Source: Eubacteriales bacterium (GTDB taxonomy: Bacteria > Bacillota > Clostridia > Christensenellales > CAG-138). Taken from it: a stretch of 64,000 nt of DNA. Made by a program: the position numbers and the translations under genes. Shown here piece by piece: positions 1-64,000 of the stretch. The notes beneath the pieces were generated by a model. The model made no database searches. It had not been told where the DNA came from and saw nothing but the letters and a program-made list of their open reading frames with translations. Where the stretch lies: the NCBI GenBank assembly GCA_021373115.1, contig JAJFTI010000029.1, positions 1-64,000 of the forward strand, read 5' to 3'. Position 1 is the first letter of the stretch. Every line of letters begins with the position of its first letter.

Positions 1-191
1 TGGACGGCGAAACGTTCACCATCGTCTGCAACATGAGCGGAGAACGCGCAAATCTGCCGCAAGCGCTCGCGGGGGAACGTGTGCTTGGCAACGTGGAAAG
101 CGACAATTCCGAAACGCTGCTTCCGTATGAGACGCGGGTAACAAGGACCCGGCCTTGCACCGGCGGCCGTGAAACGGATTCTTTCATTTAG
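1..191 (+). CDS. Alpha-glucosidase family protein, C-terminal end (partial)
   Basis: Only the last 62 codons are inside the window, read from position 3 to the TAG at 189-191. The peptide has a short beta-strand region (FTIVCNMSG) and then VLGNVES..LLPYETRVTR. That is the shape of the C-terminal beta-sandwich end of GH13 oligo-1,6-glucosidases and trehalose-6-phosphate hydrolases, which usually end in LGNY...LxPYEAxVY. No catalytic residues are visible because they lie upstream. The gene converges on the araD transcript. The family call rests on this tail alone. Confidence 0.55.
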   Translation, partial: DGETFTIVCNMSGERANLPQALAGERVLGNVESDNSETLLPYETRVTRTRPCTGGRETDSFI

Positions 192-213
192 AATCACCGG
201 ATATCTAAACAAA

Positions 214-240
214 CGCCGGCAAAGCGAAACTTTGCCGGCG
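214..240 (-). terminator. Rho-independent terminator downstream of araD
   Basis: A perfect 11-bp stem (214-224 with 230-240) closes a CGAAA loop. On the minus strand it is followed by TTTGTTTAGAT, so it best serves the minus-strand araD transcript. It may also stop the converging glucosidase message, although there is no T-run on that side. Confidence 0.75.
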
Positions 241-274
241 GAATCTGCAAGACAGACGGTTTCATAATTCCAGA

Positions 275-970
275 TCAGTGTTTTTCCTGCCCGTAATAGG
301 CGTTTTTTCCATGCTTTCGAAGATAGTGCTTATCCAGCAGCGCCGGGTTGAGCTTCGCTTTCGGGTTCATCTGCAGCGTGTGCCAGGCCATCATGGCGGC
401 CTCCTCCAGCACGGCGGCGTGATAGACGGCTTCGTCCGGATTTCTGCCCCAGGTGAACGGTCCGTGTTCCTGCACGAGAATTGCGGGCATCGCAACGGGA
501 TCGATCCCCCGCATGGTTTCTACAATGACATTTCCGGTTTCCAGCTCATAGTCTCCCGCAATCTCCCCGTTGGTCAGCGGGCGCGTTACGGGAACATTCC
601 CAAAGAAATAGTCCGCATGGGTGGTGCCAAGGGCGGGCACGGTACGTCCGGCCTGCGCAAAAATCGTTGCCCAGCGGGAATGCGTATGCACAACGCCGCC
701 GATGGACGGGAACGCGCGATAGAGCGCGAGATGCGTCGGCGTATCCGAGGAAGGGCGCAGCGCGCCTTCGATTACCGCGCCGCTGTGCAGATCGACGCAG
801 ACCATTTTCTCCGCCGTCAGTTCTTCGTATTTTACGCCGGATGGTTTGATCACCATAACGCCGGATTCGCGGTCAATCCCGCTGACGTTACCCCAGGTAA
901 AAGCAACGAGACCGAGCTTTGGCAGCTGGAGATTCGCTTCCAGAACCTGGTCTTTGAGCGCGCTTAACAT
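275..970 (-). CDS. araD: L-ribulose-5-phosphate 4-epimerase
   Basis: A 231-aa class II aldolase-fold protein that converts L-ribulose 5-phosphate to D-xylulose 5-phosphate, the last dedicated step of L-arabinose use before the pentose phosphate pathway. Visible family features are an N-terminus of the form [29 protein letters not shown], the zinc-ligand pair HTHS, and a third histidine in the QEHGPFTWG region. The start at 970 is preferred over the ATG at 976. A GGAGG sits 8 nt before the former but only 2 nt before the latter. It follows the kinase gene on the minus strand by 26 nt, so the two are probably co-transcribed. Length matches the family. Confidence 0.93.
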
Positions 971-996
971 TCGCATTTCCTCCGATCGTCCCGCCG

Positions 997-2595
997 TTAC
1001 AGCGTCTGCACCGCCGTGCGTTCAACGGCGAGGCATTTTTTATATTGCTCCATGAACGACTGAAAACCGGCCGTTTCCTCTTCGGTTGCCAGAATGGTAA
1101 CGCTCTTTGCCGCGCCGAACACACACTCCGAAAGGTATTGATCGAGCGACTGCCCGCTTGCGTGACGCTGCTGGAACGCCGCGAGAACCGCCATGCCCCA
1201 GGGGCCGCCTTCGCCCGCCGTTTCCATGACGGTGACCGGTGTGCCGAGCGCGGCGGACATGATCGTTTGTCCGATTTTTTCCGCCTTAAAGAACCCGCCG
1301 TGACCCATCATAACGTCCAGCTCAACCTGCTCCGCAAGGAGGATATCCATGCCGATCCGGAGGGAGGCGCAGGCGGAGGTCAGGTGCGCGCGCATCGTGT
1401 TTGCCAGGGTAAACGAAGCGCTGGGCTTGCGCAGAAAGAGCGGACGGCCTTCGTCCAGACCGGTTACCGGCTCGCCGGAAAGATAGTTAAACGCCAGGAG
1501 GCCTCCGCAGTCCGGCTCGCCTTCCAGTGCTTTTTGGTAGAGGGTTCGATAGAGCGTACGTTCGTCGTACTGCGCGCCAAGCGCGCTGGCCGCTTCGCCA
1601 AAGAGACGAATCCAGGCGTCGATATCGCTCGTGCAGTTGTTGCAGTGCACCATTGCGACCGGATCGCCCGCGGGTGTGGTCACAAGATCGATCTGCGGAT
1701 ACGAACGCGAAAGAGGGTGCTCAAGAACCAGCATGGCGAAGACGCTCGTACCGGCGCTTACATTGCCCGTGCGCTGGCGCACACTGTTGGTTGCGACCAT
1801 TCCGGTTCCGGCGTCCCCTTCCGGCGGGCAAAGGGGGATTCCCGCCTGCAGCTTGCCGCTTGGATCGAGCAATGCGGCGCCATCTGCCGTCAGCTGCCCC
1901 GCCGGCGCGCCCGCGGGAAGGATTCGCGGCAGGATATCCGTCAGCTTCCAACCATATCCCTGTTCGGTTACCAGCTCCTGAAACGACGCGGCCATCGCTG
2001 CGTCGTAGTTGAGCGAAACACTGTCCACCGGGAACATGCCCGACCCGTCCCCGACGCCAATGACCCGCTCGCCCGTCAGCCGCCAGTGGAGGTAACCGGA
2101 GAGCGTTGTGAGGAACGAAATGGAGCAGACGTGCGCCTCCCGGTTGAGCATTGCCTGATACAGGTGCGCAATGCTCCAGCGCTGCGGAATATTGAATCCA
2201 AACCGCTTCGAGAGCGCTTCCGAAGCGGCTCCGGTCGTCGTATTCCTCCAGGTTCGAAACGGCGTGAGGAGCGTACCCGAAGAGTTGAACGCGAGGTAGC
2301 CGTGCATCATGGCGGAGATGCCGATTGCGCCTGTGCGCGTGAGCGTTTCGCCGTAGTTTTCCTGCACCGCCGCCGCGAGCTTGGCGTATGCATCCTGCAT
2401 GCCGAGAAGGACGTCCTCCAGCGCGTAGGTCCAAAAACCGTGTTCCAGCTGATTCTCCCAGTTATGGCTGCCGGATGCCAGCACGTTATGCGCCGCGTCA
2501 ATCAGCACGGCTTTAATGCGGGTAGAACCGAATTCGATGCCAAGATAGGTCTTTCCGGTACGGATTTCATCTGCGCGTCTGGTTTGCGGTGTCAT
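997..2595 (-). CDS. FGGY-family kinase, probable L-ribulokinase
   Basis: A 532-aa sugar kinase of the FGGY (actin/hexokinase-like ATPase) family, expected to phosphorylate L-ribulose using ATP. The phosphate-1 motif near residue 20 reads [17 protein letters not shown], and the C-terminal half has the usual [14 protein letters not shown] and [13 protein letters not shown] motifs. The sequence is of the type found in clostridial arabinose operons rather than the E. coli AraB type. The assignment as ribulokinase comes from its position between araR and araD. A xylulokinase role is the main alternative. GAGGAG precedes the ATG at a short spacing. Confidence 0.8.
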
Positions 2596-2660
2596 ATTGC
2601 TCCTCGATTCAGTTCAAAAATTCAGAAAGAGTTTTTTCAGCTGCTGATGCAAGCATTGCG

Positions 2661-2702
2661 ATATCACAAAAAAAACGATAAACAGCGGCGATTCCGCCGC
2701 TG
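2661..2702 (-). terminator. Rho-independent terminator downstream of araR
   Basis: The inverted repeat CAGCGGCG/CGCCGCTG (2683-2690 and 2695-2702) has a 4-nt loop. On the minus strand it is followed by TTTATCG and then an eight-T run. It lies between araR and the kinase gene, so the kinase-araD pair either depends on read-through or has its own promoter in the short gap. I could not identify such a promoter confidently. Confidence 0.75.
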
Positions 2703-2733
2703 AATCGCAAGAAGAAGCGCGAAGGCAATCCCG

Positions 2734-3792
2734 TTATATTTCGATGGGACGACTGCTTTCCTTTTCCATCAACGTCCAACGCAGCGTTTGGGATTCCACT
2801 GTTTCGCCTGCAATGCGGCGTATTAAAAGCTCGGCCGACGTTCGCCCGATGTTTTGGTTTCCATAAGAAAGAGAAGTGATTTTAACCGGGGAAATATCGC
2901 TGAGGCTGCTGTTGTCAAAGCTGACGACCGAAACGTCCTGCGGCACCCGTATGCCGTGCGCCTGCAGCAGCGGAATCAGGCGAAAGGCGATCTCGTCGTT
3001 GTAACAGACGACGGCGGAGCATTCCGCAATCTTCTGCGCGAGCTCTTCGGTGAAAAGCTCGTGCTTGTTTTCGGTCGTATACCAAAAGACGGAACTGTCT
3101 GAAATCAGTCGATTTGCGTCGCGAAGCGCGGTGAGGTATCCGGAATACCGCTGGTGCCCCTGAATATCGTCGCTTTTAAAAATACCCGCGATCGTTTCAT
3201 GGCCAATGCCCAGCAGATATTGCACCAGCTCGTATCCGCCGCCGAAATTATCCGCATATACGCTGACCGTACCGCTCAAATCCGGATAATACCCGTTAAA
3301 AAATACAATTGGAATTCTGCGCTCCATAAACCGGCCGTAAAGATCGAGGTTGGGATTGGGAAGCGCGGTTTTTGTTCCCTCGACCAGCATTCCGTCAATC
3401 GGCTTTGTTAAAAGATCGGCAAGGATGCTTCGCTCGTTATAAACGCTGTTGCGTGTTGCCGCAAGAATTGCGGTATATTTGTTTGCGGTCAGAACCGACT
3501 CCGCCTCGCGCAGGATGCCGGGGAAGATATAGTCGCTGATGTAGGTTGCGATAACGGCGATGTTCCCGCTTCTGGGCGGCTCGTTCTGCCCGTGGACGCG
3601 GGAGCCGCTGCCGCGCAGCTTGCTGATGAGTCCTTCGGCGACCAGCAGCGACAGCGCCTGCCGAATGGTCTGCCGACTCGCGGCGAAGCGCTCGGTCAAC
3701 TGCTCTTCCGTTGGAAGCATCTGTCCGCTTGCGTACTGCCCGTTCCGGATTTCATCCCGCAGGATGGAAGCGATGATTTGATATTTCGGCAT
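2734..3792 (-). CDS. araR: Arabinose operon repressor AraR (GntR-type HTH with LacI-type sensor)
   Basis: A 352-aa chimeric regulator. An N-terminal GntR winged helix (about residues 1-70: LTERFAASRQTIRQALSLLVAEGLI) is joined to a LacI/PBP1-type ligand-binding domain (about 80-350, with ISDYIFPGILREAE, SVVSFDNSSLSDI and NIGRTSAELLIRRI). This fusion is the hallmark of AraR, which releases DNA when it binds L-arabinose. It is divergent from araA across a 413-bp region that carries several ATACAAAT half-sites like those bound by Bacillus AraR. Confidence 0.88.
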   Translation of the reverse strand: MPKYQIIASILRDEIRNGQYASGQMLPTEEQLTERFAASRQTIRQALSLLVAEGLISKLRGSGSRVHGQNEPPRSGNIAVIATYISDYIFPGILREAESVLTANKYTAILAATRNSVYNERSILADLLTKPIDGMLVEGTKTALPNPNLDLYGRFMERRIPIVFFNGYYPDLSGTVSVYADNFGGGYELVQYLLGIGHETIAGIFKSDDIQGHQRYSGYLTALRDANRLISDSSVFWYTTENKHELFTEELAQKIAECSAVVCYNDEIAFRLIPLLQAHGIRVPQDVSVVSFDNSSLSDISPVKITSLSYGNQNIGRTSAELLIRRIAGETVESQTLRWTLMEKESSRPIEI

Positions 3793-3855
3793 AATCCCTC
3801 GTTGTGCTGCAATCTCCTGACGATAGAAATATCATAGCGATAAAAACGAGTTGCG

Positions 3856-4025
3856 TCAATACAAAAGTAGTACATATTATTGAGGGGAAGGCACGAGCCG
3901 AAAGGATCGAGCTGGCAATATTCCGAAACATCGCGGAAATTTTACACCTGAAGAACAAGAATACAGGATGTATAGCGTAAAAAACAATACAAATTATAAA
4001 CATTTAAGCGAAAAACAATACAAAT
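3856..4025. promoter_or_regulatory. Candidate AraR boxes, upstream cluster
   Basis: The araR-araA intergenic region (3793-4205) is strikingly AT-rich and repeats the half-site ACAATACAAAT at 3984-3994 and 4015-4025. A related element, CAATACAAAAGTAGTACATA, lies around 3857-3876. The half-site GTACAAAT is the known AraR recognition element in Bacillus. These copies differ at one base, so operator function is inferred. Confidence 0.5.
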
Positions 4026-4081
4026 ATAGCAGAACAAGGAGGAATATTTCAAAAATACGTTCATATTTATGCGATTATGTA

Positions 4082-4140
4082 TTGACATCCAAATATTCGA
4101 GTGTTAATCTGTTGCTGTAATAGAAAAAATACATACAAAT
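4082..4140 (+). promoter_or_regulatory. araA promoter with downstream AraR-like box
   Basis: TTGACA (4082-4087), a 17-nt spacer and TAATCT (4105-4110) form a good sigma-A promoter. AAATACATACAAAT at 4127-4140 lies just past the expected start site, where a bound repressor would block transcription. The araA ribosome site AAGGAG is at 4192-4197. Confidence 0.65.
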
Positions 4141-4205
4141 CACAAACAAGTATCACGTTTTCTTGATTTCAAACGAGGATTGAATCCGAACAAGGAGTTC
4201 ACAGC

Positions 4206-5684
4206 ATGAGTCTCAAGACGCAGGAGCTTTGGTTTATCGTTGGGTCTCAGTACCTCTATGGCACCGAGGTGCTGGATACGGTTGCGGCGCGCGCATCCGA
4301 GATGGCTTCGTTCATCGACGCGCAGCCGGAAATCCCTTGCCGTTTCCAGTATAAGGGAACCATGAAAACCGCGGACGAAATCGAGCTTCTCGTAAAAGAG
4401 GCGAATGCCTGCGACGCCTGCATCGGCATTGTGACCTGGATGCATACCTTCAGCCCGAGCAAGATGTGGATCAACGGGCTGGCTTTGCTGCAGAAACCCT
4501 ATTGCCATTTTGCGACACAGTACAACCGCGAGATACCGGACTTGGAAATCGACATGGATTTCATGAACCTGAATCAAGCGGCGCACGGCGACCGGGAGCA
4601 CGGGTTCATCGGCGCGCGCATGCGTATGCCGCGAAAGGTGATTGCGGGTTACTGGAAGGATCCGGCTGTGCTTGCTGAACTGGGCGGCTGGATGCGCAGC
4701 GCGGTGGGATATCGGGAAAGCAAGCACCTGAAGGTTGTCCGCTTCGGGGACAACATGCGCGAGGTCGCCGTGACGGAAGGCGATAAGGTAGAAGCGCAGA
4801 TTAAGCTCGGCTGGCAGGTGAACACCTGGCCGGTTGGAGAGCTTGTGGAAGCGATGAACGCCGTTACGGATTCCGAAATCGACGCGCGGATGGACGAGTA
4901 CCTCTCCGCTTACGATCTTGCGACGGACCGGATGGACACGATCCGCTATCAGGCGCGCGAAGAAATTGCAATCGAAAAATTCTTAACCCGTGTTGGCGCA
5001 AAAGCGTTTTCCAATACATTTCAGGACCTGGTCGGGATGCGCCAGCTGCCGGGCCTTGCGAGCCAGCATCTGATGGCGAAGGGGTATGGTTACGGCGGCG
5101 AGGGAGACTGGAAGGTCTCCGCGATGACGCGGATCGTAAAGGCGATGACCGAAGGCCTGCCCGGCGGCACGGCTTTTATGGAGGATTATACCTACCATCT
5201 TGCCGAGGACGGCGCCTATTCGCTTGGAGCGCATATGCTGGAAGTTTGCCCCTCGATTGCGGCGGCAAAACCGCGCATCGAAGTGCATCCCCTTGGAATT
5301 GGCGACCGCGAGCCGCCCGCCCGTCTCGTGTTCGAAGGAGCCGCGGGTTCCGCCGTGGTCGCTTCCCTTATCGACATGGGGGGCAGAATGCGGCTCATCG
5401 TTCAGGATGTGGAAGCCATTCAGCCGATCATGAAGATGCCGAACCTGCCGGTCGCGCGCGTTATGTGGCGCGCAATGCCGGATTTGAGCACCGGGCTCAA
5501 GCTTTGGATTCTCGCGGGCGGCGCGCATCATACGGTTATGAGCTATGCGGCGACCGCGCAGATGCTTGAGGACTGGGCGGAGATGATGCAGATGGAGTTC
5601 GTTCATATTTGTAAGGACACCAGCATGGACTCGTTCCGCCAGAACCTGTTTTTATCGGATCTTGCCTGGAAGCTGCGTTCCTGA
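4206..5684 (+). CDS. araA: L-arabinose isomerase
   Basis: A 492-aa cytoplasmic enzyme that interconverts L-arabinose and L-ribulose, the first step of the pathway. Family features are clear: the opening KTQELWFIVGSQYLYG, WMHTFSPSKMWI, the metal-site region GFGGEGDWK-like (here GYGGEGDWKVSAM), MEDYTYHL, HMLEVCPSIA, and the closing SFRQNLFLSDLAWKL. Length is typical (about 490-500 aa). AAGGAG lies 8 nt before the ATG. It is the first gene of the plus-strand arabinose transcript and precedes a sugar ABC transporter. Confidence 0.97.
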   Translation: MSLKTQELWFIVGSQYLYGTEVLDTVAARASEMASFIDAQPEIPCRFQYKGTMKTADEIELLVKEANACDACIGIVTWMHTFSPSKMWINGLALLQKPYCHFATQYNREIPDLEIDMDFMNLNQAAHGDREHGFIGARMRMPRKVIAGYWKDPAVLAELGGWMRSAVGYRESKHLKVVRFGDNMREVAVTEGDKVEAQIKLGWQVNTWPVGELVEAMNAVTDSEIDARMDEYLSAYDLATDRMDTIRYQAREEIAIEKFLTRVGAKAFSNTFQDLVGMRQLPGLASQHLMAKGYGYGGEGDWKVSAMTRIVKAMTEGLPGGTAFMEDYTYHLAEDGAYSLGAHMLEVCPSIAAAKPRIEVHPLGIGDREPPARLVFEGAAGSAVVASLIDMGGRMRLIVQDVEAIQPIMKMPNLPVARVMWRAMPDLSTGLKLWILAGGAHHTVMSYAATAQMLEDWAEMMQMEFVHICKDTSMDSFRQNLFLSDLAWKLRS

Positions 5685-5932
5685 GCAACGCCTTTTCCCG
5701 GGATCAACCGCGCGGAGCGCAGCGTGACGTGATTTCACCTGCCGGTGCAAACGTTCTGCTCACCTCGCACTGCTGCTTCCCGACTGCGCCGTTTCTTCTT
5801 CTCCTCCTCCGCGGACGGGGCGTACGGAAGGATCATCTGTTCGCCCCGGAAAGCGGCAATTCCTGCCCGAATATGGGTTCTTGCTTGTATTCCGCCGGAG
5901 AATCCGGTAAATTGATAAAAGGAGAGATCAAA

Positions 5933-7147
5933 ATGAAAAAACTTATCAGCATCGTTTTGTGCCTTGGCTTGGTTCTCTCACTGTTCGCTGGCTGTGCGGC
6001 AAGCACACCTGCTGCAACGGCGGCCGAGCCTGCCACGGCAGAAGAACCCGCCGCAGAGGCTGCTGCGCCCGCAACGGAAGCGGCAGAGCCCGCCGCTGCG
6101 GATGACGACATTCTCATCGGCGTTTCCATCTGGAGTTCGACCGACACGCTGGGCAGCCAGTGCAAACGGATTCTTGACGCGGCCGCGGAAGCCCTCGGCG
6201 TCAAGGTCATGTACATCGATCAGGGACACATTTCCGAGCAGGTTACCGCATCGGCCGAGACGGCTGCGGCGGCCGGCTGCGACGGCCTGATCATCTGCAA
6301 CTCCGCATCCGCGGAAATGACCTCCGTAATCAACACCTGCGACGAATACAAAATGTACTGTGCGCAGTTCTTCCGCGTAATCAACGAGGAAGCCAATCCT
6401 TCCGAGTATGCGCTGGCGAGCTCCTCCCCGTACTATGTCGGTTCCGTCCATGAGAACGAGATCGACAACGGCATCAACCTGGTCACCATCCTCTGCGAAA
6501 AGGGCTGCAGAAACATCGCGCTGGAAGGCTGGGAAGCCGGCGACGCGACGTTCCTCCTCCGCTGGGAAGGTTACAAACAGGGAATTGATCAGTGGAACAC
6601 CGCCCATCCGGACGACAAGGCGACGCTGCTGGATCCGCAGTATGGCGGCACCACTTCCGACACCGGCCGTGCAACGGCGGAAGCCATCATCAATGCAAAT
6701 CCGACCAGCGACGCTCTGATCGTCGCGGGCGGCGGCGGCGACGTGCTGGTTGGCGCGCTTGCTGCAATCGAGTCCCTCGGCCTCACCGGTAAGATCGACG
6801 TTGTTTCGACGGACTTCCTCCCCGACCTGGATCAGCAGCTTGCCAGCGGCGCCATGTCCGCGGAGTCCGGCGGCCACTATGCAGACCCGCTGTTCGCGTT
6901 CATGATGGTTTACAACGCGATCAAGGGCAATTATGCGGTACCGACCGACGGTTTCCTCGAAATCAACTTCCCGTACATCTATGTTGCTTCGCCGGAAGAC
7001 TACGCGGCGTATGCAAAGCTGTTTGTTGACCAACTGCCCTACAGCGCGGACGAACTCAAAGCCATGGGCGCCATGAGCTTTGACGACCTGAAGGCGACTG
7101 CGGAGAAACTATCCATTGCCGATGTTCAGGCGCGCCACGCCGGCTGA
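5933..7147 (+). CDS. Sugar ABC transporter substrate-binding lipoprotein
   Basis: A 404-aa exported binding protein with the periplasmic-binding-protein 4 (ribose/galactose type) fold. It has a lipoprotein signal peptide (LISIVLCLGLVLSLFAGC, lipobox Cys at residue 21), then an Ala/Glu/Pro-rich tether to about residue 58, then the sensor domain starting at DDDILIGVSIWSSTD. The start is the ATG at 5933, preceded by AAAAGGAGAG. An in-frame longer reading from 5729 has no ribosome site and no signal-like start. It lies next to araA and ahead of an ATPase and two permeases, so it is probably the L-arabinose receptor of a CUT2 transporter. The 248-bp gap before it shows no clear terminator or promoter. 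Confidence 0.88.
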   Translation: MKKLISIVLCLGLVLSLFAGCAASTPAATAAEPATAEEPAAEAAAPATEAAEPAAADDDILIGVSIWSSTDTLGSQCKRILDAAAEALGVKVMYIDQGHISEQVTASAETAAAAGCDGLIICNSASAEMTSVINTCDEYKMYCAQFFRVINEEANPSEYALASSSPYYVGSVHENEIDNGINLVTILCEKGCRNIALEGWEAGDATFLLRWEGYKQGIDQWNTAHPDDKATLLDPQYGGTTSDTGRATAEAIINANPTSDALIVAGGGGDVLVGALAAIESLGLTGKIDVVSTDFLPDLDQQLASGAMSAESGGHYADPLFAFMMVYNAIKGNYAVPTDGFLEINFPYIYVASPEDYAAYAKLFVDQLPYSADELKAMGAMSFDDLKATAEKLSIADVQARHAG

Positions 7148-7178
7148 TTATTTCGGTAATGTGACGTTTGAGACGATG

Positions 7179-7203
7179 GGGACCGCCCTTTGCGGGCGGT
7201 CCC
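7179..7203 (+). other. Intercistronic hairpin after the binding-protein gene
   Basis: A perfect 10-bp GC-rich stem (7179-7188 with 7194-7203) has a 5-nt TTTGC loop and only a weak T-stretch (TTC). It sits between the highly expressed binding-protein gene and the permease gene. In such operons these hairpins commonly protect the upstream message or partly end transcription. Confidence 0.6.
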
Positions 7204-7266
7204 TTCACCCATACTATTTCGCCAGACTTCCTGCCGCAAGGCAAGGTCAATTCTGAATAAGGCTGG

Positions 7267-8238
7267 ATGATGTTTATGAGCGCGGTGTTCAACAAGATCA
7301 AGACCAATCGATTCTTCGGGTTAGGGCTGCTGTTACTGATGGCAGCCGGTTTCTGGTTCCTCTTTAAACTGTTTGCGCCCACAAATTTCGGCTCCCGGAG
7401 CCAGATGATCGGATACCTTCAAACGAGTATCCAGTATGCCGTCGGCGGCTGCGGGCTGTATTTCATCGTGATTATGGGGTTGTTCGATTTCAGCGTGGGC
7501 GCCAATATCGTGCTATCCTCCCTCGTTGGCGTTTTGCTTTCCCGCTTTTTCGGATATTGGGGCCTCATTCTGGGATGCCTGTTTTGCGGCGCGCTGATCG
7601 GCATCTTCAACGGATTCCTCTATTCCAAACTCCGGATTCCTTCCATGATCGTTACGGTCGGCTTAATGCTCGTTCTGGAGAGCATAGCGAGTTATGCCAT
7701 CGCGATTGACCCAAGCGTGAATCCCGGCAAGCTCACGAACGACCTTCTGGCGTTCAATCACGCGCCGTGGAATTACATTGTGGCGTTTGCCGCATTTTTG
7801 CTGATGTCCTTCCTTTTGAACTATACGCGAATCGGTACCTACTGCAATGCGATTGGCAGCAACGAATACGTTGCCAAGAACATGGGTATCAACGTGGAAC
7901 GATATAAATTCATTGGCTTTGTGCTGCTGCATCTGTTCGTGGGGATCATGGCGCTCCTCACCGTCAGCTATGGCAAAGGGATTCTGGCGGTAACGGGCAT
8001 GGCGTCCATGGAACGCAACTTTAAGCCGCTGATGGGCACTTTTTTCGGAGTCGCGTTTAAGAAGTACGGGTGCCCTGTTCCGGCCATCGTCATCGGCGAA
8101 TTCATCATTGTACTGATCTTTAACGGCCTCGTCGCAATGAACATTCCAACGACGATTAACGACTTTGTGACCGGCGCAGTTCTTCTGACGATCGTTACGC
8201 TGACCAACCGCGCCGCCAAAGGCGTTGTTGTGAAGTGA
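7267..8238 (+). CDS. Sugar ABC transporter permease (RbsC/AraH type)
   Basis: A 323-aa integral membrane protein with many hydrophobic segments and the BPD_transp_2 signature region (GLFDFSVGANIVLSSLVGVLL, LIGIFNGFLYSKLRIPSMIVTVG). It forms half of the membrane channel of the adjacent CUT2 importer. ATGs at 7267, 7270 and 7276 are all possible starts because only a weak AAGG precedes them. It is followed by the ATPase gene after 10 nt. A second, different permease is encoded downstream, so the channel is presumably a heterodimer. Confidence 0.85.
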   Translation: MMFMSAVFNKIKTNRFFGLGLLLLMAAGFWFLFKLFAPTNFGSRSQMIGYLQTSIQYAVGGCGLYFIVIMGLFDFSVGANIVLSSLVGVLLSRFFGYWGLILGCLFCGALIGIFNGFLYSKLRIPSMIVTVGLMLVLESIASYAIAIDPSVNPGKLTNDLLAFNHAPWNYIVAFAAFLLMSFLLNYTRIGTYCNAIGSNEYVAKNMGINVERYKFIGFVLLHLFVGIMALLTVSYGKGILAVTGMASMERNFKPLMGTFFGVAFKKYGCPVPAIVIGEFIIVLIFNGLVAMNIPTTINDFVTGAVLLTIVTLTNRAAKGVVVK

Positions 8239-8248
8239 GGGGGATACC

Positions 8249-9745
8249 ATGGGAGAGATCATTTTACGTTCGGAAAACCTGAACAAGCACTTCGGCATTA
8301 CACACGCGGTGAAAGATGTATCCCTGTCCTTTGAAAAGGGCGAAATTCACGGCCTGATCGGTGAAAACGGCTCCGGAAAATCCACCTTCTGCTCCATGCT
8401 CTGCGGGATTTATCCCATTTCGAGCGGCCGCTTTCTGCTGGACGGCAAGGAACTCAAGGTAAAAACGCAGGTGGACGCAAACCGCGCCGGCGTTTCGATC
8501 ATTGTGCAGGAAATGGGTACGCTGTCCGGGCTGACGGTCGCGGAGAACATTTATCTCGGAAATGAGGATCCGTTTGTTAAAAACGGCATCAAGAACGTTG
8601 CCGTCATGAATAAAACGGCGCAGGCGCTGCTGGAACAGTACGGTTTTGGGCGCATCAATGCGTCCGCCATGATCGACCATTATAATTTTGAAGACCGTAA
8701 GCTGGTGGAGATCGTCAAGGCGACCTATTTCAAGCCGCACGTTGTTGTAATTGATGAAACGACGACCGCGCTGAGCCAAAGCGGCCGTGAAGTGCTCTTT
8801 ACGCATATGAATCGAATCCGGAACGAGGGGAACACGGTCATCTTTATTTCGCATGATCTGACCGAAGTCATCGAGCATACCGACCGGATCTCCGTTCTGC
8901 GGGACGGGGAACTCATCGGTACGGTTACCAGCGCGGATGTGACGCCGGACGATCTGAAGCGGCTTATGGTCGGGCGAGAACTGGGCAGCCGCTATTACCG
9001 GACGGATTACGACGAGCCGGTTTCCAGCGAAGTAGTATTGTCCGTTGAGAATTTGGCGGTGTCCGGCGAAGTGGATCACATCAGCTTCGAACTCCATAAG
9101 GGCGAAATACTCGGTATTGGCGGACTGAGCGAATGCGGAATGCACGAGGTGGGTAAAGCGGTTTTTGGCGCTTCGTTCCATCGGAGCGGTACCGTGCGGC
9201 TGTCTAGCGGCGTGCACATCAACTCCATTCCGTGCGCAATCCGGCATAGCATTGCCTATGCCTCCAAGGATCGGGATAACGAATCCGTCGTCATCAGCGA
9301 TACAATCCGTGACAACATATGCCTTCCCTCGGTGGACGAGCTGCGTACGAAGCGAGTCCTGCTGAAAAAACGACTGGACCGGTTCGCCCAGAATCATGCG
9401 GAACAGATGAGCGTCGTCATGACCGGAATCGGGCAATACGTTGCCGACCTTTCCGGCGGCAATAAGCAAAAAGTTGTGCTGGCGCGCTGGCTCGGAAAGG
9501 ATTCCGACATCCTGGTGCTGGACAGCCCGACGCGCGGCATCGACGTGAAGGTGAAGGCGGATATCTACGCGCTGATGCGCGAGCTGAGCAAGAAAGGCAA
9601 ATCGATCATTATGATCTCGGAGGAGATTCAGGAACTGCTCGGCATGAGCGACCGAATCCTGATCATGAAGGACGGAAAAATCAACGGCGAATACCGGAGG
9701 AACCCCGCGCTTGGCGAAGAGGACCTCATTGCGAAGATGGTGTAA
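8249..9745 (+). CDS. Sugar ABC transporter ATP-binding protein (tandem ATPase, RbsA/AraG type)
   Basis: A 498-aa protein with two ABC ATPase halves. The first half has Walker A GENGSGKST, and an intact Walker B is recognisable (VVVIDETTTAL). The second half has LSGGNKQKVVLARWL and ILVLDSPTRGID, but its Walker A region reads GLSECGMHEVGK, more degenerate than the usual GxxGAGRT of this family. Only one site is therefore likely to hydrolyse ATP normally, which is common in CUT2 ATPases. It sits between the two permease genes. Confidence 0.9.
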   Translation: MGEIILRSENLNKHFGITHAVKDVSLSFEKGEIHGLIGENGSGKSTFCSMLCGIYPISSGRFLLDGKELKVKTQVDANRAGVSIIVQEMGTLSGLTVAENIYLGNEDPFVKNGIKNVAVMNKTAQALLEQYGFGRINASAMIDHYNFEDRKLVEIVKATYFKPHVVVIDETTTALSQSGREVLFTHMNRIRNEGNTVIFISHDLTEVIEHTDRISVLRDGELIGTVTSADVTPDDLKRLMVGRELGSRYYRTDYDEPVSSEVVLSVENLAVSGEVDHISFELHKGEILGIGGLSECGMHEVGKAVFGASFHRSGTVRLSSGVHINSIPCAIRHSIAYASKDRDNESVVISDTIRDNICLPSVDELRTKRVLLKKRLDRFAQNHAEQMSVVMTGIGQYVADLSGGNKQKVVLARWLGKDSDILVLDSPTRGIDVKVKADIYALMRELSKKGKSIIMISEEIQELLGMSDRILIMKDGKINGEYRRNPALGEEDLIAKMV

Positions 9746-9758
9746 AGAGGTGAGCGAT

Positions 9759-10730
9759 ATGGCGGAACAAATCAAAGAAGAAAAGAACGTCCGCGGTGCG
9801 CTGCGGTTCGATCAGAAACCCTGGGTGCGCGAGCTGCTGCCGTTGCTCGGCCTTTTGCTCATCGTCGTCATCTTCTCCTTTCTGACGGGCGGAAAGATCA
9901 TCCAGCCAAAGAACCTGCAGCTGATTTTAAGCCAGCTCTACGTGCCGCTGATTGCGGCCATGGGCGTATTCATGATTATGACGGCGGGCGGGCTTGATTT
10001 CTCGCAGGGTTCGATCCTTGGTCTGACCTCCATCATCATCTGCTGGGTGTCGCAATACCATATTTTACTTGCGGTGGTTGCGGGCATTTTTGCCGGCGCG
10101 CTCATGGGCGCGTTCAACGGCCTGTTCCACGTGAAATTCAAGATTGCGTCGTTTATTGTCACCATCTGCACCATGTATCTTTTCCGCGGGCTTTGCCAGT
10201 TTATCACCACGGATGGGCCAATCGCCGCGACGGTTGCCGTTGTCGCGCTGAATAAAACATGGCTCAAAATTCTCCTGACCGGCGTTGTGATTCTGATTGG
10301 TTTCTTCGTGTTTCGTTTTACGCGGCTCGGCATGGATCTGCGCGCCATCGGCGCGGGCGAAACCGCCGCGCGCTATTCCGGCTGCCGGCCGGAACTCACC
10401 AAGTTTCTAATCTATGTTGCGGCGGGCGCGATTACAGGGTTTGCTTCGTTTATCAATGTGATGAAGGTTGGCTCCATCACGGGGACGGCGGGCAGCCAGT
10501 TGGAGACGCAGATTCTCATTGCGCTCGTGCTTGGCGGACTGCCGATTTCCGGCGGCGCGAAAGCCAGCTTTTCGAATATCCTCATCGGAACGCTGACCTA
10601 CAGCATTCTGGAAAAAAGTCTGCCGATGGTCTTTCCGGTGTCCGCGACGCAGCAGCTGGTCAAGGGAATCATCTTCCTTTGTGTGGTCGCGTTGACGATC
10701 GACCGCAAATCGCTCCGCGTGATCAAATAA
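9759..10730 (+). CDS. Sugar ABC transporter permease (second subunit)
   Basis: A 323-aa BPD_transp_2 family permease with the conserved GGLDFSQGSILGLTSI and GAFNGLFHVKFKIASFIVTICTM regions and about ten hydrophobic segments. The ATG at 9759 follows AAAGAGGTGAG and is chosen over an in-frame codon at 9711 that lies inside the ATPase gene. It is the last gene of the arabinose transport unit; a strong terminator follows at 10819. Confidence 0.87.
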   Translation: MAEQIKEEKNVRGALRFDQKPWVRELLPLLGLLLIVVIFSFLTGGKIIQPKNLQLILSQLYVPLIAAMGVFMIMTAGGLDFSQGSILGLTSIIICWVSQYHILLAVVAGIFAGALMGAFNGLFHVKFKIASFIVTICTMYLFRGLCQFITTDGPIAATVAVVALNKTWLKILLTGVVILIGFFVFRFTRLGMDLRAIGAGETAARYSGCRPELTKFLIYVAAGAITGFASFINVMKVGSITGTAGSQLETQILIALVLGGLPISGGAKASFSNILIGTLTYSILEKSLPMVFPVSATQQLVKGIIFLCVVALTIDRKSLRVIK

Positions 10731-10818
10731 CGGCGGGAGAAGGCCGGTTTCATTTGAATGCATCATAGGGATTTCTAAATCCCCTCCACACCCTTTGATA
10801 TGGTTTATGAATGTCCTG

Positions 10819-10843
10819 AGGCAGCCTGACGGCTGCCTTTTTT
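10819..10843 (+). terminator. Rho-independent terminator ending the arabinose operon
   Basis: AGGCAGCC (10819-10826), loop TGAC, GGCTGCCT (10831-10838), then an uninterrupted T-run. This is a textbook intrinsic terminator after the second permease gene. Confidence 0.9.
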
Positions 10844-10963
10844 GTGCCGTTGCCGGTCGGCTCGGCCTTGGTCGATTTGCCTGCCTGCAAGCTGCTTGCA
10901 CCCGGTTTCCCGCCGGACATCGAACCGTATTATATGGGAAAGACGGTGTACCACGAGGAATAA
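10844..10963 (+). pseudogene. Possible decayed 3' end of a gene
   Basis: In the 423-bp gap between the two transport operons one frame reads VGSALVDLPACKLLAPG, then PPDIEPYYMGK, and stops at 10961-10963. The composition and codon use look coding-like, but there is no ribosome site, no proper start, and it begins right after a terminator. It may be the remnant C-terminus of a lost gene, or chance. Confidence 0.2.
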
Positions 10964-10981
10964 AAATTTTCGGAGAAGGGC

Positions 10982-11010
10982 TTGCATTTCCGAAAATACC
11001 GTGATAACAT
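10982..11010 (+). promoter_or_regulatory. Candidate promoter of the second sugar operon
   Basis: TTGCAT (10982-10987), a 17-nt spacer and TAACAT (11005-11010) lie 144 bp upstream of the kinase ATG. The adjacent sequence contains repeated ATAACG elements (11004-11025) that could be operator half-sites. The exact regulator is unknown. Confidence 0.45.
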
Positions 11011-11153
11011 AATAACGAAATAACGTTCGAATGTACTAACAAAGATTTTTCACGTCTGACTGTGGTTGCAGAGCAGCGGATTACTATTCCGGCTCAGGTA
11101 TCATTGGATCGCAGCATCCTGGTTCAGCTGCAGCTTGGAAAGCGAGGGCTCAC

Positions 11154-12635
11154 ATGAAAGCATTCATTCTGGGAATCGATCAGGGTTCGACCGGCTCCAA
11201 AGCGATGATCGTAAACGCGCAGGGCGAAGTTGTATGCAGCGCATATCGCCGGATTCGCAATTTCTATCCGCAGGAGGGCTGGCTCGAGCACGACCCGAAT
11301 GAAATGTGGTCGTCGGTGAGCGAGTGCATTCAGGAGATTGCCGCGCAGTTCGATCTGAAAAACGTTCTGGCGATCGGCATTACGAATCAACGTGAAACCA
11401 CCATCCTCTGGGATCGCGCCAGCGGCGAGGCGCTGACGCCCGCCATCAGCTGGCAGTGTACGCGCGGCGCGAAGATCATCGAACAATGGGCGCCGTTTTC
11501 GGACGAAATTCTCGCCAAGACCGGATTGATCAGCAATCCTTATTATTCGGCGAGCAAGATCGCCTGGCTGTTTCAGAACGATCCCGCGCTGCGCCGGCGC
11601 GCCGAACAGGGCGAAATCTGCTTTGGAACGGTCAACACCTGGATTCTTTGGAAACTCACCGGCGGACGTGCGCACAGGACGGATTCCAGCAACGCGGGCC
11701 GCACCATGTTTTTTGATATTCACACGGGCGCCTGGGATCAATCGCTGCTGAAGAAGATGGATTTGCCCGAGGCGATGCTGCCGGAGGTCTGCCCCTGCGA
11801 CGCGCTGTTTGGACTTGCGATAAAACCGGATGGCGCTTTCTCCGAACCGGTTCCGGTGCTGGCTTCCATCGGAGATCAGATGAGCGCTTTGTTCGGGCAG
11901 TCCTGCTTTGCGCGCGGAGAGGCGAAGTGCACGATTGGCACCTGCCTGAACCTCGTTTCCTATACCGGCAAGCTGGAGGAACCGGCCGCCGGCATTCTGC
12001 CGGCAATTGCAAACCACCGCGCCGGGGAAATCACCTACGAGATCGAGGGCGGCGTATACGTTGCGGGCTCGGTGACCGAGTGGCTGATCGACCAGCTTGG
12101 CGTTGCCGCCTCGCCGGAGGAAGTGGATGCGCTGGCAAGGGAAGTTGAAAGTACGGATGGGGTCTACTTCGTTCCCGCGTTTCAAGGACTGGGGGCGCCG
12201 CACTGGAACGCGGAAGCCCGCGCGCTGATCATAGGCCTCTCGCGCTATCACGACAAGCGGCATATCTGCCGCGCGGCGCTGGAGTCGATCGCGCTGCAGA
12301 CGAACGATGTGGTGGAGACCATGAAGCAGCGGTTTGGAATCGATCTGAACGTTTTGCGTGTGGATGGCGGCGTGGCAAAAAGCGATTTTGTTCTGCAGCT
12401 GTTTGCGGATCTCATTGACTGCCGTATCGAGCGGCCGAAAAATACGGATCGAACGCCGATGGGTGCCGTGTACACGGCGGGGCTGAAGGCGGGTCTTTGG
12501 AAAGATCTGGACGAAATCCGTTCTCTGTGGAAACTGGATCGCGCGTTTGAACCGCAGATTTCGACAAAACAGCGCGCCGCGCAGATTCAGGGCTGGAAGG
12601 AAGCCATATCCCGTTCGCTGAACTGGGTGAAATGA
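11154..12635 (+). CDS. Glycerol-kinase-like FGGY kinase
   Basis: A 493-aa FGGY kinase closest in appearance to GlpK. Visible features include FILGIDQGSTGSKAMIVN (phosphate-1), GITNQRETTILWDR with the substrate-contacting Arg-Glu pair, a tyrosine in the NPYYSASKIAWL segment, IGDQMSALFGQ with the catalytic-type Asp, and VDGGVAKSDFVLQLFADLI. These match the glycerol-binding set, so the substrate is probably glycerol or a related polyol or triose. The neighbours (CUT2 transporter, a second FGGY kinase, DeoC) are not a standard glycerol locus, so an erythritol-, threitol- or dihydroxyacetone-type substrate is possible. Confidence 0.75.
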   Translation: MKAFILGIDQGSTGSKAMIVNAQGEVVCSAYRRIRNFYPQEGWLEHDPNEMWSSVSECIQEIAAQFDLKNVLAIGITNQRETTILWDRASGEALTPAISWQCTRGAKIIEQWAPFSDEILAKTGLISNPYYSASKIAWLFQNDPALRRRAEQGEICFGTVNTWILWKLTGGRAHRTDSSNAGRTMFFDIHTGAWDQSLLKKMDLPEAMLPEVCPCDALFGLAIKPDGAFSEPVPVLASIGDQMSALFGQSCFARGEAKCTIGTCLNLVSYTGKLEEPAAGILPAIANHRAGEITYEIEGGVYVAGSVTEWLIDQLGVAASPEEVDALAREVESTDGVYFVPAFQGLGAPHWNAEARALIIGLSRYHDKRHICRAALESIALQTNDVVETMKQRFGIDLNVLRVDGGVAKSDFVLQLFADLIDCRIERPKNTDRTPMGAVYTAGLKAGLWKDLDEIRSLWKLDRAFEPQISTKQRAAQIQGWKEAISRSLNWVK

Positions 12636-12649
12636 GAGGAAGCAATCCG

Positions 12650-14173
12650 ATGAGTACCGAACAAACCTGTCTGGCGTTCCAGAATGTATCCATGGAATTT
12701 CCCGGTGTGCGCGCGCTGAACGACGTTACGTTTTCGATTCACGCGGGAGAGGTGCACGCGCTCATGGGCGCAAACGGCGCGGGGAAGTCCACGCTGATCA
12801 AGATACTGGCTCGCGTTTATCAGCAGACTGCCGGAGACGTCCTGCTCAACGGCAGCAGCTTGAACAAAGCGACGACCAACAATATTCGCGGCTATGGGAT
12901 CGATTTTATCTTTCAGGAGCTTGAGCTCGTGCCGGGATTTACGGTTGCGCAGAACATCCTGATCGGCGTAGAGCCGCGGCTGAAAAGCGGATTGATCGAC
13001 TGGAAGAAGATGACGGCGCTCGCCCAGCGCGCGCTGGACGAGTTTATGCCGGGCGTTGTGGACGCCGGCGCGCAGATCGACGACCTCTCGGTTGCCAAAC
13101 AGCAGATCGTCTGCATCATCCGCGCTCTTTACCGCAACCCGCAGATTCTGGTGCTGGACGAACCGACAAGCCGACTGAGCGCTTCGGAGACGGACGCGCT
13201 CTTCACCGCAATCCGCCGGATGAAGCAGACACGCGACATTACGATTATCTATATTTCGCACCGCCTGGAGGAGCTGTTCCGCATCTGCGACCGCGTGACC
13301 ATCCTGCGGGACGGAGAATACACCGGTACGTGGCCAATCGCCGAGATTACACGCGAACAGATCGTGTATCGGATGGTCGGCCAGATTCAGGGCGTTGCGG
13401 AGCATAAGCCTTACGATACGGCGCTGGACGGCCGCGAACCCGTACTCCGGGTGGAAAACCTCTGCGTGCCGGGCTTGATTGACAACGTGTCCTTCTCGGT
13501 GAAACCGGGCGAAATCCTGGCGTTGACCGGCGCGGTAGGAGCGCGAAAGACGGAGCTGATCGAAACGGTGCTTGGCATTCGCAGCCTCTCCGCGGGACAG
13601 ATCTATTTCCATGAAAAGCCGGTTCGGCTAACCGGGCCGCGATCTGCCAAACGGCACGGTATCTGCCTGATTCCGGAGGATCGCAGAAAACACGGCATCA
13701 TTTCGGACTTTTCCGTACGGGAAAACACGACAATCGCTTTCCTAAAAAAATACACGAATCGACTCGCGCTGATCCGCAGAAAAAAGGAACGCAGCGAGGT
13801 GAAAAACCTCTGCGAAGAGCTGCATGTAAAAACCCCCAGCATGGAAGCGCCAATAAAAACGCTTTCCGGCGGCAATATTCAGAAAGTAGTCGTTGCCAAG
13901 TGGTTTGCGGGCGATTCGGAGGTCTATTTCTTCGATGAGCCGACTGTTGGAATTGACGTTAAGGGCAAGGGCGAAATCTATACGCTGATTCATGAGCTTG
14001 CGGCGAACGGAAAAGCGGTGGTGGTCACAAGCTCCGAGGTGGAGGAAGCGATTTCCATCAGCGATCGGGTGGCCGTTCTGTACAACGGACGCGTCGTGGC
14101 GCAGTACCGTTCCTGCGAGGCGAATCGGGAAGCGGTCGTTTACCTGACCATGGGAGGCAAGGAAAATGCTTAA
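12650..14173 (+). CDS. Sugar ABC transporter ATP-binding protein (tandem ATPase, LsrA/RbsA type)
   Basis: A 507-aa protein with two ABC domains. The first has Walker A GANGAGKST, Walker B ILVLDEPTSRLSASE and the H-loop region IYISHRLEEL. The second has a variant Walker A (GAVGARKTEL), signature LSGGNIQKVVVAKW and VYFFDEPTVGIDVKGK. The ATG at 12650 has GAGAGGAAG at a good distance and is preferred over the ATG at 12632 that overlaps the kinase stop codon. It energises the two permeases encoded next. Confidence 0.88.
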   Translation: MSTEQTCLAFQNVSMEFPGVRALNDVTFSIHAGEVHALMGANGAGKSTLIKILARVYQQTAGDVLLNGSSLNKATTNNIRGYGIDFIFQELELVPGFTVAQNILIGVEPRLKSGLIDWKKMTALAQRALDEFMPGVVDAGAQIDDLSVAKQQIVCIIRALYRNPQILVLDEPTSRLSASETDALFTAIRRMKQTRDITIIYISHRLEELFRICDRVTILRDGEYTGTWPIAEITREQIVYRMVGQIQGVAEHKPYDTALDGREPVLRVENLCVPGLIDNVSFSVKPGEILALTGAVGARKTELIETVLGIRSLSAGQIYFHEKPVRLTGPRSAKRHGICLIPEDRRKHGIISDFSVRENTTIAFLKKYTNRLALIRRKKERSEVKNLCEELHVKTPSMEAPIKTLSGGNIQKVVVAKWFAGDSEVYFFDEPTVGIDVKGKGEIYTLIHELAANGKAVVVTSSEVEEAISISDRVAVLYNGRVVAQYRSCEANREAVVYLTMGGKENA

Positions 14174-15152
14174 CAATACGAAACCGGGAGTGCCTCATTC
14201 CAAACGGCTTGGCAAGTTCTTTGACGTTTGGGGCTCCATTATCACGTTTTCGGCCATGATTCTGCTCTTTTGCGCGCTTTCCGGAAATTTTAGAACCGCG
14301 TCGAACCTGATCAATATTCTGACGCAGAGCGCGCCGATGATGATTCTGGCGCTGGGCGTTACATTTGTCAACATGGCTGGTGAAAGCGACCTTTCCATGG
14401 GCGGCGTCGTCGGCCTCTGCGCTTCGCTGTTTTGCGGACTGATTGCGAAAGGCAGCTCGCCGCTCGTCGCGTCGGTGGTCAGCATCGGGGCCGGGCTGCT
14501 CTTTGGGCTGATCTGCGGCGCGCTGGTCGCGTATGCCGGACTTTCCTCCTTTATCACAACCATATCGATCATGTTTCTTGCGCAGGGCTGTGAATATGCC
14601 TATACGAACGGGCAGAGCATGTGGGTGCGAGACAACCCCGTTGTGAAGCTTGTTACCGCAACAATCGGTCCGATTCCGGTCATGGTGGTTCTTTCGCTGC
14701 TGCTGTTTTTCATCGTCTACTTCATCATGCATCAAACGAGGATGGGGTTGCACGTGCAGTCGGTCGGGCTGTCGCAGGACGCCGCAAAGTTTGCGGGCAT
14801 TCCGGTTCGGTCGATCAAATTCTGGTCCTTTGGCATGGGCGGCGTGTTTTACGCGCTGGGCGGTATTCTAAACGCGTTGCGCTCCAGCGGATCGATCGTT
14901 TACTCCGGCCAGCGGCTGCTGCTTCCGGTTCTCGCGGTGACCTATATTGCAAAAACCATACTCGGTACAAAACGCCCCAATATTCCCGGTATTCTGGTTG
15001 GCGCGCTGGTGCTTACGTCCATTCAGACGGCGTTTACGCTCCTGAGTCTGGAATTCTACTACACGCTGGTTGCGCAGGGTATCGTTCTGTTGTTCGCCGC
15101 GATTCTCTCGGTAGGCAATCGCAGCATCATTCTCCAGGAAGATTTGAGATAA
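14166..15152 (+). CDS. Sugar ABC transporter permease
   Basis: A 328-aa BPD_transp_2 permease with about nine or ten hydrophobic segments and the typical AGESDLSMGGVVGLCASLF and LSSFITTISIMFLAQG regions. Its ATG overlaps the ATPase gene by 8 bp and is preceded by GGGAGGCAAGG, indicating translational coupling. Pairs with the next permease. Confidence 0.85.
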   Translation: MLNNTKPGVPHSKRLGKFFDVWGSIITFSAMILLFCALSGNFRTASNLINILTQSAPMMILALGVTFVNMAGESDLSMGGVVGLCASLFCGLIAKGSSPLVASVVSIGAGLLFGLICGALVAYAGLSSFITTISIMFLAQGCEYAYTNGQSMWVRDNPVVKLVTATIGPIPVMVVLSLLLFFIVYFIMHQTRMGLHVQSVGLSQDAAKFAGIPVRSIKFWSFGMGGVFYALGGILNALRSSGSIVYSGQRLLLPVLAVTYIAKTILGTKRPNIPGILVGALVLTSIQTAFTLLSLEFYYTLVAQGIVLLFAAILSVGNRSIILQEDLR

Positions 15153-15164
15153 GCGAGGCTACCC

Positions 15165-16154
15165 ATGAAAGATACGAAACGTAATGGCGCGGTGCGGCTG
15201 GGGCTGAAACGATACGGCACGATTCTGATTTATCTCGGGATGGTTCTGATCTTCTCGCTGATTCGCCCGCAATACCTCACCATAGACAACTTTAAATCCA
15301 TTCTGGTGCAGGCTTCCCTGCTCGGCATAATCGCAAGCGGCATGACGCTGGTCATGATGACGGGCGGCGCGGATCTTTCCGTCGCGGCGGTTGCCGGCCT
15401 CTCCGTGCTCGCGGGGCTGTGGCCGGTGGTATTCGGGGATACGCCGCTATTGGTCGGCCTGCTGATTGCGGTTGCAATCGCGCTGTTCATTGGCGCGATC
15501 AACGGCATCTGCGTTTCCAAACTCGGCGTCGCGCCGTTTGTTGCAACGCTTGGAACGATGTTTTTCGCACAGGGCATGCAATATGTTTTCAGCGAAGGCG
15601 GTCTTTCCATTTCCTACGGTTTTCCGGACGCGTTTAAGTTCATTGGAACGGGCGAACCGCTTGGCGTTCCCATGCCGATCGTGATCTATCTCGTGATCTT
15701 TCTGGTGCTGCATATTGCAACGGAGCACGCGCCGTTCGGGCGCTATCTCAAAGCGACCGGACTCAACCAATTTTCGAGCGAGCTCTCCGGCATCCCGATC
15801 CGGTTTTACACTTTTATTTCGTATGTGCTTTGCAGCTTGCTCGCGGCGGTGCTCGGACTCACGCTCTGCGCGTTTCAAACGTTCGCCGCGCCGGACCTCG
15901 GTTCGTCGTTCCTGATGGATTCGCTGCTGGTCGTACTGCTGGGGAAAACGCTGATCAATCATAAAATCGCGATTTACGGCACGGCGTTCGGCGCAATCTT
16001 CCTGCGTTCGTTTGAAACGGGGCTTGCGATGATCGGCACGCCCGTTACAGTGCTCAACATCTGCAAAGGGACGCTGCTCGTCTGCGTTCTGCTGCTCACG
16101 CTGATCAAACAAAAGCAGGACGGGAAAGGCAAGCGCCGTACGGCCGGCGTATAA
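15165..16154 (+). CDS. Sugar ABC transporter permease (second subunit)
   Basis: A 329-aa BPD_transp_2 permease with TGGADLSVAAVAGLSVLAGL and LGVAPFVATLGTMFFAQG motifs. It lies 12 nt after the previous permease. The ATPase-permease-permease order matches lsrACD and rbs-like systems; the cognate binding protein is encoded several genes later at 19178. Confidence 0.85.
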   Translation: MKDTKRNGAVRLGLKRYGTILIYLGMVLIFSLIRPQYLTIDNFKSILVQASLLGIIASGMTLVMMTGGADLSVAAVAGLSVLAGLWPVVFGDTPLLVGLLIAVAIALFIGAINGICVSKLGVAPFVATLGTMFFAQGMQYVFSEGGLSISYGFPDAFKFIGTGEPLGVPMPIVIYLVIFLVLHIATEHAPFGRYLKATGLNQFSSELSGIPIRFYTFISYVLCSLLAAVLGLTLCAFQTFAAPDLGSSFLMDSLLVVLLGKTLINHKIAIYGTAFGAIFLRSFETGLAMIGTPVTVLNICKGTLLVCVLLLTLIKQKQDGKGKRRTAGV

Positions 16155-16216
16155 CCTGCCTGGTATCGGATGGAGTGCATCCGTCGGCGGATCGACGGGG
16201 AAAGGGAGCGAAGAAC

Positions 16217-17818
16217 GTGGCCAGAAGACTGACGGCAACCATAGACTGCGGGTCTTCCAACGTGCGCTGCATTCTATTCGACGCGGATACCGGGCGGCAG
16301 GTGAGCGTTGCTTCGCAGGACTGGTACGTTCCGCGCAACAGCGAGATTCCCGGGGCGTACGATTTCGACTCCCGCGCGAACTGGAAGCTGGCCTGCGAAT
16401 GCATCCGCGAGGCGCTTTCACGGGTGGATGCGGCGCAGATCGAGGTCGTGACCGCGAGCGGTTTTCGGCATGGGATATTCTGCGTGGACACGCAGCGTTC
16501 GGAAACGCTCTACGGCTGCTTTAATATGGACAGCCGCACGGATTGCGATTATCTGTATGAACACAATCTGCAACGGAAGATATTCGATATTACCGGAGAC
16601 TGGCCGAGCCTCCATGGCTTGCCAAGGCTGATGTGGATCAAACGGCATGATCCGGAGGCGTTTTCCCGCATTGGAAAAATCATGCTGGTTTCCGGCTGGC
16701 TCGTTTACCAGCTTTGCGGGGAGATCGCCGTGGAGCCGGGCGATGCGTCTTCTACGCTGTTGCTTGAGCTGAAAACACGCGCCTGGTCCAGAGAGATTAT
16801 GGACGCCTGCGAGCTGCCGCTCTCGATCCTGCCGCCTGTCGTCGAGCCCGGAACCATAATTGGAACCATCGGCGCCCGTGTTGCGGAGGAAACGGGCTTT
16901 GCGGCCGGCACGCCGGTAACGGTTGGCGCAGCGGATACGCAGGCGGGGCTTGTAGGGGTTGGCGCGATTGCGCCGGGCGACTCCGCGCTGATTGGCGGTA
17001 CTTACTGGATGAGCTGCCATGTGACCGACCGTCCCTACACCGACCCGGAATACCGGACGCGTACGAGCTGCCATTCGCAGCGCGGGCGCTGGATTTTTGA
17101 AGGGGTTGGGTTCCTGGCCGGGCTGGCCGTGCGATGGTTTCGGGATGCGTTTGGCGAGCAGGAAAAGCAGATTGCCGGCACATACCGAATGAATCCGTAT
17201 GATCTGCTCGACCGTCTTGCCGAACCGGTGCCCGCCGGAAGCTACGGGGTGCAAGCGCTGTTTGCGGATGTCGCCAACCAGCAGAAGTGGATGATGTGCT
17301 CGCCGACCTTTGTCGGATGGGACATTCTCAACCCGGAAACGAGCCATAAAGGCGTTTTCTTTCGGGCGCTTCTGGAGAACGCTTGCTACCAGTCGTTTGG
17401 AGAGTTCGCAAGCATTCAGCGCGTAACGGGCGATGTTTCGCTTCCGGAGAAGCTGATCGTCTGCGGCGGCGCCGCGCATAGCCGGCTGTGGTGCGGCATA
17501 ATATCCGACGTGATCGGGAAACCCGTTACAGTTCCCGAAGAAAAAGAAGGTACGGCGCTGGGCGCGGCAATTCTGGCAATGGTCGGCAAGGGGTTGTACC
17601 GGGATACCGAGGAAGCCGTGCGCGCGCTGATTCGCGAAAAGGAATCCTATGAGCCGAGTCCGGCAAACCACCGTGTTTACCGGGACGAATACGCACGCTG
17701 GCGCGAGCTCTATGCGAACGCGCTAACACTCGTGGAGCGTGGCCTGGTGAAGCCCATGTGGCAATCGCCCGGCACGGTTACGCAGGAACAGCGCCAAAAT
17801 GTCTGGAAGCTGCGCTGA
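16217..17818 (+). CDS. FGGY kinase resembling autoinducer-2 kinase LsrK
   Basis: A 533-aa FGGY kinase. By recall it aligns along its length with LsrK: SNVRCILFD, then PGAYDFDSRANWKLACECIREAL near residue 50, GLPRLMWI, ISDWLxYxLxGExAVxPxxAxxT-like (SGWLVYQLCGEIAVEPG), GGTYW, GLAVRWFRDAF, and an end resembling HGLxxxxWxxPG (RGLVKPMWQSPG). LsrK phosphorylates the AI-2 precursor DPD. The GTG at 16217 has AAGGGAG 8 nt upstream and places the phosphate motif at the usual distance; an upstream in-frame GTG at 16175 is less likely. The substrate may be AI-2 or another small branched or linear polyol. Confidence 0.72.
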   Translation: MARRLTATIDCGSSNVRCILFDADTGRQVSVASQDWYVPRNSEIPGAYDFDSRANWKLACECIREALSRVDAAQIEVVTASGFRHGIFCVDTQRSETLYGCFNMDSRTDCDYLYEHNLQRKIFDITGDWPSLHGLPRLMWIKRHDPEAFSRIGKIMLVSGWLVYQLCGEIAVEPGDASSTLLLELKTRAWSREIMDACELPLSILPPVVEPGTIIGTIGARVAEETGFAAGTPVTVGAADTQAGLVGVGAIAPGDSALIGGTYWMSCHVTDRPYTDPEYRTRTSCHSQRGRWIFEGVGFLAGLAVRWFRDAFGEQEKQIAGTYRMNPYDLLDRLAEPVPAGSYGVQALFADVANQQKWMMCSPTFVGWDILNPETSHKGVFFRALLENACYQSFGEFASIQRVTGDVSLPEKLIVCGGAAHSRLWCGIISDVIGKPVTVPEEKEGTALGAAILAMVGKGLYRDTEEAVRALIREKESYEPSPANHRVYRDEYARWRELYANALTLVERGLVKPMWQSPGTVTQEQRQNVWKLR

Positions 17819-17888
17819 TCTTCGTTCAGGACGGTCTGCTGCGCTGACTGCGCAAAAGGATAACAAAGAGATCTAGGAGTAAGGAACT

Positions 17889-18542
17889 ATGAGAACGAAT
17901 GAAGAATTTGTAAAAACAATCGATGCAACACTCCTTTTACCAAACGCAACCGAGAGCGACATCCGGCAACATCTGTTAACGGCGCGCAAGTACGGCTTTA
18001 AAACGGTTGCGATAGGCTGCGCCTGGTTTCCGGTTGCCTGCGAGGTGCTGGCGGACAGCGAGGTTGGAATCGACGCGCCGATCGGCTTTCCGAGCGGGTA
18101 CACGACGACCGAGTGCAAGGTGTTTGAAACGATCGACGCGTTTGCCAAAGGGGCGGCGGAGGCGGATATGCTGATCAACATCGGCTGGCTGCGCAGCGGC
18201 CGTTACGACGATATTGCCGAAGAAATCCGCCGCTTTGTCGCCGCGGCGGGCGGCCGCGTGACAAAAGTAATTCTTGAAACCTCATATTTAAGCGATGAGG
18301 AAAAGATTCAGGGTGTGCGCCTGGTTAAGCGCGGCGGCGCCGATTTTGTAAAAACATCGACCGGATTTACCTCTTCGGGCGCAACGGAGAGCGATATCCG
18401 CCTGATGATGCGGGAGGCGGGGGATTCCCTGCAGGTGAAAGCGTCCGGAGGAATCCGCAATCGCGAATTTGCCGAAAAGCTGCTGGATCTCGGCGCTACG
18501 CGACTGGGCGCGAGCCATCCGGAACGACTGCTTTCTTTTTAA
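17889..18542 (+). CDS. deoC: Deoxyribose-phosphate aldolase
   Basis: A 217-aa class I aldolase of the DeoC family. The Schiff-base lysine lies in DFVKTSTGF and the second active-site lysine in VKASGGIRN; the N-terminal signature EFVKTIDATLLLPNATESDI is also typical. DeoC cleaves 2-deoxyribose 5-phosphate to glyceraldehyde 3-phosphate and acetaldehyde. In this operon it probably cleaves the phosphorylated product of the kinases, which could be a related substrate. Length is normal. TAGGAGTAAGG precedes the start. Confidence 0.9.
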   Translation: MRTNEEFVKTIDATLLLPNATESDIRQHLLTARKYGFKTVAIGCAWFPVACEVLADSEVGIDAPIGFPSGYTTTECKVFETIDAFAKGAAEADMLINIGWLRSGRYDDIAEEIRRFVAAAGGRVTKVILETSYLSDEEKIQGVRLVKRGGADFVKTSTGFTSSGATESDIRLMMREAGDSLQVKASGGIRNREFAEKLLDLGATRLGASHPERLLSF

Positions 18543-18550
18543 TTGTCTGC

Positions 18551-18596
18551 TATGTACGAACATAAAAACATACGATAAATAGTAAGAACGTACATA
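18551..18596. repeat. Inverted repeat TATGTACG/CGTACATA
   Basis: Arms at 18551-18558 and 18589-18596 flank a 30-nt AT-rich segment, 9 nt after deoC. There is no T-run, so a terminator is unlikely. It may be a paired operator or an mRNA structure between deoC and the cupin gene. The remaining gap to 18738 shows no further structure that I recognise. Confidence 0.35.
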
Positions 18597-18738
18597 AATG
18601 AAAGAGCCGATCGGAATCTGATGCAAACAGAGACATCCTTTTCAGCAGCCGGCTGAAAGAAACTGTCAAAATAATCGATTCAGGGCGGTTCCGGCGGCGA
18701 ATACCAGCGGCATTTTTACCAAACAAAGGAGAGTGACT

Positions 18739-19149
18739 ATGAAGAAACTATCGATCAGCGAGCTGCCCGTTTACCGGGCGGCGGCACCGAATGTCCGGGA
18801 TAACCTGATCCTGGTAGACGCGCAGGAGGGAGCGAAAAACCTTTCCGTCGGCATTGGTGTGTACAACAAAGGACAGGCCTCGGAATTCCATACGCATGGG
18901 AGCGAGGAAGAGGTCATGATCTACCTCAAAGGCGAAGGGATCATGCGAATGGAAGACGGAACGGATTATGCGCTCTGCGCGGGGGACGTAACGTTTGTTC
19001 CGGTTGGCGAAGCGCATAAGCTGCTGAACACGGGCGACGGCGAGTTTGTCTTCCTGTTTATCTACTCGCCGATGGGGCCGGAAAAGAACATTCGTAAATG
19101 GGGCGTTGTACCGGATTTGCACACATCGCTGGCGAATCTGGTAAAATAA
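18739..19149 (+). CDS. Small single-domain cupin protein
   Basis: A 136-aa cupin beta-barrel. The first cupin motif is visible (EFHTHGSEEEVMIYLKGEG), and the second (PVGEAHKLLNTGD) supplies the remaining metal-binding histidine. Such small cupins often act as sugar or sugar-phosphate isomerases or epimerases. In the lsr comparison its place could correspond to an isomerising step, but that is inference. AAAGGAG precedes the ATG at 18739; a GTG two codons earlier is less likely. Confidence 0.75.
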   Translation: MKKLSISELPVYRAAAPNVRDNLILVDAQEGAKNLSVGIGVYNKGQASEFHTHGSEEEVMIYLKGEGIMRMEDGTDYALCAGDVTFVPVGEAHKLLNTGDGEFVFLFIYSPMGPEKNIRKWGVVPDLHTSLANLVK

Positions 19150-19177
19150 ATAAGGGGAAATCTGAAAGGAGAAAGTT

Positions 19178-20266
19178 ATGAAAAAACTCGTACCGTTCCT
19201 TCTCGCACTGCTGATGGTGCTTGCCATCGGCTGCACCGCCGCTCCGGCGGCGGAGACCGCTGCGGACACTGCAGGCACAACCGAAGCAACCGCGGAAACA
19301 GCGGGCGGCGACGCGGCACAAGCCGCGGCGCAGGAAGCGACCGCAGCGCCCGCAGGGGACGATGGCACGATCACGATCGCGCTTTCCTCGCAACACCTGA
19401 CCAACGACTTTAACCGCGGCGTCCTGGCGGGCGTAACGGCAAAAGCGGAGGAGCTTGGCGTAAAGCTCATTACGGCCAACGCGCAGGGCGACTCCAACAA
19501 GCAGGTTGCGGACATTGAAAACTTCCTGACCATGGGCGTCAGCGCGGTGATCATTGGCGGCGGCGAAGGCCCGGCGTTTGAACCGGTCATGCAGAAGATG
19601 AAGGAAATGGGAATCCCCTGCATTACGGTGGACATTACCTCGGAATACTCCACCTGCAACCTGACCAGCGATAACTTCAACGGCGGCGAGCAGCTATCGC
19701 TCTACTGCGTCAACAAACTCGGCCGTGCGGGCAACATCCTTGTTCTGGACACCCCAGGCTGGCAGTCGCTGATTATTCGTCTTCGCATGCTGGATACGGT
19801 CATTCAGGATTATCCGGCCATCAAGATCGTACAGACGATCTCCATCGGCACCAACGACGCGGTGAACAACTACTACAAAGAGGTCAAGGCGTATCTCCAG
19901 GGCAACAGCGACGTGCAGTGCGTCTACTGTGACTGGGGTCTTGCCGCGGTTGGCGCCTCCAAGGCGATCCGCGAACTGGGCATGCAGGACAAGATCTTCG
20001 TCGTCTGCGTGGACGCCGATCAGGTTGTGCTGGAAGAGATGAAGCAGGCCGATTCCCCGCTGACCGCCGTGGTCGGCCAGTATCCGGATAAACTCGGATC
20101 CGGCGCGGTTGAAATGGCCGTTGCGTCCGTAAAGGGCGAGTCGATTCCGAAGGAAGTGTATGCTCCGATCATTTTGATCGAAAAGACGAATCCGCAGGCC
20201 TGGTTCTCCTCCCCGGCGATTATGACGCCGGACGAGGCCTGGTCGGCACTCTATCCCGCTCAATAA
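19178..20266 (+). CDS. Sugar ABC transporter substrate-binding lipoprotein (RbsB/LsrB type)
   Basis: A 362-aa exported receptor. Signal peptide LVPFLLALLMVLAIGC with the lipobox Cys, a long Ala/Thr/Glu linker (about residues 20-62), then a type I periplasmic binding fold beginning at ITIALSSQHLTNDFNRGV. The domain contains ANAQGDSNKQVADIENFL and VVCVDADQVVLEEM, as in ribose/AI-2 receptors. It is the receptor for the CUT2 transporter encoded at 12650-16154 and is the last gene before a terminator. Confidence 0.87.
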   Translation: MKKLVPFLLALLMVLAIGCTAAPAAETAADTAGTTEATAETAGGDAAQAAAQEATAAPAGDDGTITIALSSQHLTNDFNRGVLAGVTAKAEELGVKLITANAQGDSNKQVADIENFLTMGVSAVIIGGGEGPAFEPVMQKMKEMGIPCITVDITSEYSTCNLTSDNFNGGEQLSLYCVNKLGRAGNILVLDTPGWQSLIIRLRMLDTVIQDYPAIKIVQTISIGTNDAVNNYYKEVKAYLQGNSDVQCVYCDWGLAAVGASKAIRELGMQDKIFVVCVDADQVVLEEMKQADSPLTAVVGQYPDKLGSGAVEMAVASVKGESIPKEVYAPIILIEKTNPQAWFSSPAIMTPDEAWSALYPAQ

Positions 20267-20281
20267 CAGCGCCGTTACGTT

Positions 20282-20320
20282 GACCGCCGCTTCCGGGTCT
20301 CCGGGGCGGCGGTCCCTTTT
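20282..20320 (+). terminator. Terminator after the second sugar operon
   Basis: GACCGCCGC (20282-20290) pairs with GCGGCGGTC (20306-20314) around a 15-nt loop and is followed by CCTTTT. It separates the transport operon from the downstream gntR-type gene. Confidence 0.7.
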
Positions 20321-20408
20321 CGCTCGATGAGGCCGACTGCGGGCGACTGGCTTCGCAGGTAAACGAAAGAAATTTTACGTTTGACGGTATCTTTTCCAGA
20401 AATAGGAT

Positions 20409-20454
20409 TTGAAGTTTCCATCGGGTTTCGTTATAATGTCAGTATATACTACTG
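20409..20454 (+). promoter_or_regulatory. Promoter and palindromic operator of the GntR gene
   Basis: TTGAAG (20409-20414), 17-nt spacer, TATAAT (20432-20437). Immediately downstream lies CAGTATATACTACTG (20440-20454), an inverted repeat containing GTATATAC. It is close to the GTxTAxAC type bound by HutC-class GntR regulators. Its position over the start site suggests autorepression by the following gene. Confidence 0.6.
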
Positions 20455-20491
20455 TATGTAATTTCAGACAGAAACGGAATGGAGTGCATGT

Positions 20492-21220
20492 ATGGCAACA
20501 TTGGATCGAAATTCCCCGATTCCGCTGTATTATCAACTGTATACAATACTGCTCGGCCAGATTAAGAGCGGAGAGTATAAACCCGGGGATATGCTTCCAA
20601 CCGAGATTTCAATCATAACGGAATACAACGTCAGCCGCGCGACCGTGCGGCAGGCGGTGCTGGATCTGATGCGCAACGGTTATGTTATACGGGAGAAGTC
20701 ACGCGGGACATTTGTAAAGGATTACAGCAACACGGTCGGCTATACCGGTTCGGCAAAGTATTTCTCCGCGTATTCCAGCCGCGGCGGACAGATACCGCTG
20801 AACTCCGTGGTACTGGCCAAGGCGGTAATCGACGCGCCCAAAGCGATTCAGGAGATCCTTTGCCTCGAACCCGGGGAAAAGGTGTTTTACCTCAAGCGCC
20901 TGCGCTATGTCAACGGGGAAGTGAATACGTTTGTCGAAGACTGGCTGCCGTATAAATACTGCGAAGGAATCGAAGCGTTCGATTTTTCAAACGAAGCGTC
21001 GCTCTATAAAATTCTGGAGGAGACGTATCACATCGTTCCCAATCATACGACTCGAACCTTCGAGAGCAGCAGCGCGACAACAAACGAGGAGATACAGAGC
21101 CTGGAGATTCGAAAGAACAATTCGCTGCTGCGCTGCGAAGGCTATGTTTCCTTTGGCGAGGACGTCCCGCTGGAATACTATGTGGCGCTGATCAAAGGGA
21201 AATATACGGTAAGAATTTAA
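20492..21220 (+). CDS. GntR-family regulator with UTRA sensor (HutC type)
   Basis: A 242-aa regulator. N-terminal winged helix at residues 1-75 (PLYYQLYTILLGQIKSGEY, TEYNVSRATVRQAVLDLMRNGYVIREKSRGTFV), then a UTRA ligand-binding domain (about 90-240). UTRA domains bind small metabolites such as sugar phosphates. Given the adjacent operon it probably regulates the sugar/polyol genes at 11154-20266 as well as itself. No second copy of its candidate operator was found upstream of 11154, so this is inference. Confidence 0.85.
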   Translation: MATLDRNSPIPLYYQLYTILLGQIKSGEYKPGDMLPTEISIITEYNVSRATVRQAVLDLMRNGYVIREKSRGTFVKDYSNTVGYTGSAKYFSAYSSRGGQIPLNSVVLAKAVIDAPKAIQEILCLEPGEKVFYLKRLRYVNGEVNTFVEDWLPYKYCEGIEAFDFSNEASLYKILEETYHIVPNHTTRTFESSSATTNEEIQSLEIRKNNSLLRCEGYVSFGEDVPLEYYVALIKGKYTVRI

Positions 21221-21286
21221 CGCGATCCTGTTTTAAGAGGATCGCGCTCGAGCGGATGCGGCGGCAGGAGAATGCCGCCGTTTTTT
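21221..21286 (+). terminator. Double hairpin terminator after the GntR gene
   Basis: A first 9-bp hairpin (21221-21229 with 21238-21246) directly follows the stop codon. A second (CGGCGGCA 21259-21266 with TGCCGCCG 21273-21280) is followed by six T residues. The second is a convincing intrinsic terminator. It ends beside the stop codon of the converging minus-strand gene. Confidence 0.85.
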
Positions 21287-22073
21287 AGCTTGCTTGTTTT
21301 GGCAGGATGGAAAAGCGGTTTAGAATAAACTGAACGATCGCAACGACCACAAGCACCGCCATACCGGCGATGGCCGCGGTCTCGAGGCCGCCGTATGCGC
21401 CGCCAAAGCCGTCCCCGGCTTTCAGGAACTGATTAATACCGTAGTAAGCCCAGGCAACCGGCAGCGGAAAGACGGCATTGCGGAGTTTGAGCAGAACCCC
21501 GATCAACAGGACGATGGAAACCGACAGCATGAGGATGCCCCAAACTTCGGGGGAAAGACCGAACCTGTTCCATTTGAGCTTAACAAGCGCAGCCGCGGCA
21601 TTCACCACGGTCGCAATGAACAGCCAGCCCGAATACAGCCCAAAGCTCAAAGGCAGAAGCCAGCGCCTGCCTTCGTGTATTTTCAGAAGCTGGATTCCCA
21701 GGAGCGCCAACGTGATGACGAAACCCAGTATGAACAGCGTTGAAAGCTCAACCAGAACATAGGAAAACGCAACGATCCATACGATGTTGAACAGACAGGA
21801 GATACGGTAGAGTGTGGAAAGCCGATCGACCGCCTTCTGGTAATACGGATCGTTTTTCTTTACGATTATGACGATCATGGAGATGAAAAGAAGCGAGTAG
21901 ATGACGCCCCATATACTGAAGGTGGCGGGGCTTGGCGTGATTAAGGTGAGGTACCGGTCGGAAATCTGCTTTTGACTGAGCCCGTTGATCAGGCCAGTGG
22001 CGCCAAGGGTGTTGACGGCCAGCGTAAGAACCAGGAAAGCAAGATTGATCCAGGCTTTTTTTGTTCTGCTCAT
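21285..22073 (-). CDS. TspO/MBR-related integral membrane protein
   Basis: A 262-aa membrane protein with about seven or eight hydrophobic helices. The segment PSPATFSIWGVIYSLL and the later YSGWLFIATVVNAAAAL resemble the TspO/MBR family and its larger relatives, which are implicated in porphyrin or steroid-like ligand binding. It is longer than minimal TspO (about 160 aa). The ATG at 22073 has AAGGAGGGGG just upstream on its strand; an in-frame ATG at 22133 lacks one. Function unproven. Confidence 0.6.
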   Translation of the reverse strand: MSRTKKAWINLAFLVLTLAVNTLGATGLINGLSQKQISDRYLTLITPSPATFSIWGVIYSLLFISMIVIIVKKNDPYYQKAVDRLSTLYRISCLFNIVWIVAFSYVLVELSTLFILGFVITLALLGIQLLKIHEGRRWLLPLSFGLYSGWLFIATVVNAAAALVKLKWNRFGLSPEVWGILMLSVSIVLLIGVLLKLRNAVFPLPVAWAYYGINQFLKAGDGFGGAYGGLETAAIAGMAVLVVVAIVQFILNRFSILPKQAS

Positions 22074-22156
22074 ATGAACCCCCTCCTTATTATCAGATAA
22101 ATACATTATATTAGGAATCATATTCATTTGCAATTCATGCGCAGTTTCAAGCCGTT

Positions 22157-22187
22157 ACAAAAATCCCCGTTTCGGCTGAAACGGGGA
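22157..22187 (-). terminator. Terminator downstream of the LysE-family gene
   Basis: A 10-bp perfect stem (22164-22173 with 22178-22187) with GGCT loop is followed on the minus strand by TTTTTGTAA. Confidence 0.75.
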
Positions 22188-22254
22188 CTTCTATATTGCG
22201 ATGCGCATGGAGCCTCTGCGGCGCAAATCGAACGCCGATGGAAGCCCGTTCTCC

Positions 22255-22893
22255 TTAGGCGGATAATTTTGCCCCTGCGTTCAGGAGGAAGCTGACGCCA
22301 AAACCAACGAGAACCAGCGCAAGGACGACCACAATCACCCGGTAAGCCTTCGCATTCAGAATCGTTCGCGTCCGGCTCGCCAGAAACGAAATCAGCACAT
22401 ACCAGGAAAAGTCCGCCAGCATATGACCGGCAAAGAAGACCGCGATTCCAATAAGGCCGTAGGCTTTGTTTGCCGCCGTCATCAACCCAAGCCCGACCAC
22501 CGTCCACCAAATCAGAAAATAAGGGTTCATGGCGCTGATGACGATGCCGTTGAAAACCAAACTGCCGGATTTCGACGTTCCTTCCTTTGGCATGTCAAGC
22601 TTGGCCTTTCCCTGGATCACGTCTTTCACCATCAGGGCGCCAAACAGAATCAGAACGGTACCTCCTGCCAAACCGATGACAATCTGCGAAATCTCGGTCG
22701 AAAGGAATGCGCCAAGCCCGAAAATGAGCAGCGTGATGGTGACCAGTTCCAGCAACGCATGGCCGGTGATCAAAAGAAGACCGGAACGAACGCCGACGCG
22801 GATGCTCTGATTGATGTTGTACGTCAATAAAGGCCCGGGCATAACGGCACCTGAATATCCGATCAGCAGCGATTGAAAAAAGATTCCGATCAA
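22255..22893 (-). CDS. LysE-family amino acid/metabolite exporter
   Basis: A 212-aa protein with about six transmembrane helices. The LysE/RhtB signature GAVMPGPLLTYNINQSIRVGVRSG is at the N-terminus, and SAMNPYFLIWWTVVGLGL is in the second half. Members export amino acids or related solutes from the cytoplasm; the substrate cannot be read from sequence. The start appears to be TTG at 22893 with GGGGAG about 9 nt upstream. Confidence 0.85.
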   Translation of the reverse strand: MIGIFFQSLLIGYSGAVMPGPLLTYNINQSIRVGVRSGLLLITGHALLELVTITLLIFGLGAFLSTEISQIVIGLAGGTVLILFGALMVKDVIQGKAKLDMPKEGTSKSGSLVFNGIVISAMNPYFLIWWTVVGLGLMTAANKAYGLIGIAVFFAGHMLADFSWYVLISFLASRTRTILNAKAYRVIVVVLALVLVGFGVSFLLNAGAKLSA

Positions 22894-23033
22894 TGTATGT
22901 GTTCTCCCCGCAGGATAAATAACGAAAACAATGGGCTGACGGATGTGCGATCCAGGTTCGATTCAATAACCCGCTTGCGGACGCTTCGGGCATATTCCTG
23001 CCGGCGTCCGGCCGACTTTGGCGTGCATCCTTG

Positions 23034-24041
23034 CTACTCGTTATCCTCTTTGTAAACGAGAGACCACTCTTTGCGAAGCAGGTCCATTGTCCGCGCAATG
23101 ATCAGCGTTTCGTCAAGCGGCATCTCGGGCGCTTCTTTGCGCCCTTCCAGAAAATACTGCTGAACCGCCCTTGCTTCGTACTGAAAACCGGACGACGGGT
23201 ATGGCTGCTCGAATACGTCGCGATCCGGTGAAATGCCGACTTCCGAATCCCCCGAAGGCGCAAACTCTGCCTTGCTTGGATGCCACCATCCTTCGCCGAG
23301 CAGCACGGAGCCTTTGGAACCTCCGATAAACGCGCGGTTGTCGAGCTTAACGCCGATTCCGTCCGACAGAACCGCGATGCGTCCGCCGTCGTATTCAAGC
23401 GTAAACGAGTTATATTCGTCCACGCCGTTTTCGATGAAGGCCGCGCCCGAAACCTTTATGGGATTTGTGCCAAACATTGCAAACGCCAGCGCGAGCGGAT
23501 AAATGCCCACGTCCAGAAGCGCGCCGCCTGCCATATCGTGCTGAAACCGCCACTGTTTTCGATAGGAGTTGCCGTCATACCCAAAGTCGGCATGGATCAT
23601 TTTCAGTTCGCCGATACGCCCCGAACGAACCCACTCCAACGCCTGCTTGAACGCCGGAAAAAACCGTGTCCACATCCCTTCCAGCAGGAAGACGTTTTTT
23701 TCGCGGGCTTTCGCAACCATCTTCTCGGCCTGCGCCGCGTTTACGCCCAGCGGCTTTTCGCAGACAACCGCGTAACCCGCTTCCAAAAACAGCATCACGT
23801 TTTCAAAATGCTGCGGATGGGGCGTGCTGATGTAGATTATCTCCAGTTCGGCGTCCTGCGCCATGTCCTCGTAACGGCCATAACGCTTGGGAATGCTAAA
23901 TTTCTCCGCAAACGCGTTTGCGCTGTCCAGGCTGCGCGACGCGACCGCCGCAATCTGCGCATGCTCCACCTGCTGCAGCCCTTGCGCAAACTGGTTTGCG
24001 ATATTGCCGGTTCCAACGATTCCCCATTTTACCGGTTTCAT
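23034..24041 (-). CDS. Gfo/Idh/MocA-family NAD(P)-dependent oxidoreductase
   Basis: A 335-aa two-domain dehydrogenase. The N-terminal Rossmann fold begins [19 protein letters not shown], and the catalytic-type lysine lies in [19 protein letters not shown]. The C-terminal substrate domain includes [15 protein letters not shown]. These enzymes oxidise or reduce sugars, inositols or pseudo-sugars. The ATG at 24041 follows GAAGGAGATCGAAA. It is 67 bp after a LacI-family gene on the same strand, so it may share a transcript with it. Substrate unknown. Confidence 0.87.
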
Positions 24042-24108
24042 TTTCGATCTCCTTCTTCGCTTGAGGGATATTTTTCGTGGTAAGGACAAGATTGTTTTTT
24101 AGCGAGGA

Positions 24109-25095
24109 TCAAGTCGATTGCCCGCGTATGAAGGCGTATTCCATGAGAATCTCCATTGGCCCTTGATAGGAATCCTGCGAATGGTTCATGCCAACGATCA
24201 GCTCCACCGCCTTTTTTCCAAATTCCGCAACGGGCTGGATAATCGTGGTGAAGGCGACCGACATCATGCCGAAATCGTCGCTTGCGTCGAAACAAGCAAT
24301 GGACAGATCGCTTGGAATGGTTAAGCGATAGGCGCGTATTACGGACAACGCGCCATATGCCAGCAGGTTGTTCTCGGTAAAGATCGCATCCGGCGTATGG
24401 AGCGACAGTATCTTCTGCATCGCTTTCACGCCGCTGGCATAGTCGTGCTCGCATTCAAAAACATGCCCTTCGGCCGGGAGCCCATGCGCAGCCAGACAAT
24501 CCAGGTAACCCCGTACACGATCATTTGCGGAGGTCTCGCAGCGAGGACCGACGATAGCGTATATCCGGCTGCGGCCAAGGGAGACAAGGTGTTCCGTTAG
24601 TTCGTAGGCGGCGCGGTAGTTGTCTATTGTTATCACCGGGTGCGACGAACTACCGGAAGGCGCGCTGTCGACGAACACGATATGATCTTCGGCGCTGGCG
24701 TTGTCATAAATATCACTGACGCCCGCCGGGGCGACGACGATGCCGCAAACGTTTTTGCTCTTGAGCATTTCATAGTAGGTGCGTTCGTTCGCAAGATCCT
24801 CATCCGAATCGCAGAAAATTACGCTGAAGCCATTGTTCCGGGCGGTGGCGTCAATTCCCTTGAGCAGTTTCCCGTAAAAAATATTTGAGATATCCGGCAG
24901 AATCACGCCGATAGTCGTGGTTTGGTTCGTTTTCAGAAAACGGGCGTACTCGTTCGGCTGATATTGAAACTCGTCGGCTGTTTCAAGAATGAGCCGGCGA
25001 AGCTCCGGGCTGATTCTGCCTTTTTGATTCAGCGCGCGTGAAACTGTGGAAGGTGAAATATTCAGCTTTCTGGCGATATCCGTTAGCTTGACCAT
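24109..25095 (-). CDS. LacI-family transcriptional regulator
   Basis: A 328-aa repressor with an N-terminal helix-turn-helix (VKLTDIARKLNISPSTVSRALN) and hinge, followed by the periplasmic-binding-like sensor domain (TIGVILPDISNIFYGKLLKGID). It is divergent from an eleven-gene operon whose promoter carries a CG-centred palindrome typical of LacI operators (25359-25376). The ATG at 25095 fits the family start; an in-frame ATG at 25125 is possible because neither has a strong ribosome site. Confidence 0.88.
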   Translation of the reverse strand: MVKLTDIARKLNISPSTVSRALNQKGRISPELRRLILETADEFQYQPNEYARFLKTNQTTTIGVILPDISNIFYGKLLKGIDATARNNGFSVIFCDSDEDLANERTYYEMLKSKNVCGIVVAPAGVSDIYDNASAEDHIVFVDSAPSGSSSHPVITIDNYRAAYELTEHLVSLGRSRIYAIVGPRCETSANDRVRGYLDCLAAHGLPAEGHVFECEHDYASGVKAMQKILSLHTPDAIFTENNLLAYGALSVIRAYRLTIPSDLSIACFDASDDFGMMSVAFTTIIQPVAEFGKKAVELIVGMNHSQDSYQGPMEILMEYAFIRGQST

Positions 25096-25262
25096 CGTCG
25101 TGCGAATCAATCCTCTCGTCGGCATAGTTTTACGGCTGTAAAAATCCGAAGTGCCGGAAGAATAAGCAAATCATGATTAAACAAATCATATAGAAAGAAC
25201 GACGAAAATGCAAGATAACCGGCTGCTGAAAATGGACTTTGAACGGATAAACGGATTACAGG

Positions 25263-25280
25263 CGTATTTCGTAGAATACG
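25263..25280. promoter_or_regulatory. Possible second operator
   Basis: CGTATTTCGTAGAATACG is an inverted repeat with 6-bp arms around a 6-nt centre, in the LacI-operon intergenic region. It may be an additional regulator site, although its sequence differs from the palindrome at 25359. Confidence 0.3.
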
Positions 25281-25320
25281 ACGAAATCTGCTTTCCTGCA
25301 AGAATGATGCAGGAAAGGGA

Positions 25321-25376
25321 TTGACAAGACACGGAACAATGGGTATAATCACAGCAGATGAGCAAACGATTGCTCA
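25321..25376 (+). promoter_or_regulatory. Perfect sigma-A promoter overlapped by a LacI-type operator
   Basis: TTGACA (25321-25326), exactly 17 nt, TATAAT (25344-25349): full consensus. TGAGCAAACGATTGCTCA (25359-25376) is a perfect palindrome with an ACGA centre sitting on the predicted start site. This is the classic arrangement for repression by the adjacent LacI-family protein. About 230 nt of leader follow before the first ATG; no obvious gene lies in it. Confidence 0.78.
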
Positions 25377-25603
25377 AATGCGCAACTCGATCTTGAAAAC
25401 GAAAAACTCGCATCAAATATCGAAAATACGGTGAAAAAGCACGCAGTTCCTACCTGCTGCAAATCGTCTTACAAACCGTGGATAAGAACCGAATCGTAAA
25501 ACCGACCGGCCCGAAATTGTAAAAAAGTATCATTCGGAAAATCGCAATGAAATATTTATTTATATATTCAAACATATATTAAAATCATAAAGGAGAATCC
25601 CAG

Positions 25604-26776
25604 ATGAGAAACCAGGTATTCATTCCCGACGATGAATTTGTCGTGCGCTGTAAAAACGCGGCCAAGTGCATCCGCAGAGATAATCTGGACGTTTTAATCG
25701 TCAATTCGACGGACGGAGACTATGCGAACGCGCGGTATTTTTCCAATTTCTGGCCGTTGTTTGAGCGCTGCGGCGTTGCGATATCGCCCGATGGCGATGC
25801 GGCGCTGATGGTTGGGCCGGAAAGCCAGGCGTTTGGGGCGGACCGCTCGAAACTGAAAAAACTTTTCGTGCTGCGCGAATACCGCGAGAGCGCGGATCCG
25901 CAGTATCCGGAGCTGAAATGCGATACGTTCAACGATGTTCTGGCGGGGATCGGCGTAACCGGCAGCCGGATTCGGATTGGCGTCGCCAGCTATATCGATA
26001 CGACGGTTGAAATTATGGAGGGGATCAAAAAGGCATATCCGGACGCCGAAATTGTGAACGCAGGGCAGATTATGACCGAACTGCGCAGCATCAAATCGGA
26101 AGCGGAGATTCGCTGCCTGAAGGAAGGATACCGAATCGCTGAAATCGCAACCCAGGAAGTGATCAAAGCCATCCGCCCGGGAAGAACCGAACTGGAAATG
26201 GTTGGAATCGCGCAGAAGGCCGTCTATGAAAACGGCGCCGAGTACGAAGGACTGCCTATGTATGTGTTTTCGGAGGAGTCCACGCGGCACTGCATCTCTC
26301 GCTCCTGCTACCGGGAGTTCAAGAAAGGGGACATTGTTCAGCTCAACCTTTCGGCAAAAGTGGACGGCTATTCGGCTTCGGTCGGGTTCCCGATCGTTCT
26401 TGGAAAGCTGGAAGGGCGCCGCCGTGATGTTGTGCTCTTTGGACTTCAGGCGCATAATTGGGTGCAGAAGCAGATTCGAAACGGAATGCTGGCCAGTGAA
26501 ATCGCGAAGAGGGCTTATCAATATTATAAGGACAACGGCTTTGGGGAAAATTACGTGTATGGCCCGATGCACGGCACGGGCTTATGCGAGGTGGAAGCGC
26601 CCTGGGTGGAGACTAGCTCGAACTATGCTTTCAAGCCCGGCATGTGCTTCCAGATTGATACGTTTACCGCAACGAAGGAATACGGCGTTCGCTGGGAGAA
26701 GGGCATTTGTATTCGCAAGAACGAGATCGAAGTGCTGAGCGGGGATATTGGAACGCTGTACGAACTGGATGTTTGA
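25604..26776 (+). CDS. Creatinase-like M24 family protein
   Basis: A 390-aa pita-bread-fold protein with the creatinase N-terminal domain (about 1-150) and M24 catalytic domain (about 160-390). The usual metal ligands are largely replaced. The first aspartate motif reads VQLNLSAKVDGYSASVGFP instead of carrying two Asp, and the third region reads FQIDTFT instead of the usual Glu-Pro. The histidine of GPMHGTGL and a late Glu are kept. Loss of metal ligands is typical of creatinase, a metal-free amidinohydrolase, so hydrolysis of a C-N bond in a small guanidino, urea or amide compound is more likely than peptidase activity. AAAGGAG precedes the ATG. Confidence 0.78.
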   Translation: MRNQVFIPDDEFVVRCKNAAKCIRRDNLDVLIVNSTDGDYANARYFSNFWPLFERCGVAISPDGDAALMVGPESQAFGADRSKLKKLFVLREYRESADPQYPELKCDTFNDVLAGIGVTGSRIRIGVASYIDTTVEIMEGIKKAYPDAEIVNAGQIMTELRSIKSEAEIRCLKEGYRIAEIATQEVIKAIRPGRTELEMVGIAQKAVYENGAEYEGLPMYVFSEESTRHCISRSCYREFKKGDIVQLNLSAKVDGYSASVGFPIVLGKLEGRRRDVVLFGLQAHNWVQKQIRNGMLASEIAKRAYQYYKDNGFGENYVYGPMHGTGLCEVEAPWVETSSNYAFKPGMCFQIDTFTATKEYGVRWEKGICIRKNEIEVLSGDIGTLYELDV

Positions 26777-26790
26777 TGGAGGCGCAATCG

Positions 26791-28185
26791 ATGGCGACGG
26801 AAAAAACCGGTGCGGATCTGATTCTCACCAACGGATATCTTATCACGATGGACCCGAATCGTCGTATCATTGAAAACGGCGCCGTTGCGATCATCGGCGG
26901 GAAAATTGCGGCAGTGGGGAAGAACGGCGACATATTGGCGAGGTACGACGGAACCCAATACGACTGCCACGGCGGCGTGGTGCATCCCGGCCTCGTGGAC
27001 GCGCATGAGCACGTAGCGTGGCATCTTGTGCGCGGTATCGTGCCGGATACCTTTACCGTTGAGGATGTTTGGGAAAAATACGAAAATCCGATTGTCCACG
27101 GCATTACGCCGCAGGACGAAGAATACAGCATCCTTCTGGCAACGCTGGAGATGGCGGTCAACGGAACTACCATATTTGGGGATACGGGCGGTTCGCGCTA
27201 CACGGACGGCATGTTCAAAGGCGCGAACATCGTGGGCGTAAAGGGCTATACCAGCCACGGCATCAGCGATGATTACACGCCCGAGCTCAAAATCATGGAG
27301 TATTCCTTTGACCGGTGCATCGAGCTCTTTCGGGACGAACTGACGCGTTATAAGCGCACCGGCAGCACGCCTGTTGGCGCCCATGTCGGGCTGGCGGGCA
27401 TGGAGCACACCTCCGGCGATCTGATGGTGGCGGCAAAAGAACTCTCCAGAGAGTTCAACGTCCAGATGCAGGTGCACTGCAGCGTCTATGAATCGGAAAT
27501 CCAATACTTCCGCAAACGGTACAACAAAACGCCGATTGAATTCTACGACGATCTGGGCGTGCTGGATGAGCACACGACGCTCGTGCACGTGATTCATACG
27601 ACGGATCACGATTTGCAGATTCTGGAGAAGCGCAGGCCATCCGTGGTGCATTGCCCGGGCGCGTCGCTCCGCTACGGACTTGGCGCAATGCGCGTCGGGC
27701 GCTTCAAGGAGATGAGGGAGCGGGGCGTTAACGTTGCGCTTGGTTCGGACTCGGGCAACTGGAGCGACGGGCTGGATATTTTCCAGCAGATGTACCAGGT
27801 TTGCGTCGGGCACAGAGAATGCAAGAACGAGTACCCTTACTTTACCCGCGAGGATGCTTTTGAAATGGCAACAATCAACGGGGCAAAAGCGCTCGGTGTT
27901 GAAAACGAATGCGGCAGCATGGAACCTGGAAAAGCGGCCGATCTCGTAATCCACTCGACCGATCGGCCCGAAATGATGACGCAGGGCGAACGGCTCATGC
28001 AGATGGTGTACTCCAGCATGTCGCGCAGCGTGGATTCCGTGCTGGTTGACGGCGCGTTCATCGTTCGAAACGGCAAGCCGACTAGGGTGAATCTGGAAGA
28101 ACTGGCGCCGGTGATCCGCGCAAAACAGGCGGATATGCTTAAACGCATGAATTACAAAATGACAAGATCCTGGCCTGTGGAATAA
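26791..28185 (+). CDS. Amidohydrolase (TRZ/ATZ/SsnA-type deaminase)
   Basis: A 464-aa TIM-barrel metallohydrolase. Metal-site features are HPGLVDAHEHVAWH (a His-x-His pair), QVHCSVYESE, VHVIHTTDH and ALGSDSGNW with the catalytic-type Asp; the C-terminal composite domain ends with AADLVIHSTD. The family deaminates or dechlorinates heterocycles (cytosine, guanine, S-adenosylhomocysteine, triazines). GGAGG lies 8 nt before the ATG at 26791; an ATG at 26776 overlaps the previous stop codon and could also be used. Substrate unknown; its position after a creatinase-like gene suggests a nitrogenous small molecule. Confidence 0.85.
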   Translation: MATEKTGADLILTNGYLITMDPNRRIIENGAVAIIGGKIAAVGKNGDILARYDGTQYDCHGGVVHPGLVDAHEHVAWHLVRGIVPDTFTVEDVWEKYENPIVHGITPQDEEYSILLATLEMAVNGTTIFGDTGGSRYTDGMFKGANIVGVKGYTSHGISDDYTPELKIMEYSFDRCIELFRDELTRYKRTGSTPVGAHVGLAGMEHTSGDLMVAAKELSREFNVQMQVHCSVYESEIQYFRKRYNKTPIEFYDDLGVLDEHTTLVHVIHTTDHDLQILEKRRPSVVHCPGASLRYGLGAMRVGRFKEMRERGVNVALGSDSGNWSDGLDIFQQMYQVCVGHRECKNEYPYFTREDAFEMATINGAKALGVENECGSMEPGKAADLVIHSTDRPEMMTQGERLMQMVYSSMSRSVDSVLVDGAFIVRNGKPTRVNLEELAPVIRAKQADMLKRMNYKMTRSWPVE

Positions 28186-28213
28186 TCGGAACAATTGGAT
28201 GGAGGAGCTCCCG

Positions 28214-29080
28214 GTGAATAAGATCGGACGCAAAATCAAAAAAGGCTGGCGCGCAATCACGCGCAGCAAAAAAGCGACCATAGGATTTTTCATGATCCTG
28301 ATCCTGATTTTGATTGTCATCTTCGCGCCATGGATCGCCCCGTATGAAGTGGACGAGATGAACACGGGACCGGTCTTTTCCAAACCCGCGCAGCAGCATC
28401 TGATGGGTACGGATCATTATGGACGGGATGTGTTCAGCCGGATTATCATGGGGACGCGCGTTTCCATGCGCATCGGCGTTGTGGTTACTCTGCTGGCCGT
28501 CCTTATCGGCGTTCCGCTTGGCCTTCTTGCCGGCTACCGCAACGATCTTTCGGGATCGTTCATTATGCGGACGGTCGATGTCATGCTGTGTTTTCCCTGG
28601 GTTATGGCGGCTTTGTGCGTAGCCGCGCTGATTGGCGGAGGGGAGAAGGTCATCATTATTTCCCTTGTATTTGCGTATGTGCCGACCTTTGTGCGGCTGA
28701 TGCAGGGCGTAGTACTCTCCGTGCGGGAACAGGAATTTGTCGGCGCCGCTCTGGTGACCGGCGAGAAGCAGATTTCAATCATCGGGCGCTACATCCTGCC
28801 GAACTGCATGGCGCCGCTGATTGTTGAGGCAACGCTGGTGATGTCCTTTGTGATCCTGGATGAAGCCGCCATCAGCTACCTTGGCGTCGGCGTTCAGCCG
28901 CCAACCCCCAGCTGGGGCGTGATGCTGAACGAGGGTTCGCAGTATATGTGGAACGCACCCTATCTCTCCATTTTCCCCGGTATTGCAATCGCGCTGACCG
29001 TATTGGGAATCAATCTGTTTGGCGACGGCCTGCGGGACATACTCGATCCCAGATACATGGGCGGCTTGAGGGAACTGTAA
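28214..29080 (+). CDS. Peptide/nickel-type ABC transporter permease (DppC/OppC)
   Basis: A 288-aa permease with an N-terminal OppC-type segment (KKATIGFFMILILILIVIFAPWIAPY), the LMGTDHYGRDVFSRIIMGTRVS motif and about five or six membrane helices. GTG at 28214 is preferred because GGAGGAG lies just upstream; the ATG at 28199 has no ribosome site. It pairs with the DppB-type permease at 32786 in one importer. Confidence 0.88.
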   Translation: MNKIGRKIKKGWRAITRSKKATIGFFMILILILIVIFAPWIAPYEVDEMNTGPVFSKPAQQHLMGTDHYGRDVFSRIIMGTRVSMRIGVVVTLLAVLIGVPLGLLAGYRNDLSGSFIMRTVDVMLCFPWVMAALCVAALIGGGEKVIIISLVFAYVPTFVRLMQGVVLSVREQEFVGAALVTGEKQISIIGRYILPNCMAPLIVEATLVMSFVILDEAAISYLGVGVQPPTPSWGVMLNEGSQYMWNAPYLSIFPGIAIALTVLGINLFGDGLRDILDPRYMGGLREL

Positions 29081-29083
29081 TCT

Positions 29084-30070
29084 ATGGAACAGAACATCTG
29101 TCTACGCGTAAACAATCTGCAGACAAGTTTCTATACGGACCGGGGGGTGATCCACTCCGTCCGCGGCGTGAGCTTTGACGTCCGAAAAGGCGAGATGCTC
29201 GGCATCGTCGGCGAGAGCGGATGCGGAAAAAGCGTTACGGCATTTTCGATTCTCAACCAGGTGAAACATCCCGGCAAAATCGACAGCGGAGAGGTCATCT
29301 TTCACGGCAAGGATCTGCTGAAGCTTTCCGAAAGTGAGATGCGGAAACTCCGGGGCAGCAGCATGTCCATGATCTTTCAGGAGCCGCTGACCGCGCTGAA
29401 CCCGTCCTTTTCCATTGGCTGGCAGATTGCGGAAGCCTACCGGATTCAGGGCGAAAAGGATAAGGCCGTCATCCGGGAAAGAACCATCGATATTCTCCGA
29501 AGGGTCAAGCTGCCGGAGCCGGAACTACGGATGAAGGAATATCCCTACCAATTCAGCGGCGGCATGCGTCAAAGGGCGCTGATCGCGCTCGCGTTGGCCT
29601 GCAAGCCGGAGCTTGTCTTTGCGGACGAACCGACAACGGCGCTGGATGTAACGGTGCAGGCGGAGATTCTGGACCTCATTGAAAGCCTGCAGGCGGAAAT
29701 GAACATGTCGGTTGTGCTGATTTCCCACAATCTCAACCTGATCGGCGAACGGTGCGGACGCGTGCTGGTTTTCTATGCCGGTAAAATTATTGAGGAAGCG
29801 GAAACGGCGGAGCTGTTCAAACATCCGGCGCATCCCTACACGGTCGGGCTTTTCGGTTCGCTGCTCTCCATTCATCAGGACGGAAAAGCGGATCCAAAAA
29901 CCATGCCGGGCGAAGTGCCGAACATGCTGGACGACATCCGGTCCTGCAGCTTTGCGCCGCGCTGCCCCTATGCGGAAACGCGCTGCTTTGAACGGGAACC
30001 CGAATTGGTTCCGGTCGGCCCGGGACATTATTACAGCTGCCACCGGCCTTTGAAGGGGGGTGCGAAGTAA
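29084..30070 (+). CDS. Peptide/nickel-type ABC transporter ATPase (DppD/OppD)
   Basis: A 328-aa ATPase with Walker A GESGCGKSVTAFSIL, signature FSGGMRQRALIALAL and Walker B LVFADEPTTALDVT. The C-terminal OppD/F region has the cysteine-rich Fe-S-like motif (SCSFAPRCPYAETRC). It powers uptake together with the following OppF-type subunit, whose ATG overlaps its stop codon (TAATG). Confidence 0.92.
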   Translation: MEQNICLRVNNLQTSFYTDRGVIHSVRGVSFDVRKGEMLGIVGESGCGKSVTAFSILNQVKHPGKIDSGEVIFHGKDLLKLSESEMRKLRGSSMSMIFQEPLTALNPSFSIGWQIAEAYRIQGEKDKAVIRERTIDILRRVKLPEPELRMKEYPYQFSGGMRQRALIALALACKPELVFADEPTTALDVTVQAEILDLIESLQAEMNMSVVLISHNLNLIGERCGRVLVFYAGKIIEEAETAELFKHPAHPYTVGLFGSLLSIHQDGKADPKTMPGEVPNMLDDIRSCSFAPRCPYAETRCFEREPELVPVGPGHYYSCHRPLKGGAK

Positions 30071-31053
30071 TGGAGGAACTGCTGCGAGTAGAACACCTGA
30101 AAGTACAGTTTCCGGTCTCCGAGTCCTTCAGCGGAAAGTTGTTTTCCCTTCGTAAAAAGTATGTTAAGGCGGTTGACGACGTCAGCTTCACCATCCACCG
30201 CGGCGAGGTTGTCGCGCTGGTCGGCGAGAGCGGCTGCGGAAAATCGACGATCGGGAAGTTTCTGGTTTCCCTCGTTGAGCAGACCAGCGGTGCGGTTTAT
30301 TACCGCGGCGAGGATATGCGCCAGAAAGGGAAGATGCAGTCCCTGCGCAGGAACGTTCAATACATCTTTCAGGACCCGTTCTCTTCGCTGAACCCGCGCA
30401 TGACGGTGCATACGATTCTTTCGCGCCCGATGCAGATCTTTCATCTGAGCAAAACGGACAAAGAGCGCGAAGAGAAGATACAGAAGCTGCTTCGCGAGGT
30501 GGGGCTCACGCCGGAGAACGCGCTTCGCTTTCCGCATGAATTTTCCGGCGGACAGAAGCAGCGCATCAGCATAGCCCGCGCGCTTTCGGTGGAACCGGAG
30601 CTGATCATAGCCGACGAGCCGACGGCCGCGCTGGATATTTCGATTCAGGCGCAGATACTCAAGCTGCTGATTCAGCTCAAAGAAACGCTGGGGCTGACCA
30701 TGCTGTTTATTTCGCACGATCTGGGCGTTGTGGAATATATCTCCGATCGAATTCTGGTGATGTATCTGGGCACGATTGTAGAGACCGGACCGACCGGAGA
30801 GGTTATAAAAAACCCGCTGCACCCCTACACGAAGGCGCTGCTTTCCGCGGTTCCCCATAATCCCCTGCAGGAGAAAAACGTGGAATTCCGCTTAACGGGC
30901 GATATTCCCAGCACGGTGAATATTCCAGGCGGCTGCAGGCTGCATCCAAGATGCCCGCTTGCGACGGAAGCTTGCAAAACCTGCGATGTAAAACTGGAAG
31001 ACGTTGCGCCCGGAAGGCAGGCGGCGTGCATCATGGTCCCCAAAATAAGGTAG
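30070..31053 (+). CDS. Peptide/nickel-type ABC transporter ATPase (DppF/OppF)
   Basis: A 327-aa ATPase with Walker A GESGCGKSTIGKFLVSL, signature FSGGQKQRISIARAL, Walker B LIIADEPTAALDIS and the C-terminal cysteine motif GGCRLHPRCPLATEAC. Overlaps the preceding gene by one base. Together the two ATPases form the asymmetric engine of the importer. Confidence 0.92.
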   Translation: MEELLRVEHLKVQFPVSESFSGKLFSLRKKYVKAVDDVSFTIHRGEVVALVGESGCGKSTIGKFLVSLVEQTSGAVYYRGEDMRQKGKMQSLRRNVQYIFQDPFSSLNPRMTVHTILSRPMQIFHLSKTDKEREEKIQKLLREVGLTPENALRFPHEFSGGQKQRISIARALSVEPELIIADEPTAALDISIQAQILKLLIQLKETLGLTMLFISHDLGVVEYISDRILVMYLGTIVETGPTGEVIKNPLHPYTKALLSAVPHNPLQEKNVEFRLTGDIPSTVNIPGGCRLHPRCPLATEACKTCDVKLEDVAPGRQAACIMVPKIR

Positions 31054-31111
31054 GGTAAGCCGCAGGATGCGGCAAAAATAAACAAAAGCGATATAGGAGG
31101 TAAGGAAGGCA

Positions 31112-32677
31112 ATGAGAAAAGAGACACTGAAAAGATTATGCTCCCTGATTCTGTGCTTAGTACTTGCGATCGGAACCGTTTTGACAACAGGGTGTGCAAA
31201 AACGGCTCCCGCGGAGAACGCCACGGAACCGGAAACCGCCGCCGAAGCCCCGACGGAACCAACCGACGATACCATTACCGTAGCGATCGATACGGAACCG
31301 ACACACCTTGCGTTGTCTGTTTCTCCGGACTATATCACCGTTTGGGTGACGAAGAACATCAACGACTTTTTGGTGCAGTACGATCCGGAAATGAAGCTGC
31401 AGTTCTCTGTTGCGAAACGGATCGACCGGATTGACGACAAAACCTATGAATTCGAAATCCGTCCCGGCGTATTGTTCCATAACGGCCGCGAGGTGAAAGC
31501 CGACGACGTCAAATTCTCGCTGGATTACATTATGGATCCAAACAACGGCTCGTCCACGGCTTCCTACTTCACGTCCCTGGATCGCGTGGAAGTGACGGGC
31601 GACTATACGGGCGTTATCTATCTGAAAGAGCCCTACGCGCCCTTTGTCAGCAGGCTGAGCATGGTGCCCATCATTCCGAAGGAGTGCGCGGACACGCTGA
31701 AAACAAGCCCGGTCGGCTGCGGTCCGTTCAAGTTCAAGGCCTGGAACAAGGATCAGGATATTGAACTGGTGCGCTTTGACGACTATTGGAAGGAAGGCTA
31801 TCCCAAGGCCGCTGGTCTTACCTTCAAGTTCATCAAGGAATACAACACCATGCACAACGCGTTCTTAGCGGGAGAAGTGGATATTCTTCTGTGGTCCAGC
31901 TTCACGGATATCGCTATCTGGGACGGCACCGAAGGCGTCCACCCGCAGGCGACCAACCTGTTCGATTCCTTTATCCTTGTTTACAACACGCAGGTGGAAC
32001 CGTTCAACAATCCGCTGGTCAGAAAGGCGATCGCGCTTGCGCTCAACAAGCAGGAGCTTATCGACCTGACCTCGCAGGGATATGGCAAGGTGCTGGATCA
32101 GCCGGTCTATCCGGGCACGTACTTCTACAACGACGCGGCGTCCTACACGCAGGACATTGAAGCGGCGAAAGCGCTGCTTGCGCAAGCCGGTTATCCCGAT
32201 GGATTCACCTGCTCGCTCAAGGTGCCCAACACCGTTCAGGAAGGCGGCTGCGGGGACGTCATTCAGGCGCAGCTGAAGAAAATCGGTATCGACTGCCAGC
32301 TGGAGAAGATGGAAGTCAGCGTGTTTATCGACGCGGTCTGGACGAAAAAGAACTTTGAAATGTGCGTAACGGGCGACGGCTCCGAAGGAGAACCGGATAC
32401 CTGGCTGTCCCGCTGGATCAAGACGGGCGCGGGCAACAACGTTGGCTCCTACAGCAATCCCGAGCTCGACGCGTTGATTGCACAGGGCGCGGCCGCCTCG
32501 ACCGACGAAGCGCGCAAAGAAGCCTATGACAAAGCGTTCCTCTTAATGCGGGACGAACAGCCGATTACCTTCCTCTTTGGCGGGTATCTGTATTCGGCGC
32601 TGCAGGACAACGTACAGGGCCTGCAGGGATATGCGAACTGGTGGTTCGACTTTGACGGCGTGTACAAGACGAAATAA
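31112..32677 (+). CDS. Peptide/nickel-type ABC transporter substrate-binding lipoprotein
   Basis: A 521-aa SBP_bac_5 family receptor. The lipoprotein signal is LCSLILCLVLAIGTVLTTGC, followed by an acidic linker and the DppA-like fold (YEFEIRPGVLFHNGREVKADDVKFSLDYI, VRKAIALALNKQELIDL). Members bind oligopeptides, nickel chelates, glycan fragments or other small solutes. The gene order here is C-D-F-A-B rather than the common A-B-C-D-F. AGGAGGTAAGG precedes the start. Confidence 0.9.
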   Translation: MRKETLKRLCSLILCLVLAIGTVLTTGCAKTAPAENATEPETAAEAPTEPTDDTITVAIDTEPTHLALSVSPDYITVWVTKNINDFLVQYDPEMKLQFSVAKRIDRIDDKTYEFEIRPGVLFHNGREVKADDVKFSLDYIMDPNNGSSTASYFTSLDRVEVTGDYTGVIYLKEPYAPFVSRLSMVPIIPKECADTLKTSPVGCGPFKFKAWNKDQDIELVRFDDYWKEGYPKAAGLTFKFIKEYNTMHNAFLAGEVDILLWSSFTDIAIWDGTEGVHPQATNLFDSFILVYNTQVEPFNNPLVRKAIALALNKQELIDLTSQGYGKVLDQPVYPGTYFYNDAASYTQDIEAAKALLAQAGYPDGFTCSLKVPNTVQEGGCGDVIQAQLKKIGIDCQLEKMEVSVFIDAVWTKKNFEMCVTGDGSEGEPDTWLSRWIKTGAGNNVGSYSNPELDALIAQGAAASTDEARKEAYDKAFLLMRDEQPITFLFGGYLYSALQDNVQGLQGYANWWFDFDGVYKTK

Positions 32678-32690
32678 CGTTCGCGCAATT

Positions 32691-32726
32691 GCTGTTCCGG
32701 CCTCGATTTTCAGAGGCCGGAACAGC
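32691..32726 (+). other. Strong intercistronic hairpin after the binding-protein gene
   Basis: A perfect 14-bp stem (32691-32704 with 32713-32726) around an 8-nt loop, without a T-run. It lies between the binding-protein gene and the second permease gene, so it probably stabilises the upstream mRNA or lowers read-through. Confidence 0.65.
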
Positions 32727-32785
32727 CCAAGACTGACGTTTTGTTCGAATTAAAATTCTAAGATCTGAAGGCGAGGCAAACAGAA

Positions 32786-33742
32786 ATGCTGAAATATATC
32801 GTCCGGAGGCTGCTGCTTATCATACCGATCGTACTCATTGTTAGTATTTTGGTATTCCTCGTCATCAAAATGATTCCGGGCGACCCGATTACGATTATGT
32901 TTGGCAAAAACGCAAATGCCGAACAGATTGCCTATGTAAAAACGCTCTATGGACTGGATAAACCGCTGACCGAGCAGTATTTTACCTGGGCGGGCAACCT
33001 GCTGCGCGGCGACTGGGGCAGCTCCATTCAATCCGGCGAGCCGGTATTCCAAATGATTATGGAACGCATGCCCCGCACGATCGCGCTCTGCTTTTGCGGC
33101 ATCCTCGTTGCGCTGGTCATTTCCATTCCCACCGGCGTGGCTTGCGCGCGCCGCCACAACAGCATGCTGGATCTGTCGCTGACCATCATGAACCTGACGT
33201 TTATCTCGATTCCGGGGTTCTGGCTAGGAATGATCTTCATGCTCATCTTCTCCGTGAAACTCCGGCTGCTTCCGACATCCGGCTATGTTTCCGCACAGGA
33301 GAGCCTGACCGGGTGGATGCAGTGCATGATTCTGCCAACCATTACGACGGCGGCCACGTTCTTTGCGTCCCTTTCCCGTCTGATGCGTTCCAGCATGCTG
33401 GAGGTGCTGCAGCAGGACTATATCTCCCTAGCGCGGATCAAGGGAAACACGAACGGCAGGGTCTACTATATTCACGCCCTGCGCAATTCGCTGATTCCGC
33501 TCGTTACGAACATCGGCCTGACCATGGGCTATCTGATGGGCGGCGTCGTCGTGATTGAAAAGGTGTTTGCCTATCCGGGTCTGGGACTGCTGCTGATCAA
33601 CTCGATTACGCAGCGCGACTATCCGCTTATTCAGGGCATTCTGTTGATCTTTGCGATCATCATCGTTGTGATCAACCTGCTGACGGATCTGGCTTATATG
33701 CTGATTGATCCGAAGATACGGTTTGGATATAAAAAAACATAA
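32786..33742 (+). CDS. Peptide/nickel-type ABC transporter permease (DppB/OppB)
   Basis: A 318-aa permease starting LKYIVRRLLLIIPIVLIVS with GDPITIMFGKNANAEQIAYVK (the OppB N-terminal extracytoplasmic region). Six or so helices follow, and ALRNSLIPLVTNIGLTMGYLMGG is the EAA-type loop that contacts the ATPases. It completes the importer. Confidence 0.9.
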   Translation: MLKYIVRRLLLIIPIVLIVSILVFLVIKMIPGDPITIMFGKNANAEQIAYVKTLYGLDKPLTEQYFTWAGNLLRGDWGSSIQSGEPVFQMIMERMPRTIALCFCGILVALVISIPTGVACARRHNSMLDLSLTIMNLTFISIPGFWLGMIFMLIFSVKLRLLPTSGYVSAQESLTGWMQCMILPTITTAATFFASLSRLMRSSMLEVLQQDYISLARIKGNTNGRVYYIHALRNSLIPLVTNIGLTMGYLMGGVVVIEKVFAYPGLGLLLINSITQRDYPLIQGILLIFAIIIVVINLLTDLAYMLIDPKIRFGYKKT

Positions 33743-33760
33743 GAACGCGAGGTACATGGT

Positions 33761-34075
33761 ATGAGACGATTTGGCCAGCATGCCGTACTAAAGGACGATA
33801 TGATAGAAACATACACAGCGCTTCACGCCGCCGTCTGGCCGGAGGTGCTGGAGGTGATCCACGCGTGCAATTTGGTGAACTATTCGATCTATCGATCCGG
33901 CAGAGAGCTGTTTGCGTATTTTGAATATGTTGGCAGCGATTACGAAGCCGACATGCGCCGCATGGAGCAGAGCGAAGTGATGCAGCGCTGGTGGACGCAT
34001 ACAAAGCCTTGTTTCCTGCACCACGACCGGCAGGAATATTATATGGATTGGAACGAAATCTTTCACCTGGCATAA
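33761..34075 (+). CDS. L-rhamnose mutarotase family protein
   Basis: A 104-aa alpha/beta (dimeric ferredoxin-like) protein. It matches the RhaM/YiiL family by its start (GQHAVLKDDMIETYTALHAAVWPEVLEVIHACNLVNYSIYR) and by LFAYFEYVG and a late Trp-Trp pair. The family interconverts alpha and beta anomers of L-rhamnose or related 6-deoxy sugars. No other rhamnose gene is seen here, so the substrate may be another sugar. It begins 18 nt after the permease gene. Confidence 0.82.
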   Translation: MRRFGQHAVLKDDMIETYTALHAAVWPEVLEVIHACNLVNYSIYRSGRELFAYFEYVGSDYEADMRRMEQSEVMQRWWTHTKPCFLHHDRQEYYMDWNEIFHLA

Positions 34076-34097
34076 TGCAAAGACTGGAGAACAAGTC

Positions 34098-34469
34098 ATG
34101 TACGGAAAAAAGGTCTGGTTCTTTCCGGATGGAGAGCGCCCGCCGATTGGTGATTTTGAGCTGATCGGACACGAATCCTACGTTGTGCTCAACCCGAACG
34201 ATCGGGACGCGCATTTATCTTTTACCGTCTATTTTGAGAACGAGCCGCCCATTGAAAACATATCCGTCCTGGTGGCGGCGCAGCGCGTCGGCTGTTTTCG
34301 CACCCATGATCCGGAGCAATTCGGCGGAATCACGCTGCCGGTCGGGCGGCAGTACGCACTCAAGATCGAAAGCGACGTGCCGGTCGTCATTCAGTACGGA
34401 CGGCTTGACACACGCCAGCAGAACATGGCGTTTTATACCACGATGGGGTATCCCTGCGTCGAGCCATGA
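34098..34469 (+). CDS. ASRT-superfamily (sensory rhodopsin transducer-like) small-molecule-binding protein
   Basis: A 123-aa all-beta protein matching the family named after Anabaena sensory rhodopsin transducer: KVWFFPDGERPP at the start, FELIGHESYVVLNPND, and VIQYGRLDTRQ near the end. No rhodopsin is present. In Firmicutes this family occurs in carbohydrate loci and is thought to bind sugars or similar ligands; that role here is inference. The gene lies between a mutarotase-like gene and a deacetylase gene. Confidence 0.8.
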   Translation: MYGKKVWFFPDGERPPIGDFELIGHESYVVLNPNDRDAHLSFTVYFENEPPIENISVLVAAQRVGCFRTHDPEQFGGITLPVGRQYALKIESDVPVVIQYGRLDTRQQNMAFYTTMGYPCVEP

Positions 34470-34484
34470 AGCGAGGAGTCAGCA

Positions 34485-35390
34485 ATGAAGAGTAAACCGA
34501 CTTATGTTTTGTTTGGTATCGACATGGAAACGGATGTGGGCAGCTTTACGCCGTTCTATGAGGGCACGAAGCACGGCACGCCGCTGTTGATCGATCTGTT
34601 CGCGAAGAGGGGCGTGAAAGCCACCTTCTTTTTCACCGGGGACTGCGCGCGGCAGAATCCGGATGTGGCGAGAATGGTTGCCGAAAGCGGAAACGAAGTC
34701 GGCTGCCACTCCCTGTATCATGAAACGATCGGGGACGAACTCTTCCCGATTCCCGGCGTAAAGCCCCTGCTCGATCATGAGGTGAAACCACGGCTCGACC
34801 TCTGCAAGCAATGGGTATCGCAGGCCGCCGGCGTAGAGCCGAAGTCGTTCCGCTGTCCGCGCCTTTGGGGTTCCACCGCGGTGGTAAACGCGCTTGAGGA
34901 GCTCGGGTTTACCTGCGACGTGACCTATCCGATGTATTTCTACCGGGAACAGTTTTCCCCCTATCATCCCTCACGCGACGACTGGACGAAGAAGGGCGAC
35001 AGCCCGGTTTTGGAAGTACCCAACTTTGCGGATATGGTCATGGAGAGCAAAGACCCCGGCCTGGAGCGGGACCGCGACCAGTGGCCGCTGTTCCGGACGG
35101 AGGGAGGGCTCTACATGCTCGAACGCGCACGGGAGTTCCTGAACTTCTGCGATCAAAAGCAGATACCGCGCGTGCTTGCGTTTTACCTGCACCCGTGGGA
35201 GTTCTGGCCGATGGAGAAGTCGTATCACTTTGGCGAAGCGACCGTCATTCCGGATGAATTCATAACGATGAACTGCGGCGAAAAAGCGCTTGCCGAACTG
35301 GATGTGATGATCGGCGGGCTTCGCGGCATGGATGCGGTTTTTGTGACGGCAGGCATGCTTGCCGATCTTTTTGCGGAGGATAAACCATGA
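34485..35390 (+). CDS. NodB-type polysaccharide deacetylase family protein
   Basis: A 301-aa carbohydrate-esterase 4 fold protein. The Asp motif reads GIDMETDVG, followed by KATFFFTGD and the metal pair HSLYH (His-x3-His), then SFRCPRLWGS. There is no signal peptide, so it acts in the cytoplasm. This favours a small imported substrate (deacetylation or deamidation, as in cytoplasmic PuuE-type relatives) over cell-wall glycan. The stop codon overlaps the next start by 4 nt. Confidence 0.85.
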   Translation: MKSKPTYVLFGIDMETDVGSFTPFYEGTKHGTPLLIDLFAKRGVKATFFFTGDCARQNPDVARMVAESGNEVGCHSLYHETIGDELFPIPGVKPLLDHEVKPRLDLCKQWVSQAAGVEPKSFRCPRLWGSTAVVNALEELGFTCDVTYPMYFYREQFSPYHPSRDDWTKKGDSPVLEVPNFADMVMESKDPGLERDRDQWPLFRTEGGLYMLERAREFLNFCDQKQIPRVLAFYLHPWEFWPMEKSYHFGEATVIPDEFITMNCGEKALAELDVMIGGLRGMDAVFVTAGMLADLFAEDKP

Positions 35391-35914
35391 AGAAGATTGA
35401 GGTTTTTGAACTGTCGGAAGAAGCCTTCTCGCCCTTTGGGTCAATTCTTCAAACGGAAGGCAGGGCGTTCTGCGGGGAAACGGGGGTTTATCAGTGGTAT
35501 GAAAAGCAGGCGCAGGTGGACGGCGCCGAGACGGTTTCAATCAATTTGCTGGTTACGCACATGCGCCCGTACGTCGGGGAGCGGTTTGAGGCCCACGAAC
35601 GTACGACCGAAACGATTTTGCCGCTTACCGGCGGTGTGATCGTTGCCGGCATGCCCGCCGGCGAGCCGGATGCCGAAAAACTGCGCGCCTTTTATATTCC
35701 GGTGGGCAAGGGCGTTTCCTGGGCCAGGGGGGCCTGGCACTATGCGCCTTACCCGATAGACGGCGACGCAACCTGCGCGGTGGTTTTCCGGCACGGAACC
35801 GGCGCGGACGACGCCGTGTTTGCAAATCTTCCGGAACCGGTTGTATTCCAATACGAAGCGGGCGAGCCGGGCGGTACAAAATCACGGGCGGGAGCGCGAA
35901 AAACAAAAGCATAA
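35387..35914 (+). CDS. Ureidoglycolate lyase (AllA) family protein
   Basis: A 175-aa cupin-like protein of the AllA family (FxPFGxIL near the start, ERTTETILPLTGGVIVAGMP, VSWARGAWHYAPYPID). AllA releases urea from ureidoglycolate in allantoin breakdown. None of the other core allantoin genes is present, so a related ureido or amide substrate is possible. It overlaps the deacetylase gene (ATGA), is last in the LacI-controlled operon, and is followed by a terminator. Confidence 0.8.
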   Translation: MKKIEVFELSEEAFSPFGSILQTEGRAFCGETGVYQWYEKQAQVDGAETVSINLLVTHMRPYVGERFEAHERTTETILPLTGGVIVAGMPAGEPDAEKLRAFYIPVGKGVSWARGAWHYAPYPIDGDATCAVVFRHGTGADDAVFANLPEPVVFQYEAGEPGGTKSRAGARKTKA

Positions 35915-35953
35915 ACCTGCAGGCCGCAGGCCGGCAGGCTTGGCTTCGCTTTT

Positions 35954-35987
35954 TAGCAGGAACATAGCTTTGTTTCTGCTATTTTTT
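35954..35987 (+). terminator. Terminator of the LacI-controlled operon
   Basis: An 11-bp stem with one G-T pair (35954-35964 with 35971-35981) followed by TTTTTT. It overlaps the 3' end of the converging minus-strand gene. Confidence 0.8.
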
Positions 35988-36542
35988 ATTTGCGTATGCC
36001 TGCAGGCGCATCGAAAGCGCGGTTGCCGACGAATGCATGAATTTGAACGCGAGAAACCCAATCACCAGGTTTGTCGCAACCGTGGCAATCAGAGTTTCCC
36101 AAATTCCGAAATTGCTCAGCGCATAAACCCGGCATAGAATCCATACGGTCGGAATCGCGGTCAGAACGGCTGTTAGGATTCCGGGTGTATAGCCTTTGAA
36201 CAGGATAACATCTCTTGAATGCAGAAAGAGTGAAGTAAAAGGCGTTAACGCCATAAAGCCGAACCAGATCAGATATGAATCGAAGAGGACGGAAAGCAGG
36301 GTAAGCAGCGCAATCAGAAAGAACTGGATGCCAATGCCAATGGAAGCGGTTTCCGTAATCGGGGACGCGGCATATCCGGCCGAATCGAAGAGATGGAGGC
36401 CAAAGGGCTTGACCTTCGGCCAAAGGCTTCTGATTTTGTCGTTATACCGGATGGCCCATGCCTTGATCAAAAGAATTTCTTCGAACTCATGCACCATGAA
36501 TAGTGCCACCGCGAACCAAACAAGACCTTCCAACGTTTTCAT
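35979..36542 (-). CDS. HXXEE-domain membrane protein
   Basis: A 187-aa protein with four or five hydrophobic segments and the name-giving His-x-x-Glu-Glu motif (FMVHEFEEILL) near residue 20. Further conserved His residues occur in the second helix pair (GLHLFD, FLHSRD). The HXXEE family is a putative membrane metal-binding family of unknown function. AAGGAGG lies just upstream of the ATG on the minus strand. Confidence 0.75.
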   Translation of the reverse strand: MKTLEGLVWFAVALFMVHEFEEILLIKAWAIRYNDKIRSLWPKVKPFGLHLFDSAGYAASPITETASIGIGIQFFLIALLTLLSVLFDSYLIWFGFMALTPFTSLFLHSRDVILFKGYTPGILTAVLTAIPTVWILCRVYALSNFGIWETLIATVATNLVIGFLAFKFMHSSATALSMRLQAYANKK

Positions 36543-36563
36543 ATACGCCTCCTTCTATGCAGA

Positions 36564-37991
36564 TTACCGCATGTCGCCGGTTCTGTCGCCGCTTCTGCCG
36601 GTTATGGACGGCTTACCATCGGCGGGTATGGGACAGATGTACCGCTGCTCTCCCAGCCTTTCCTGCAGTTCGCGCTTTGCTTTTTCCGCTATCGCGGGAT
36701 CATGCAGGATATCCGCGGCGGTGATCGCAAGAATCTTTCCCGCGTGGAGCATTCCTTTGTGCGCGATGGCGGTCTTTCCCTGGGCAACCATTTCCCAGGA
36801 GTGCAGCTGCGTTGCGTTTGCCGCGCAGGTTACCCAGCACTGCGCGGTCGGAACGACCCAGCTGACGTCCGCCACGTCGGTAGAACCCATGTGCGTGATT
36901 TCGTTCTCGTCAAACGGCAAAAGTGCATCAAGAACGGGCCGGTTTGTAAACGGCGCAGGAACAGCTTTCCTTGCCTCTTGCGATTGTATGCTGCGGAACG
37001 ATTCCGCTATCCGGATATCGTTCTCGTCATATACCGGCGTACCCAGCCTGGCAAAGTTATCATAAATCAGCTTATTCAGCGTCAGATTCGGCACCGCTTC
37101 CGAAACGGCGGAATCCATCTCATATTCAACGGTCGTACCGGTCATCAGCGCCGCGCCTTTTGCGATATCGCATACCCGTTCGTAAATCGCCCGCATGTGT
37201 TCCGACTTTGGAGAGCGCATACAAAAATACTCCAGGCTTTCCGCGGGAACCACGTTGGGGGAGCGCCCGCCTGCGTTGACGATGGCGTAATGCATCCGCA
37301 CTTCCTGCGGAACGTGTTCCCGCAGAAAGTTCACGCCGACGTTCATCAGCTCCAGCGCGTCGAGCGCGCTGCGCCCCAGCTCCGGCGAGAATGCCGCGTG
37401 GGAACTTTTGCCCTTAAATCGAAAGTATGCGTTTATATTTGCCAGTGAGGAGCCGTGTACCACCAGATTGGCCGGCGAGGGGTGCCAGGTCAGCGCGCAA
37501 TCCACGTCGCTGAAATAGCCGTCCCGAACCAGGTATGTTTTGCTGAAACCGCCTTCTTCGCCGGGGCAGCCGTAAAGGCGTATGGTTCCGCTCAGGCCGT
37601 TTTCAAGGATATACTGTTTGAGCGCGATTGCGGCGGCCAACGAGCCGGTGCCAAGCAGATGATGGCCGCAGCCGTGCCCCGCGCCGCCCTGCGTAACCGG
37701 TTCCTGACGGGCGACGCCGCTGACTTGGCTTAAGCCGTCGAGCGCGTCATATTCCGCCAGAATTGCTATGACCGGGCGCCCCGTTCCGCAGCTGCCAAGG
37801 AATGCCGTTTCCATGCCGTCCATTTTGCGTTCAACAGAAAATCCTTCCTTCTCCAGCGTGCTGCAAAGCAGTTCGGCGGACCGGTACTCTTCGAACTTCA
37901 GTTCCGCATTGCCCCAGATTTCATCGCTGATGGCAAGGAGCATGTCCCTTTTCGACTCGATTAATTCGGAAATTCTTGCCGCGTCACGCAT
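36564..37991 (-). CDS. M20 family amidohydrolase, aminobenzoyl-glutamate utilisation B-like
   Basis: A 475-aa cytoplasmic zinc-type hydrolase with AbgB architecture. Metal ligands are visible in GAGHGCGHHLLG, PGEEGG and ALTWHPSP. A dimerisation lid domain occupies about residues 185-300 (NINAYFRFKGKSSHAAFSPELGRSALDALELM). AbgB-type enzymes cleave amide bonds such as p-aminobenzoyl-glutamate or acyl-amino acids. It is 21 bp from the HXXEE gene on the same strand. Its promoter carries a motif shared with the PucR-M24 promoter region, suggesting common control. Confidence 0.88.
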   Translation of the reverse strand: MRDAARISELIESKRDMLLAISDEIWGNAELKFEEYRSAELLCSTLEKEGFSVERKMDGMETAFLGSCGTGRPVIAILAEYDALDGLSQVSGVARQEPVTQGGAGHGCGHHLLGTGSLAAAIALKQYILENGLSGTIRLYGCPGEEGGFSKTYLVRDGYFSDVDCALTWHPSPANLVVHGSSLANINAYFRFKGKSSHAAFSPELGRSALDALELMNVGVNFLREHVPQEVRMHYAIVNAGGRSPNVVPAESLEYFCMRSPKSEHMRAIYERVCDIAKGAALMTGTTVEYEMDSAVSEAVPNLTLNKLIYDNFARLGTPVYDENDIRIAESFRSIQSQEARKAVPAPFTNRPVLDALLPFDENEITHMGSTDVADVSWVVPTAQCWVTCAANATQLHSWEMVAQGKTAIAHKGMLHAGKILAITAADILHDPAIAEKAKRELQERLGEQRYICPIPADGKPSITGRSGDRTGDMR

Positions 37992-38068
37992 CCCGCTCGC
38001 CTCCGTATTCTGTCGGCCAATCCACCGCTGGCAACGATTTCATGATAATGCGGCTCAGGATCGCGTTC

Positions 38069-38117
38069 AATGTGAATTTGTCTATATTATATGCTGTGAT
38101 AATGTGAACCATCACAG
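38069..38117 (-). promoter_or_regulatory. Promoter region of the M20 gene with AATGTGAA motifs
   Basis: On the minus strand a TATAAT (38086-38091 in plus coordinates) has a poor -35 region. AATGTGAA occurs at 38069-38076 and at 38101-38108. The latter lies inside a larger inverted repeat CTGTGAT-N10-ATCACAG (38094-38117) that overlaps the -35. A weak -35 covered by a palindrome suggests activation. The same AATGTGAA appears at 39889 beside the PucR-type gene. Confidence 0.45.
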
Positions 38118-38139
38118 AAAGGGAAGGCGGGGGACCGGC

Positions 38140-39870
38140 TCACGGCCTGTTTCCATCGGAAGCATCCGGGTAGTAGCTTTTTAGGTAGCGAGCCAGCTGC
38201 AGTTTTAGGAGATCATCCGGGTTATCGAACGATATATTCAGGCAGTCTTCGATTTTTTTAAGCCGCTGGTACAACGTATTGGGGTGTATGAAAAGCGATT
38301 GCGCCGTCTTTTTCAGTGAATAGCCCGATTCAAGATAGGCGATCAGCGTCGCTTCCAGATTTTCCGACTTCTCCGCCAGCGGAGCAAGCACGCTGTGCAG
38401 GAACGACTCGGCGTCGTCGGACAGTAAATTCACAAAAATCTGATGAATCCCCATTTGCGCGTACTGCATCAGCCCGCCGTTGTGCCGCGTCAGCTGATAG
38501 GACAGCGCCTTTTCCGCTTCATGATACGATCGCCCGATTCCGCCGGGACCGTTGTAGGTGGAACCCAGGCCCGCGCAGAGCGGCAGACCCTCGCTTTGCA
38601 GCATGCAGGAGAGTATTCCGTCAATCTGGCGGGAAAGGGCGCCGACCCGGTCGGTTGTCTGCAGGTGAAGAAGCGCGATGATCCTGTCCTGCGAGGCAAA
38701 GGTCAGTTTCTGGACAACGCCGAGCTCCTTGCGGATATCAGCGATGACCCGGTAGATTGCGGACTCCTGTATCTCGCCGCACTCGTCCGGCGGGAAGGCA
38801 AAGATCAGGACGGCGTAGTTGGCCTTTTGGCTGATTCCCAATTCACTGCTTTTACTGCTCAAAGCCGCCGGGCTGTTTGCGGAAACCAGTTCGGAAAAAC
38901 TCTGCGCCATTCTTTTATAGGAGATATCCAGTCTGGACTGGGCTTTTGAAAACTCCACCGCCAATACCATACGGCCGACCTCAAGCAGCATCCTTTTCAG
39001 CGGGGATTCGGTATCTTCGGCGTTTACGATGAAATAACCCAGACAGGAATTTTCCGCAAGAATTGGATAAACGGCGTAGGATTTCGCGCGGCCTTCCGGC
39101 TCGACAAGAAACGCTTCGCCGTTTTTTGCGTTTCTCTGTGCCAGCTCGGCCAGAAGATTCGCGTCCTCAAAGGCGTTTTTCGGGTGGCGTTCGTTTGTCA
39201 TCCGGTTGATGACCGCAACGGGAGCTTCCAGCGCGCCGCTCAGTTCATCCACTATGCTGGAGATACCCGAGTTGTTGACGGAATAGTTCGTCAGCGTTGC
39301 GTATAGGCTGTTGCATTTTTGGAGGTTGCCCATCTGGGCTTGCAGTGCAAGCAACCCTTTGGCGTTGGCCAGCGCAATCTCAATCAGCCCGGAAAACACA
39401 TCCAGCGTTTCAATATCCGCCGGCAGAAACGGACGGTTCCCTTGCGCACGGTATACGATTAGGATACACTCGATTTGGCTGTTCACGTAGATTGGCATGA
39501 GGTATGCCGAATTGATCTCTTCGTTGCCAAAGAGCATTTTCATCGCGCCCCTGTTTTCGGCGGAAAAATCGCCGATATCCAGCCGTATTTCGTCCATGCT
39601 GTTATAGAGCTTGGGGGTGCCCCGCAAGTATGTCTTTCCGATCAATCCCTCGCCCAGCGCAAGGCGAAGGGAAAGCGCAATCTCCTGTGCAATGCCGCGG
39701 TATGCTTTGCAGTAAAGCTGATTCGAATCCGGGTCGTATTCCCAAAGCAGGCCGGCGTCCGCCTGGACGATGGACAGCGTCTTTTCCAGAATATCGTTTA
39801 CGATCATGTCCATGTCGGCGACGGACGGCAGCTTTGCCATATCCCTTGCAATCTGCTCGAAATCGTGCAT
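38140..39870 (-). CDS. PucR/CdaR-family regulator with GAF domain
   Basis: A 576-aa regulator: N-terminal GAF-type sensor (about residues 15-175, SVADMDMIVNDILEKTLSIVQADAGLLWEYD), a central CdaR GGDEF-like region (about 330-470) and a C-terminal PucR helix-turn-helix (LIAYLESGYSLKKTAQSLFIHPNTLYQRLKKIEDCL). Members activate purine, sugar-acid or amino-acid catabolic genes in response to small ligands. ATG at 39870 with AAGGAGAGG upstream is preferred over the in-frame extension to 39948. It is divergent from the M24 gene at 40035. Confidence 0.85.
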   Translation of the reverse strand: MHDFEQIARDMAKLPSVADMDMIVNDILEKTLSIVQADAGLLWEYDPDSNQLYCKAYRGIAQEIALSLRLALGEGLIGKTYLRGTPKLYNSMDEIRLDIGDFSAENRGAMKMLFGNEEINSAYLMPIYVNSQIECILIVYRAQGNRPFLPADIETLDVFSGLIEIALANAKGLLALQAQMGNLQKCNSLYATLTNYSVNNSGISSIVDELSGALEAPVAVINRMTNERHPKNAFEDANLLAELAQRNAKNGEAFLVEPEGRAKSYAVYPILAENSCLGYFIVNAEDTESPLKRMLLEVGRMVLAVEFSKAQSRLDISYKRMAQSFSELVSANSPAALSSKSSELGISQKANYAVLIFAFPPDECGEIQESAIYRVIADIRKELGVVQKLTFASQDRIIALLHLQTTDRVGALSRQIDGILSCMLQSEGLPLCAGLGSTYNGPGGIGRSYHEAEKALSYQLTRHNGGLMQYAQMGIHQIFVNLLSDDAESFLHSVLAPLAEKSENLEATLIAYLESGYSLKKTAQSLFIHPNTLYQRLKKIEDCLNISFDNPDDLLKLQLARYLKSYYPDASDGNRP

Positions 39871-39888
39871 GGGAATCCTCTCCTTAAT

Positions 39889-39926
39889 AATGTGAATTGA
39901 CACATAAAAACTGTTGCAATTATAAA
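39889..39926 (+). promoter_or_regulatory. Promoter of the second M24 gene with AATGTGAA motif
   Basis: TTGACA (39897-39902), 18-nt spacer, TATAAA (39921-39926). AATGTGAATT at 39889-39898 abuts the -35 box, and TGTG..CACA arms flank it. This is the same motif as upstream of the M20 gene. Confidence 0.55.
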
Positions 39927-40034
39927 ATAACACACATTGATCTATCAAGCTTTTTCGATAGAATGAGAGCAGGTATTTTTATTTTAGAACCGGGGAGTCC
40001 TTGTTTTTCAAATGAGCGCAAAGGGGATGCAGCC

Positions 40035-41285
40035 ATGAGCGATACCGGAAATCGAAAACCGATCTATAACAAGTGGGGCCAGTTCGGGAAAGATTATGAG
40101 GAAGGCATCAATTTTGATCGCCTCCGGCGGGAACGGCTGCAAAAAGCGCGGGAATCCATGCGGGCGCACGACCTGGGCGCAATCGTTGCGATTCGTGCGG
40201 AAAACACCCGGTATATCACCGGATTTAAGGGGCTACCCGTTCCGTCAACGGTTCTTCGCTACGTTGTGTTTCCCGTAACGGCGGATCCGGTCATTTTTGA
40301 GTTGGGCGCCGATATGGGGCGCCTGAAGGAGAGCGCAACCTGGATTCCGGAGCAGAATATCACAGCCTCCATTCCGGTGTTCGCAACGCCTCACCATGCA
40401 ACGCCCGTTGAGCTTCAAAACCGCGAGAACCTCTCCTATCTCTGGGCAGACGGCATTAAAAAGGTTTTGCAGGAATACGGGGTTGCGGATCGGAAGATCG
40501 GGTTCGATTTCATCCTCGATCTCTCCATGATCCGGGCTCTGGAGCACGCGGATATCCACGTTGTGGACGGAATGCCGGCAATGATGGACGCAAGGTCCGT
40601 AAAAACGGCGGATGAGCTGCAGCTGCTCAGCATCGCGAGCCAGATTGCGGAAGCAGGATTGTATACCATTGAATCAAACATGCGGCCGGGTATCCGGGAA
40701 TGCGAACTATGGGGAGAAGCGGCAAAAACCATGATCTCCCTGGGAGCGGACAGTCTGGAGGGCATTTGCACGACGGGCGGGCGCACCAACCCGTACTACC
40801 GGCTGGAGGGCACAGATAAGATATTGCGCCCGAACGATCTGCTGATTACCGACATTGTGGTTTCCTACATGGGATATCACACCTGCGTTGTGCGCACGTT
40901 CTTCAACGGAACAAAGCCTTCGAAAGAGCTGAAACGGTTCTACCGGGAGTGCTACGAATCGCTCTATAAGTCCATCAACGCCGTTAAGGCGGGCGTAACC
41001 ACCGATATTGTTGCCGAAGCGCTGCCCAAGGGCGACTGGAACAACTACAGTCTGAACATCGGCCACGGGCTCGGGCTGATCGTGCACGAAACGCCCTCGA
41101 TTGTGGAAGCCTACTCCAAGGCCTGCCCCACTGAGATCAAGGAAAATATGTATGTTGCCTTGGAAACGTACGCGGGGGATCCCGAAAGCGAGCAGGGCGT
41201 ACGGCTGGAAGAGAACTTCGTCGTAACAAAAACCGGATATGAGATCTTCAGCCGGTATCCGTTCGACGAGAGACTGCTGGATTAA
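40035..41285 (+). CDS. M24 family Xaa-Pro peptidase/creatinase-like hydrolase
   Basis: A 416-aa pita-bread-fold protein. Compared with metallopeptidases it keeps one Asp (LLITDIVVSYMGY), the GHGLGL histidine, and both Glu regions (VALETYAGD, GVRLEENFVV). The second Asp position reads TCVVRTF. Partial loss of the metal site again points to a creatinase/ectoine-hydrolase-like amidase rather than a peptidase. It precedes a GPH transporter gene, suggesting uptake and hydrolysis of the same compound. ATG at 40035 chosen; the upstream in-frame extension overlaps the promoter. Confidence 0.78.
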   Translation: MSDTGNRKPIYNKWGQFGKDYEEGINFDRLRRERLQKARESMRAHDLGAIVAIRAENTRYITGFKGLPVPSTVLRYVVFPVTADPVIFELGADMGRLKESATWIPEQNITASIPVFATPHHATPVELQNRENLSYLWADGIKKVLQEYGVADRKIGFDFILDLSMIRALEHADIHVVDGMPAMMDARSVKTADELQLLSIASQIAEAGLYTIESNMRPGIRECELWGEAAKTMISLGADSLEGICTTGGRTNPYYRLEGTDKILRPNDLLITDIVVSYMGYHTCVVRTFFNGTKPSKELKRFYRECYESLYKSINAVKAGVTTDIVAEALPKGDWNNYSLNIGHGLGLIVHETPSIVEAYSKACPTEIKENMYVALETYAGDPESEQGVRLEENFVVTKTGYEIFSRYPFDERLLD

Positions 41286-41295
41286 TCGTGTAAAA

Positions 41296-41324
41296 GCAAG
41301 CTGCGGTGAAATACCGCAGCTTGC
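41296..41324 (+). other. Intercistronic hairpin
   Basis: A perfect 12-bp stem (41296-41307 with 41313-41324) with a 5-nt GAAAT loop and no T-run, between the M24 and transporter genes. Possible message stabiliser or attenuator. Confidence 0.6.
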
Positions 41325-41448
41325 GATGTTTATCCGCAAAACAATCCCGCAAAGCCGGTGTTTCACGAAAAAGGTTCTGCCGGTTTCGGATTTTTAACGC
41401 AAATTTCTCCGCACCGAACTTCAATCTATCCCCAAAGGAGATGCAAAA

Positions 41449-42855
41449 GTGTCAAATAACGCTTCGCAAACCGGCAGATTGCCAAAGAAGACGGGTATCA
41501 GCTACGGGCTTGGCAATTTGGCATTTGCCGGGCTTTCCGCGGTAATCGGCTATTTTATGCTGTATTATCTCACCGATTACGCGGGCATCGCACCGGCGGC
41601 GGTGGGCACCATGATTCTGATCGCGCGGATATGGGACGCAGCGAACGATCCAATCATGGGCACCATACTCGACAACACAAAACCCAGCGCAAAATGGGGG
41701 CAGGCAAGACCGTATGTACTGTTTGGCGCAATCCCCATGGCTCTCTTTTTTGTGATGATTTTTGCTGTGCCCCAGAACCTTTCCGCCGCAATGAAACTGG
41801 CATGGTCCTATGTGGCGTATATCGGGTTCGGGATGGCGTTTACGGTGGCATCGATATCCTTTCTCTCGATGCCCATGCGGATTACCTTGAACCCGGATAA
41901 ACGGGTAACGCTGGCGATGTGGGTGAGCTTTCTGGCTTTTCCAACCATGCTGATCTCGGCGGTGGTGCCCGCGATGGTCAAGGCGTTTTCCGGCGCCTCC
42001 GGAGATATTCATTCGGCCTATCTCTATGTCGCCATCGTCTTTGCCATTCTGGCAATCGTCTGCATTCTTGTTACCTTCTTCGGGGTAAAGGAGAAATATA
42101 TCGAAGAGAAACGCAAGGATAAGATCTCGATCTTTCAGGGGCTGGGCATGTTCATCAAGTGCAAGCCCTGGCTGAAACTGATCTCGGTTACGTTTTTACT
42201 GTTCCTGTTCTTTTCCATAAACATGTCTTCGCTGGTGTATTATCTGACCTATTACATCAAGCAACCCGGTCTGATGGCTGCCGGAGGCCTGATTGCCATG
42301 GCAACCGTCGTCGTTGCGCTGGTCACGGTAAAACCGCTGGTAAAGAGGTTCGGTAAACGGCGAGTGGTGCTCTTTGCCGTTGGCATCGGCATTGCGGCGC
42401 TGGTGGCAAGAGTGTTTACGAAAGATCACAACGTCGTCGTTTTTCTGATTACCCTCTTTTTAACCTTCCTGTCCTACGGCGCGTACAGCGTTGTCAAAAT
42501 GCCGCTTTTGTTTGATTCGATTGAGTACGCGGAATACGAAACCGGAATCAGCGCGAAAAGCATTGGCGTAACGGGAGATACCTTTGTAGCGAAGGTGGCG
42601 CAGGGGCTTGGTCCGGCTATTTTGGGATATGCGCTTCAGTGGGGCGGTTATGTGGCGCAGGCAACCGAACAATCGGAAAAGCTGGTCAAAGGGTTATTTG
42701 CGCTCAATGTCTATTTACCGCTGGGATGCCTGGTGCTGATTGCCATCTTGCTCTTCACATACGATATTGAGGACAAAATGCCAAAGGTGCGAGAGGAGCT
42801 AATGCAAAAAATGTATGCAGCGCAGGCACAGACGGAGGCGCCTTTGGAAGAATAA
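41449..42855 (+). CDS. GPH-family (MelB-type) cation symporter
   Basis: A 468-aa MFS-superfamily transporter with twelve predicted helices. GPH features include the N-terminal GLGNLAFAGLSAVIGYFMLYYLTDYAG, the ARIWDAANDPIMGTILDNTKPSAKWGQARPYVL loop and the later DSIEYAEYETGISAKSIGVTGDTFVAKVAQGLG. Family members import glycosides, pentosides or related solutes with Na+ or H+. The start is GTG, 8 nt after a strong AAAGGAG. Neighbouring hydrolases suggest a non-sugar or conjugated substrate, which is inference. Confidence 0.88.
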   Translation: MSNNASQTGRLPKKTGISYGLGNLAFAGLSAVIGYFMLYYLTDYAGIAPAAVGTMILIARIWDAANDPIMGTILDNTKPSAKWGQARPYVLFGAIPMALFFVMIFAVPQNLSAAMKLAWSYVAYIGFGMAFTVASISFLSMPMRITLNPDKRVTLAMWVSFLAFPTMLISAVVPAMVKAFSGASGDIHSAYLYVAIVFAILAIVCILVTFFGVKEKYIEEKRKDKISIFQGLGMFIKCKPWLKLISVTFLLFLFFSINMSSLVYYLTYYIKQPGLMAAGGLIAMATVVVALVTVKPLVKRFGKRRVVLFAVGIGIAALVARVFTKDHNVVVFLITLFLTFLSYGAYSVVKMPLLFDSIEYAEYETGISAKSIGVTGDTFVAKVAQGLGPAILGYALQWGGYVAQATEQSEKLVKGLFALNVYLPLGCLVLIAILLFTYDIEDKMPKVREELMQKMYAAQAQTEAPLEE

Positions 42856-43012
42856 TCCCTTTCCTCGCGGAACAGGCCGGCCGTTTCTCCGACCGCGCAG
42901 GATTGATCCGGATTGCCCATAGCCGGAGCGGAGCGCTCTTAGCAAAACAGCATCCCGTCGCGCGGTTCGTTGCACGGTTCATACGGCAGCATTACGGAGC
43001 ATCGGTTTCGTT

Positions 43013-43633
43013 TTACAGTCCGGTATCCGGCGGAAGGCCGATGGCCCGGGCGATCATCCAGACGGCCGTATCGATGATTTCCGGCTTTCGCCGCTCGTAC
43101 TCTTCCGGCGGCAGGCTGACTGCGGTCATCAGCCAGGGGTTCGCGGAGACGAATGCGAAGACCGCGCCAATGATGAGCATGGAGACGATCTTTGGATCCG
43201 GCAGGTTCGGATCGGACTGATTGGTTTCGATCCACCGCGCAATGAGGTTTGCGGCGCGTTCGTCCTGCCCGCTGACATACTGCTCCGGCGCAAGGCCATC
43301 CAGCTCGGAGCGGACAATCAGTTTGATGATGTTCTCCTCGTCGTTCAGCGCGCGCAGAAGCATCATCCGGAGATTGTCCAGCGCAATCGAAGGAAGCTGC
43401 TTCGGATTTGCCGGATAGTAGCCGGTCAGCATCGTAATCTGCCGATGGAGTATCTCCGTGACCAGCTTTTCCTTGCTGCCGAAGTAACGAATAATCAGGG
43501 CATGATTGATTCCGGCTTCCTCCGCGATGCGTCGAATGCTGACCGCGTTGACGCCATACAGAGCAAAAAGTCGGGTGGCTTCCCGCAAAACCCGGTCTTT
43601 TACAATTTCGGCCGATTCATTTTGCTTCGACAA
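43013..43633 (-). CDS. TetR-family transcriptional regulator
   Basis: A 206-aa repressor with an N-terminal HTH (LREATRLFALYGVNAVSIRRIAEEAGINHALIIRYFGSKEKLVTEIL) and a variable ligand domain. A TTG at 43633 has AAGGAGG 9 nt upstream and gives a normal TetR N-terminus; in-frame ATGs at 43699 and 43774 would add 22-47 residues. The upstream region holds a perfect 20-bp palindrome (43747-43766) on the start site of the divergent promoter. It therefore probably controls the small Gly-Gly peptide genes and perhaps the whole export operon. Confidence 0.85.
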   Translation of the reverse strand: MSKQNESAEIVKDRVLREATRLFALYGVNAVSIRRIAEEAGINHALIIRYFGSKEKLVTEILHRQITMLTGYYPANPKQLPSIALDNLRMMLLRALNDEENIIKLIVRSELDGLAPEQYVSGQDERAANLIARWIETNQSDPNLPDPKIVSMLIIGAVFAFVSANPWLMTAVSLPPEEYERRKPEIIDTAVWMIARAIGLPPDTGL

Positions 43634-43715
43634 TGCGTTTTTCCTCCTTCCGGACGATTTACCCGGTGACCCTATTTTAGCCGATTTGGGTCGATCCATC
43701 AATCCAATCCGATGA

Positions 43716-43766
43716 TTGACTTGAAGAAACACTTGTGATAAAGTCATTGTAACCGATCGGTTACAA
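43716..43766 (+). promoter_or_regulatory. Divergent promoter with TetR-type operator
   Basis: TTGACT (43716-43721), 17-nt spacer, TAAAGT (43739-43744), followed at once by TTGTAACCGATCGGTTACAA (43747-43766), a perfect palindrome. Bound TetR would cover the transcription start of the plus-strand transcript that reads into the peptide genes. The first peptide ATG is about 140 bp downstream. Confidence 0.72.
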
Positions 43767-43797
43767 AACGTCAACGGGAAGGAATATCCGAATCAGC

Positions 43798-43994
43798 GCG
43801 CCCTAGCTAGGACGCATCTCGGGACTGTTTTTCAAAACCTCGTTTGTATTTCACATACGCATTTTAAATGATCAGGAAAGGTGGCGAGCCACATGGAAAG
43901 AAAGCAGAAGGCGGAAAAGAAAGCGCCCGTTGTGAAAAAGGACGACAAGAAAAAGGAAATTCCGGAAAAAGAACTGGATAAAATCAGCGGCGGC
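43798..43994 (+). repeat. Tandem duplication, copy 1 (leader RNA plus peptide leader)
   Basis: The segment from about 43798 to 43994 is repeated about 280 bp downstream (44078-44273). Similarity covers the 5' untranslated region and the Gly-Gly leader coding part. It includes an identical 17-mer (CTCGTTTGTATTTCACA at 43839-43855 and 44119-44135), and it ends where the coding cores begin. A GCCC-N6-GGACG..CGGGAC pattern is also kept in both. Confidence 0.85.
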
Positions 43995-44036
43995 ATACAA
44001 GCCCAGCGCGACAGAGTCGGGCACGGGCATCCTTGA
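43893..44036 (+). CDS. Gly-Gly leader secreted peptide precursor 1
   Basis: A 47-codon gene. The 34-residue leader is extremely Lys/Glu-rich and ends KEIPEKELDKISGG, a double-glycine leader of the kind cut by C39 peptidase ABC exporters. The predicted 13-residue core (IQAQRDRVGHGHP) is basic with two His. AAAGGTGG precedes the ATG at 43893. The leader is identical to that of the second copy at 30 of 34 positions, with only conservative changes, while the cores are unrelated. It is the first gene downstream of the TetR-regulated promoter. Bacteriocin, pheromone or other signal function is inference. Compared with copy 2, the core may have suffered an indel. Confidence 0.8.
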   Translation: MERKQKAEKKAPVVKKDDKKKEIPEKELDKISGGIQAQRDRVGHGHP

Positions 44037-44077
44037 TTTCGCAATACGGTAACAAGGCCGAAAGCGAACCGCTGGCA

Positions 44078-44273
44078 CGCCCTGTCCAGGACGTATCGCG
44101 GGACGGTTATTGCATAATCTCGTTTGTATTTCACAAGCGGATTTGAATGATCAGGAAAGGAGGCGAGTCACATGGAGAAAAAGCAGAAGGCGGAAAAGAA
44201 AGCGCCCGTTGTGAAGAAGGAAGACAAGAAGAAAGAGATTCCCGAAAAGGATCTGGACAAGGTCAGCGGCGGT
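44078..44273 (+). repeat. Tandem duplication, copy 2
   Basis: Second copy of the unit described at 43798. The spacing between the identical 17-mer and the ATG is 53 nt here and 54 nt in copy 1, so the untranslated leader is maintained along with the coding leader. This suggests a functional RNA or promoter-proximal element rather than passive duplication. Confidence 0.85.
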
Positions 44274-44309
44274 GCAACCGGACAGGGGCGTATAAAGCCC
44301 AGGTGTTAA
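44172..44309 (+). CDS. Gly-Gly leader secreted peptide precursor 2
   Basis: A 45-codon gene. The 34-residue leader ends KEIPEKDLDKVSGG; the predicted core is ATGQGRIKPRC, eleven residues ending in cysteine. A perfect AAAGGAGG precedes the ATG at 44172. The terminal Cys could allow disulfide, thioether or thioester chemistry. The C39 exporter needed for cleavage is encoded at 49260. No lanthionine, radical SAM or YcaO gene is nearby, so the product may be unmodified or altered by the TIM-barrel protein at 47885 (speculative). Confidence 0.82.
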   Translation: MEKKQKAEKKAPVVKKEDKKKEIPEKDLDKVSGGATGQGRIKPRC

Positions 44310-44402
44310 TCCGGTAAACGACGGAACAAAAGGCGGTTTCACGCGAGCAACAGTCTATCCGGTGTCGGCCGTGTCCGGCAAGACAAATCGGACGGACGGC
44401 TT

Positions 44403-44428
44403 TAGCGCACGAAGAGAAACGTGCGCTA
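44403..44428 (+). terminator. Possible attenuator before the cyclase gene
   Basis: TAGCGCAC/GTGCGCTA (44403-44410 and 44421-44428) with a 10-nt loop is followed by a broken T-run (TTTGC). It lies between the peptide genes and the large genes, where partial termination would make peptide mRNA more abundant than exporter mRNA. The rest of 44310-44540 shows no other gene. Confidence 0.5.
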
Positions 44429-44540
44429 TTTGCATGTTTCGCTAATCGACACCGGCCATGCGCGGCGGAATCGCCTGCAAAATAGATATACGGAACAACA
44501 AAGGATGTTCTATTTACCGGAAACAGAAGGGAGATGCAAA

Positions 44541-46337
44541 ATGCGGAAGGAGCGATTACGCAGCGGCGCGGTGGCCTGCTGCATCGGACTATTGTGCTTT
44601 GGCATCGTCTTTTCTCAGCTTTTTTCCGGTCTGGATTATTTTGCAAAGGATTTGCTCTACAGTAACCGGAGGCCGACCAGCAGTGTACTGAAAATCATAG
44701 CGATCGACGAAAAGGCGATCGAGCAGTTCGGCCCCTTTGGGACCTGGGACCGGAGCGTCTACGCGGAACTTTTACGGCTGCTCGATCAGGACCCGGAGTG
44801 CCGTCCCGCCGTCATTGCGTTTGACGTGCTCTTTACCGGGCGGATGAGCGGCGCGGGAGACGATGCGTTTCAGGCGGCCGTACAGGAGTATGGCAATATC
44901 ATCAGCGCATCCCATCTTGTGATTCACGAAAGAGCGACGCTGGGGGCGGGAGGGCTTTCCGTCTTTGAAAGCGTGCAGGGGCTGGAGCTTCCATACTGGC
45001 TGAACGAAAGCGACCATACGGTCGGGTTCTCCAACACGGACCTGCAGGGGGATGGAAGCGTGCGCAAGGCGGTGCTGAGATGCGGATATCAGTCGGCGCA
45101 GCTCAACAGTTTTGCCTACCAGACCTATCTTGCCTACTGCGCCCGAATGGAGCGGGTTCCACTGGAGCCAAAAACGGAACAAGGCGCGTTTCTCATCGAT
45201 TACGCGGGGCGCTCCGGCGATTTTGAAACCGTCTCTCTGGCGGATGTGTGGAACAAAACGGTCGATCCGGCGGTGTTTCAGGATTGCGTGGTGCTCGTTG
45301 GCGCCTATACGACCGGGCTGCAGGACGATTTTTACACCGGTACGAACCGGAGCGAAAAGCTCTACGGCGTTGAGATACACGCCAACATTCTGCAGAATCT
45401 CATGGAAGGCAGGCAGCTGCTTCCGGTGGAAAACTGGCTTGCGGCGCTGATCTTCGCGCTGGCGGCGGCGGTGTATTACCTTGCGGCGCGTGGCAGAAAA
45501 CTCCTCTTTGGAACGATGCTGGCGCTTGGGATCCTTTTGCTCGATCTTGCCGCTGCGTATCTGGTTTTTCGGATGGGCAGGGTACTGCCGGTTCTCGATT
45601 TGCCGCTGTTTATCCTGCTGATTTACGCGTACCAATATCTGAAGTCCTATCTCGAAGAACGCGCGCACCGGCTGCGGCTTTCCAACGCCTTTCGAAAATA
45701 CGTTGCCCCGCAGGTGGTGGATCAGCTCGCAAAGGACCGGCGCTTTGAAATCAAATTAGGCGGAGAATTGCGAACGGTCGCGGTGCTTTTTATCGACATT
45801 CGGGGGTTTACTCCGCTTTCCGAATCGCTCGCGCCGCAGATGGTCGTTTCCATTCTAAACGAATATTTCGCTTTGGTTACGAAAGCGATTTTTGATCACG
45901 GCGGCACACTGGATAAGTTTATCGGGGATGCGGCGATGGCGGTGTTCAACGCGCCGCTCGACCTGCCGGACTATGAGTACCAGGCGGTCTGTACGGCGCT
46001 GGACATCGTGTCCGGCGCGGAAGCGCTGGAAGCGCGCCTGTTCGAGCGGCACCAAAAACACGTTGGGTTCGGAATCGGCATAAACTGCGGCGAGGCGGTC
46101 GTCGGCAACATTGGCTGCAGTTTCCGCATGGATTATACCGCCATCGGAGATACCGTAAACACCGCCGCGCGGCTGGAAAGCAACGCGAAAAAGGGGCAAA
46201 TCCTGGTTTCCGAAGCGCTGTACGAAAAGGTGCGAAACCGCGTGGAAGCGGAAGAGATCGGCGTCATTCCGCTCAAGGGCAAGTCGGAAGGCGTTTGTGT
46301 TTACAACATCGTCGGGAAGAAGAAGGATTTCGAATGA
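44541..46337 (+). CDS. CHASE2-domain class III adenylate/guanylate cyclase
   Basis: A 598-aa membrane sensor enzyme. One N-terminal helix (about 9-29) precedes an extracytoplasmic CHASE2 domain (about 30-300, with KIIAIDEKAIEQFGPFGTWDR and VVLVGAYTTGLQDDFYT). Three further helices (about 305-385) lead to a class III cyclase domain (about 405-580). Metal-binding Asp419 (FIDIRGFT) and Asp463 (FIGDAAM) are present. So are the substrate Lys of LDKF and the transition-state Asn/Arg in IGDTVNTAARLES, so it should be active. It makes cAMP (Lys/Asp type recognition) in response to an external cue. ATG at 44541 has AAGGGAG upstream. Its stop codon overlaps the next start. Confidence 0.92.
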   Translation: MRKERLRSGAVACCIGLLCFGIVFSQLFSGLDYFAKDLLYSNRRPTSSVLKIIAIDEKAIEQFGPFGTWDRSVYAELLRLLDQDPECRPAVIAFDVLFTGRMSGAGDDAFQAAVQEYGNIISASHLVIHERATLGAGGLSVFESVQGLELPYWLNESDHTVGFSNTDLQGDGSVRKAVLRCGYQSAQLNSFAYQTYLAYCARMERVPLEPKTEQGAFLIDYAGRSGDFETVSLADVWNKTVDPAVFQDCVVLVGAYTTGLQDDFYTGTNRSEKLYGVEIHANILQNLMEGRQLLPVENWLAALIFALAAAVYYLAARGRKLLFGTMLALGILLLDLAAAYLVFRMGRVLPVLDLPLFILLIYAYQYLKSYLEERAHRLRLSNAFRKYVAPQVVDQLAKDRRFEIKLGGELRTVAVLFIDIRGFTPLSESLAPQMVVSILNEYFALVTKAIFDHGGTLDKFIGDAAMAVFNAPLDLPDYEYQAVCTALDIVSGAEALEARLFERHQKHVGFGIGINCGEAVVGNIGCSFRMDYTAIGDTVNTAARLESNAKKGQILVSEALYEKVRNRVEAEEIGVIPLKGKSEGVCVYNIVGKKKDFE

Positions 46338-47866
46338 AGAACCGGTGTTTGCATTGCTGCATCGTCCCGATTGCGACGGTTCTCCTGCTTGCGGCGCTGC
46401 TTGCGGGCTGCGGCGGCGGTTACCGAAGCATCTTCGTGGCTTCTGTTACGGGCGGCGTGACCGTTGCCCGGGCAGATCAATCGGATGAAATCACCTGCTA
46501 TGAAGGCATGAAACTGCAGGATCAGGATATTGTCACCGCGGCAAGCGACGGCTGCGTCATCCTGAAACTGGACGACGATAAATACGTTTATCTGGAGTCC
46601 GGCGCGCAAATCCGGATTTACGCTGCGGGTAAAACCGGCAGTACGGAGACGCAGATCGAACTGACCAAGGGGACCATGTCCGCGGTGATTGAGCAGAAGC
46701 TTTCGGCAAACGAGAGTTTCCGCGTAACGGTGGATAACGTTTCCATGGTGGTTCGGGGTACGATTTTCCGTATCTCGCGGGGCGAAACGGAGAGCGGCGA
46801 GCCGACCGTTCTGATCCAGACCGTGGAAGGCACGGTTGGTATTCTCGCGGAGGACGGCGCCGAAGAGACGCTTGGCGCGAATCTGCAGGATGTTCTGATC
46901 CTGACGGATACGGGCGGAACGTTTTCTTCCACCGATATGCCAATCGACTACTCCGCGCTTAAGCCGGAAACGCTGATCTGGATCCGCGACGCGCTGCAGG
47001 ATAAGCTGGCCGGTTCGACCGATCCGGATGAGGCGGCGGCGCTGCAGGAGATTCTCGCAATTCTAAACGGCGCAACTGCCTTTGCCGCACAAACGCCGGT
47101 GCCGACCGCGCTCCCCGCGGAAGAGCCAACGCAAACGCCTGTGCCAACGCCAACGCGGGTACCGGAATATACGCTGACCCTGCGCAAATCCTCCTATGGC
47201 AGAGTTACGGTGGCGGAGGGGTCCTATCCCGCCGGAACGGAGATTCCGATTTCGGCGGAAGCTTACGGCGGGTTCGAATTCAACGGCTGGATGATCAATG
47301 GCGAATCGGCTCCATCGCTGGGAATGTCGGCGGATACCGTACTGGTCATGCCGAACGGCGATACAACGATCGGCGCAAGGTTCCGAGGCATGAAATACAC
47401 GCTTTCCATCGAGCAGCCCGCACAGGGCGGCTCCATTTCAGGCAAGGCCGGAAGGTATGCGCAAGGGGAAGAAATTCTGCTGACTGCCACCGCTTTTGCG
47501 GGCTATGAACTAACCGGCTGGCTGGTCAACGGCGGCGCTGCTGCTTCGCTTGGGAATACTCCTTCCATAACATTCACCATGCCCGCCGCGAATCGGACGA
47601 TCTGCGCGGTGTTTTCGCCGGTAGCCGCGGCCCACAGTCTCACGTTTGAGCAGGCGGCGCAAGGCGGCGGAGTCATTCTGTTAACCGCTGGATCGTATAC
47701 CGCGGGCACAATGGTTCCCGTTACGGTTGTTCCGGAGACGGACAAGATACTCGCCGGACTGGTCGTTAACGGGGTTCTGGATAATATTTATCAGGGGCAG
47801 ACCAGTTTTGATTATTGTATGCCGAATGAAGACGTACTTCTTTCGGCGGTGTTTGAGATTCATTGA
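46334..47866 (+). CDS. FecR-domain lipoprotein with three InlB-type repeats
   Basis: A 510-aa exported protein. The signal peptide ends LLLAALLAGC (lipobox). A FecR domain (about 35-200, KLQDQDIVTAASDGCVILKLDDDKYVYLESGAQI and VSMVVRGTIFRIS) is followed by a Pro/Thr linker (about 255-275). Three divergent InlB B-repeats follow (about 278-350, 352-428, 432-510), each with an xGxY..GxEI and GW motif. FecR domains often sense or relay surface signals, and InlB repeats mediate surface contacts. Overlap with the cyclase gene (ATGA) suggests it may partner the CHASE2 sensor; this is inference. Confidence 0.85.
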   Translation: MKNRCLHCCIVPIATVLLLAALLAGCGGGYRSIFVASVTGGVTVARADQSDEITCYEGMKLQDQDIVTAASDGCVILKLDDDKYVYLESGAQIRIYAAGKTGSTETQIELTKGTMSAVIEQKLSANESFRVTVDNVSMVVRGTIFRISRGETESGEPTVLIQTVEGTVGILAEDGAEETLGANLQDVLILTDTGGTFSSTDMPIDYSALKPETLIWIRDALQDKLAGSTDPDEAAALQEILAILNGATAFAAQTPVPTALPAEEPTQTPVPTPTRVPEYTLTLRKSSYGRVTVAEGSYPAGTEIPISAEAYGGFEFNGWMINGESAPSLGMSADTVLVMPNGDTTIGARFRGMKYTLSIEQPAQGGSISGKAGRYAQGEEILLTATAFAGYELTGWLVNGGAAASLGNTPSITFTMPAANRTICAVFSPVAAAHSLTFEQAAQGGGVILLTAGSYTAGTMVPVTVVPETDKILAGLVVNGVLDNIYQGQTSFDYCMPNEDVLLSAVFEIH

Positions 47867-47884
47867 TAACCATAGGGGCGTTCT

Positions 47885-48655
47885 ATGCTGATTATTCCCG
47901 ATTTTTTCCAGATAGAGGAGAGCCTGAAGCTGGCGCGCGAATACGCGCTGGGCTTTGAGTACAACGATTTCTATCTGAATCTGGACGACGCCGCGGGGAT
48001 GGAAGAGAAAATTGCGTTTTACCGGCGCAACTCCCCGCCTTGCGACTGCACGCTGCACGGCGCTTTTTACGACGTTGCGGTTGGCAGCGCGGATGCTCAA
48101 ATTCGCGCCGTTTCGCGAAGCAGGGTTGCGCAAAGCGTCGAAATCGGGAAAAAGCTCGGTGCGCGGGCGGTCGTCTTCCATACGAATACGATTTCGAATT
48201 TTCATTTAAAATCCTATTGTGAAAACTGGCTTGCGGAAAATGCGGCGTATTATTCGGGCGTTTTGCAGACGAACCGGACGATTGGCATCTATATCGAGAA
48301 CATGTTCGACCAATCGCCGGATCTGCTGCTGCGGCTTTCCGAACAGCTCTGCGTTTACCCAAACTATGGCGTGTGCCTGGATTTTGCGCATGCGTGCCTG
48401 TCCCAAACCAAGATAGAAGATTGGGTGGAACCGCTCGCACCCTATATTCGGCACATTCATTTGAACGACTGCGACGGACTGGAGGATTCCCACCTTGCGC
48501 TGGGGCGCGGGAAAATGGACATTCCGGGCTTTTTTTCGCTGCTGGAACAATACCGCGTTTCGGGGAGCGTCCTGCTGGAGGTCCGGGGGATCGAAGACCA
48601 GCGGGAGAGCCTGGAGTACCTGCGCGCGCGCGGGCTGCTGCGGGAAGCGCGCTGA
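47885..48655 (+). CDS. Sugar phosphate isomerase/epimerase-like TIM-barrel protein
   Basis: A 256-aa protein of the AP-endonuclease-2/xylose-isomerase-like TIM-barrel superfamily. Candidate metal-site residues lie in CTLHGAFYD, VVFHTNT, IYIENMFD, VCLDFAHACL, IRHIHLNDCDG and HLALGRGKMD. The family includes isomerases, epimerases and endonuclease IV; the related DUF692 enzymes modify peptides. It lies inside the export operon, 18 nt after the FecR gene and 23 nt before the secretion adaptor gene, so a role tied to the peptides or to a surface glycan is possible but unproven. Confidence 0.8.
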   Translation: MLIIPDFFQIEESLKLAREYALGFEYNDFYLNLDDAAGMEEKIAFYRRNSPPCDCTLHGAFYDVAVGSADAQIRAVSRSRVAQSVEIGKKLGARAVVFHTNTISNFHLKSYCENWLAENAAYYSGVLQTNRTIGIYIENMFDQSPDLLLRLSEQLCVYPNYGVCLDFAHACLSQTKIEDWVEPLAPYIRHIHLNDCDGLEDSHLALGRGKMDIPGFFSLLEQYRVSGSVLLEVRGIEDQRESLEYLRARGLLREAR

Positions 48656-48678
48656 AAGACACGGGCACCGAGGAGCGT

Positions 48679-49263
48679 ATGGACGACGAAATTATTTTCC
48701 GAAAAGTGGCGATGGAACGGCTCTCCTCGCCGGAAAATCTGGATCAGGTCATGCGGGTGGTTCCGGCCAGAAGCTGGATTGCGCTTGTGTGCCTGTTTGT
48801 TTTTGCCGCAACGGCGGCCGCTTGGGCATGCTTTGGTGAAATCGTAACCCAGGTGGAAGGGCGGGGCCTTCTGCTGCAGGAATCCGGTTCGGCGGCGGGG
48901 AAGGTCGTTGCGGCGCTGTCCGCCGGGGATGGGCAGAGCGTGCGGCCGGGTATGGAGGCGATTGTTTCGCTGGACTCCGGCGAGACCCTGACCGGCAAGG
49001 TCGCCTCCATTTCGAATGCGGACGGCCAGACGCTGGTTGTGGACGGGGTATCGATTTCCAAGGCTTCTTTTCCCGGATGGGTGGCCGGCGCGCCGTATCT
49101 TGCGGTTATCCTTCCGCTCGACAACGGCGGGGCGCAAGAGGCGGCGAGTGCGCGGCAAACCGACGGCGCGGCGGGCCGGTCTTGCACGGTTCAAATCGCA
49201 ATTCGGATGCTTCACCCGATTCAAATGATTTTACCCGGCGGAGCGGAGAAAAGCGGACAATGA
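48679..49263 (+). CDS. NHLM-type secretion adaptor (HlyD-like), unusually short
   Basis: A 194-aa membrane-fusion-type protein. N-terminal cytoplasmic part RKVAMERLSSPENLDQVMRVV, one helix (WIALVCLFVFAATAAAWAC), then GEIVTQVEGRGLLL and a beta-rich lipoyl/barrel region, ending in VQIAIRMLHPIQMILP as in the NHLM secretion protein family. Usual members are clearly longer because of a coiled-coil hairpin, which seems absent here. ATG at 48679 with GAGGAG upstream. The stop codon overlaps the exporter start (ATGA). Works between the ABC exporter and the outside face of the membrane. Confidence 0.82.
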   Translation: MDDEIIFRKVAMERLSSPENLDQVMRVVPARSWIALVCLFVFAATAAAWACFGEIVTQVEGRGLLLQESGSAAGKVVAALSAGDGQSVRPGMEAIVSLDSGETLTGKVASISNADGQTLVVDGVSISKASFPGWVAGAPYLAVILPLDNGGAQEAASARQTDGAAGRSCTVQIAIRMLHPIQMILPGGAEKSGQ

Positions 49264-51449
49264 AGCACACGCTGGCTCCAAACAAGGGATCGTTTCGAAA
49301 CCGGTTCCGCAAGCGGGTTAAAACACCCACCGTTATCCAAATGGAAGCGGTGGAGTGCGGCGCGGCCGCGCTTTCCATTATTCTCGGCTACTGGGGCAAG
49401 TTTGTGCCGCTGGAAGAGCTGCGGGTCTCCTGCGGCGTTTCCCGCGATGGCAGCAAGGCGGGCAATATCGCCAGGGCGGCGCGGAAGTATGGGTTGATTG
49501 TGAAAGCCTGCCGCTACGAGCCGGATGATTTGACCACCATTCCGCTTCCGGCCATTCTTCACTGGAACTTCAATCATTTTCTTGTGCTGGAAGGGTTTAA
49601 AAAAGACCGCGTGTATCTGAACGATCCGGCAAGCGGACCCTATCAGGTTACCAAACAGGAGTTTGACGAGGCGTTTACCGGGGTGACGCTGATGTTTCAG
49701 CCCGCACCGGGGTTCGAAAAATCCGGAAAGCGTCGTTCTCTGACAGGGGCGCTGAAAAGAAGCCTGAGCGGACGCTCCGCGCCGATGGCGTTCCTGTTTT
49801 TGACCAGTTTTCTGCTGGTATTTCCCGGGCTAATCGTTCCGTATTTTTCCAAGTTTTTTGTGGACAACATCCTGTCCGCGCGGATGGACGGATGGATGCC
49901 GCCGTTTCTCATTGGGCTGGTGCTGGTGGCCGCGTTTCAGGCCGCTGCATCCGCCGTTCGGCGAAACGCCATGAACAAGCTGGAAAACGAACTTTCGAAA
50001 AGCCATTCCAGCCGGTTCCTGCGTCATCTGCTCCGGCTTCCGATGGAGTTTTTTATGCAGCGGTTTACCGGGGATATTGCCGCTCGCGTTTCCTATAACG
50101 ATACGGTGAGCGAACTCGTCACCGGAAAGCTCGCGTCCACGGCGCTGGATTTGCTGATGGTGGTATTTTTCCTTGCCATGATGGTTGTATTCAGCCCGCT
50201 TCTTGCGGTCTTGGGGGCGGGCGTTGCGTTGGTCAATCTGGTGCTTCTCTTTACGCTTTCCAGGAAGCGCGCAAATCAGCAGCGCAGACTGCTGTCCGAC
50301 GAGGGAAAGTTCAGCGGCGCCGTCGCGTCCGGGCTGGAGATTATCGAAACGATTAAAGCGGGGGGTATGGAACCCGACCTGTTTGCAGGATGGGCCGGAT
50401 ATCAGGCGAAACTGCTCAACGCCGAACAGAGAATGGGAACGACGCTGCCGCTGCTGACCGCGCTGCCGGTATTGATTACGGCGCTTGACAGCGCGGCGGT
50501 GCTGGCGGTTGGCGCCGGCCAGGTCATGGCCGGGCAAATGACGGTTGGTACACTGATTGCGTTTCAGGGCCTTCTTGCCAGCTTTATTCTGCCAATCAAC
50601 CATCTGGTTGGATTTGCGGATGAAATTCAGGATCTCAAGGTATACCTGGAACGCCTGGAGGACGTATACGATTATCCTCCGTCACACGAATGCGAACAGG
50701 AGGAGGGTGAGGTGGACGGGAACGAAAAACTCACCGGGCGCCTGGATCTTTGCAACGTTTCGTTTGGCTACAGCAGGCTGGAGCCGCCGCTGATCGAGGG
50801 ATTTTCCCTGTCGCTGAAGCCCGGCGGGTCTGTTGCCATCGTGGGCGGCACCGGCAGCGGAAAATCCACGCTGGCGAGGCTCATCGCCGGATTGTACGAG
50901 CCCTGGGACGGCGAAATTCTATTCGACGGCAAGCCGCGAGCCGCAATTCCGGCGGAAACCATGCGCCGCTCCCTTTCGATGGTAGATCAGGAGATCAGCA
51001 TATTTGAAGGTACGGTGCGGGACAATATTACCATGTGGAGCACCGCGGTTTCCGAAAGCGACCTTGATGGAGCGGCGCGGGACGCCTGCATTCGCGGCGT
51101 ACTGCTGGAGCGGCAAGGCGGCTACGAACTGGAGCTGGACGAAAACGGGAAATGCTTCAGCGGCGGCGAGAAGCAGCGCATCGAGATTGCCCGCGCGCTC
51201 TGCATCAATCCGGCAATCCTGCTGCTGGACGAAGCGACGAGCGCTCTCGATCCGATTGTAGAAAAGGAAATTATGGATCGTATCCGCAGCCGCGGGTGTT
51301 CCTGCGTGGTGGTTGCCCACCGGCTGAGCACCATTATGGATTGCGACGAGATTATCGTGCTCGATCACGGCCATATTGCGGAACGAGGAACCCACACACA
51401 GCTGCTTGCGCGCAAAGGCGCCTATGCCAGGCTGGTTGCCAGCACGTAA
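49260..51449 (+). CDS. NHLM-type ABC exporter with C39 peptidase domain
   Basis: A 729-aa peptidase-containing ATP-binding transporter. The C39 domain (about 20-150) has the catalytic Cys33 (MEAVECGAAALS), His106 (NFNHFLVLEGF) and Asp122 (YLNDPASGPY), so it should cleave after Gly-Gly. A transmembrane domain (about 165-460, six helices) and an ABC ATPase (Walker A GGTGSGKST, signature FSGGEKQRIEIARAL, Walker B ILLLDEATSALD) follow. It is the natural processing exporter for the two Gly-Gly peptides at 43893 and 44172. Overlaps the adaptor gene by 4 nt and abuts the next ABC gene. Confidence 0.93.
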   Translation: MKHTLAPNKGSFRNRFRKRVKTPTVIQMEAVECGAAALSIILGYWGKFVPLEELRVSCGVSRDGSKAGNIARAARKYGLIVKACRYEPDDLTTIPLPAILHWNFNHFLVLEGFKKDRVYLNDPASGPYQVTKQEFDEAFTGVTLMFQPAPGFEKSGKRRSLTGALKRSLSGRSAPMAFLFLTSFLLVFPGLIVPYFSKFFVDNILSARMDGWMPPFLIGLVLVAAFQAAASAVRRNAMNKLENELSKSHSSRFLRHLLRLPMEFFMQRFTGDIAARVSYNDTVSELVTGKLASTALDLLMVVFFLAMMVVFSPLLAVLGAGVALVNLVLLFTLSRKRANQQRRLLSDEGKFSGAVASGLEIIETIKAGGMEPDLFAGWAGYQAKLLNAEQRMGTTLPLLTALPVLITALDSAAVLAVGAGQVMAGQMTVGTLIAFQGLLASFILPINHLVGFADEIQDLKVYLERLEDVYDYPPSHECEQEEGEVDGNEKLTGRLDLCNVSFGYSRLEPPLIEGFSLSLKPGGSVAIVGGTGSGKSTLARLIAGLYEPWDGEILFDGKPRAAIPAETMRRSLSMVDQEISIFEGTVRDNITMWSTAVSESDLDGAARDACIRGVLLERQGGYELELDENGKCFSGGEKQRIEIARALCINPAILLLDEATSALDPIVEKEIMDRIRSRGCSCVVVAHRLSTIMDCDEIIVLDHGHIAERGTHTQLLARKGAYARLVAST

Positions 51450-51463
51450 TGGGAAGAGGAAGG

Positions 51464-53593
51464 ATGAAGGAAGAAGGAAGCATGAAAAAGCCGCTGCGTC
51501 ACGGCGGCCAGGCCCATGACACCGGCCTTCACCCGGTCTATGCGGCGTTGCGGCGCATTGCGGATTTTCTGGGTGTTTCGGTTCCGCCATCCAATTTTGA
51601 GAATACTTGCGGAGACGATCGAAACATAACGAAAGCCGCCGCCGGATGCTGCCTGCGCGTTCGTCCGGTACATCTGCAGGATTCCTGGTGGAAGGAGGAC
51701 GGAGGCCCGCTTCTGGCTTTCTGCTGCGTCAGCGGAGAACCGGTTGCGCTGATTCCCGGGCCGCCGGGTCGCTACCGGATGTTTCATGCCGGAGATCGCA
51801 AGGGCGAACCGGTGGACGCGGCGGCGGCGCAGAAGATTGACCGGCAGGCGTATTCACCCTATGCGTCGTTTGAATCCGGCAGCGTGAGCCCGAGCCAGCT
51901 CGTCCGGTTCGGCCTGAAGCGGTTCTGGCGGCAGGATTTGGTATTCACGCTGGCGGCGGGGATGGTTGGCGGCATACTGGAACTTGCGGTGCCGCTTGCC
52001 ACCGGGCTGCTGTTTGACTTTATCGTTCCTGCGCGGCAGGCCGGCCAGATCGTTTGGATCATCCTGCTGCTCGCGCTTGCCGGTTTTACGGCATTCGTTT
52101 TTCAGGTGACACGGTCGTATTCGTTGATGCGGATGGAAGGCAAGCTGGATATCGGCCTGGAAAGCGCGCTTTGGGACCGGATGCTGAACCTTCCCGTGGA
52201 GTTTTTTCATGAATTCTCCGCCGGCGATCTGGCAAACCGCGCTTCCGGAATTACAAAAATCCGCAAAGCCCTGTCCGAGTCCGCGGTGAACGCGCTGCTG
52301 GCATGTATATTCTCGCTCTTTAGCTTGATCTTGGTTTTTATCTACAGTACCGCGGCGGGATTTGCTCTGCTCGCCTGCCTGCTGGTTATGACGGCGGTAA
52401 TTGTGATACTTTTTTCCGTACTGCGGGAACCGGTCAAGGAAAAAACGATGCGGGCCGGCAGACTGGAGGGACTCCTGATCCAGCTGATCCGCGGGTATCA
52501 CAAGTTTGTCGTGACCGGGTCGCAAAACGTCGCTTTTGCGCTCTGGTACAAGCCGTTTTCCGAGGTAAAGCGCGTGGAGGCGGAAATCGGCGCGCGATCG
52601 GCTCTGCTGGACGTGGCGGCTGCGGTCTTCCCCATCCTGTCCGCGGTTGTGTTCTATGCCGCGGCATATTACGGGTCTTCCGATTTGAACGCGGGCAGTT
52701 ACTTTGCGCTGTATGCGGCGTTTTGCACCGTTATGGCTTCGTTTTCAGAACTGCTTCTGTCGTTTTCGGGCTTCCTCAAGGTGATTCCGCATTATGAACG
52801 GATGCGGCCCATACTGGACTGCCCGGCCGAAGTGAACGAGCGCAAGCAGAATCCCGGAAGGCTCAGGGGTGAGATAACCTTGTCGCATGCGGTGTTCCGC
52901 TATCGAGGCGGCAGCTGTAACGCGCTGGACGATCTCTCCCTGACCGTGCGCGAGGGGGAAATGGCGGCGCTGATCGGCGGTTCGGGGAGCGGGAAATCGA
53001 CGCTTTTCAAGCTGCTGCTGGGGTTTGAACAGCCGTCCGCAGGCGCCGTTTTTTACGACGGAATGGATCTGGCTTCGCTGGATGTGCAGGAGGTGCGCGC
53101 GCAGATTGGCACGGTGATTCAAAACGCGCAGATCATGTCCGACAGTATCTACAAAAACATTGCGGGATCGGCGTTGATTTCCATTGAGGATGCCTGGGCC
53201 GTCGCGCGGCTCGTGAGTCTGGATCGGGATATTGAAGAAATGCCAATGGGGATGCATACGTTTCTCAACGAAGGCGGCCGGACACTTTCCGGCGGACAGC
53301 GGCAAAAAATTCTGCTTGCCCGCGCGTTGGTGAAAAAACCGCGCATTCTGCTTCTGGACGAGGCGACGAGCGCGCTGGACAATACCGCGCAGGCGGTGGT
53401 AACCGAGAGCCTGAGCAAATTGAATATTACGCGCGTTGTGATTGCGCACCGGCTGAGCACGGTCATGAACGCCGATACGATTTACGTTCTGGAAAACGGG
53501 CGAATCGTGCAATCCGGCAGTTATACGCAACTGCTGGCCGGCCCGGGTCCGTTCCTTGAATTTGCCAGGCGGCAGATCGTTTTTGAAAGGTGA
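51464..53593 (+). CDS. NHLM-type ABC transporter without C39 peptidase
   Basis: A 709-aa ABC protein. The first 140 residues (ALRRIADFLGV, CCLRVRPVHLQDSWWKEDGGPLLAF) match the N-terminal domain typical of the second NHLM transporter and lack a C39 catalytic set. A six-helix membrane domain (about 150-450) and an ATPase (Walker A GGSGSGKST, signature LSGGQRQKILLARAL, Walker B ILLLDEATSALD) follow. It probably pairs with the C39 exporter. ATGs at 51449, 51464 and 51482 are all plausible; 51464 has AAGAGGAAGG close by and is a compromise. Confidence 0.9.
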   Translation: MKEEGSMKKPLRHGGQAHDTGLHPVYAALRRIADFLGVSVPPSNFENTCGDDRNITKAAAGCCLRVRPVHLQDSWWKEDGGPLLAFCCVSGEPVALIPGPPGRYRMFHAGDRKGEPVDAAAAQKIDRQAYSPYASFESGSVSPSQLVRFGLKRFWRQDLVFTLAAGMVGGILELAVPLATGLLFDFIVPARQAGQIVWIILLLALAGFTAFVFQVTRSYSLMRMEGKLDIGLESALWDRMLNLPVEFFHEFSAGDLANRASGITKIRKALSESAVNALLACIFSLFSLILVFIYSTAAGFALLACLLVMTAVIVILFSVLREPVKEKTMRAGRLEGLLIQLIRGYHKFVVTGSQNVAFALWYKPFSEVKRVEAEIGARSALLDVAAAVFPILSAVVFYAAAYYGSSDLNAGSYFALYAAFCTVMASFSELLLSFSGFLKVIPHYERMRPILDCPAEVNERKQNPGRLRGEITLSHAVFRYRGGSCNALDDLSLTVREGEMAALIGGSGSGKSTLFKLLLGFEQPSAGAVFYDGMDLASLDVQEVRAQIGTVIQNAQIMSDSIYKNIAGSALISIEDAWAVARLVSLDRDIEEMPMGMHTFLNEGGRTLSGGQRQKILLARALVKKPRILLLDEATSALDNTAQAVVTESLSKLNITRVVIAHRLSTVMNADTIYVLENGRIVQSGSYTQLLAGPGPFLEFARRQIVFER

Positions 53594-53600
53594 GAACGCA

Positions 53601-55868
53601 ATGAATCGAAACCGGAAGAACCAGCCGCAGCCCGAAGGAACGCGAGTTTGCATCCTGCTCGCGTTGCTTCTCTTTGCGGGGGCGCTAGCGTTTGGCTGGC
53701 TGGCGGGCGCGTGGCTGACGGTCTTCTTTCAAAACCAATCTACAGTTTCTGCAGCCGGAGCATTTGGCGAAAGGTTCCGGTGGGGTTTAGCGATCGCGGC
53801 GCCCATCACGGCTCTTTTACTGGTTTTTCAAATCATACGAACGGGAAAGCTTCTGGGGCGAAAAGCCCTGCTTGTATTCGCAGCGGCGCTTGTGCTTTCG
53901 CCGCTGATGCTGCTCGCGGCACCGGGAACAAGCCAAATAGCTGTTTGGGCGCTGGATCTGTTGTTCTTGCTGTTTGCCGTGCCATCCGCCGCGCAGGTCG
54001 CGCTGCTGGGAGGGGAGGAGCGGTTCGATCATGCCTGTTTGACTCCGCTGCTCTTTCTTCTGCTGTTTGGAGGTGCCGCTGCGGCTTGCTTGCCGGCAGT
54101 CCGGCCGGAAGCGGGAATGATTGCGGTTTATGCGATTCTGCTGATTGCCTGCGCCGCGCTGGAGGCGCTCTGCAGGAACAACCAGCAGCGCATGCGGCTG
54201 ATGCAAATTGCGCTGCGCGACAGCGCAAAAGCCGGGGATATGAAACTGGCGCTGGGGGAGGACGGAATCCGCCAGTTGTTGCCATACTTCCGGCAGCAAA
54301 TGAGCGAGGGAACGTCCGTTGCCAAACTGCTGATTCTGGATTTGATCCGGGGGATTGAATTCGACGGAAAAGACGCGCTGGTGCGCACCGCGTTTACCTC
54401 CGGTTCGCTGGAGGTGCGCATTGCCATTATCGATCAGATTTTTGAGTGGAATCTGCCCTATGATCTTCTGGCGGACACGATAGAGCTTTGCGACGCGCCG
54501 CTGGCGGAGTATCTCGTACGCAAGATCTTTTTGAATCTTACGGATATTGCGGATCATGGCGTTCTGGAACGTATTCGCGCGCGGGCGGAATATCTGGGCC
54601 GTTTTCAGCTGACGGAAGAAACGAACAGGATGTTTGGGTATGTGTTTAACGGCAGACGGGAAGAATATGAGGTCATTCTCGGCAGCCTGCTGCACTCCGA
54701 CCGCAAGGAGGACCGGTTGTTTGCCGCTCGGATCATGGCCGCGTTCCTCGGCCGAGAAGACGGCGCCAATCAGCGCTATCTGGCGGAAGTGCTCGGCCAA
54801 ACCATACGTAACCCGTCCGAAGCGGAGGAGATGATTGAGCTATGCGCGGAATACGATTTGGACAAGTCGTATCTCAGGCAGTTCTTCAGCGGTTACTATT
54901 CCTACTCCTTCCTGAAAAAGGTCGTTCAATTCTATGAACCTGCCGGCATTGTCCGCTCCTTTGGCGAGAGTGTGTGTCCGGTTCCGATTGCGCTGACGCT
55001 TCTGGCGGCATGCCGTATGGAGCGGGGAACCGTGAGCGCATACCGGGCAAAACGAGATCGCATGATCGAATACCTGTGCCTGCTGGAGCGGGAAGAACAA
55101 AAAATCCGTGCCGCGGAGCAGGGGGCCGGCAGGCTGCTGCTGAGTGAAATCACGAGGATTAAGCGCACGCTTGCGGCCGTTCTGGCCGAATATATGCGGA
55201 CGGACGAAACCGGGAACCGCGCGGGGTTTCTCGGTCCGGATTTGGAGCAAGCGCTTTTCAACGGAGTTCCGGAGCGGGTTTTGGAGAGCCTCTCCGAAGA
55301 GTCGCGCGAGCGGCTGCGGATGGAGGAAGATTCCGCGGACGGCGGTTTTCATTACGGTATATTAAGGGTCAGCGAAAGCAATACGCTGCTGGAATCGATT
55401 TACAGATACCTGGGAGGCGAAGCGATGGATACGCAACTGACGGAGAATATTGAAAAACTGATTACGCTGAAAGCGATTCCCTTGTTCAGTGAATTGGATG
55501 TTTTCACACTGCAGCAGATTCAAAAGATATCGATCTATAAAAAGATACCCGCCGGAGAAACAATCATCACCGAAGGGGAAGAAGGGGACAGCCTGTACGT
55601 CGTAATCTGCGGAAGGGTGGGTGTCTATAAAGGCGGAACGAGCATCAACGAAATCGGCGCAGGCGGACTTCTCGGCGAGATGGCGGTTATCGAAAAGCAA
55701 AAGCGATCGGCAACGATCCGGACGCTGGAAGAAACGGACTTTCTCGTGATTCAGGGCGAAGATTTCGCTGCGCTTCTCGAACGCAACAGCAGCGTCTCCG
55801 GCTCCGTGATCCGCATGCTGTCGGGGAGGCTGAGGAAGATGCTGGAGGAAAGTCCAAAGCCGGTATAA
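53601..55868 (+). CDS. Membrane protein with HEAT-like repeats and cyclic-nucleotide-binding domain
   Basis: A 755-aa protein. Six hydrophobic helices (about 8-195) are followed by a long helical region of HEAT/armadillo-like repeats (about 200-620). A C-terminal cyclic-nucleotide-binding domain (about 630-750) begins FSELDVFTLQQIQKISIYKKIPAGETIITEGEEGDSLYVV. Its phosphate-binding cassette GEMAVIEKQKRSA keeps the Glu (693) and Arg (702) needed to hold the cyclic phosphate. It is therefore the likely receptor for the cyclase product made at the other end of the same operon. AAAGGTGAG precedes the ATG at 53601, 7 nt after the ABC gene. No DNA-binding domain, so the output is probably on transport or the membrane. 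Confidence 0.85.
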   Translation: MNRNRKNQPQPEGTRVCILLALLLFAGALAFGWLAGAWLTVFFQNQSTVSAAGAFGERFRWGLAIAAPITALLLVFQIIRTGKLLGRKALLVFAAALVLSPLMLLAAPGTSQIAVWALDLLFLLFAVPSAAQVALLGGEERFDHACLTPLLFLLLFGGAAAACLPAVRPEAGMIAVYAILLIACAALEALCRNNQQRMRLMQIALRDSAKAGDMKLALGEDGIRQLLPYFRQQMSEGTSVAKLLILDLIRGIEFDGKDALVRTAFTSGSLEVRIAIIDQIFEWNLPYDLLADTIELCDAPLAEYLVRKIFLNLTDIADHGVLERIRARAEYLGRFQLTEETNRMFGYVFNGRREEYEVILGSLLHSDRKEDRLFAARIMAAFLGREDGANQRYLAEVLGQTIRNPSEAEEMIELCAEYDLDKSYLRQFFSGYYSYSFLKKVVQFYEPAGIVRSFGESVCPVPIALTLLAACRMERGTVSAYRAKRDRMIEYLCLLEREEQKIRAAEQGAGRLLLSEITRIKRTLAAVLAEYMRTDETGNRAGFLGPDLEQALFNGVPERVLESLSEESRERLRMEEDSADGGFHYGILRVSESNTLLESIYRYLGGEAMDTQLTENIEKLITLKAIPLFSELDVFTLQQIQKISIYKKIPAGETIITEGEEGDSLYVVICGRVGVYKGGTSINEIGAGGLLGEMAVIEKQKRSATIRTLEETDFLVIQGEDFAALLERNSSVSGSVIRMLSGRLRKMLEESPKPV

Positions 55869-56138
55869 AGAGAAAAGCATGAAACGCGAATCGATCCGGA
55901 TGATTTTCGGATATGGTTTGCGAAGATGCGCTCGGGCGGACTTCGGACGGTCAGCAGTTCGCTTTCGAGACTTTCCGCACAACCCCGGGGCGGGCATACC
56001 GTCCGCAGGCTACTTTGTTTTTCCGCTTCTACGTGAGAAATTTTAAAGAATAGAAAGTGCTTTGCATTTTCAAAAGAGGATATTTCTCCGAGACGATGCG
56101 CGTTACTGCATCGTATACGAGACACTTTGAATCAACGC
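55869..56138. other. Intergenic gap without a recognisable gene
   Basis: About 270 bp between the last gene of the peptide-export operon and the tRNA terminator. I see no convincing ORF and no strong terminator, only a weak small inverted repeat CGATGC..GCATCG around 56093-56112. Confidence 0.5.
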
Positions 56139-56168
56139 AAAAACAAAGAGCCCATCGGTGATGGACTC
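56139..56168 (-). terminator. Terminator of the tRNA-Val transcript
   Basis: Stem 56148-56156 with 56160-56168 (one G-T pair, 3-nt loop) followed on the minus strand by TTTGTTTTT, directly after the tRNA CCA end. Confidence 0.8.
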
Positions 56169-56175
56169 TTGTTTT

Positions 56176-56252
56176 TGGTGGGGATGGAGGGGCTCGAACC
56201 CCCGACCTCTTCGATGTGAACGAAGCGCTCTAACCAGCTGTGCTACATCCCC
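56176..56252 (-). tRNA. tRNA-Val (anticodon CAC)
   Basis: On the minus strand the acceptor stem GGGGATG pairs with CATCCCC. The D-arm contains AGCTGGTTAGAGC, and the T-arm GGGGGTTCGAGCCCCT is canonical. The anticodon stem-loop CTTCG-TTCACAT-CGAAG gives anticodon CAC, reading GUG valine codons. The 3' CCA is encoded (56176-56178), after an A discriminator. Confidence 0.96.
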
Positions 56253-56420
56253 AAGCAAAGGATATTGTACCGTATTCGACGTTGGAAGGCAAGCCCTTTT
56301 TGCTCCATTTTCAACTTTTCGGCGGGATGGCCGCGCCCGGCTCGCCCGCCGCGGCGAGTAGCAAACTGCCGCGCCGGTATGGTAGAATAGCGGTATCAAT
56401 CGAGAAAAACGGAGGTTGTT

Positions 56421-56621
56421 ATGAGACAGGACGACCGATTCATCCGGATTTACAGCAAAGGCATCGGCAACGCAAACGAGATTTGGGTTGACCGGGAAAC
56501 CGGCGTGAATTACCTCTTCCACGTGTCGGGTTATGCGGGCGGGCTCACGCCGCTGCTCGATCGGGACGGCAAGCCCGTCGTGACGGACGCATATACGCTC
56601 GAGCACGAATTCGGCCGCTGA
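56421..56621 (+). CDS. DUF6440-like small protein
   Basis: A 66-aa protein matching the small DUF6440-type family: RFIRIYSKGIGNANEIWVDRETGVNYLFHVSGYAGGLTPLLDRDGKP. It is a soluble beta-rich protein of unknown function, often annotated as xylan 1,4-beta-xylosidase by error. GGAGG lies 8 nt before the ATG. It is followed by a strong terminator. Confidence 0.75.
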   Translation: MRQDDRFIRIYSKGIGNANEIWVDRETGVNYLFHVSGYAGGLTPLLDRDGKPVVTDAYTLEHEFGR

Positions 56622-56643
56622 GCGCGCGCAGCATACCCTTCCG

Positions 56644-56680
56644 GCAGGGTGCGGAACCGATCCGCATTCCTGCTTTTTTT
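56644..56680 (+). terminator. Terminator after the DUF6440 gene
   Basis: Outer stem GCAGG (56644-56648) with CCTGC (56669-56673) and inner stem TGCGGA/TCCGCA around an ACCGA loop, followed by seven T residues. Confidence 0.88.
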
Positions 56681-56742
56681 ATGCCGTGAACGGTGGATTC
56701 TCCATGGGAAAAAACGTCGCGCCGCCTGCCCGCATCGTCCGA

Positions 56743-56771
56743 TTGTCGAAACCGCGCGATGCTGATACAAT
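56743..56771 (+). promoter_or_regulatory. Promoter of the DUF1003 gene
   Basis: TTGTCG (56743-56748), 17-nt spacer, TACAAT (56766-56771), 32 bp ahead of the ATG. Confidence 0.6.
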
Positions 56772-56802
56772 AGGCGTAACAAGCGAGAGAGGTGATTGCG
56801 TT

Positions 56803-57333
56803 ATGCCATCGGAAAAAGGGACGAATCCCGCCAAACATGAGCGCGCGTCGAGCATTCAGGGATATGGCATTGAGCTAAACGACGAGAAACTGAGCCGGAT
56901 CGACCGGATGGTGGAGAGTTACGAAAAGCGCGTCGCCGCCCGGCTGGACGAGGAATACGAGGTGCATACCCGGCGTTCCGACCGCGTGGCGGACAAGGTT
57001 GCCGCGTTTGGCGGGAGCTGGGCATTTATCATCATCTTCGCGTGTTTTCTCGCGCTTTGGATTCTGATCAACGTACTAGCGTTTTTGGGGCTGCAATTCG
57101 ATCCCAAGCCGTTTATCCTGCTGAACCTGATCCTATCGTTCATCGCCGCGTTTCAGGCGCCGATCATCATGATGAGCCAGAACCGGCAGGCCGCGCGGGA
57201 CAAGCACGAGTCGATCATCGACTTTGCGATCAACTACAAGGCCGAGCAGGAGATTGACGACATGCAGAAGCATCTGCACCGGATGGAGGCGGAGCTGGCG
57301 GAGATGAAGGAGATGTTGAAGGAGGGGAAATAG
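56803..57333 (+). CDS. DUF1003 membrane protein
   Basis: A 176-aa protein of the DUF1003 family: a soluble N-terminus, two transmembrane helices (about 68-90 and 98-120, separated by LGLQFDPKPF) with the conserved GGSWAFIIIFACFLALWILIN and APIIMMSQNRQAARDK segments, and a C-terminal coiled coil. Function unknown. ATG at 56803 follows GAGAGAGGTG. Confidence 0.88.
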   Translation: MPSEKGTNPAKHERASSIQGYGIELNDEKLSRIDRMVESYEKRVAARLDEEYEVHTRRSDRVADKVAAFGGSWAFIIIFACFLALWILINVLAFLGLQFDPKPFILLNLILSFIAAFQAPIIMMSQNRQAARDKHESIIDFAINYKAEQEIDDMQKHLHRMEAELAEMKEMLKEGK

Positions 57334-57393
57334 TTAGTTTTCTTATATATTCGCATGTATATTTACTTAAAAACAAAGTAATGAGGGGGAATT

Positions 57394-59604
57394 ATGAAGA
57401 AGGTCAGTCAACAACAACGCTTTTTTATTGCATTAGCGTATATAGTCGTAATCACCGTTATTTTTCTCTCTTTTGGCGGGACACTCTCTGAGATAGTGGA
57501 TGACACCAGTAATATGGGGGTATGGTTCTGTTCTGCAGCACTACTGATTATTTTTGGGATTTATCTTACAGAACCCTTTTTTAGTAAGCCGGTTGACACA
57601 ATAACCAATTGTACTTCGGTATTATTAACTCTACTTGCTTTACCCCAAAAAAAGGCGCTTATTGGCTATTGGTTTATTATGACGGTTACGCTTGTTCTTC
57701 TTGTATTAAGTTTTATTACGATTTTCTTCAAAGATAAAGAAAATGGCTTTCTACGATTAGTGCATTTCGTTGTTATGAATATAGGCAATGCCAGATTTGT
57801 CTTTTCTCCTTTTTATCTTTTAAGTGCATATTCTTTCTTTGCGGTAGCCGGAAGGCACGCCGAGTTTACTCTAATAGCGTTACTATGGTTCTTTCTTTGT
57901 GTCTTTGATCCAATTTCTTGGGTCTTGAGAAAATATAACCAGCTTCGGATCGCGCAATCACCCCCAGAAACGTATATTGGAATTGCTACACAATGTAGCG
58001 CTCCGGAGATTTATACAATTGAGTCAAGCTACGAAAGCAATGTAAGTATAAATATCGGAAATATCGTTGGTATAAAATTATCGACTCATTTATATAAAAT
58101 AGGCGTGATATCATGGGAACAAGATTTATTGAGCGGAAGGTTTATAGAAATTCAATGTTATGACTTTGGTAGTACACCTAACAGATTTACATGCGAGCAA
58201 TTGGGCATAGAACAAACACAAAAAAACGTTAGAAGCAAGCCTGTCGCCAGTGTAGTACTTATTAAGCCTGAACTTCTTTCTGAGGGTATAAAGGAGCTAA
58301 TCAAGAATAACGTACTACATAAGAATATATGTAATTTTATTGGTCGTGTACTCGAAGGGTCGACCATAGAGATGATTAAGTTCTCGGTTAACAATTCATT
58401 GTTAGTAATATCAGAAGGTCAGATAGTATATACGCTAATCCATAATGAAATCGTACTATATCAAATAATCAATGGTATTACTGCGGAAGAAATATTAGAT
58501 CACACGAACCATACAGCATATTTATGTTGTTATGCTAGAAAATTGGGCAAGTATATAAATAACCAACTGGAAATTGTTAAGTGGGTACCTTGTGCAGCCG
58601 AACCAGTATTTTTGTTAAATTCAAATACACCCAATGTTGATGAACTTCGAAGCATTGCAAATTCTTCAATTGGGTGTCTACCACAAACTAAGTACCAAGT
58701 CAAGATTAATAATATAGATGAATTAATCACACACAATACTGCAATTTTAGGTATTTTGGGTGTTGGTAAGTCTTGCCTTGCATTTGAGTTAATACAAAAA
58801 GTTGTTAGAGCTGGAAAGAAAGTTGTTTGTATAGACATAACAAATCAATACTGTTCTCCGAAAGGATTAGGAAGATATGTTGACAATGAGAATATTGTTC
58901 TAGACATTAGGCAAGAACAAAGAGACGCACTTACCAGTACGTGCCGATCAGTTGGAAGTTCGAACTTGCAGGACAGATGGGGGAATATTAGAAATTACGA
59001 GAGCATATTATACAATACATTTAGGGAATTCATGGATTCGCCTAGTTCTGTTTTGATTCTTAATCCTGATAATCATAATGTCGGAAAAGCAGCAACTTTA
59101 TATACAATTCAAGGTACGGCAGAACTAACAACAGCAGAAAAAACCAGGATAATCTCTGAACAACTGCTAAAGTTGTGTGAAGAGCAAGGTCAATCCGATG
59201 TAGCTAGATGTCTTCTGGTGTATGAAGAAGCTCACTCTCTAATACCTGAGTGGAATTCTGTAGCAAATGAAGGCGATAAAGCTGCAACAAATGGAACGGC
59301 TCGAGTTATAATGCAAGGTCGAAAATATGGGCTAGGCTGTTTTGTCATAACTCAAAGAACCGCAAATGTCACTAAGAGTATACTAAATCAATGCAACACG
59401 GTTTTCGCTTTTAGAATTTTCGATGATACAGGAAAAACTTTTCTCGAGAATTATATTGGTTCGTACTACTCGAGTATTCTGCCTACTCTCGAAGAGCGCC
59501 ATACTCTTGCTATTGGAAGGGGACTGGCATTAAAACAACCTGTAATTATCCAATTAAATGATTTGAAATACCTCGTATATGATCAAGATCCTTTGTTATT
59601 GTGA
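57394..59604 (+). CDS. Membrane-anchored HerA/FtsK-type ATPase (DUF87-like), AT-rich
   Basis: A 736-aa protein. The N-terminal third has about four to five hydrophobic segments (from residue 10 to about 165), a middle domain is unassigned, and the C-terminal third is a HerA-like P-loop ATPase. Walker A is ILGVGKSCLAFEL (about 455-465), Walker B is CLLVYEEAHSLIP (about 606-616) with the Glu-Glu pair, and a conserved QGRKYGLGCFVITQR strand precedes an arginine-rich sensor. Codon use is far more AT-rich than all neighbours, which suggests recent acquisition. HerA ATPases occur in DNA-processing and phage-defence modules, but no nuclease partner is adjacent. AGGGGG precedes the ATG. Confidence 0.8.
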   Translation: MKKVSQQQRFFIALAYIVVITVIFLSFGGTLSEIVDDTSNMGVWFCSAALLIIFGIYLTEPFFSKPVDTITNCTSVLLTLLALPQKKALIGYWFIMTVTLVLLVLSFITIFFKDKENGFLRLVHFVVMNIGNARFVFSPFYLLSAYSFFAVAGRHAEFTLIALLWFFLCVFDPISWVLRKYNQLRIAQSPPETYIGIATQCSAPEIYTIESSYESNVSINIGNIVGIKLSTHLYKIGVISWEQDLLSGRFIEIQCYDFGSTPNRFTCEQLGIEQTQKNVRSKPVASVVLIKPELLSEGIKELIKNNVLHKNICNFIGRVLEGSTIEMIKFSVNNSLLVISEGQIVYTLIHNEIVLYQIINGITAEEILDHTNHTAYLCCYARKLGKYINNQLEIVKWVPCAAEPVFLLNSNTPNVDELRSIANSSIGCLPQTKYQVKINNIDELITHNTAILGILGVGKSCLAFELIQKVVRAGKKVVCIDITNQYCSPKGLGRYVDNENIVLDIRQEQRDALTSTCRSVGSSNLQDRWGNIRNYESILYNTFREFMDSPSSVLILNPDNHNVGKAATLYTIQGTAELTTAEKTRIISEQLLKLCEEQGQSDVARCLLVYEEAHSLIPEWNSVANEGDKAATNGTARVIMQGRKYGLGCFVITQRTANVTKSILNQCNTVFAFRIFDDTGKTFLENYIGSYYSSILPTLEERHTLAIGRGLALKQPVIIQLNDLKYLVYDQDPLLL

Positions 59605-59692
59605 TACCTTTGATCACACGTTTAATCTTACGATCCAGAAATGAATTACAGATGAGCAATCCTTGCTTTGTAATGATAGTTTTAATTATGAT

Positions 59693-59718
59693 AAAAGGGC
59701 GGCTCGCGCCGCCCTTTT
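59693..59718. terminator. Bidirectional terminator
   Basis: AAAAGGGCGGC (59693-59703) pairs with GCCGCCCTTTT (59708-59718) around TCGC. The A/T ends provide a T-run on both strands, serving the ATPase gene and the converging small gene. Confidence 0.85.
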
Positions 59719-59738
59719 CCATATTCCCTGAACCCTTA

Positions 59739-59915
59739 TTACCCCTTTTTCGCATACTGCCGCATGCTCGCCGCCTTGCCCGCGTTCGCAGGATTGCGCA
59801 GGGCGCTGTTGCTTGGCGAAATCTTCTTATCACCGTGGTGCTGCAGTTCCGCGTTGGACGCTTCCTGCTCCGCACGTTTCATCAAATGTGGCAGTTTGCC
59901 GATGTTCTTTCTCAT
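59739..59915 (-). CDS. Small basic hypothetical protein
   Basis: A 58-codon gene starting RKNIGKLPHLMKRAEQEASN and ending ASMRQYAKKG. It is rich in Lys, Asn and Ala with no signal or membrane segment. Codon use matches the GC-rich neighbours and it ends right at a terminator. It resembles small conserved clostridial proteins without known function; I do not recognise a named family. Confidence 0.6.
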   Translation of the reverse strand: MRKNIGKLPHLMKRAEQEASNAELQHHGDKKISPSNSALRNPANAGKAASMRQYAKKG

Positions 59916-59981
59916 AAAACAATCACTCTCTTTCCCGCTTAGTATACCACAAACGCATGTTCGCGCGCCAGAACCGCGCCG

Positions 59982-60512
59982 CTAACGCTTTGCGTACACC
60001 AAATCGACAATTCCGTTATAGTTCTCCGTTGAAAGCAGCCGCAGCGGAACCTCCCGTTCCAGCACGCCGAACAGCCGGATGCCGTCCCCAAGGATTGTCG
60101 GGATTACGCTGATGTGGTAGCGGTCGATCAACCCGAGCTGGATGCACTGGTTTACGACGGAAGCACCGCCGCAGATCCAGATTTCGCCGCCCTGCTGCGA
60201 ACGCAGCCGCCGGATCAGCGCGTCGAGCGGTTCGCCGGTGAAGGCGATATGCTCCGAGGATTCCGCCGTGCGGTGCGTGAGCACATGCGTCGTCTGCTCC
60301 GGATACGGCCAGGCGTCCGGGCAAAGCTCCGTTTTGAGCTGATGGTAGGTCGTGTAGCCCATAACGACATCGCTTACGCCCGCGAGGAAGCGTTCATAAC
60401 TGCCAAAGTCGTTCCCGCCGGGGTTCTGCCCGCCGAGCCAGCCGACGCTTCCGTCCGGCGCGGCGATATAGCCGTCCAGACTCATGGCAAGAAACAGCAC
60501 AACGTTTCGCAT
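59982..60512 (-). CDS. Dihydrofolate reductase/RibD C-terminal-like protein
   Basis: A 176-aa protein with the RibD C-terminal (DHFR-like) fold: RNVVLFLAMSLDGYIAAPDGSVGWL, VMGYTTYHQL, and GEIWICGGASVVNQCIQLGLIDRYHISVIPTILGDGIRLF. These are stand-alone NADPH-dependent reductase-like proteins of uncertain substrate. GAGGAATCC precedes the ATG on its strand. Confidence 0.85.
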   Translation of the reverse strand: MRNVVLFLAMSLDGYIAAPDGSVGWLGGQNPGGNDFGSYERFLAGVSDVVMGYTTYHQLKTELCPDAWPYPEQTTHVLTHRTAESSEHIAFTGEPLDALIRRLRSQQGGEIWICGGASVVNQCIQLGLIDRYHISVIPTILGDGIRLFGVLEREVPLRLLSTENYNGIVDLVYAKR

Positions 60513-60545
60513 AGAGGATTCCTCCGCGACCGGTCGAATCGCTTT

Positions 60546-60863
60546 TTATGCCTTTTGGTAAGAGCAGCAGTAGTCGCAAACGCCGTCCGTTTTTACGGAA
60601 AAGCGGCTGTTGGTGGGCACCTCGAAGGACTGTCCTTCGGTAAACGTAACCCATGCCGCAGCGCCGGGCAGCAGTACGCGAAGCGACCCGCCGAGGATTT
60701 CCATTATCTCCTTGTCCGCCGTGCCAAAGGAGTACTCGCCGGGCAGGATGACGCCGAGCGTCTTTTTCGAGCCGTCCGCAAACAGAACCGTACGGCTCGT
60801 AACCTTGCCGTCGTAATACACGTTCGCCTTTTTAACGATGGCTACTTGCTCAAACCGATCCAT
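60546..60863 (-). CDS. ppnP: Pyrimidine/purine nucleoside phosphorylase
   Basis: A 105-aa single-domain cupin of the PpnP (DUF1255) family: [39 protein letters not shown] and [17 protein letters not shown]. PpnP splits several nucleosides to free base and ribose 1-phosphate with inorganic phosphate. Full-length for the family. GGGAGGGAA lies upstream on the minus strand. Confidence 0.9.
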
Positions 60864-60953
60864 ATGTGTTCCCTCCCGCGCAAGAAAAGATTGTTATCTA
60901 TCGTACCGCAAATGGGCTGCAAAGGGAAGCGTTTGTTGCGGCCTTCCGCGCGG

Positions 60954-61661
60954 CTACGGCAGCAGCAGACCCAGCAGTTCGCCGTATCCGCCGACCGTAT
61001 ACGTGGGCGGTACGTCCGCGCGCGCCTCCGCGCCGGCAGGCTTGAGCCAGCAGGTGTCGATGCCCGCGTTGATACCGCCCTGAATGTCGGCGGAGAGCGA
61101 ATCGCCGATGACGAGATAGCGCGACCGGTCGGTTTCGCCAAACGCCTCGCACACGGCGTCGAAATATGCCTTGGACGGCTTCTGTACGCCCATTTCCTGC
61201 GATATGTAAACGCCCCCGAGCAGCGGCAGAAAACCGGAGCGCTCCAGCCGCGCGCGCTGCACGAGGTGCAGGCCGTTGGTGATCACCGCAATTTCGTAAC
61301 GCGCTTTGAGCCGCCGCAGCATTTCGATTGCGCCGTCCATGACGATCGCCTGCCTGCCCAGGTTTTCGACGTAGCGGTCGTTTACGAACTGCGCCCGCGC
61401 GGGATCGAGGGAGAGGCGTTCCAGAAACTGCTCGAAGCGCAGCCGCTGCACGGTCCTGCTGTCCAGCAGCCCCTGCTCGAACTTGGTCCAGACGCCCGCG
61501 TTGATTGCGAGATAGTCCCGGTATTCCGCGTCCGAAATGGGGGTGTCCAGCTCCTCCATCGTCTGAAACAGCGCGACTTTTTCCCCCGCGGAGAAGTCCA
61601 TCAGCGTGTTGTCGATATCAAACAGCAAGTAACGATAGCGTAGATTGGCTGCGTTGTGCAT
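60954..61661 (-). CDS. HAD-family hydrolase, YjjG-type (non-canonical nucleotidase)
   Basis: A 235-aa haloacid dehalogenase-type phosphatase. Motif I YLLFDIDNTLMDF, motif II ITNGL, the lysine region GVQKPSKAYFDAV and motif III YLVIGDSLSADIQGG are all present. The cap domain matches the YjjG/TIGR02254 type, which dephosphorylates nucleoside monophosphates including modified bases. Confidence 0.9.
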   Translation of the reverse strand: MHNAANLRYRYLLFDIDNTLMDFSAGEKVALFQTMEELDTPISDAEYRDYLAINAGVWTKFEQGLLDSRTVQRLRFEQFLERLSLDPARAQFVNDRYVENLGRQAIVMDGAIEMLRRLKARYEIAVITNGLHLVQRARLERSGFLPLLGGVYISQEMGVQKPSKAYFDAVCEAFGETDRSRYLVIGDSLSADIQGGINAGIDTCWLKPAGAEARADVPPTYTVGGYGELLGLLLP

Positions 61662-61796
61662 GGATGACCTGCTTTCCCCAAAATTGTCCTCAATAAAACT
61701 GGCAACGGTAACACATTACAGCATTCCGCGCCGAAGGGCAATGCCGGGGACGAATTTTTGCAGTTTTCGCGTCCGGATCGCAGGAAAGGTATCCGT

Positions 61797-61950
61797 TCAG
61801 CTTTCAAACTCCATTTCGCCGATCACGTTTTCCAACTCCACCCATTCGCGCAGCCAGCGGGACGCGGCGATTTCGCGCTGACGATTCAGCTGAACGATTT
61901 CCGATAAGTAGCTGCGATGTACGAAGGGCGCGCCGGAAACGGCGCGCCCT
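61797..61950 (-). pseudogene. Possible gene remnant
   Basis: In the 311-bp gap between the HAD and DUF4179 genes one minus-strand frame reads SEIVQLNRQREIAASRWLRE and WVELENVIGEMEFES up to a TGA at 61797-61799. The composition looks protein-like but no start codon or ribosome site is visible, and a GC-rich hairpin (61924-61934 with 61941-61951) interrupts its 5' side. It could be the tail of a decayed gene. Confidence 0.25.
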
Positions 61951-61951
61951 T
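61924..61951 (-). terminator. Hairpin downstream of the DUF4179 gene
   Basis: A perfect 11-bp stem with GGAAAC loop lies 22 bp beyond the stop codon of the minus-strand gene. There is no T-run, so termination efficiency is uncertain. Confidence 0.55.
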
Positions 61952-61972
61952 GTTTGCCTGTATGCGGTTGAT

Positions 61973-63526
61973 TTATCGGTAGTCGTCGAGGTTGATCGTA
62001 AGCGCGTATTGCGACATCACATCATATTGCGGGTCGGTTTGAAAAGCGGTGCTATGTCCGTTTGGTTTGCTGCTGTCATACACGATTTCCGTATAGACCG
62101 CGCCATCCCGCAGGGAGATATCCTGCTGAGGTCCGTCGTCCACGGCTACCTTCATATCCCACCAATAGGTCGTCATAGGTAGGATTGTCAGCGTTTTGAT
62201 GTTGGCCCATTGGCTCGGAGAGAGCGAACTGCTAAACAGTTCAAAATCATATTCCAGCTTTTTGCCTGTCTTGTCCGCTGTTCCCATTGGTCCGTATGCA
62301 TTAAACGGGCAACCGGACCAGCTTTCAGGAGCCTCCCCGTCCAGCAGGAACCGGAACGAGAGATCGCAGTAACATCGCTCCGCCGCGGTCCAGCTTTCCG
62401 GCAGCACGATATGCAGCGTAATCTTCGTGTCTGTCGGGGTAAAGGAGATCTCCTTAAGCGAGTAGGAAGCGCCGGTGAAATCGAGCTCATGGGTATAGTA
62501 ATATACCTCGGCCGTGTCCCCGGTCCGCTCCTCCTCCGGCTGCCATTCCAGAATAGTGACGGGGTGGGTGCCGCCGAAATCCACCCTTGTTTCCGATTTC
62601 GCCTGCGTGGTCTGTGTCTGTGCCTGATATGCGTCGGCGTCGAACACGATATCACCAAAACTCGCGCTGAGCACCTGCACGGGGTCTTTACTGTCAACGT
62701 TGTCGTAACGCATATGAATGGACAATTCGCCGGTAACCTGCCCGGACAGCGGCTTTGCCTCGGGCTCGTAACAATCCAGTTGCATTGAAAAACGCACATC
62801 ATGATTGGCGAGATAAGCATCCCACAGCCTATCCGCTTTTGGATTGGACGTGACGAGCTCTCCGTTTTCGAATACATCCTGCATTTCCTCGCTGGACAGC
62901 GCAGCGCAGATTTCGTCCATCTCCGGCGTAAAGGTTGGAACCAGTTCCCCGCTGAATTCTTTACCGTTCGGGGTTTCAAACGTTACGCGGTTATCGCAGC
63001 TGAAGTAGTAGTATTCCCAAGAGCCGTCCCCTCCGAGCGAACCATCGAAAGGCGCCGCGCGGAAGGTGTCCCCGCCCGTATACGCCTGAACGAACGGGCG
63101 CGCCGTCGCGCCGGACATCGTTCCCGAAAGGAAGATCGACGTGCCGTCGTAGGCAATTTCGTCCAGCGTCATGTCAAAGGCCGTTGCATACGCTTCATAG
63201 CCTGTTCCCACGCTGGAGACGTTTACATTCTTGTTGTTTGCGCTGCTGGTGATTGCCTCGATCGTCGGTTCATCCGTCCGCTCGCTCTTCTCCTGTCCGA
63301 AGTAGTCCCGTGCGCTGAACCAATCGTTGATCCATTCCTCCACCGCCGCCCGCGCGCTGGGAACGGCGACCACGGTAATACATACGACGGCCAGCAGGCA
63401 CGCCGCGGCGAACAGAATTCGCCGTGCGACATGGCGGTTCTTTCGTCTCTTGCTAACGCGCATCACGCGCGTGTCGTCAACCATATACTGCATAACAGCC
63501 TCCTTGAACAATTCTCGTTCCGTCAT
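61973..63526 (-). CDS. DUF4179-type anti-sigma factor
   Basis: A 517-aa membrane protein. A short cytoplasmic N-terminus (about 1-32) should bind the sigma factor, one helix follows (RRILFAAACLLAVVCITVVAVPSARA, about 35-58), and then a large extracytoplasmic beta-rich domain with the DUF4179 region (SARAAVEEWINDWFSARDYFG, then MTLDEIAYDGTSIFLSGTM). Its start overlaps the end of the ECF sigma gene by 4 nt (ATGA), the usual cognate pairing. It would release the sigma factor on envelope stress. Confidence 0.82.
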   Translation of the reverse strand: MTERELFKEAVMQYMVDDTRVMRVSKRRKNRHVARRILFAAACLLAVVCITVVAVPSARAAVEEWINDWFSARDYFGQEKSERTDEPTIEAITSSANNKNVNVSSVGTGYEAYATAFDMTLDEIAYDGTSIFLSGTMSGATARPFVQAYTGGDTFRAAPFDGSLGGDGSWEYYYFSCDNRVTFETPNGKEFSGELVPTFTPEMDEICAALSSEEMQDVFENGELVTSNPKADRLWDAYLANHDVRFSMQLDCYEPEAKPLSGQVTGELSIHMRYDNVDSKDPVQVLSASFGDIVFDADAYQAQTQTTQAKSETRVDFGGTHPVTILEWQPEEERTGDTAEVYYYTHELDFTGASYSLKEISFTPTDTKITLHIVLPESWTAAERCYCDLSFRFLLDGEAPESWSGCPFNAYGPMGTADKTGKKLEYDFELFSSSLSPSQWANIKTLTILPMTTYWWDMKVAVDDGPQQDISLRDGAVYTEIVYDSSKPNGHSTAFQTDPQYDVMSQYALTINLDDYR

Positions 63527-64000
63527 TGCTCATCGGCTCCTTTCCATTCCGCTCGAATCCGTTCTCTGGTGCGATAGAGCCGCGCTTTTACCGCGTCTTC
63601 GCTGATGCCCAGCGCTTTTGCGATCTGCCGCACCGACTGGTCGAAGCCATAATAGAGCGCAAACGCCTGATAGGACAGCAGGGGTTCCTCTTTGACGATG
63701 CTCCAGATTTGTGCCGCGTCCATCCGATCCAGAAGCGCCGGTTCGAATGGAGACTGTTCATCGGGAATGGTCTCCAAGAGCGGTTCCTCCCGCTCGTTTC
63801 TCCGGCTCTGGTTCCGGTAACGTTTGGACAGTTCCCCTTTGGCGATCTTGACTAGATAGCAAAAGGGTTCCTGCGGGCGGAGCACCGCCATGCGTTCGTA
63901 AAACCGCTTCCAGACCTCCTGAAAGATATCCTCCATATCGGAAACGGAGCGTATGCGAACGACGAGGAAGCGTTTCAGTTTGGCGGCGTGTTCGTGGTAG
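63523..64000 (-). CDS. ECF (RpoE-type) sigma factor, partial at window edge
   Basis: The reading frame stays open to the window edge. Upstream of the ATG at 63936 it continues with HAAKLKRFLVVRIRSVSDMEDIFQEVWKRF, which is sigma region 2. The true start therefore lies beyond 64000. Region 4 is visible in the C-terminal part (LLSYQAFALYYGFDQSVRQIAKALGISEDAVKARLYRTRERI). Overlap with the DUF4179 gene indicates a sigma/anti-sigma operon. Confidence 0.88.
   Translation of the reverse strand, partial: YHEHAAKLKRFLVVRIRSVSDMEDIFQEVWKRFYERMAVLRPQEPFCYLVKIAKGELSKRYRNQSRRNEREEPLLETIPDEQSPFEPALLDRMDAAQIWSIVKEEPLLSYQAFALYYGFDQSVRQIAKALGISEDAVKARLYRTRERIRAEWKGADEQ

Follow-up and report, generated by a model that had tools for sequence, protein, structure and literature searches.

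The window, a stretch of 64,000 nucleotides of contig JAJFTI010000029.1 from a Eubacteriales bacterium, carries a TetR-family regulator gene and, on the other strand, nine genes encoding two Gly-Gly leader peptides, a CHASE2 class III cyclase, a FecR-domain lipoprotein, a TIM-barrel protein, the three components of an NHLM-type exporter and a membrane protein with a cNMP-binding domain (Table 1). Every gene reported in the first-pass annotation is present at or very near the coordinates given there, with gene starts corrected in this analysis. The peptide genes through to the cNMP protein gene are all on the same strand. From 44541 on, the successive gaps are -4, 18, 23, -4, about 14 and 7 nt, in agreement with the earlier description of 0–23 nt gaps or overlaps from 44541 to 55868. 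The domain assignments were borne out by the profile search that had been suggested, with matches to CHASE2, Guanylate_cyc, FecR, InlB-type, AP_endonuc_2, Peptidase_C39, cNMP_binding and NHLM_ABC1/ABC2. The number of promoter-like sites in the region is not above that in shuffled sequences.

Table 1. Features of the operon and its upstream region in the window.
Feature	Position	Strand	Basis
TetR-family regulator	43013..43633	-	PF00440 53.7 bits; TTG start after AAGGAGG read from sequence
Promoter-like site for peptide genes, TTGACT-17-TAAAGT	43716..43744	+	Position only
Promoter-like site for TetR, overlapping the peptide-side promoter region	43774-43746	-	Position only
Candidate TetR operator, perfect 16-bp palindrome GTAACCGATCGGTTAC touching both promoters	43749..43764		Putative; single copy in window
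Gly-Gly leader peptide 1, 47 aa: leader MERKQKAEKKAPVVKKDDKKKEIPEKELDKISGG, core IQAQRDRVGHGHP	43893-44036	+	TIGR01847 16.9 bits (cut-off 15.7)
Gly-Gly leader peptide 2, 45 aa: leader MEKKQKAEKKAPVVKKEDKKKEIPEKDLDKVSGG, core ATGQGRIKPRC	44172-44309	+	
CHASE2 membrane sensor with class III adenylyl-type cyclase	44541-46337	+	CHASE2 147 bits, Guanylate_cyc 91.5
FecR-domain lipoprotein, lipobox LAG/C, three InlB-type repeats	46334-47866	+	FecR 33.6, repeats 121.7
TIM barrel, AP_endonuc_2	47885-48655	+	AP_endonuc_2 90.9
Short NHLM-type HlyD adaptor, 194 aa	48679-49263	+	TIGR03794 model positions 1-57 only
NHLM ABC1: C39 peptidase, permease, ATPase	49260-51449	+	Peptidase_C39 119.5; NHLM_ABC1 977.5 bits
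NHLM ABC2: permease and ATPase, without peptidase	about 51464-53593	+	In-frame start alternatives 51449, 51482
Membrane cNMP protein: about six helices of TM length at the N-terminus, a helical middle part and, at the C-terminus, a cNMP-binding domain with GEMAVIEKQKRSAT	53601-55868	+	cNMP_binding 69.7

All nine genes are found in the same order, with their own peptide pair, at locus L070 in a distant genome. The identities between the two loci are 63.5% for the cyclase, 45% for FecR, 58% for TIM, 43% for HlyD, 67% for ABC1, 56.5% for ABC2 and 49% for the cNMP protein. Neighbours were scanned for the best 80 matches to NHLM ABC1; the full nine-gene copies number two, both in draft metagenome assemblies. 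The cyclase is the sole class III cyclase in the window genome and in the L070 genome alike. The presence of the same set in so distant a genome suggests that the nine genes act as a single unit, in keeping with the linked set proposed at first. An absence of the cyclase and cNMP genes from the locus in all related genomes, named at the time as the case against it, is answered by L070, which carries the whole set. Upstream in L070 there is no TetR gene, its place being taken by a histidine kinase and a LuxR-type response regulator, and the same palindrome, AAAGTCATATGACTT, lies upstream of both peptide genes. It is very unlikely that two unrelated gene groups are neighbours here by chance. Both groups do occur separately elsewhere, however the closely spaced or overlapping genes are interleaved, with the cyclase, FecR and TIM before the exporter and the cNMP protein after it, and this order is kept in L070 at 43–67% identity.

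The two ABC proteins score over the cut-offs of their families (977.5 bits against 853.3 for TIGR03796; 786.8 bits against 709.4 for TIGR03797) and the catalytic C33, H106 and D122 of the C39 peptidase in ABC1 are intact and invariant. The proposed NHLM adaptor does match TIGR03794 at its N-terminus, over just 57 of the 421 model positions, however its 65.9 bits are below the cut-off of 156.2. HlyD proteins in NHLM loci are commonly about 157–199 aa in Clostridia and about 420–550 aa in many Gram-negatives. Because the adaptor is under its cut-off and shortened adaptors are usual in Clostridia, the exporter is classed as NHLM-type with a reduced adaptor, rather than as a textbook member. It shares with the described NHLM/NHLP exporters (TIGR03794, TIGR03796, TIGR03797; PMC2887384) the three-gene export set, the C39 peptidase and the nearby Gly-Gly precursors. 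It differs from them in the very short adaptor, in the short leaders of 34 residues without an NHLP/Nif11 model match, and in having cyclase, FecR, TIM and membrane cNMP genes within the operon.

The leaders of peptides 1 and 2 differ by 10 synonymous and 4 conservative amino-acid codon changes, and divergence between the peptides starts directly after the Gly-Gly. There are only two Gly-Gly leader motif sites in the window and none in 50 shuffles, which places the duplicated leader pair, as first described, beyond chance. NHLP/Nif11 models matched neither peptide, each having a generic Gly-Gly leader only. The cores are 6–13 residues long, those of L070 being six. An antimicrobial role for the peptides, with the membrane cNMP protein giving self-protection and the cyclase tuning production to stress, has a slim chance of being correct. 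The peptides are small and Lys/Arg-rich, peptide 1 passes TIGR01847 and has a weak bactofencin match, and the earliest description of the exporter family concerned microcin/bacteriocin-like products (Haft et al. 2010, PMC2887384). However, six-residue cores are very short for a bacteriocin, no known type of modification enzyme is encoded, and an immunity function would leave the cNMP domain unexplained. The small core size is more fitting for signals than for toxins, and the peptides are probably signals.

The catalytic set of the cyclase is intact, with the metal Asp residues D419 and D463, the transition-state residues N540 and R544 and the purine-type K459 and D537. These residues mark it as a putative class III adenylyl cyclase, the product of which is probably cAMP. 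A class III cyclase together with a cNMP-binding membrane protein is reminiscent of Pycsar, and the PADLOC PycC and PycTIR models match the cyclase and cNMP domains with E-values of 1.5e-28 and 3.6e-18. Anti-phage defence of this type, which has a pyrimidine cyclase and a TIR/TM effector in a compact operon, is nonetheless extremely unlikely and was rejected. The PADLOC matches extend over the shared domains only, an extracellular CHASE2 sensor and Lys/Asp residues of the purine, adenylyl type set the cyclase apart, a TIR domain is absent, and the exporter and its peptide substrates are embedded in the nine-gene operon.

CHASE2-cyclase loci without NHLM genes are found in other Clostridia, with FecR adjoining in 16 out of 19. 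The FecR copy of L070 lacks both the InlB-type repeats and the lipobox Cys. A gene for a FecR-domain envelope protein also lies beside a CHASE2 sensor gene in the BiofilmReg operon of Burkholderia (PMC5192318), in which a histidine kinase bears the CHASE2 domain and an exporter is lacking. Those CHASE2-cyclase loci that have a TIM gene belong to one clade (support 98/99), of which the window and L070 are also members, and at L181, L182, L183 and L185 the gene is present without a peptide exporter. Other CHASE2-cyclase loci have an MBL-fold or HD-domain gene nearby, both of these being folds with known phosphodiesterases; MBL and TIM were never together at the loci examined. On this sequence evidence the locus combines a Clostridial CHASE2-cyclase/FecR/TIM signalling module with a peptide exporter, which is reported here as new. 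The first-pass view of one secretion device therefore stands as regards the single linked set, ordered as in L070, but the part comprising cyclase, FecR and TIM has no exclusive tie to secretion, occurring alone in other Clostridia. Two further loci were set aside. L195, which looked like a CHASE2-TIM fusion, is a decayed copy that has lost its cyclase domain, and the Bradyrhizobium locus L096 (NHLM, CHASE2 cyclase and FecR) is not counted as support, the genes being on opposite strands in a genus likely to be rich in such cyclases.

The TIM-barrel protein had been given no explanation in the first-pass annotation. Nine of its residues (H58, H99, E138, D166, H169, H192, D201, H203 and E232) are invariant across seven sequences with identities as low as 23%. 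The profile alignment with AP endonucleases covers most of these, H58 is aligned to MJ1311 and TTHB071, and by endonuclease IV ligand numbering the nine are taken to be zinc ligands. The fold search gives a TM of 0.71 for 1qtw, and the profile search an E-value of 4e-7. The nine metal-ligand-type residues and the fold are shared with endonuclease IV and CbiR-like zinc TIM barrels, whereas the window protein is under the family cut-offs (59.9 bits against 105 for CbiR). It is a predicted trinuclear zinc barrel of the endonuclease IV type, with all nine ligand positions occupied. Because the nine residues match the endonuclease IV zinc ligands, and in view of the gene neighbourhood, it may be a cAMP phosphodiesterase, and the gene that is conserved beside CHASE2 cyclases elsewhere in Clostridia would thereby gain a role. 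There is about an even chance that it instead modifies the peptides or a sugar or cofactor, in which case the cAMP part would have no dedicated shut-off and the main explanation would otherwise be compatible. The AP_endonuc_2 family consists mostly of sugar epimerases, these rank alongside AP endonucleases in the fold search with UlaE near the top, and some TIM-barrel proteins, such as DUF692, modify peptides. However, the gene is present at the four exporter-less loci above and its invariant residues correspond to those of a trinuclear zinc site.

The phosphate-binding cassette of the cNMP domain retains its Glu and Arg (GEMAVIEKQKRSAT). The domain best matches cGMP/cAMP-dependent kinases, with the MlotiK1 channel as the best match from bacteria, and its ligand is probably cAMP. 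The structure model of the protein is of low confidence (pLDDT 44). Genes for cNMP-type proteins beside NHLM export genes are characteristic of TIGR03896 (cyc_nuc_ocin), with such relatives found at L081, L084, L095, L097, L106 and L125. The window protein reaches 42.5 bits over one domain, under the cut-off of 161, and differs from that type in being membrane-bound and in keeping the cassette Arg (RSAT), where the cassettes of L081, L084, L097 and L125 have Pro or Thr (PPSAT, PPTAS, PTSAT). No class III cyclase was found adjoining any of the six loci. Likewise, HetC of Nostoc is a Gly-Gly peptidase exporter that depends on a cNMP-type domain and is thought to export a signal peptide (PMC10986499). 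This domain lies inside the exporter itself, which has no known substrate; neither ABC1 nor ABC2 contains one, so they are not HetC-type fusions. The HetC domain was essential in vivo and bound ppGpp, not cAMP (PMC10986499), therefore a cNMP fold alone is no proof of cAMP binding. A literature search found no paper that mentions the TIGR03896 family by name or brings these features together. The earlier statement that no system with this exact set is described holds for the complete circuit, while cNMP-fold proteins beside NHLM exporters are already recognised (TIGR03896) and HetC has such a domain (PMC10986499).

The best explanation, held with moderate confidence, is a transferable operon whose own cAMP circuit would control an NHLM-type peptide exporter. 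It builds on the gene set, its order and conservation as a unit, the intact active sites and the leader/core pattern, all of which can be read from the DNA; the action of cAMP on the exporter is presumed. The FecR protein, located outside the membrane, together with the CHASE2 domain, which is extracellular, would sense something at the cell surface, and the cytoplasmic cyclase domain would then make cAMP. This would bind to the polytopic cNMP protein at its C-terminal domain, and the protein in its bound form would change the activity of the complex of ABC1, ABC2 and short HlyD. ABC1 would cleave the two small precursors after the Gly-Gly and the complex would release the cores, most likely signal peptides. 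The TIM enzyme would hydrolyse cAMP, resetting the circuit. Transcription would be set by TetR in the window and by the two-component system in L070.

A different arrangement of the same parts, considered unlikely, has the exporter always on and the peptides as the FecR/CHASE2 ligand, with cAMP and the cNMP membrane protein forming a response to peptide density instead of an export gate. Short cores without paired cysteines suit pheromones, and the L070 peptides come after a histidine kinase and a LuxR-type regulator, with the palindrome upstream of both. However, CHASE2-cyclase and FecR are together in many loci without exporter or peptides, so their usual ligand is not this peptide, and the cNMP protein has no recognisable output besides its membrane part. 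The control of export by cAMP has a stronger form, tentative and rather doubtful, in which a self-contained circuit, made up of a sensor at the surface, the cyclase, an effector and a cyclic-nucleotide phosphodiesterase of a new TIM-barrel class, would directly gate a peptidase-containing ABC exporter. Peptide signals would then be released on demand by a second messenger, not by transcription only, from a cassette that moves between Clostridia. Signalling by cAMP is little known in Clostridia, and HetC is the one experimental hint that a nucleotide ligand may gate a Gly-Gly peptide exporter. In the window, a single operon, the cell's only class III cyclase system, encodes the cyclase together with a protein likely to read its product, a probable phosphodiesterase and the peptides for export, therefore second-messenger gating of peptide export is directly testable in a heterologous host.

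The distribution of the genes fits co-transfer of the nine as a unit, because their carriers stand alone among sampled relatives. Relatives of the cNMP protein beyond the CNB domain were absent from 390 other genomes of the class, and none were found in 397 other genomes of the phylum or in 199 relatives of the L070 genome; a contig search with this protein alone gave no match. Among same-genus genomes, none has an NHLM ABC2 over the cut-off and none has a class III cyclase. None of the cyclase-side genes is present in close relatives from the family and order that have NHLM exporters (L031-L037). A genomic island was considered and rejected, no ends being definable: the neighbouring tRNA-Val has no repeat of at least 14 nt and the GC3 of the operon is like that of the rest of the window. 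The right flank of the operon is syntenic within the genus.

The window is contig C30 of a 2.9 Mb draft genome of 39 contigs, and the genes of its peptide-export operon are separated, from 44541 onward, by −4, 18, 23, −4, about 14 and 7 nt. Both NHLM ABC proteins, of the exporter type defined by Haft and colleagues (PMC2887384), pass the curated cut-offs, and eight NHLM ABC1 proteins compared all keep the Cys, His and Asp of the C39 peptidase. The HlyD adaptor is shortened to 194 aa; lengths of about 157–199 aa are common in Clostridia, whereas about 420–550 aa is found in many Gram-negatives. The two Gly-Gly leaders are tandem copies with 10 synonymous codon differences against 4 conservative replacements, while the cores are unrelated from the codon right after Gly-Gly (IQAQRDRVGHGHP and ATGQGRIKPRC). 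This suggests that these are real precursor genes with the leader under selection. The leader DNA has no other copies in this genome.

Features of the window and of loci fetched from other genomes (L-numbers; local coordinates)
Locus	Coordinates	Strand	Feature
Window	43893–55868	+	Nine genes: two Gly-Gly peptides, CHASE2 cyclase, FecR lipoprotein, TIM barrel, short HlyD, NHLM ABC1 with C39 peptidase, NHLM ABC2, membrane protein ending in cNMP-binding domain
Window	57394–59604		HerA/DUF87-like gene
L072	16011–17948		cNMP protein near NHLM exporter, Arg cassette kept, fused to DASS-type transporter
L088	17404–18507		cNMP protein near NHLM exporter, Arg cassette kept, fused to SpoIIE phosphatase
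L108	5930–9112		Paenibacillus sp. cl123 NHLM operon: 1060-aa protein, N-terminal cNMP domain with Arg cassette
L096	8674–21114		Bradyrhizobium: NHLM genes, Gly-Gly peptide, cNMP-NTE-patatin protein
L187	11379–13094		MBL-fold-domain protein directly adjoining CHASE2 cyclase
L188	178–1887		As L187
L189	7169–8890		As L187
L190	7262–8974		As L187
L191	10952–12661		As L187
L180	10285–13350		Protein of about 1050 aa adjoining CHASE2 cyclase; no confident Pfam domain
L183	1995–5282		Copy of the L180 protein by CHASE2 cyclase
L183	6511–9741		Second copy
L195	9049–10239		Decayed locus, single 396-aa frame: CHASE2 continues directly into partial TIM barrel; cyclase domain deleted

In the cyclase, the two metal Asp residues and the transition-state Asn and Arg are retained, as is a Lys/Asp pair of the kind that characterises adenylyl cyclases. 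The phosphate-binding cassette of the cNMP domain, GEMAVIEKQKRSAT, retains its Glu and Arg, and the closest PDB matches are kinases dependent on cyclic nucleotides; a bacterial channel, MlotiK1, is matched too. In this it differs from the TIGR03896-type proteins beside NHLM exporters of other phyla (L081, L084, L097 and L125), where Pro or Thr replaces the Arg in the matched cassettes. The best reading is that a private cAMP circuit acts on peptide processing or export, to which the membrane cNMP protein would be the link. HetC, the Nostoc Gly-Gly exporter, is a caution that the ligand of such a domain on an exporter may be different from cAMP (PMC10986499). The circuit may also run in the opposite direction, with the sensor responding to the peptides. 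A pairing of FecR with a CHASE2 sensor has already been described in Burkholderia (PMC5192318); the complete circuit had no match in the literature searched.

The Paenibacillus operon is perhaps another nucleotide-linked NHLM exporter; cNMP is the sole Pfam domain of its 1060-aa protein, whose gene has a 4-bp overlap with that for HlyD. The Bradyrhizobium stretch continues, on the strand opposite the NHLM genes, with genes for a CHASE2 cyclase and a CRP-like protein and with a weak match to FecR.

Nine residues of the TIM-barrel protein (H58, H99, E138, D166, H169, H192, D201, H203 and E232), which correspond to the three-zinc site of endonuclease IV, are invariant in seven relatives at identities down to 23%. 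Its profile matches MJ1311, TTHB071 (a protein with a zinc-soaked structure) and AP endonuclease IV (1qtw, E 4e-7), with most sugar epimerases ranking lower. These folds are also the ones that the structure model (pLDDT 90) resembles, but the model does not by itself separate endonucleases from epimerases. The protein may be a cAMP phosphodiesterase, though this is less likely than not.

CHASE2 is present in 19 of 391 class genomes. Not counting that of the window, 19 CHASE2 loci were retrieved; all 19 lack a nearby NHLM ABC1, 16 have a FecR protein within about 8 kb, and a TIM protein is close by in four intact loci and one decayed remnant. One clade (support 98/99) unites the cyclases from TIM-linked loci with those from the window and from L070, a second locus with the whole gene set; it includes two more loci with no TIM gene seen. 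In L182 the CHASE2 cyclase, TIM and cNMP genes follow one another in that order, closely spaced, and the exporter is absent. Other CHASE2 loci carry an MBL-fold gene, never alongside TIM, or a GAF-HD gene; known phosphodiesterases occur in both MBL and HD folds. Sensor, cyclase, candidate phosphodiesterase and nucleotide reader thus exist as a module by themselves, and the window combines this module with an exporter. One MBL-fold protein scanned from the L187–L191 group also has GAF and GGDEF domains and weakly matches the anti-Pycsar Apyc1 model; a relay from cAMP to c-di-GMP is possible for this group.

When the NHLM ABC1 alignment was scanned against 84,980 species genomes, the top match among the best 80 loci was L070 (ABC1 identity 67%), from a Clostridiales assembly that is, like the window's genome, a draft metagenome assembly. 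The order there is that of the window, from cyclase through FecR, TIM, HlyD, ABC1 and ABC2 to the same membrane cNMP protein, directly preceded by two Gly-Gly mini-peptides (cores ARTFQR and AKKEKK). None of the other best 80 loci has the full set. The cyclase is the only class III cyclase in either genome, and none of seven same-genus genomes has a class III cyclase or an NHLM ABC2 over the cut-off. Searches of 390 other genomes of the class, 397 of the phylum and 199 relatives of the L070 genome found no counterpart of the cNMP protein's TM-helical region; since the window's genome would itself have matched, it is not one of the 200 in that last search. A collinear set in two such scattered carriers points to transfer as a unit. 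In the window, a TetR gene is divergent from the peptides and a palindrome sits between the predicted divergent promoters, whereas L070 has a histidine kinase and a LuxR-type regulator, with the palindrome AAAGTCATATGACTT preceding both peptide genes. The protein circuit is conserved between the two and promoter control is not.

To the right of the operon, the HerA/DUF87-like gene has a GC3 of 0.30, against 0.64–0.72 in the other window genes measured, and no match in same-genus genomes within an otherwise syntenic stretch. This gene has therefore probably arrived recently.
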